Shown here piece by piece: positions 1 through 16,529 of a stretch of 16,529 bases of DNA. Origin of the DNA: Spirochaetaceae bacterium. Lineage in GTDB: Bacteria; Spirochaetota; Spirochaetia; B11-G9. The notes beneath the pieces were generated by a model. That model worked only from the letters and a program-made list of their open reading frames with translations, was not told the origin of the DNA and did not search any database. Position 1 is the first letter of the stretch, and every line of letters starts with the position of its first letter. The position numbers and the translations under genes are program-made. The stretch is from assembly GCA_030633365.1 (NCBI GenBank), contig DAOVSY010000020.1:1-16529 (forward strand). The letters are read 5' to 3'.

Positions 1-612
1 GATATTGCAGAAAAGTTTCTAAAATATGTTCTTCAGTATGTTCTTGAAAACTCAAAAGAAGATATGAACTTCTTTAACAGTTTTGTACAAAAGAGAATAA
101 TTGATGATATTAAACATGTTATAAAAAGTCCTTTTACTCATCTAACTTATACTGAAGCAGTTGATGTTCTCTTAAAAGCTGATGTGAAATTTGAATTCCC
201 TGTTGAATGGGGCCATGATCTTCAATCTGAACATGAAAGATATCTAACAGAAAAGGTTTATAACGGACCTGTTATTCTTACCGATTACCCAAGTGGAATT
301 AAAGCCTTTTATATGAAACAAAATGATGATGGAAAAACTGTCAGAGCAATGGATATACTTGTTCCAAGATTAGGTGAAATTATTGGTGGAAGTGAAAGAG
401 AAAGCGATCTTGAAAAACTAAAAACAAGATTGGTAGAACAGGATCTTGATCCAAAGGATTACTGGTGGTATCTGGAATTACGACAATATGGAACTGTACC
501 ACATTCCGGTTTTGGTCTTGGATTTGAAAGATTGGTACAATACGTAACAGGAATGCAAAATATACGTGACGTAATCCCTTTTCCCCGAACTGTAGGCAGT
601 GCTGAATTTTAA
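1..612 (+). CDS. asnS: asparaginyl-tRNA synthetase, C-terminal part (5' end outside window)
   Basis: Class II aminoacyl-tRNA synthetase that charges tRNA-Asn with asparagine in the cytoplasm. The frame is open from base 1 (reading DIAEKFLKYVLQYVLENSKE before the first internal ATG at 64), so the gene begins upstream and 203 codons are visible. Seen: the KAFYMKQND segment, the acidic ELRQYG stretch, and class II motif 3 in GFGLGFERLVQYVTGM, followed by the ending IRDVIPFPRT..SAEF, which is typical of AsnS rather than AspS or LysS. The Arg of GFER is the ATP-binding arginine of motif 3. The stop TAA lies four bases before a long palindrome. The gene converges on the DHH phosphoesterase gene. 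Identification is firm; only the N-terminal anticodon-binding part is missing from view. Confidence 0.96.
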   Translation, partial: DIAEKFLKYVLQYVLENSKEDMNFFNSFVQKRIIDDIKHVIKSPFTHLTYTEAVDVLLKADVKFEFPVEWGHDLQSEHERYLTEKVYNGPVILTDYPSGIKAFYMKQNDDGKTVRAMDILVPRLGEIIGGSERESDLEKLKTRLVEQDLDPKDYWWYLELRQYGTVPHSGFGLGFERLVQYVTGMQNIRDVIPFPRTVGSAEF

Positions 613-616
613 TAAA

Positions 617-658
617 TGCATACGTAAGGAACAGGCATGCCTGTTCCCTACGTATGCA
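617..658. repeat. 42-nt near-perfect palindrome between convergent genes (REP-like, possible bidirectional terminator)
   Basis: Left arm TGCATACGTAAGGAACAG, centre GCATGC, right arm CTGTTCCCTACGTATGCA. All 21 pairs match except A627 against C648. It starts 4 nt after the asnS stop and runs into the 3' end of the opposing DHH gene, whose last codons (Ala-Leu-His-Thr-stop) are written in the right arm. No run of T follows on either strand, so it is not a classic intrinsic terminator, although the hairpin could slow polymerase from both sides. On the minus strand it contains GTAGGGAACAG, the GTAG-headed form known from REP palindromes mobilised by RAYT transposases. A second palindrome of this style is at 14858-14892. 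Confidence 0.8.
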
Positions 659-1988
659 ATGCAACAGGATTTATAATTTTATCTTTATGATTATTATATT
701 TTATAAAGTTAAGATAATCTGTTCGTGTAACAAGGCCTATTGTTTTCCCATCCTCAACTATGGGCAAGTGACCAATATTATTTCCAAACATTAAACGTTC
801 AATATCTCTCATTGAAAGATTACTACTGCCTTTAATTACATTTTTTATCATATACCCCTTAACTGGAGCATGCATTTGATTTGCTTTTCTGGCCTTCATT
901 ATATCCTTTATTGTAATAAATCCGGATATTTCTTCCTCCTGATTATTAACCGGTGCACCTGAATGATTTATAGATTCAAGGAAAATAGAAGTATCTATCA
1001 GACTCCAGTCTTCATTCACTGAATGGACTTCCTTAGTCATAATAGTTCCTACAGTAATGGCATGTTTCATATTTTTTTCCAGATGTCCTACAATATAATC
1101 CAAAACCCCTTCACCTGACCTGTCTTTAAAAAGAACTGAAGCTGCCATGGCATGGCCCCCTCCTCCCAATTCTCCCAGCAGCAAATTTAAATTTATTGCT
1201 TCTTTTTGACTTCGGGCTATTATTATAGATGATGAAGTTTTTTTAAAAGAAAACACAGAAAAATAAGCATCAGGGTTTTCCACTTCAAATACTTTTTCTG
1301 CAACAGCGGCTAAACCGCTCACCTGTTTTTCCAGTTCAATATAGGAAAATAATATAAGATGGCCATTTATATATTTTGATATCTGATGGTTCAAAATATC
1401 ATGAAATAAGTTCATTTGATATTCCTCTTTCAGTGTTTTTAAATACCTGCGAATAATATTTATATCAGCCCCACAACTCATTAAATGATGAGCCACTTTA
1501 AAATCCTCAACTCTGACATTATCATGGGTAAAGTTACCTGTATCTGCAAATATTCCCGTTAAAGCTATGGTAGCTACATCCGGTGTAATTTCAATACCCT
1601 TTTCAATTATTTCCAAAGCAAGAATAGTTGTATTGGATCCAAAATCATTATAATGCATTATAGTTGCATCTAAATCATCTGAATCTGATGGATGATGATC
1701 ATAAACAGTTATTTTTCCAGGGTTTCCATCAATAACCTTAAGGTATTCATCTATTCTTTTTGTAGATCTGGTATCCACAACAACAAGGTCTTCAACTACT
1801 GCATTTTTAATATCTTTAACATTTAAAAAATCAAAATAGCTGTCATATAAATTATAAAAATCCCTTGCTACAGGATGGATAAATCTACTCTTAACCATTT
1901 GATGATCAGGGTAAAGCAGCTTTGCTAGAGCTATTGAGCTCAAACAATCCATATCCATATTTGTATGTCCCACAATTAGTTTCATCAT
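648..1988 (-). CDS. DHH/DHHA1 phosphoesterase with two C-terminal CBS domains
   Basis: Predicted Mn-dependent phosphoesterase of 446 aa. The DHH domain has motif I GHTNMDMD (7-14, the HxNxDxD form), an Asp in VVVDTR (72), the DHH signature VYDHHP (97-99) and ADTGNFTH (D149). A DHHA1 domain follows with GGGGH (275-279). Residues about 313-365 and 378-430 form a CBS pair, a common adenosine-nucleotide sensor. This DHH-DHHA1-CBS order is the front half of the long CCA-adding/poly(A) polymerase proteins of some bacteria, but here no nucleotidyltransferase domain follows. Nuclease, cyclic-dinucleotide or short-oligonucleotide hydrolysis are all possible; the substrate cannot be read from sequence. 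Two ATG codons stand in tandem (1988, 1985) behind AGGGG; the second has the better spacing. It lies 32 nt after the YaiI gene, probably in the manA operon. Its last four codons and stop come from the palindrome at 617-658. Confidence 0.85.
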   Translation of the reverse strand: MMKLIVGHTNMDMDCLSSIALAKLLYPDHQMVKSRFIHPVARDFYNLYDSYFDFLNVKDIKNAVVEDLVVVDTRSTKRIDEYLKVIDGNPGKITVYDHHPSDSDDLDATIMHYNDFGSNTTILALEIIEKGIEITPDVATIALTGIFADTGNFTHDNVRVEDFKVAHHLMSCGADINIIRRYLKTLKEEYQMNLFHDILNHQISKYINGHLILFSYIELEKQVSGLAAVAEKVFEVENPDAYFSVFSFKKTSSSIIIARSQKEAINLNLLLGELGGGGHAMAASVLFKDRSGEGVLDYIVGHLEKNMKHAITVGTIMTKEVHSVNEDWSLIDTSIFLESINHSGAPVNNQEEEISGFITIKDIMKARKANQMHAPVKGYMIKNVIKGSSNLSMRDIERLMFGNNIGHLPIVEDGKTIGLVTRTDYLNFIKYNNHKDKIINPVALHT

Positions 1989-2020
1989 TTACCCCTATTT
2001 TATTTTTAACCTGTATTCCT

Positions 2021-2473
2021 TTATTTGTTTTGCCATGTTCTTAATTCACGGTCAAAGGCATTGGCAAACTGCTGAACATCTTTATTATTCATGGCTCCTG
2101 AAGATTTTGACATTACCCCGTAAGACCTTAATTCTGTCATAGCATTTCGCATAGAGAGCCTTTCACCGATATTATCTACTGTAAAAACATTTCCTCTGTC
2201 ATCCAGAACAAGAAGGCCTTTTTTTACAAGATCTGAAGCAAGTGGAATATCTCTTGTAATAGCAATATCACCTTTATAAGATTTTTCATGTATGTATTTG
2301 TCTGCTTCACCTTCACCTAAAGGAACAAGCTGCATAGAAGACCATTTATGTTCGACATCCGGTATTTGTCTGTTTGCTACAAATATTGCTTTTATTTCAA
2401 CCCTAATAGATGCCCGTAGAATTATTTGACGTATCTGACGGGGACAGGAATCAGAATCAACCCATATTTTCAT
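2021..2473 (-). CDS. yaiI: YaiI/YqxD family protein (UPF0178, DUF188)
   Basis: Small protein of 150 aa, the usual length of the YaiI/YqxD (DUF188) family. The family signature is visible: N-terminal MKIWVDSDSCPRQIR (acidic DxDxCP), the central GDIAITRDIPLASDLVKKG, and VLDDRGNVFTVDNIGERLSMR. The family has a PIN-like fold with conserved acidic residues, which suggests metal-dependent nuclease chemistry, but I know of no assigned substrate. The ATG overlaps the manA stop by one base (TAATG at 2475-2471), which implies translational coupling to manA. The next gene downstream (DHH-CBS) starts 32 nt after its stop. The family call is firm; the function is open. Confidence 0.9.
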   Translation of the reverse strand: MKIWVDSDSCPRQIRQIILRASIRVEIKAIFVANRQIPDVEHKWSSMQLVPLGEGEADKYIHEKSYKGDIAITRDIPLASDLVKKGLLVLDDRGNVFTVDNIGERLSMRNAMTELRSYGVMSKSSGAMNNKDVQQFANAFDRELRTWQNK

Positions 2474-3666
2474 TATTTCGTAACCCTGGGGATTCCAGCA
2501 GAAAAGATTTCTCCTGTTCCTTTAAGAATATATGAATCAAGCGAAGCGGGAATAAAAAGGCTATCTCCCCGGCGTAGGTTAATAGATTCATTACTAAAAC
2601 TTAAAGTAGTATTTCCTGAAGTACATAATAATATTTCAAGAGAATTACGATTATTTATTTCTACTGATTTTTTGTTTTCAATCTTTAAGTACTTCAAGAT
2701 AAATTCATCTGAAGGAGTTAAATATGTAACTATGCCCGAATTGTTCTGTTCAGGTTTAAGAATATTTTTGCCCAAAGGGTTAAAATTCAGAACTTTGAGC
2801 AGTTCTTCTATATCTACATGCTTTGAAGTTAATCCTCCCCTTAGAACATTGTCAGAATTAGACATAAGCTCAATCCCTGTCCCTTCAACATATGCATGGA
2901 GCTCTCCCGGCCCCTGATACAAAGCCTCACCAGGATTAAGTTCATAAATATTAAGAAAAAGAGGAGCTAATATTCCAGGATCATTATTATAAAAGTTAGC
3001 AAATTTTTGTATAAGATTTCCTTCTAAAGAGTTTTCCCTTCCAGCCCAGTCAAGTGCAGCTTCGATTAAATTTCCTAAAGAGTTATTATCCAACAACATA
3101 AGCGAAGAAAAAAATAATCGAATAGGATTATCTTTACTTTCTTTAAAACAATTCTGGATTTTATCTGTAAATACCTGACTTTTTAGTTTTAAGAAATTAG
3201 ACTCAATTACTTTTGCATATCTAAAACCACACATAGCAGTAAAAGGTGTAAGTGCACAAATAATTTCAGGTTTATGGTTAGAGTCTCTGTAATTCCGATT
3301 AAATGCATCAATAGAAATCCCTTTAATATTCTCTTCCTTAAATCCCTCTTTTGCCTGGTTTCTATTAGGATGAGCCTGGATAGATAAAGGACTTTCTGCA
3401 GATAAGACTTTAAATAAAAATGGAAGATGTTTTTCAAATCTATTTGTATCTTCACCTAAGATCTCATATGGGTTGTTTTGAATAATCTGATTTAGAGGCA
3501 TAGTCCCAACTTCCAGGACCCCAGTTGAGGTGCCCCGGGGATGATCTCCTATCCATAGTTCAGCCCAGGGTTCATCAGATTTTTTCTTTCCAAGAAGCTC
3601 CGGGATATAATCTTTTGTACCCCAGGAATAATTTTGAATATGATTTATAAGTTTAAATGGTTTCAT
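2473..3666 (-). CDS. manA: mannose-6-phosphate isomerase, type I
   Basis: Interconverts mannose-6-phosphate and fructose-6-phosphate, linking mannose use and GDP-mannose supply to glycolysis. The 397-aa protein has the full type I signature: IQNYSWGTKDYIPELLG at the start, SIQAHPN with zinc ligands Q97 and H99, NHKPE with E134, GELHAYVEGTGIE with H257, and the catalytic-site arginine in SDNVLRGGLT (R276). The ligand spacing matches the E. coli enzyme closely. No Shine-Dalgarno sequence lies before the ATG, and a candidate -10 box sits only nine bases upstream, so the message may be leaderless. It is first in a run of three minus-strand genes and is coupled to the YaiI gene by TAATG. It diverges from the phosphofructokinase gene across a 152-nt AT-rich spacer. 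Confidence 0.95.
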   Translation of the reverse strand: MKPFKLINHIQNYSWGTKDYIPELLGKKKSDEPWAELWIGDHPRGTSTGVLEVGTMPLNQIIQNNPYEILGEDTNRFEKHLPFLFKVLSAESPLSIQAHPNRNQAKEGFKEENIKGISIDAFNRNYRDSNHKPEIICALTPFTAMCGFRYAKVIESNFLKLKSQVFTDKIQNCFKESKDNPIRLFFSSLMLLDNNSLGNLIEAALDWAGRENSLEGNLIQKFANFYNNDPGILAPLFLNIYELNPGEALYQGPGELHAYVEGTGIELMSNSDNVLRGGLTSKHVDIEELLKVLNFNPLGKNILKPEQNNSGIVTYLTPSDEFILKYLKIENKKSVEINNRNSLEILLCTSGNTTLSFSNESINLRRGDSLFIPASLDSYILKGTGEIFSAGIPRVTK

Positions 3667-3674
3667 ATTAAAAG

Positions 3675-3701
3675 TTTATATACCCCATTTAAGATAGTCA
3701 A
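3675..3701 (-). promoter_or_regulatory. candidate promoter of manA, close to the start codon
   Basis: On the minus strand, TTGACT (3701-3696) and TATAAA (3680-3675) are separated by 15 nt. The spacer is shorter than the ideal 17. Transcription would begin at or within a few bases of the manA ATG, which fits the lack of a ribosome binding site there. This was read by eye in very AT-rich DNA, so chance is a real possibility. Confidence 0.3.
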
Positions 3702-3743
3702 TTAAAAAGTAATAATTATTTAGAATGATTTTATCTTTGGATA

Positions 3744-3773
3744 TTGCAAAAAAATAGAAAAAAAGAACATAAT
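3744..3773 (+). promoter_or_regulatory. candidate promoter of the pfp-transporter-acyltransferase operon
   Basis: TTGCAA (3744-3749) and CATAAT (3768-3773) are 18 nt apart, four and five of six bases matching the sigma-70 consensus. A start near 3780 would leave about 40 nt of leader before the GTG at 3819, which has AGGAG at 3808-3812. Surrounding A-tracts (3748-3764) could act as curvature or an UP-like element. Weak evidence, because the whole spacer is A/T-rich. Confidence 0.35.
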
Positions 3774-3818
3774 AGACCATAAATATTTACTTTAATTAAA
3801 GATTATCAGGAGCTAAAA

Positions 3819-5477
3819 GTGTCTTATTCCCCATTACAGATAGAAAGATTTAAATATGAACCTAAACTTCCGGAAGTCCTCCGAGGGGACATTCATAAAA
3901 TTGGTATAAACCCGAAAGGATCAACAACTTCAGAAGCCGATCAAAAAGAACTATCAGAACTCTTTCCAAGAACATATGGAGCTCCATTTATAGAAACTTT
4001 AGCTATGTCAGAAGGAACAGAATCAGCAAGTATCAATATTGGAGTGGTTTTATCCGGTGGCCAGGCTCCTGGAGGTCACAATGTAATATCCGGTCTTTTT
4101 GATGCAATGAAAAAAGCAAATCCATCTTCAAAACTGATAGGTTTCAAAGGTGGCCCTTCAGGTATTCTTGATAATAAGACAATTGAGCTTAATACAGAAA
4201 TTATTGATCAATATAGAAATACTGGTGGTTTTGATATAATAGGATCCGGTAGAACAAAACTGGAAACAAGTGAGCAATTTGATATATGTGAAGGTGTATG
4301 CAAACTACTGGATATTTCTTCACTTATTATAGTAGGGGGAGATGACTCAAATACAAATGGAGCAGTTCTTGCAGAATATTTCAAACAAAAAAATGCAGGA
4401 ATATCTGTTATTGGTGTACCAAAAACAATTGATGGTGATTTAAAAAATGAATACATAGAAGTTTCTTTTGGCTTTGATACAGCAACTAAAACTTATTCTG
4501 AACTAATTGGAAACATTGAAAAAGATGCTAATTCTGCAAAAAAATACTGGCATTTTATTAAGCTGATGGGCAGAAGTGCTTCCCATATCTGTCTTGAGTG
4601 TGCACTGCAAACTCAACCAAATATTGCTCTGATTTCAGAAGAGATCGAGAGAGATCATAAGTCATTAACAGATATAGTATTGGATGTGGTTAATGTTATT
4701 GTAAAAAGAAGTGAACTGGGCAGTAATTATGGAATAGTTTTAATTCCTGAAGGATTAATAGAGTTTATTCCGGAAATGAAACTGCTGATTTCAGAAATAA
4801 ATTCTCTACTTGCAGAACATGCAGACCATTTTGAAACACTTCATACTTTTGAAGACCAATCAAGATGGATTAATCGTGAACTTTCAAGAGACTCATCCTA
4901 TGTATTCTCTACACTTCCAAATAACATTCAAAGACAGCTGCTTATGGATAGAGATCCTCATGGGAATGTACAAGTTTCCAGAATTGAAACAGAAAAACTT
5001 TTAATTCAAATGGTAGCTTCCAGATTGGATGAATTAAAAAGGGAGGGTAAGTATAAAGGATTTTTTAGTCCTCAGGATCATTTTTTCGGATATGAAGGAA
5101 GATGTGCGTTCCCATCTAATTTTGATTCAGACTATTGCTATTCTTTGGGTTTCAATGCCTATGTTCTAGCTGCCTCTGACTTAACAGGATATATTTCATC
5201 AATTCACAATCTGTCACAACCAGTTGAAAAATGGACTGCAGGAGGTGTTCCTGTAACTATGATGATGAACATGGAACAACGACATGGGAAAAAGAAACCC
5301 GTAATTAAAAAAGCTATGGTAGAGTTAACTGGTAAACCATTTACTGAGTTTGTTTCAAAACGTGATATTTGGGCTATAAAATCATCTTATGTATTCCCTG
5401 GTGCCATTCAGTATTTTGGACCTGCTGAGGTTTGTGATGCAACATCACTAACCCTTGGTTTAGAAGGTGAAAAATAA
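3819..5477 (+). CDS. pfp: pyrophosphate-dependent 6-phosphofructokinase, long form
   Basis: Phosphorylates fructose-6-phosphate with PPi instead of ATP, reversibly, so it serves glycolysis and gluconeogenesis. The 552-aa length fits the long PFP group found in Borrelia, Treponema and plants. Seen: [15 protein letters not shown] near 77-90, [10 protein letters not shown] near 108-117, GGDDS at 173-177 (the second Asp replaces the Gly of ATP enzymes and favours PPi), [10 protein letters not shown] at 201-210 with the catalytic Asp and the Lys typical of PPi enzymes, MGRSASH near 250, and PEGLIEFIP. The start is GTG, supported by AGGAG six bases upstream. It leads a tight operon: the transporter gene begins five bases after its stop. 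The pairing of central carbon metabolism with lipid-type genes is unusual and may reflect shared promoter use only. Confidence 0.95.
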
Positions 5478-5482
5478 AAGAG

Positions 5483-7756
5483 ATGTCTAAACCGGCAACT
5501 CTCCCAATAGTAAGATTCAGTGTGAATCATCCCTGGATAATTATTTTGGCAACACTGATTCTTACTATTGGTTTAGCACTACCACTTCAAAATTTGCAGA
5601 TAGAATCTGATGTTGAAAGTCTACTCCCTGATGAAGTCATATCAGGAACAAGCCAGGAACAGTTAAAGATATACGACAAACTCCTGATAATGGTAAGTGG
5701 AGATAAACTCTTCTCTGTAGAAGGATTACAGAGGTTTCAGAAAAGTTATCAGGAAATTAAGAATATTCTCCCTGTAAAGCAAGTTATAGACCCTTTTTCA
5801 TTTACAACTCTTGAAAAAAATGGATCAAGACTTACTGCAGTTCCACTTTCACCAGGTGGAATAGCACCAGAAAATGATAAGGATCTTGAATTATTTATTA
5901 ACAGATTACACAGGTCTAAATATACAGAAGGTTTTTTAACTTCTGCTAATATGGATGCTCTGGTAGTTATTTTTTTAATTGAAAAAAATAATAACTATAA
6001 AAAAAATATGCAGGATATTGAAAAGGTGCTGGATCCCTTAAAAAATGAACTTGAAATAGTCATTACCGGGACATTACCGTTTTCTGCAGAAACAGAAATA
6101 TTTCTAACAGAAGGATTTGGAAAACTTCTATTATTTGTAATTATAACTATTCTTATAAGTTATTATTTGGGCTTTCAATCAAAACGTGCAGTTTTTCTTC
6201 CAATAACTATTGTTATAAGCGGCACCATTTTTTCTCTGGGGATAATGGTTCTGGTTGGTTTCAAATTATCTATGGTTAGTATAATATCCCCTCCCCTGGT
6301 ACTAACCCTGGGAAGCTCATACAGTATACATGTAATGAGTGCTTATTATAAACTCTCCGGAATTAGTAATGAATCTAAAAAAGATATTATTATAAAATCC
6401 GTTTCAGATATTAGCGGAACAGTTATTTTGGCATCTTTTACAACACTTATAGGATTACTGAGCCTATTGCTGGCTACTATTCATCAAACCAGAGAATTTG
6501 CAATTATAACATCTCTTGGTATTTTATTTACTGCTTTTCTTTCTATAACTTTATTACCTGCATTTCTTTCCCTTCAGCCAGCTCCGGAGGGTAAAAAACT
6601 CAAAAGTCTGGAATCAGATCCTCTATCAAAATTTCTACACCATTTTGGTTCCCGTATTATAAACAGGAAAGTACAGGCTTTTATAATTATTTTTATAATA
6701 GTTTTTGTTTTTATTTTTCTACTACCCAGTGTTTCATTTAATACAACTCCAAGTAAATATTTTCCTAAATCTTCAAAATTAATAATTGACAATAATAAAT
6801 TTTCCAAAAAAATAGGTGGTTTTGAGGAAATTAAAATATCGCTGGTTGGACCTGAAGAAGGATTTTTCCTTAAACCTGAAATTTTATCAAATATACATGA
6901 ACTGGAACAAAAACTTATTGCTTTACCGGATATCAGTTATTCTTTTTCATTTCCAGGATATTTAAATTTTGCAGGATCAGTAATGACAGGAGAAAACGGA
7001 TACTTCAAATCGAGAGGTCTTAATCTGCTGGTTTCCAGATTGTTTAATACAATAAATAAGGATAATAAATTTGTTTCTGAAGACTACTCAAACATAGATA
7101 TAATAATCCGAATATACGATAAAGCTAATAGCTTACCTATAGATGAAGAAGGAACAATCACTTTGATAAATGATCTTGAAAGAATATTAAGCAGTAATTT
7201 AGATAGTAATATTAAATGGAATATAAGTGGTACAAGCCTAAACTTTCTTGAACTTTCAAATCAAATGAGAAAAGATTTTTTTGTTTCTACTATTGCTGCT
7301 TTATTCCTGATAGGGACTATTGCTTCCATATCATTTAAGTCAATTATAAAAGGTATCCTTGCACTCATTCCACTACTGACCGGCATATTCACCAGCCTCA
7401 TTTTAATGGCTATTTTTCGCATACCCCTGGATATGACAACAATTATGGTCTCATGTATTTCTATTGGCGTAGGTGTTGATGATTCAATCCATTTTCTCTT
7501 ACAGTATCAAAAACAAATAAATATAAATCCAGAAAATCATAGAACTGCAGTATATGAAACTCTAATTCATTCCGGAAGACCAATTGTAATTACAACACTC
7601 TCAATCGTATCAGGATTGTTATTTTTGAGTTTTGCACAATTTCAACCTATTAGATATTTTGGCTTATTAATTATTTTTACTCTAAGTACAGCTTGTTTGG
7701 CAACTTTATTCATTTTACCCCCACTTTTAAAAACTACATCAAAGGTTAAAAAATGA
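5483..7756 (+). CDS. MMPL/RND superfamily lipid-type exporter
   Basis: Inner-membrane transporter of 757 aa with the duplicated RND architecture. TM1 is near residues 16-34, a large extracytoplasmic loop follows to about 213, then five helices (TM2-TM6); TM7 is near 398-417, a second large loop follows, then TM8-TM12 to the C-terminus. The helix TM10 carries GVGVDDSIH, the acidic pair used for proton relay in RND pumps. The matching place in the first half reads LGSSYSIH, without the acids, as in many MMPL/HAE3 members. This size and loop pattern match the MMPL/HAE3 branch that moves lipids, not the large drug pumps, and no adaptor or outer-membrane partner gene is present. It starts with ATG after a weak AAAGAG, 5 nt behind pfp, and overlaps the next gene by ATGA. 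The partner gene suggests the cargo is an acylated lipid; this is inference. Confidence 0.85.
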   Translation: MSKPATLPIVRFSVNHPWIIILATLILTIGLALPLQNLQIESDVESLLPDEVISGTSQEQLKIYDKLLIMVSGDKLFSVEGLQRFQKSYQEIKNILPVKQVIDPFSFTTLEKNGSRLTAVPLSPGGIAPENDKDLELFINRLHRSKYTEGFLTSANMDALVVIFLIEKNNNYKKNMQDIEKVLDPLKNELEIVITGTLPFSAETEIFLTEGFGKLLLFVIITILISYYLGFQSKRAVFLPITIVISGTIFSLGIMVLVGFKLSMVSIISPPLVLTLGSSYSIHVMSAYYKLSGISNESKKDIIIKSVSDISGTVILASFTTLIGLLSLLLATIHQTREFAIITSLGILFTAFLSITLLPAFLSLQPAPEGKKLKSLESDPLSKFLHHFGSRIINRKVQAFIIIFIIVFVFIFLLPSVSFNTTPSKYFPKSSKLIIDNNKFSKKIGGFEEIKISLVGPEEGFFLKPEILSNIHELEQKLIALPDISYSFSFPGYLNFAGSVMTGENGYFKSRGLNLLVSRLFNTINKDNKFVSEDYSNIDIIIRIYDKANSLPIDEEGTITLINDLERILSSNLDSNIKWNISGTSLNFLELSNQMRKDFFVSTIAALFLIGTIASISFKSIIKGILALIPLLTGIFTSLILMAIFRIPLDMTTIMVSCISIGVGVDDSIHFLLQYQKQININPENHRTAVYETLIHSGRPIVITTLSIVSGLLFLSFAQFQPIRYFGLLIIFTLSTACLATLFILPPLLKTTSKVKK

Positions 7757-9039
7757 CCAACACAGTACCAAAACTTATACCCATAGATAATGCTGCACAA
7801 ATTTTTGTATCTATAAATTCAAAAAAAGAAACTACAATGTCCAGAATAGCTCTTACATTAAAGCAACCAGTCGATAAGGATAAATTAAATGAAGCTCTTC
7901 TAAATGTTATCAAAGTTTTTCCTTTTTTTCAGGTCTATTTAAAAAAACAGTTTTTTAACTATATATTTGAAAGAACAGATGATCTTCCTGTTATCGAAAA
8001 TGATACAAAATGGACAAACAGATATGTCAATTTTAATAAAAACATGTTTCCCTTTAGAATTAAAGTTAAAAATAATACTATAGCCGTCGAATTATCACAT
8101 ATTTTATCTGACGGTTACGGAACACTTAGTTTTTTATTATCTTTAACAGCAGAATATTTACATATGCTCAATTATCAGCCAGGGGAATCTCTATTAATTA
8201 AAAAACCAGGTGACAAAATAGAAAATGAAGAATGGGAGTGTGCATTTCGCAACAATTTTTCCAAAAAAGGCCCAGGAATAAAAATTAATCCTTCAGCCTA
8301 TATACCAAAAGGAGAAATGATTTCTGTTGATAAATATTATAGTACAAGAATAATTATGGATCTTGAAAAAGTTCGTAAAATAGCAAGAGAGCATAACGTA
8401 ACCCTGAATGTTTATATATCTGCAATCTATACATTTGCCCTTCAGGAAATGTATATTGAAGAAATCAGGGATGGAAAAATAAAAAACACACTTCCTATAA
8501 GATTACAAATACCAGTAAATTTAAGAAAAGATTATCCAACCAGATGTCTTAGAAATTTCTCATATTTATACTCACCATCATTTAATATTACAAATGGTGC
8601 GTATTCTTTTCCAGAAATTATAGAAAAAATATCTCAGGCTATAAGACATGAAAGACACTCAGATTCTATTAAAAATCAGATATCACGTAATTTAAGAGCA
8701 GAAAGTAATTTATTTTTTAGAATATTACCACGAGTCTTTAAACAATTAATGTTCAGGGTATTCTATCAACTGTTTGCAAGAAGTCAGTATTCAGGCGTTT
8801 TAACAAATATGGGAGATATCAAATTACCTCCAGAGTTGGAAAAAGAAGTTAAATCTTTTGATATTATACCTTGTAATTCTCCTGTCCCAGGAAGAAATAC
8901 AGCATTATTCAGTTATAAGGGTAAGCTTGAAATTAATATAGGAAGTTCCTGCAGCGATCTTAACCTTGAAAATAAGATTATAAAAAAGCTGAAAAAACTT
9001 TCTATAGAACATAAGGTTATTTATAAAAGGGATAATTAG
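7753..9039 (+). CDS. condensation-fold acyltransferase, PapA/alcohol acetyltransferase-like
   Basis: Predicted O-acyltransferase (428 aa) of the chloramphenicol acetyltransferase/NRPS condensation fold. The active-site HxxxDG motif is HILSDG at 116-121, preceded by the strand IAVEL and followed by a helix as in the family. The N-terminus (PIDNAAQIF... then RIALTLKQPVDKDKLNEAL) and the C-terminal GVLTNMGDIKLPPEL resemble the alcohol acetyltransferase/PapA branch, which moves acyl groups from CoA or a carrier protein onto lipid hydroxyls. No signal peptide is visible, so it is probably cytoplasmic or membrane-associated. Its ATG overlaps the transporter stop (ATGA), so the two are translationally coupled. 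Its own stop overlaps by four bases the stop of the opposing serine-palmitoyltransferase-like gene. The acceptor is unknown; a sphingoid base, ceramide or other long-chain hydroxyl lipid is proposed from context. Confidence 0.75.
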   Translation: MTNTVPKLIPIDNAAQIFVSINSKKETTMSRIALTLKQPVDKDKLNEALLNVIKVFPFFQVYLKKQFFNYIFERTDDLPVIENDTKWTNRYVNFNKNMFPFRIKVKNNTIAVELSHILSDGYGTLSFLLSLTAEYLHMLNYQPGESLLIKKPGDKIENEEWECAFRNNFSKKGPGIKINPSAYIPKGEMISVDKYYSTRIIMDLEKVRKIAREHNVTLNVYISAIYTFALQEMYIEEIRDGKIKNTLPIRLQIPVNLRKDYPTRCLRNFSYLYSPSFNITNGAYSFPEIIEKISQAIRHERHSDSIKNQISRNLRAESNLFFRILPRVFKQLMFRVFYQLFARSQYSGVLTNMGDIKLPPELEKEVKSFDIIPCNSPVPGRNTALFSYKGKLEINIGSSCSDLNLENKIIKKLKKLSIEHKVIYKRDN

Positions 9040-10244
9040 ATTAATCCTAGAGCTTTTCCTGTGTCACCAATTATTTCCAAAATTTGATTCAACTCAGTAT
9101 CTGTATGTGTAGACATAAAACTGGTTCTTATCATTGCACGGTTTGGAGGTACTGCCGGAGTTATAACAGGATTAACATAAACTCCTTTTTCGAAAAGAGT
9201 CTTCCAGAATATAAAAGCTTTTTCGTTATCGCCTATAACAAGAGGAACAATGGGTGTTGTTGTAGATCCTGTATCAAAACCCATATCAGAAAAACCCTTA
9301 GCCATCTTTCTGCCAATCTGCTGTAATCGCTGTACACGTTCCGGCTCTTTTTTTATTATCTCCAATGCAGTAGATGCAGCTACAATATTTGCAGGAGGCA
9401 TACTTGCACTGAACATCAGAGGTCTGGCAAAATGTTTTATATAGTCTATTATCTTGGAATCACCTGCTACAAAACCACCGATTGATCCAAATGATTTTGA
9501 GAATGTACACATCATTACATCTGCAAATGCAGAATTATTAAAATGTTCTGTGGTACCTCTGCCAGTTTCACCAAGAACTCCAATTGAATGAGCTTCATCA
9601 AGATAAATAGCCGCATTATACTTATCAGCAAGTAATCTCATTTGAGGGAGATCGACTATGTCCCCTTCCATACTGAAAACTCCATCTGTAACTATCAGTT
9701 TTGGAGCATCTTCTGGTATTGATTTTAAGATTCTTTCCAGTTCTTCATAATTATTATGTCTGTATCTGTGTACATTTACTGATTTATTTAATCCAACAGT
9801 AAGAAAAATTCCATCCATTATTGAAGCATGATTATATTTATCTGTAATAACATGGTCACCCCGGCCAACAAGAGTTGAAATAGCTCCTAAATTTGTTTGA
9901 TGACCTGTTGTAAAACATAAGGCTTCTTCTTTACCTACAAAATCTGCTAATTTTTCTTCTAAATCTTCATGTAATGACAATGTCCCATTCATAAATCTGG
10001 AACCAGAACAACTTGTTCCATATTCTTTTAATGTTTTTACACTTGCTTCAACCATTCTGGGATCACCTGCCAGACCAAGATAGTTATTAGAACCAGCCAT
10101 GAGAAGCTCACGACCTTCAATAATAACTTTTGTTCCGGCATTTTTCCCTATAGGCTTAAAAAAAGGGTAAATCCCTGCTGCTCTTGCCTGTTCTGCTTCT
10201 TTAAATGCATAACATTTATCAAATATCTTAAAATTGCTGCTCAT
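9036..10244 (-). CDS. spt: serine palmitoyltransferase-like alpha-oxoamine synthase (PLP)
   Basis: PLP enzyme (402 aa) that would condense L-serine with a long acyl thioester to give 3-ketosphinganine, the first step of sphingolipid synthesis. The PLP lysine is K250 in TFSKSFGSIGGFVAG, D216 and H219 lie in YLDEAHSIG, and the stacking H115 lies in FTTGHQTN. The N-terminal AAGIYPFFKPI, GSRFMNGTLSLHEDLE, and the C-terminal PPNRAMIRTSFMSTHTD resemble soluble bacterial SPTs. Close relatives (glycine C-acetyltransferase Kbl, 8-amino-7-oxononanoate synthase BioF) share the fold; Kbl is excluded mainly by context, since no threonine dehydrogenase or biotin gene is near. The start ATG follows GGGAGA. 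It is last of three genes, 14 nt after the KDSR-like SDR. Family is certain, SPT specificity likely. Confidence 0.85.
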   Translation of the reverse strand: MSSNFKIFDKCYAFKEAEQARAAGIYPFFKPIGKNAGTKVIIEGRELLMAGSNNYLGLAGDPRMVEASVKTLKEYGTSCSGSRFMNGTLSLHEDLEEKLADFVGKEEALCFTTGHQTNLGAISTLVGRGDHVITDKYNHASIMDGIFLTVGLNKSVNVHRYRHNNYEELERILKSIPEDAPKLIVTDGVFSMEGDIVDLPQMRLLADKYNAAIYLDEAHSIGVLGETGRGTTEHFNNSAFADVMMCTFSKSFGSIGGFVAGDSKIIDYIKHFARPLMFSASMPPANIVAASTALEIIKKEPERVQRLQQIGRKMAKGFSDMGFDTGSTTTPIVPLVIGDNEKAFIFWKTLFEKGVYVNPVITPAVPPNRAMIRTSFMSTHTDTELNQILEIIGDTGKALGLI

Positions 10245-10258
10245 TTTATCTGTTCTCC

Positions 10259-11074
10259 CTATTTTTTATTAATTTTCCTGACATCACTATCCATTATTGC
10301 AAAAATAAGGGCTGGAATAAATCTTTTTAATAAAAATGTTAATTTTCCCATAAATCCAGGAATGATCATAAATTTATTAGTTCTAATACCCTTAATTAAG
10401 TCTCTTGCTACTTTATCTGCACTAATTAGTTTAACATTACCTGAAATGGCATGAGTCTCTTCCGGTTTTGTTTTATTTTCCTCTTTCATTCCCGGAGTAT
10501 CAGTATCCGGAGGGCAAAGGACTGAGACCCTAATTCCTTTTGGCTTTAATTCACCTCTGAGAGCTTCTGAGAGGCCAACAACTGCAAACTTGGAAGCCGA
10601 GTAAGCTGTAAACCCAAATACGCCAATAAATCCTCCAATTGAGGAAACATTAACTATATGACTACCTTTCTTCATAAAAGGAACAATAACTGAGAGAACA
10701 TTCCAGGTTCCTGTTAAATTAGTTGCTATTGTTTTTTCATAACTGTTAAAAGGTATTTTTTCAAAATAATCAGGATATGCCATACCAGCACAGTTGATAA
10801 GTATATTGGGTATTCCAAAGTTATCCAATTGTTCTGAAAGAGCTTTTTTTACTTCCTTATTATTACTAATATCCAGAGAACAAATTTCTATTATATTAGT
10901 TTCATTCTGATCTTTTTCTTTAATTAATAGATCCCTGGCAGCTTCTAATTTTGTTACATTTCTTGAAATTAATAGTACAGATGCACCATATTTAATGAAT
11001 TCTTTGGCTGTAGCAAGGCCAATCCCACTTGACCCGCCTGTAATGTATATTATTTTATTATTAAAATCTTTCAT
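10259..11074 (-). CDS. SDR oxidoreductase, 3-ketodihydrosphingosine reductase (KDSR)-like
   Basis: NAD(P)H-dependent short-chain dehydrogenase, 271 aa from the chosen start, predicted to reduce 3-ketosphinganine to sphinganine. Seen: nucleotide-binding TGGSSGIG (12-19), NCAG (94-97), catalytic S144/S145, Y158 and K162 in YSASK, then CPPDTDTPGMKEENKTKPEE from residue 187. The PPDTDTPG...EN..KP.ET run is characteristic of eukaryotic KDSR/Tsc10 and differs from ordinary fatty-acid FabG proteins, which end this loop differently. A hydrophobic C-terminal segment (about 243-262) may touch the membrane, also as in KDSR. ATG 11074 lies 4 nt after the GNAT stop and puts the first strand at the usual distance; it has a weak binding site. 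An in-frame ATG at 11128 inside the GNAT gene has GGAGA before it and would add 18 residues, so the start is open. Confidence 0.85.
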   Translation of the reverse strand: MKDFNNKIIYITGGSSGIGLATAKEFIKYGASVLLISRNVTKLEAARDLLIKEKDQNETNIIEICSLDISNNKEVKKALSEQLDNFGIPNILINCAGMAYPDYFEKIPFNSYEKTIATNLTGTWNVLSVIVPFMKKGSHIVNVSSIGGFIGVFGFTAYSASKFAVVGLSEALRGELKPKGIRVSVLCPPDTDTPGMKEENKTKPEETHAISGNVKLISADKVARDLIKGIRTNKFMIIPGFMGKLTFLLKRFIPALIFAIMDSDVRKINKK

Positions 11075-11078
11075 ATTT

Positions 11079-12200
11079 CTATAGTGTTTTAATAAAACAT
11101 CTCCTTCTTTTATGCTGCCGATGTTCATAATGTCTCCACATATCCTGAACAGCTTTGTTATCTTCAAGCTCTCCTGATGTTTCACATACCTGAATCCCGT
11201 TTTTTATAGCATTCTTATTAATTTCGTTAAACATAATAGATATTACACCATGACCAATATATTCTTTTTTAACCCCAATTAGATAAAAATCCAGTTTTGT
11301 TGGATGTTTTGTAGCCTGAAGCATATAAAGTAGGCCAAAAGGGAATTTTCTACCCCTAGCTTTTCTTAAAGCTTCTGTAAAAGAGGGGAATACAAGTCCT
11401 ACCGCAACAACTTCATTCTTGTCATTTACAATAAATTTTGAATATTCAGGAATTAGAAACCCAAAATACTGATCTGTATAGAATTTTTTTTGTTTATCAG
11501 TGAAAGGAATAGTTCCAAAGAGATCAACATAGGATTCTTCAATAATATCCCAGAAACCGGGAATATAAGGTTTAACATCCTTTGCTTTTTTTGCATCCAA
11601 AAGATGTAATTTTGATCTTTTAAGAATTAAACTATTCACTCTGGCAATCTTTTCAGGGATAGTATCAGGTACTTTTATCTCAAATTCCAGCCAGTCCACT
11701 TCTTTTTTATAACCAAGCTTTTTAAGATGCTCCGGATAATATGCATAATTATAGATCATAGGGTATGTTCCCTGCTCTTCGAAACCTTCTATAAGCATCC
11801 CTTCTTCATCCATATCAGTAAAACCCATTGGCCCTTCAATAGATTCCAGGCCATTCTCTTTCGCCCAGACTTCCGCTTTTTTTAGAAGTTCTTTTGAAAC
11901 TTCCTCATCATCAATAAAATCTATCCATCCAAACCTGGCTTTCTTTACACTCCATTTTTCTATAAGAGCATCATTTATTATTGCAGCTATCCTTCCGGCA
12001 ATTTTTCCATCTTTATATGCTAACCAATATTTAACTTTGCAGTAATCAAAAGCAGGATTGGTATCCCAGCTAAGAGTATTTATTTCATCACTCATAAATG
12101 GAGGAGCCCAATACTGATTGTCCTTATAAAGTTTAAAAGGATATTTAACAAATTTTTTCAAATCATTTTTTGTTAGTACTTCTTTAATCTCAATGCCCAT
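11079..12200 (-). CDS. GNAT-fold acyltransferase, candidate bacterial ceramide synthase
   Basis: Protein of 373 aa. The C-terminal third looks like a GNAT acyl-CoA binding fold: KNEVVAVGLVFPSF, then DFYLIGVKKEYIGHGVISIM (acyl-CoA loop), and a basic ending MWRHYEHRQHKRRR. The middle GPMGFTDMDEEGMLIEGFEE and the run TYPMIYNYAYYPEHLKKLGY are conserved landmarks of a large, mostly unnamed bacterial family that I recall from Bacteroidota and proteobacteria. The bacterial ceramide synthase described in Caulobacter is a GNAT-like N-acyltransferase of similar size, which makes N-acylation of the sphingoid base the best guess here. The gene is first of the three and has a strong GGAGG 4 nt before the ATG. 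It could instead acylate another amine. The GNAT fold call is firmer than the substrate. Confidence 0.7.
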   Translation of the reverse strand: MGIEIKEVLTKNDLKKFVKYPFKLYKDNQYWAPPFMSDEINTLSWDTNPAFDYCKVKYWLAYKDGKIAGRIAAIINDALIEKWSVKKARFGWIDFIDDEEVSKELLKKAEVWAKENGLESIEGPMGFTDMDEEGMLIEGFEEQGTYPMIYNYAYYPEHLKKLGYKKEVDWLEFEIKVPDTIPEKIARVNSLILKRSKLHLLDAKKAKDVKPYIPGFWDIIEESYVDLFGTIPFTDKQKKFYTDQYFGFLIPEYSKFIVNDKNEVVAVGLVFPSFTEALRKARGRKFPFGLLYMLQATKHPTKLDFYLIGVKKEYIGHGVISIMFNEINKNAIKNGIQVCETSGELEDNKAVQDMWRHYEHRQHKRRRCFIKTL

Positions 12201-12221
12201 AATTCCTCCAAAGCAGTTTCT

Positions 12222-12227
12222 ATTATA
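12222..12227 (-). promoter_or_regulatory. candidate -10 box upstream of the GNAT-SDR-SPT operon
   Basis: A perfect TATAAT on the minus strand lies in the 41-nt gap after the lipoprotein gene, 22 nt before the GNAT start codon. No convincing -35 is seen 16-18 nt upstream, where the lipoprotein gene ends. It could give the sphingolipid genes their own promoter, or the operon may simply begin further upstream with the lipoprotein. Confidence 0.3.
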
Positions 12228-12241
12228 ATATCCAAAAAATA

Positions 12242-12994
12242 TTAATTACTAAAACTTACAGAAAAATACTCAGGTTCATCAAGTAAGAGTATTCTTAATA
12301 AAGGTATCTTAAATCTTACAGTATCCAAATCCAACTTAGTGCCACCACTTTGTGAAATTATTTTACCGTCTACATTTACATCAAACAGTAAATACGATTC
12401 TTGTATTCCTACCCGACTCTCATCTCCAAGTGCATATTGCATCATCTCAAGATAATCTTCATCTTTTAGACCTTGATTTGCCAATGGACCAAAACTTTTC
12501 ATTAATGGAGAATCCATTGAAGGATTAGCCAATAAAAATTGTTCGACAGTTGTATAATTTATTTTAACAGACAATGTATGAATATTATTTTTACTGGAAA
12601 AACTAAAAATATCCATTATATTATTTTTACCCGAACCATTTAAAGCTGTTCGTATATCATCAAACAATAGAGTCCCCTGTAAAATATTACTGGAGGGATT
12701 TTCAAGTTTTTGTAGAGTTGAACCACGGGTTTCAGAAAAATCTTCTCTTATTTTTTCAATTTCAAATAAACTCTGACTGTTAATTGGGTTTGCACCCTCA
12801 TCTGGGAAGAGCTCAGATAGTTGTAAAGCAACTTCTACAAAGAATGGTGCAAGAATAAGTTCAAAATCAATATCTCCGGAACCTTCTGCATTTATATTTA
12901 AAGTTTGTTTTAGTGTACAGGATTGGAAATTAAAAATTAAGAATAATATTGAGGATATTAGAATAATCCAGTAATTCTCTTTTTTTAGATGCAA
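12242..12994 (-). CDS. unknown predicted lipoprotein
   Basis: I do not recognise the family. The 250-aa product starts with KK, a hydrophobic stretch (about residues 9-23) and a cysteine at C26 in FNFQSC, a loose lipobox of the sort accepted by spirochaetal signal peptidase II, so it is probably lipidated. The mature part begins LKQTLNINAEGSGDIDFEL, a pattern of alternating polar and hydrophobic residues with Gly-Ser-Gly that suggests beta structure; the rest is a mixed alpha/beta protein with no membrane helix. The start is TTG (12994), chosen because GGAGAG lies about five bases before it and because it gives the complete signal peptide. It lies between the Fe-ADH gene (94-nt gap) and the sphingolipid genes (41-nt gap, same strand), so a role near the lipid pathway is possible but unsupported. 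Confidence 0.75.
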   Translation of the reverse strand: MHLKKENYWIILISSILFLIFNFQSCTLKQTLNINAEGSGDIDFELILAPFFVEVALQLSELFPDEGANPINSQSLFEIEKIREDFSETRGSTLQKLENPSSNILQGTLLFDDIRTALNGSGKNNIMDIFSFSSKNNIHTLSVKINYTTVEQFLLANPSMDSPLMKSFGPLANQGLKDEDYLEMMQYALGDESRVGIQESYLLFDVNVDGKIISQSGGTKLDLDTVRFKIPLLRILLLDEPEYFSVSFSN

Positions 12995-13088
12995 TTATTC
13001 TCTCCATCATCTTGTTTTAAACTTAGATATCAGGATGTTAACCAAATTAACTGAAAAAAGCAATAATGTATGAATAATATATAGATTT

Positions 13089-14267
13089 TTATAGCCTGAC
13101 CATTAAAATGCTTAATATTTCTTTAAAATTCAATGTACATGGAGTATTCTTTAGACCAATCATGTTTATGCTGTCAAGTATATCTTTTTCTGTAAATCCA
13201 TAGTCTGATAATCTGGAAATCCCATAGTTATCAACCCAGGTATTTAATGTCTTTATTAGGTTATTGCAACTTTCTTTTGTATTCATATTATTATTTCCAG
13301 TCAATGCAGCTCCTGCTTCTGAAAATTTTGTTAAAGATTTTGTATTTACAGAATCTTTACTATTCCTTATTTTATTAATAATTACTTCTGTAGCTGATCC
13401 AAGAAGAGTTCCACAAACAACACCATGAGGAATAGACCTCATTGCCCCTAAAACAGAGGCAGCTCCATGAACAACTCCAAGACCTGCATTTGCAAGGGTT
13501 ATCCCGGACAGATATGATGCATATGCCATATCTGCTCTTGCTTCCATATCATCACCATTTTCTATAAGTCGAGGCAAACTTCTCCCGGCCAGTTTAAGGC
13601 CATAAAGAGCAAGAGGATCTGTAAATGGAGTTGCTTTTATGGAAACATAAGATTCCAGCAACTGTGTTACCGTATCCATACCAGAAGCGACAGTAAGGGA
13701 GAGAGGACAACTTTTTGTAAGTTCCGGATCTATAATAACTGTATCAGGGATATAACCTTCATGGCGAAGAGATTTTTTATAACCATCCTTTCCAATTTTT
13801 GTTATTACAGCATTTTTAGTTGCCTCAGATCCTGTTCCGGAAGTTGTAGGTACACAAATTAAAGGTTTTCGTTTACCTGTAGGTTCCTTTGTACCAACTC
13901 CTTCAAGATAATCAACAACACTTCCATCCATACATAACATAGCTGAAACAGCCTTTGCTGTGTCCAGAACAGTTCCTCCGCCAATGGCAACTATGGCATC
14001 AGTTTTTTTATTTTTTAAATTAGAAATAATTCCATCTACAGTTTCCGGATTTGTTTCGCCAACAGATTGAAAATGCACATATTTAATATTGGATTCAAAA
14101 ATTTCCTGTTTTAAATTCGCCCAATAAGAAGAACTTACAAATGAGTTTCCTCCTGTTATTACCACAATATGAGTAAAACCTCTGGCAGTAATAATTTTGG
14201 TTAAACCATTTATTGTACCAATTCCGAAATTAAGTTCAGGTATTGCTGATATTTTAAAATTTTCCAT
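13089..14267 (-). CDS. iron-containing (group III) alcohol dehydrogenase family protein
   Basis: NAD(P)-dependent metal alcohol dehydrogenase, 392 aa from the ATG at 14267. NAD-binding GGGTVLDTAKA (from 96) and TTSGTGSEAT (141-150) are intact. Of the four usual metal ligands, Asp198 (SGMDTVTQ), His267 (VVHGAAS) and His281 (IPHGV) are present, but the second ligand position is Gln202 where FucO and most members have His, and the usual extra His four residues after His267 is Ser271. A branch of the family with the MDxxTQ form is known to me, so this is probably a subfamily trait, not a dead enzyme; the metal may differ. Substrate is unknown, with an alcohol, aldehyde or semialdehyde likely. An in-frame GTG at 14282 would add five residues; neither start has a clear binding site. 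It diverges from the dCMP deaminase gene. Confidence 0.88.
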   Translation of the reverse strand: MENFKISAIPELNFGIGTINGLTKIITARGFTHIVVITGGNSFVSSSYWANLKQEIFESNIKYVHFQSVGETNPETVDGIISNLKNKKTDAIVAIGGGTVLDTAKAVSAMLCMDGSVVDYLEGVGTKEPTGKRKPLICVPTTSGTGSEATKNAVITKIGKDGYKKSLRHEGYIPDTVIIDPELTKSCPLSLTVASGMDTVTQLLESYVSIKATPFTDPLALYGLKLAGRSLPRLIENGDDMEARADMAYASYLSGITLANAGLGVVHGAASVLGAMRSIPHGVVCGTLLGSATEVIINKIRNSKDSVNTKSLTKFSEAGAALTGNNNMNTKESCNNLIKTLNTWVDNYGISRLSDYGFTEKDILDSINMIGLKNTPCTLNFKEILSILMVRL

Positions 14268-14316
14268 AAAGAAAGACTGCACTAATTCAGGATTGTTGTC
14301 AATTTTAATTTTTAGT

Positions 14317-14345
14317 TTTTCATTTCTTCTATCTCCTGATATACT
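14317..14345 (+). promoter_or_regulatory. candidate extended -10 promoter of the dCMP deaminase gene
   Basis: TTTTCA (14317-14322) and TATACT (14340-14345) are 17 nt apart, and TG stands one base before the -10 (TGaTATACT), the extended -10 form. Transcription from about 14352 would leave roughly 18 nt of leader holding the AAGGAG site at 14357-14362. The fit of spacing, extended motif and leader makes this the best promoter seen in the window. Confidence 0.5.
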
Positions 14346-14369
14346 TAGTTGACAAAAAGGAGCCCTTTA

Positions 14370-14864
14370 ATGAATAAAATTAGCAAGTATGAACGTCCTT
14401 CATGGGATGATTATTTTATGGAAGTTGCAGATGCGATTTCAAAAAGAGCTACATGTGACAGAGGCAGAAGTGGTTGTGTAATAGCCAGAGATAAACAACT
14501 TCTTGTTACAGGTTATGTAGGCTCCCCCCAGGGGCTTCCCCACTGTGATGAAATAGGCCACCAAATGAAAAAAGTCATACATGAAGATGGCCATATAACA
14601 CAGCACTGTGTAAGAACAGTTCATGCAGAACAAAATGCAATATGCCAGGCTGCAAAACGTGGTATATCTATAGATAAAGCAACCTTATACTGTAGAATGA
14701 CCCCCTGCAGAACATGTGCAATGTTAATAATTAACTGTGGGATTGTCAGAGTTGTATGCGAAAACAGATACCATGCTGCAGATGAATCAGAAGAGATGTT
14801 TAAACAGGCCGGAATACAGTTGGATTATGTAAGCAAAGAGATATTAAAATACAAGGAACAGTAG
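14370..14864 (+). CDS. dCMP deaminase family protein (ComEB-like)
   Basis: Zinc enzyme of 164 aa, predicted to deaminate dCMP to dUMP for dTTP synthesis. The cytidine-deaminase-fold motifs are complete: HAE at 85-87 (VHAEQNAI) and PCRTC at 112-116. The insert between them (GSPQGLPHCDEIGH and a second Cys-His set near H71-C80) is the region that in T4-type and ComEB-type dCMP deaminases binds an additional zinc and allosteric nucleotides. The ATG at 14370 follows AAGGAG by seven bases; a TTG 21 bases upstream is in frame but lies inside the leader, before that binding site. The stop TAG is the first TAG of the palindrome at 14858-14892, so the last codons (Lys-Glu-Gln) run into the repeat. It converges on yhbY. 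Confidence 0.9.
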   Translation: MNKISKYERPSWDDYFMEVADAISKRATCDRGRSGCVIARDKQLLVTGYVGSPQGLPHCDEIGHQMKKVIHEDGHITQHCVRTVHAEQNAICQAAKRGISIDKATLYCRMTPCRTCAMLIINCGIVRVVCENRYHAADESEEMFKQAGIQLDYVSKEILKYKEQ

Positions 14865-14892
14865 AGACGCCCAATTTGGGCGTCTCTACTGT
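14858..14892. repeat. 35-nt perfect palindrome (GTAG...CTAC) between convergent genes, inside a wider inverted repeat
   Basis: Arms ACAGTAGAGACGCCCAA and TTGGGCGTCTCTACTGT, with one unpaired central T, make a very stable hairpin. GTAG(A/G)GA...TC(C/T)CTAC ends are shared with the palindrome at 617-658. Around it, GGAACAG (14855-14861) pairs with CTGTTCC (14904-14910), the same seven bases that form the arms of the first palindrome, and AACAG/CTGTT (14896-14908) make a small extra hairpin. The TAG at 14862-14864 is the dCMP deaminase stop. There is no T-run on either side, so termination, if any, would depend on the hairpin alone. GC-rich arms stand out in this AT-rich sequence and suggest a dispersed element. 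Confidence 0.82.
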
Positions 14893-14916
14893 CCAAACAG
14901 ATTCTGTTCCTACTGT

Positions 14917-15192
14917 TTATTCCTTTTCCAATTCCCTGTAAAGAATAGCAATATTACCAATTACAGAAATAACATTGGCCTTAACAGAATCAGATAATGC
15001 CCCTGTTAATGCCCGGCGATCATCTTTAAAATCCTGATATTTTATTTTTATAAGTTCATGATAAGCAAGTGCAGCATCAACTGCTGCAATAAGTTCCGGT
15101 GTCACACCATTTTTACCAATCATTACAACTGGTTTTAAGGTGTGAGCCTCCTTTCTTAGTATATTTCTTTGTCTGCTGCTTAATTTTTTCAT
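14917..15192 (-). CDS. yhbY: YhbY family CRM-domain RNA-binding protein
   Basis: Single CRM-domain protein of 91 aa, the normal YhbY length. YhbY associates with pre-50S ribosomal subunits and assists assembly. Seen: LSSRQRNILRKEAHTLKPVV, the GxxG RNA-contact loop in IGKNGVT (about 25-31), VDAALAYHELIKIKY, and the closing GNIAILYRE. The ATG overlaps the stop of the upstream transglutaminase-like gene by one base (TAATG at 15194-15190), so translation is probably coupled. No binding site is obvious apart from that overlap. The gene ends in the region of the palindrome at 14858-14892, facing the dCMP deaminase gene. Confidence 0.93.
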   Translation of the reverse strand: MKKLSSRQRNILRKEAHTLKPVVMIGKNGVTPELIAAVDAALAYHELIKIKYQDFKDDRRALTGALSDSVKANVISVIGNIAILYRELEKE

Positions 15193-16322
15193 TAAAATTT
15201 AATCCCCATCCATTTTTCCGGATCAGCCATAGCCTGATCTATAAGTCCAATAGAAACATTATCAGTTGTTTCTGCTATAAGATATTCTGATCCTTCATAA
15301 TAATAAAGTGCACCAGTACCTTCAACTGCTACACCTGCCAGACTGTGGCTGTATTCAGTTGACACCATTAATATACTATCTATGCCATTGTATTCAAGTA
15401 GCATAACATATAAGAGTGATCTTGAGTCACAATCACCTGCAGCTTCAAAAACAGTATCAATAGGACTCATAAAATCAGACAAAGTTCCTGTTCTTATATA
15501 CTCAAATTCCTGAATCCAGGACAGAAGCATAGAACTTTTTTCCAGAGGATTCAAACTTTCAAAATCTTCTGCTATTTCACTGGCAGCTATACGGGCTATC
15601 CGGCGAAGACGATTATAATTATCCCTGTATATAAGTTTATAATATCGTGCCCAGGCTAAATCTGAAAGATTGGAATTAGTATATTGAACAAGAATTCTAG
15701 CTTCTCTTTCGATAAGAATCCGTGAAGTATCTATTTCCTTCATATCAAAGGAAACAGGTATTTTTTTTGCACCCATAGTTAAATAGTTAATTGATTTATC
15801 CCTACCTGGCCATGGATAGTAAAATTGGCTGACAGGTCCCGGGTTTTTTAATCCTGTTTCATTAATTGAAAAGGAATCAATAGATGAAATAAGGAAATCA
15901 TGGGATAAATTATAGTTTTCTTCATCACTAAATGCTAATAGGACAATATCTTCAAACTCACCTTCTATACAAATCAAATAACCCTTATAATAATAACCTG
16001 AAGATTCAAAAGTTATACTTGCAAAATAACTGTCTTTTGTGTCAAACAAGAATTGCTCTCCTTCTCCGGAAGAGCCAAGTTCCTTTGATACATAATTGTA
16101 TAAATCAACAGCACTTGTAAAACTATTTCCAGGATATTGCTTAAGCTGAAAGTATGCTGAATCTGTTGGATCCGCAAAAGTTACTTTATCTTCTCTATTT
16201 TCAAGAACATACCAGCCCTCAGGAACATTAACAAAACTAGAAGAAAATAACCCTGCTTCCCAGGAAAAAACATAAATTCCTGTAAGTAAAAGATATATCA
16301 ATATAAATTGTCTTTTTAGCAT
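15192..16322 (-). CDS. exported transglutaminase-like protein
   Basis: Predicted exported protein of 376 aa. A signal peptide spans about residues 1-20 (LKRQ, hydrophobic ILIYLLLTGIYVF, then SWEAG); there is no lipobox Cys. Residues about 34-150 form an N-terminal domain of alternating strands (VPEGWYVLENREDKVTFAD onward) with no family that I can name. The C-terminal part has a transglutaminase-like cysteine-protease fold: C298 in GDCDSRSLLYVMLLEYNG and H326 in YSHSLAGV, with an acid near 351-354 as third member (ETTD). This fits a periplasmic peptidase or amidase, or an inactive binding form; the substrate is unknown. It precedes yhbY with TAATG coupling and follows the map gene by 87 nt. 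No Shine-Dalgarno is visible before the ATG. Confidence 0.8.
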   Translation of the reverse strand: MLKRQFILIYLLLTGIYVFSWEAGLFSSSFVNVPEGWYVLENREDKVTFADPTDSAYFQLKQYPGNSFTSAVDLYNYVSKELGSSGEGEQFLFDTKDSYFASITFESSGYYYKGYLICIEGEFEDIVLLAFSDEENYNLSHDFLISSIDSFSINETGLKNPGPVSQFYYPWPGRDKSINYLTMGAKKIPVSFDMKEIDTSRILIEREARILVQYTNSNLSDLAWARYYKLIYRDNYNRLRRIARIAASEIAEDFESLNPLEKSSMLLSWIQEFEYIRTGTLSDFMSPIDTVFEAAGDCDSRSLLYVMLLEYNGIDSILMVSTEYSHSLAGVAVEGTGALYYYEGSEYLIAETTDNVSIGLIDQAMADPEKWMGIKF

Positions 16323-16388
16323 AATATATAATCGGCTGAACCCTTGAATAGATAAATAAACAAGAATTTTATAGCACTTAGTTGTTAG

Positions 16389-16402
16389 AAGTATAAATAC
16401 TT
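16389..16402. repeat. small inverted repeat between map and the transglutaminase-like gene
   Basis: AAGTAT and ATACTT flank a two-base centre in the 87-nt gap after map. It is too weak and lacks the T-run of a terminator; it may be a small operator-like site or chance in AT-rich sequence. Confidence 0.25.
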
Positions 16403-16409
16403 TTTAAAC

Positions 16410-16529
16410 CTAAATTGAAAACTCAAAGCTTAATTCTGTTCTGGTCAAAACTTCTGTACGTTTGCCAAAGATTGCTACTGTGTGTTCAAATTGTGCAGTA
16501 GATTTACCATCAGAACTTATAATAGACCA
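16410..16529 (-). CDS. map: methionine aminopeptidase, C-terminal end (5' part outside window)
   Basis: Removes N-terminal methionine from new proteins in the cytoplasm. Only the last 39 codons and the TAG stop (16412-16410) are in the window. They contain STAQFEHTVAI, the C-terminal signature of type I MetAP, where the Glu of FEHT is one of the metal ligands, followed by a short tail (GKRTEVLTRTELSFEFSI). It continues past the window end on the minus strand and precedes the transglutaminase-like gene by 87 nt. Too short for an open reading frame scan to have reported, but the motif is specific. Confidence 0.9.
   Translation of the reverse strand, partial: WSIISSDGKSTAQFEHTVAIFGKRTEVLTRTELSFEFSI

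Follow-up and report, generated by a model that had tools for sequence, protein, structure and literature searches.

The window, by which we mean the whole 16,529-nucleotide stretch of DNA analysed here, carries a tight cluster of three genes at positions 9036–12200, all on the minus strand. The first gene of the cluster (11079..12200; 373 aa, GGAGGAATT-ATG) encodes a tandem GNAT N-acyltransferase assigned to the ceramide-synthase (CerS) family. It is followed by a classical SDR resembling 3-ketosphinganine reductases (10259..11074; 271 aa from the ATG at 11074) and by a PLP enzyme resembling serine palmitoyltransferase (SPT; 9036..10244; 402 aa), which has an AGGGAGA site, the Schiff-base Lys250 and Ala280. 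All three open reading frames were confirmed, and the intergenic gaps of 4 nt (GNAT/SDR) and 14 nt (SDR/PLP enzyme) given by an earlier sequence-only reading are exact. The ORF list also contains a longer GTG start for the SDR at 11185, which would overlap the GNAT gene; we placed the start at ATG 11074 because most aligned relatives start there. No clear ribosome site was seen near this ATG, and a promoter/terminator scan returned counts near those of shuffled sequences (25 against 19.2 and 2 against 2.5, respectively).

The order GNAT-SDR-SPT is kept, flanking genes included, in two related spirochaete MAGs (loci L001 and L002), which argues that the trio is not a product of chance. The GNAT, SDR and SPT of L001 are 85%, 69% and 89% identical to those of the window, the L001 SPT being cut by a contig end, and the corresponding values for L002 are 72%, 57% and 79%. 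A locus from a second spirochaete lineage, L209, has the identical three-gene order with a distant CerS. That the window itself comes from a spirochaete, as had been proposed partly from its PPi-phosphofructokinase, is supported by the matches of this protein in nine of the ten spirochaete genomes searched (56–85% identity; the miss is G097) and in none of six non-spirochaete genomes at E ≤ 1e-60.

Convergent with the SPT gene lies a gene for a PapA5/wax-synthase-like acyltransferase with an HxxxDG motif (7753..9039, plus strand), and the tails of the two genes overlap by 4 nt. Residues H116, D120 and G121 of this protein are invariant in 12 aligned rows. A match to PF07247 (AATase) is seen in six of these rows, with none for the window protein, and PapA5 (1q9j) ranks third by fold. 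The acyltransferase gene is in turn overlapped by 4 nt by a gene for an MMPL/RND-type transporter (5483..7756, plus strand; PF03176, 110.9 bits). Both are found in the same place in L002; a later O-acylation step by the former and a role as exporter for the latter are possible. Just upstream of the cluster and on the same strand is a 250-aa gene (12242..12994, minus strand), lipoprotein-like by eye, which has no match in Pfam or NCBIfam and occupies the same place in L001 with 55% identity.

To place the GNAT, the Roseomonas (L148) and Klebsiella (L149) clusters, which hold SPT, ACP and CerR, served as stand-ins for Caulobacter CerS (CC_1154). The window GNAT aligns with the GNATs of these clusters over its full length at 26–28% identity (E 1e-39 to 1e-43), in agreement with its first description as CerS-like. 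By this homology it is a member of the bacterial CerS family, with predicted N-acylation of a long-chain base; a PDB sequence search with it gave no match at E ≤ 1. An SPT-like protein at E ≤ 1e-90 is present in 45 of 50 genomes picked for carrying the GNAT, five of the 50 having an SPT on the locus that was already known beforehand. The other five gave no SPT match, and the weakest matches in this search (41% identity) could represent other members of the family. The GNAT family is broad, with SPT on the same locus in 18 of 80 fetched loci, many of which are cut by contig ends.

The SDR carries the motifs GGSSGIG (GxxxGxG) and YSASK (YxxxK) and a PPDTDTPGxxEENxTKPEET block, and its main Pfam match is PF00106 (160.7 bits). 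Identity with CerR, an extended SDR of the PF01370 type, was ruled out by BLAST and Pfam scores: there is no meaningful BLAST similarity to the cluster CerRs, and PF01370 scores only 30 bits on the window SDR, against 87–136 bits for four CerRs. The sequence-only reading had missed this point, namely that the predicted reductase belongs to the classical SDRs and takes the place of CerR. Searched alone, the motif block has yeast TSC10 as its best PDB match (top of five), albeit weakly at E 0.38. The SDR profile ranks TSC10 seventh (138 bits), and in a single-sequence search general SDR matches outrank TSC10, which falls far down the list. The SDR of L209 carries the PPDTDTP-type block in part only, and the literature search found no paper on the PPDTDTP motif. 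The earlier description as ketosphinganine-reductase-like is supported, and the short block and the gene context weakly suggest a link to KDSR.

A scan of 19 chosen genomes with both reductase profiles gave nine with the window-type SDR, six with CerR, four with neither and none with both. Among the 18 fetched loci with SPT and GNAT together, 12 have an adjoining CerR, two a classical SDR (L001 and L002) and four (L005, L007, L008 and L029) neither one by these searches. CerR at E ≤ 1e-20 was not found in the two nearest MAGs, G001 and G002, which may be incomplete. The complete clustering of the steps, earlier held to be notable in itself, loses that status, since many of the fetched Bacteroidota loci hold SPT, GNAT and CerR as a compact set. 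The SDR directly adjoins SPT in G001, G002, G016, G059, G152, G007, G257 and G097. Across 247 Spirochaetota genomes, SPT occurs in 15 of the 24 with a strong SDR match (3.8 expected), at a 240-bit threshold chosen after the scores were seen, and in 9 of the 13 with the GNAT (2.05 expected); at the search cut-off the SDR/SPT co-occurrence is 15 of 49 (p 0.0025), all of these statistics ignoring the relatedness of the genomes. A CerS-family GNAT at E ≤ 1e-15 was not found in G016, G059 and G152, so the SDR-SPT pair that they carry can serve without one.

We propose, with a probability of roughly 0.72, that the cluster encodes dihydroceramide synthesis of an uncultured spirochaete. The PLP enzyme would form 3-ketosphinganine by condensing L-serine and a long-chain acyl thioester, the classical SDR would reduce the ketone with NAD(P)H to sphinganine, and the tandem GNAT would transfer a second acyl chain onto the amino group to yield dihydroceramide. 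This product might then be modified by the PapA-like acyltransferase and exported by the MMPL transporter. We infer the substrates, the reduction-then-acylation order, the cytoplasmic site and the acyl donor of the pathway. Which of the last two steps comes first in bacterial ceramide synthesis is a matter of dispute (PMC11087976), and the GNAT could instead acylate 3-ketosphinganine, with the SDR later reducing the ketoceramide. This is the order proposed for Caulobacter Spt/bCerS/CerR in the same paper, and the gene order GNAT-SDR-SPT decides neither way. We nevertheless consider it improbable here, because the window reductase is not CerR and resembles the class acting on the free base (TSC10), and because BT_0972, an SDR-family member, has 3-ketosphinganine reductase activity (PMC9278070).

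The condensing step draws on the assignment of the PLP enzyme, whose best PDB match is the SPT of S. multivorum (409 bits). In a tree of 77 rows, a 100/96 branch splits the five SPT references, of which one is solved and four were assigned from homology and position, from the four Kbl/BioF references. The window enzyme falls on the SPT side and not inside Kbl/BioF, the placement that would have refuted the earlier reading, so its designation there as SPT-like holds. The best SPT model, the NCBIfam equivalog NF047600, gives 505 bits, under its cut-off of 640. The enzyme is probably a member of the bacterial SPT family, with a predicted serine-dependent condensation. All PLP/substrate residues of the S. 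multivorum enzyme are present (N53, H139, D216, H219, K250 and R373), residues that are common to the whole superfamily. There is a small chance that the enzyme prefers alanine or glycine and that the cluster makes 1-deoxy-type ceramides; every active-site residue tested is that of the S. multivorum serine enzyme, although, Ala280 excepted, their superfamily-wide occurrence does not settle the substrate.

We regard it as very unlikely that the enzyme is a Kbl or BioF paralogue beside an unrelated SDR and GNAT, with no lipid synthesis. Some source databases do label its relatives 8-amino-7-oxononanoate synthase, and the BioF model gives 372.5 bits, under that model's cut-off. However, a Kbl/BioF identity is ruled out by the tree and by the PDB ranking, in which Kbl/BioF-type chains reach at most 279 bits (a score at which the SPT chain 2x8u likewise stands). 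The conserved three-gene context and a separate Kbl-side protein in at least one of these genomes (L191 in G002) also speak against it. An alanine or lysine at one position has been used to tell Spt from the cysteate enzyme SulA (PMC9304779). The window enzyme has A280 where SulA has Lys281, as do all 59 SPT-side rows, the other 18 rows having Asn (9), Thr (5) or Lys (4). A sulfonolipid (capnine) cluster using cysteate is the least credible alternative, disfavoured by Ala280 and by the 194 bits of the SulA chain 7u7h against 409 for S. multivorum SPT, despite the shared superfamily and the Lys-bearing paralogues in other spirochaete genomes (L192 and L193).

Comparison with known systems sets the predicted dihydroceramide cluster apart mainly by its reductase. 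The Caulobacter/proteobacterial ceramide genes are described as aasR-cerR-acpR-spt with cerS apart (PMC11324152, PMC11087976). Their SPT and GNAT-type CerS are homologous to those of the window, and the same two-chain product would be expected. This five-gene type has CerR (PF01370) as its reductase, whereas the window cluster has a classical SDR. Neither a dedicated ACP nor an acyl-ACP synthetase turned up among the window's translated ORFs or the Pfam matches of ten of these. The Bacteroidota clusters (e.g. L018, L045 and L078) share the compact three-gene layout, and their SPT and GNAT are 44–51% identical to the window's (13 loci), but they combine the order SPT-GNAT-CerR with an extended-SDR reductase, in contrast to GNAT-SDR-SPT with a classical SDR. 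Such clustering in fetched Bacteroidota MAG loci is contrary to a statement in PMC11334938, taken from earlier work, that Bacteroidota which produce sphingolipids do not have the three genes near one another. By its description, BT_0972 of Bacteroides thetaiotaomicron is an SDR-family reductase with GxxxGxG and YxxxK, like the window SDR (PMC9278070). Yeast TSC10, a 3-ketodihydrosphingosine reductase (8jat), also belongs to the classical SDRs and carries the block PGFxxENRTKP, although its overall similarity to the window SDR is low and the E-value of the block alone weak.

The pathway itself is already known; what is remarkable is the exchange of the reductase and the occurrence in a spirochaete. 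One metagenome study (PMC11334938) reported Spt-like genes in MAGs belonging to 38 phyla; its main text contains no word beginning 'spirochaet', and its supplements could place a spirochaete among the 38. No title among the literature matches listed was on point for a sphingolipid locus in spirochaetes, and the available text of one matched paper mentions spirochaetes for inositol lipids only. As a speculative scheme, which we think doubtful as a whole, bacteria would use two mutually exclusive ceramide routes distinguished by their reductase, CerR acting after acylation or a ketosphinganine-reductase-type SDR acting before it, as in eukaryotes. The second route would be present in spirochaetes as a single operon, in two or more lineages whose CerS proteins belong to distant subfamilies. 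One of these lineages would add the PapA-like acyltransferase and the MMPL exporter, which would deliver an acylated ceramide lipid to the outer envelope.

With a classical SDR as its predicted reductase, and with no match to CerR in G001 and G002, the compact three-gene set would offer a small expressible system for testing the reduce-first order directly. The Ala/Lys/Asn/Thr position and the reductase class may serve as simple genome markers that separate sphingolipid, sulfonolipid and other family members. For the organisms themselves, sphingolipids are now predicted in spirochaetes, a group without a described sphingolipid locus in the literature searched.

Three adjacent minus-strand genes occupy positions 12200-9036 of the window, in the order GNAT acyltransferase (373 aa; GGAGGAATT ahead of the ATG), short-chain dehydrogenase (SDR; 271 aa) and PLP enzyme (402 aa; AGGGAGA site). 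The gaps of 4 and 14 nt match those of the compact three-gene cluster described in the sequence-only reading; inspection of the sequence near the SDR ATG revealed no clear ribosome site. The cluster is real and conserved, and it is most likely a sphingolipid cluster.

The best solved relative of the PLP enzyme is the serine palmitoyltransferase (SPT) of Sphingobacterium multivorum (409 bits), followed by two chains with equal scores of 279 bits, one Kbl/BioF-type and one a further SPT (2x8u). SPT is also the best NCBIfam model, at 505 bits, with the cut-off of 640 not reached. The proposed Spt-like identity was checked for a grouping inside Kbl or BioF, and the check was negative. In a tree of 77 rows, a branch with support of 100/96 parts five SPT references (one a solved structure, the other four assigned from homology and position) from four Kbl/BioF references, with the window enzyme among the SPTs. 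The fork holding only the 59 SPT-side rows has support of 86/69, and the branching between SPT subgroups is only partly resolved. At the position where the cysteate enzyme SulA has Lys281 (PMC9304779), the window enzyme carries Ala280, and all 59 SPT-side rows likewise have Ala; of the 18 remaining rows, nine have Asn, five Thr and four Lys.

For the reductase, the class is clear, that of a classical SDR, and assignment to 3-ketosphinganine reductase (KDSR) is plausible but not proven. The window SDR is PF00106-type. In the clusters of Roseomonas, Klebsiella, Rubrobacter and Aureispira, the CerR position is taken by extended SDRs of the PF01370 type; BLAST similarity of the window SDR to these four was not meaningful, and we rejected CerR as its identity. 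Relatives of the window SDR share a block, CPPDTDTP followed by E-x-x-T/S-K-P-x-E-T. Searched alone against the PDB, the 63-aa block segment returned five sequences, with yeast TSC10 the top but weak match (E 0.38, over PGFDAENRTKP). TSC10 ranked seventh of 399 matches with a 12-row SDR profile, sixth with a 97-aa C-terminal query (hydroxysteroid dehydrogenase 13 was first), and far down among generic SDRs in a single-sequence search. The block was seen in 24 of 31 ORFs chosen from the compared loci by an SDR pattern that overlooked at least two SDRs, many ORFs being repeats. Block-bearing SDRs adjoin SPT in L001, L002, L138, L139, L140 and L142, and the block is present in L199; the L209 SDR has PPDTDTPGF and KPEET and lacks the T/S. 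The SDR beside SPT in clostridial L081 has no block. In Thermoclostridium caenicola (G010; L069, L081), an SPT-side protein adjoins this divergent classical SDR, in which the TKP block is missing; a GNAT of the CerS family lies elsewhere.

CerR adjoins 12 of 18 SPT+GNAT loci (11 from Bacteroidota and proteobacterial L073) and a classical SDR two, L001 and L002; these searches found neither in L005, L007, L008 and L029. Among 19 genomes scanned with both profiles, nine had the SDR (at least 357 bits), six CerR (at least 352 bits), four neither and none both, with best cross-type scores of 149.5 and 148.1 bits. These genomes were hand-chosen and several supplied profile rows, so the result is a pattern that calls for testing rather than the outcome of a survey. 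The Anaerolineaceae genomes G271 and G264 scored 296 and 256 bits with the SDR profile only.

In our best reading, serine and an acyl thioester would give 3-ketosphinganine, which would be reduced to sphinganine and then acylated to dihydroceramide; we infer step order, acyl donor and amino acid. A published account lays out the two routes of bacteria, in which reduction either precedes or follows acylation (PMC10865984); the reductase class of the window cluster points to reduction first.

Within Spirochaetota, SPT was found at E<=1e-110 in 39 of 247 genomes. An SDR lies on the same strand within 150 nt of it in five of these, and a window-type GNAT completes the cluster in one, G002; the SDR-SPT pair is further present in G001, G007 and G257. 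L209 (G097) repeats the window order, its genes lying 27 and 31 nt apart; its GNAT is closer to those of Rubrobacter (30%, 209 bits) and Klebsiella (34%, 201 bits) than to the window GNAT (26%, 134 bits), and the GNAT tree does not settle its position. With relatedness uncorrected throughout, SPT occurs in 15 of 24 genomes with SDR scores of at least 240 bits, a threshold fixed only after the scores were known (3.8 expected; Fisher 3e-8), in 15 of 49 at the SDR search cut-off (p 0.0025), in 9 of 13 with the GNAT (p 1e-5) and in 12 of 41 with the 428-aa acyltransferase (p 0.012). A wider CerS profile detected the GNAT family in 17 of 22 chosen spirochaete genomes, and not at E<=1e-15 in G016, G059, G152, G217 and G153. 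G016, G059 and G152 carry the SDR-SPT pair (L138, L139, L140); G016 and G059 are single contigs of about 2.5 Mb, and G152 is not. Separately, E. coli YghO (plasmid match H6; H7 and H8 are unannotated) is related to the window GNAT (28.8% over 99%) and thus falls within the wide CerS-containing family. In other spirochaetes, the window-type SDR adjoins an acyl-ligase-like gene, judged by eye (L157, L158, L159, L162), a distant CerR-like extended SDR of 90-98 bits (L154-L156, L164) or a second classical SDR (L154, L156, L158, L159, L162).

The nearest locus, L001 (titled Spirochaetaceae), keeps the cluster, with its SPT gene truncated where the contig stops, together with four more of the window's neighbouring genes; L002 (titled Spirochaetes) keeps the cluster, acyltransferase and transporter. 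The window PPi-phosphofructokinase was matched in nine of ten genomes that either their title or the phylum sample marked as spirochaetes (85% in the best, G001; the one miss G097) and in none of six others.

Upstream, a lipoprotein-like gene of no recognised family (12242-12994, minus strand), kept in L001, adjoins the cluster. An MMPL transporter gene (5483-7756) and the gene of the 428-aa protein (7753-9039), both on the plus strand, converge on the cluster, the tail of the latter overlapping that of the PLP-enzyme gene by 4 nt. HxxxDG is invariant in 12 aligned rows of the 428-aa protein, six of which, the window's own not included, match AATase, and the model of the protein shows similarity to PapA5 and wax ester synthase. 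A PapA-like enzyme adjoining an MMPL transporter has a parallel in mycobacterial lipid export. Among the 247 genomes the protein reaches 63% only in G002 (others at most 34%), and in all 11 other loci compared (L166-L176) its relatives are instead followed by a conserved protein of about 235-290 aa, zinc-ribbon-like by eye.

Beside the SPTs, PLP paralogues with Lys at the SulA position form one clade: L192 (G006, titled Spirochaetales), L193 (G009, titled Spirochaetaceae), L190 (G057, phylum sample) and L195 (G004, Chitinophagaceae). They are predicted cysteate enzymes, and spirochaete sulfonolipids may therefore also occur. The individual parts of the window cluster were already known; new are the classical SDR in this combination and the Spirochaetota setting.
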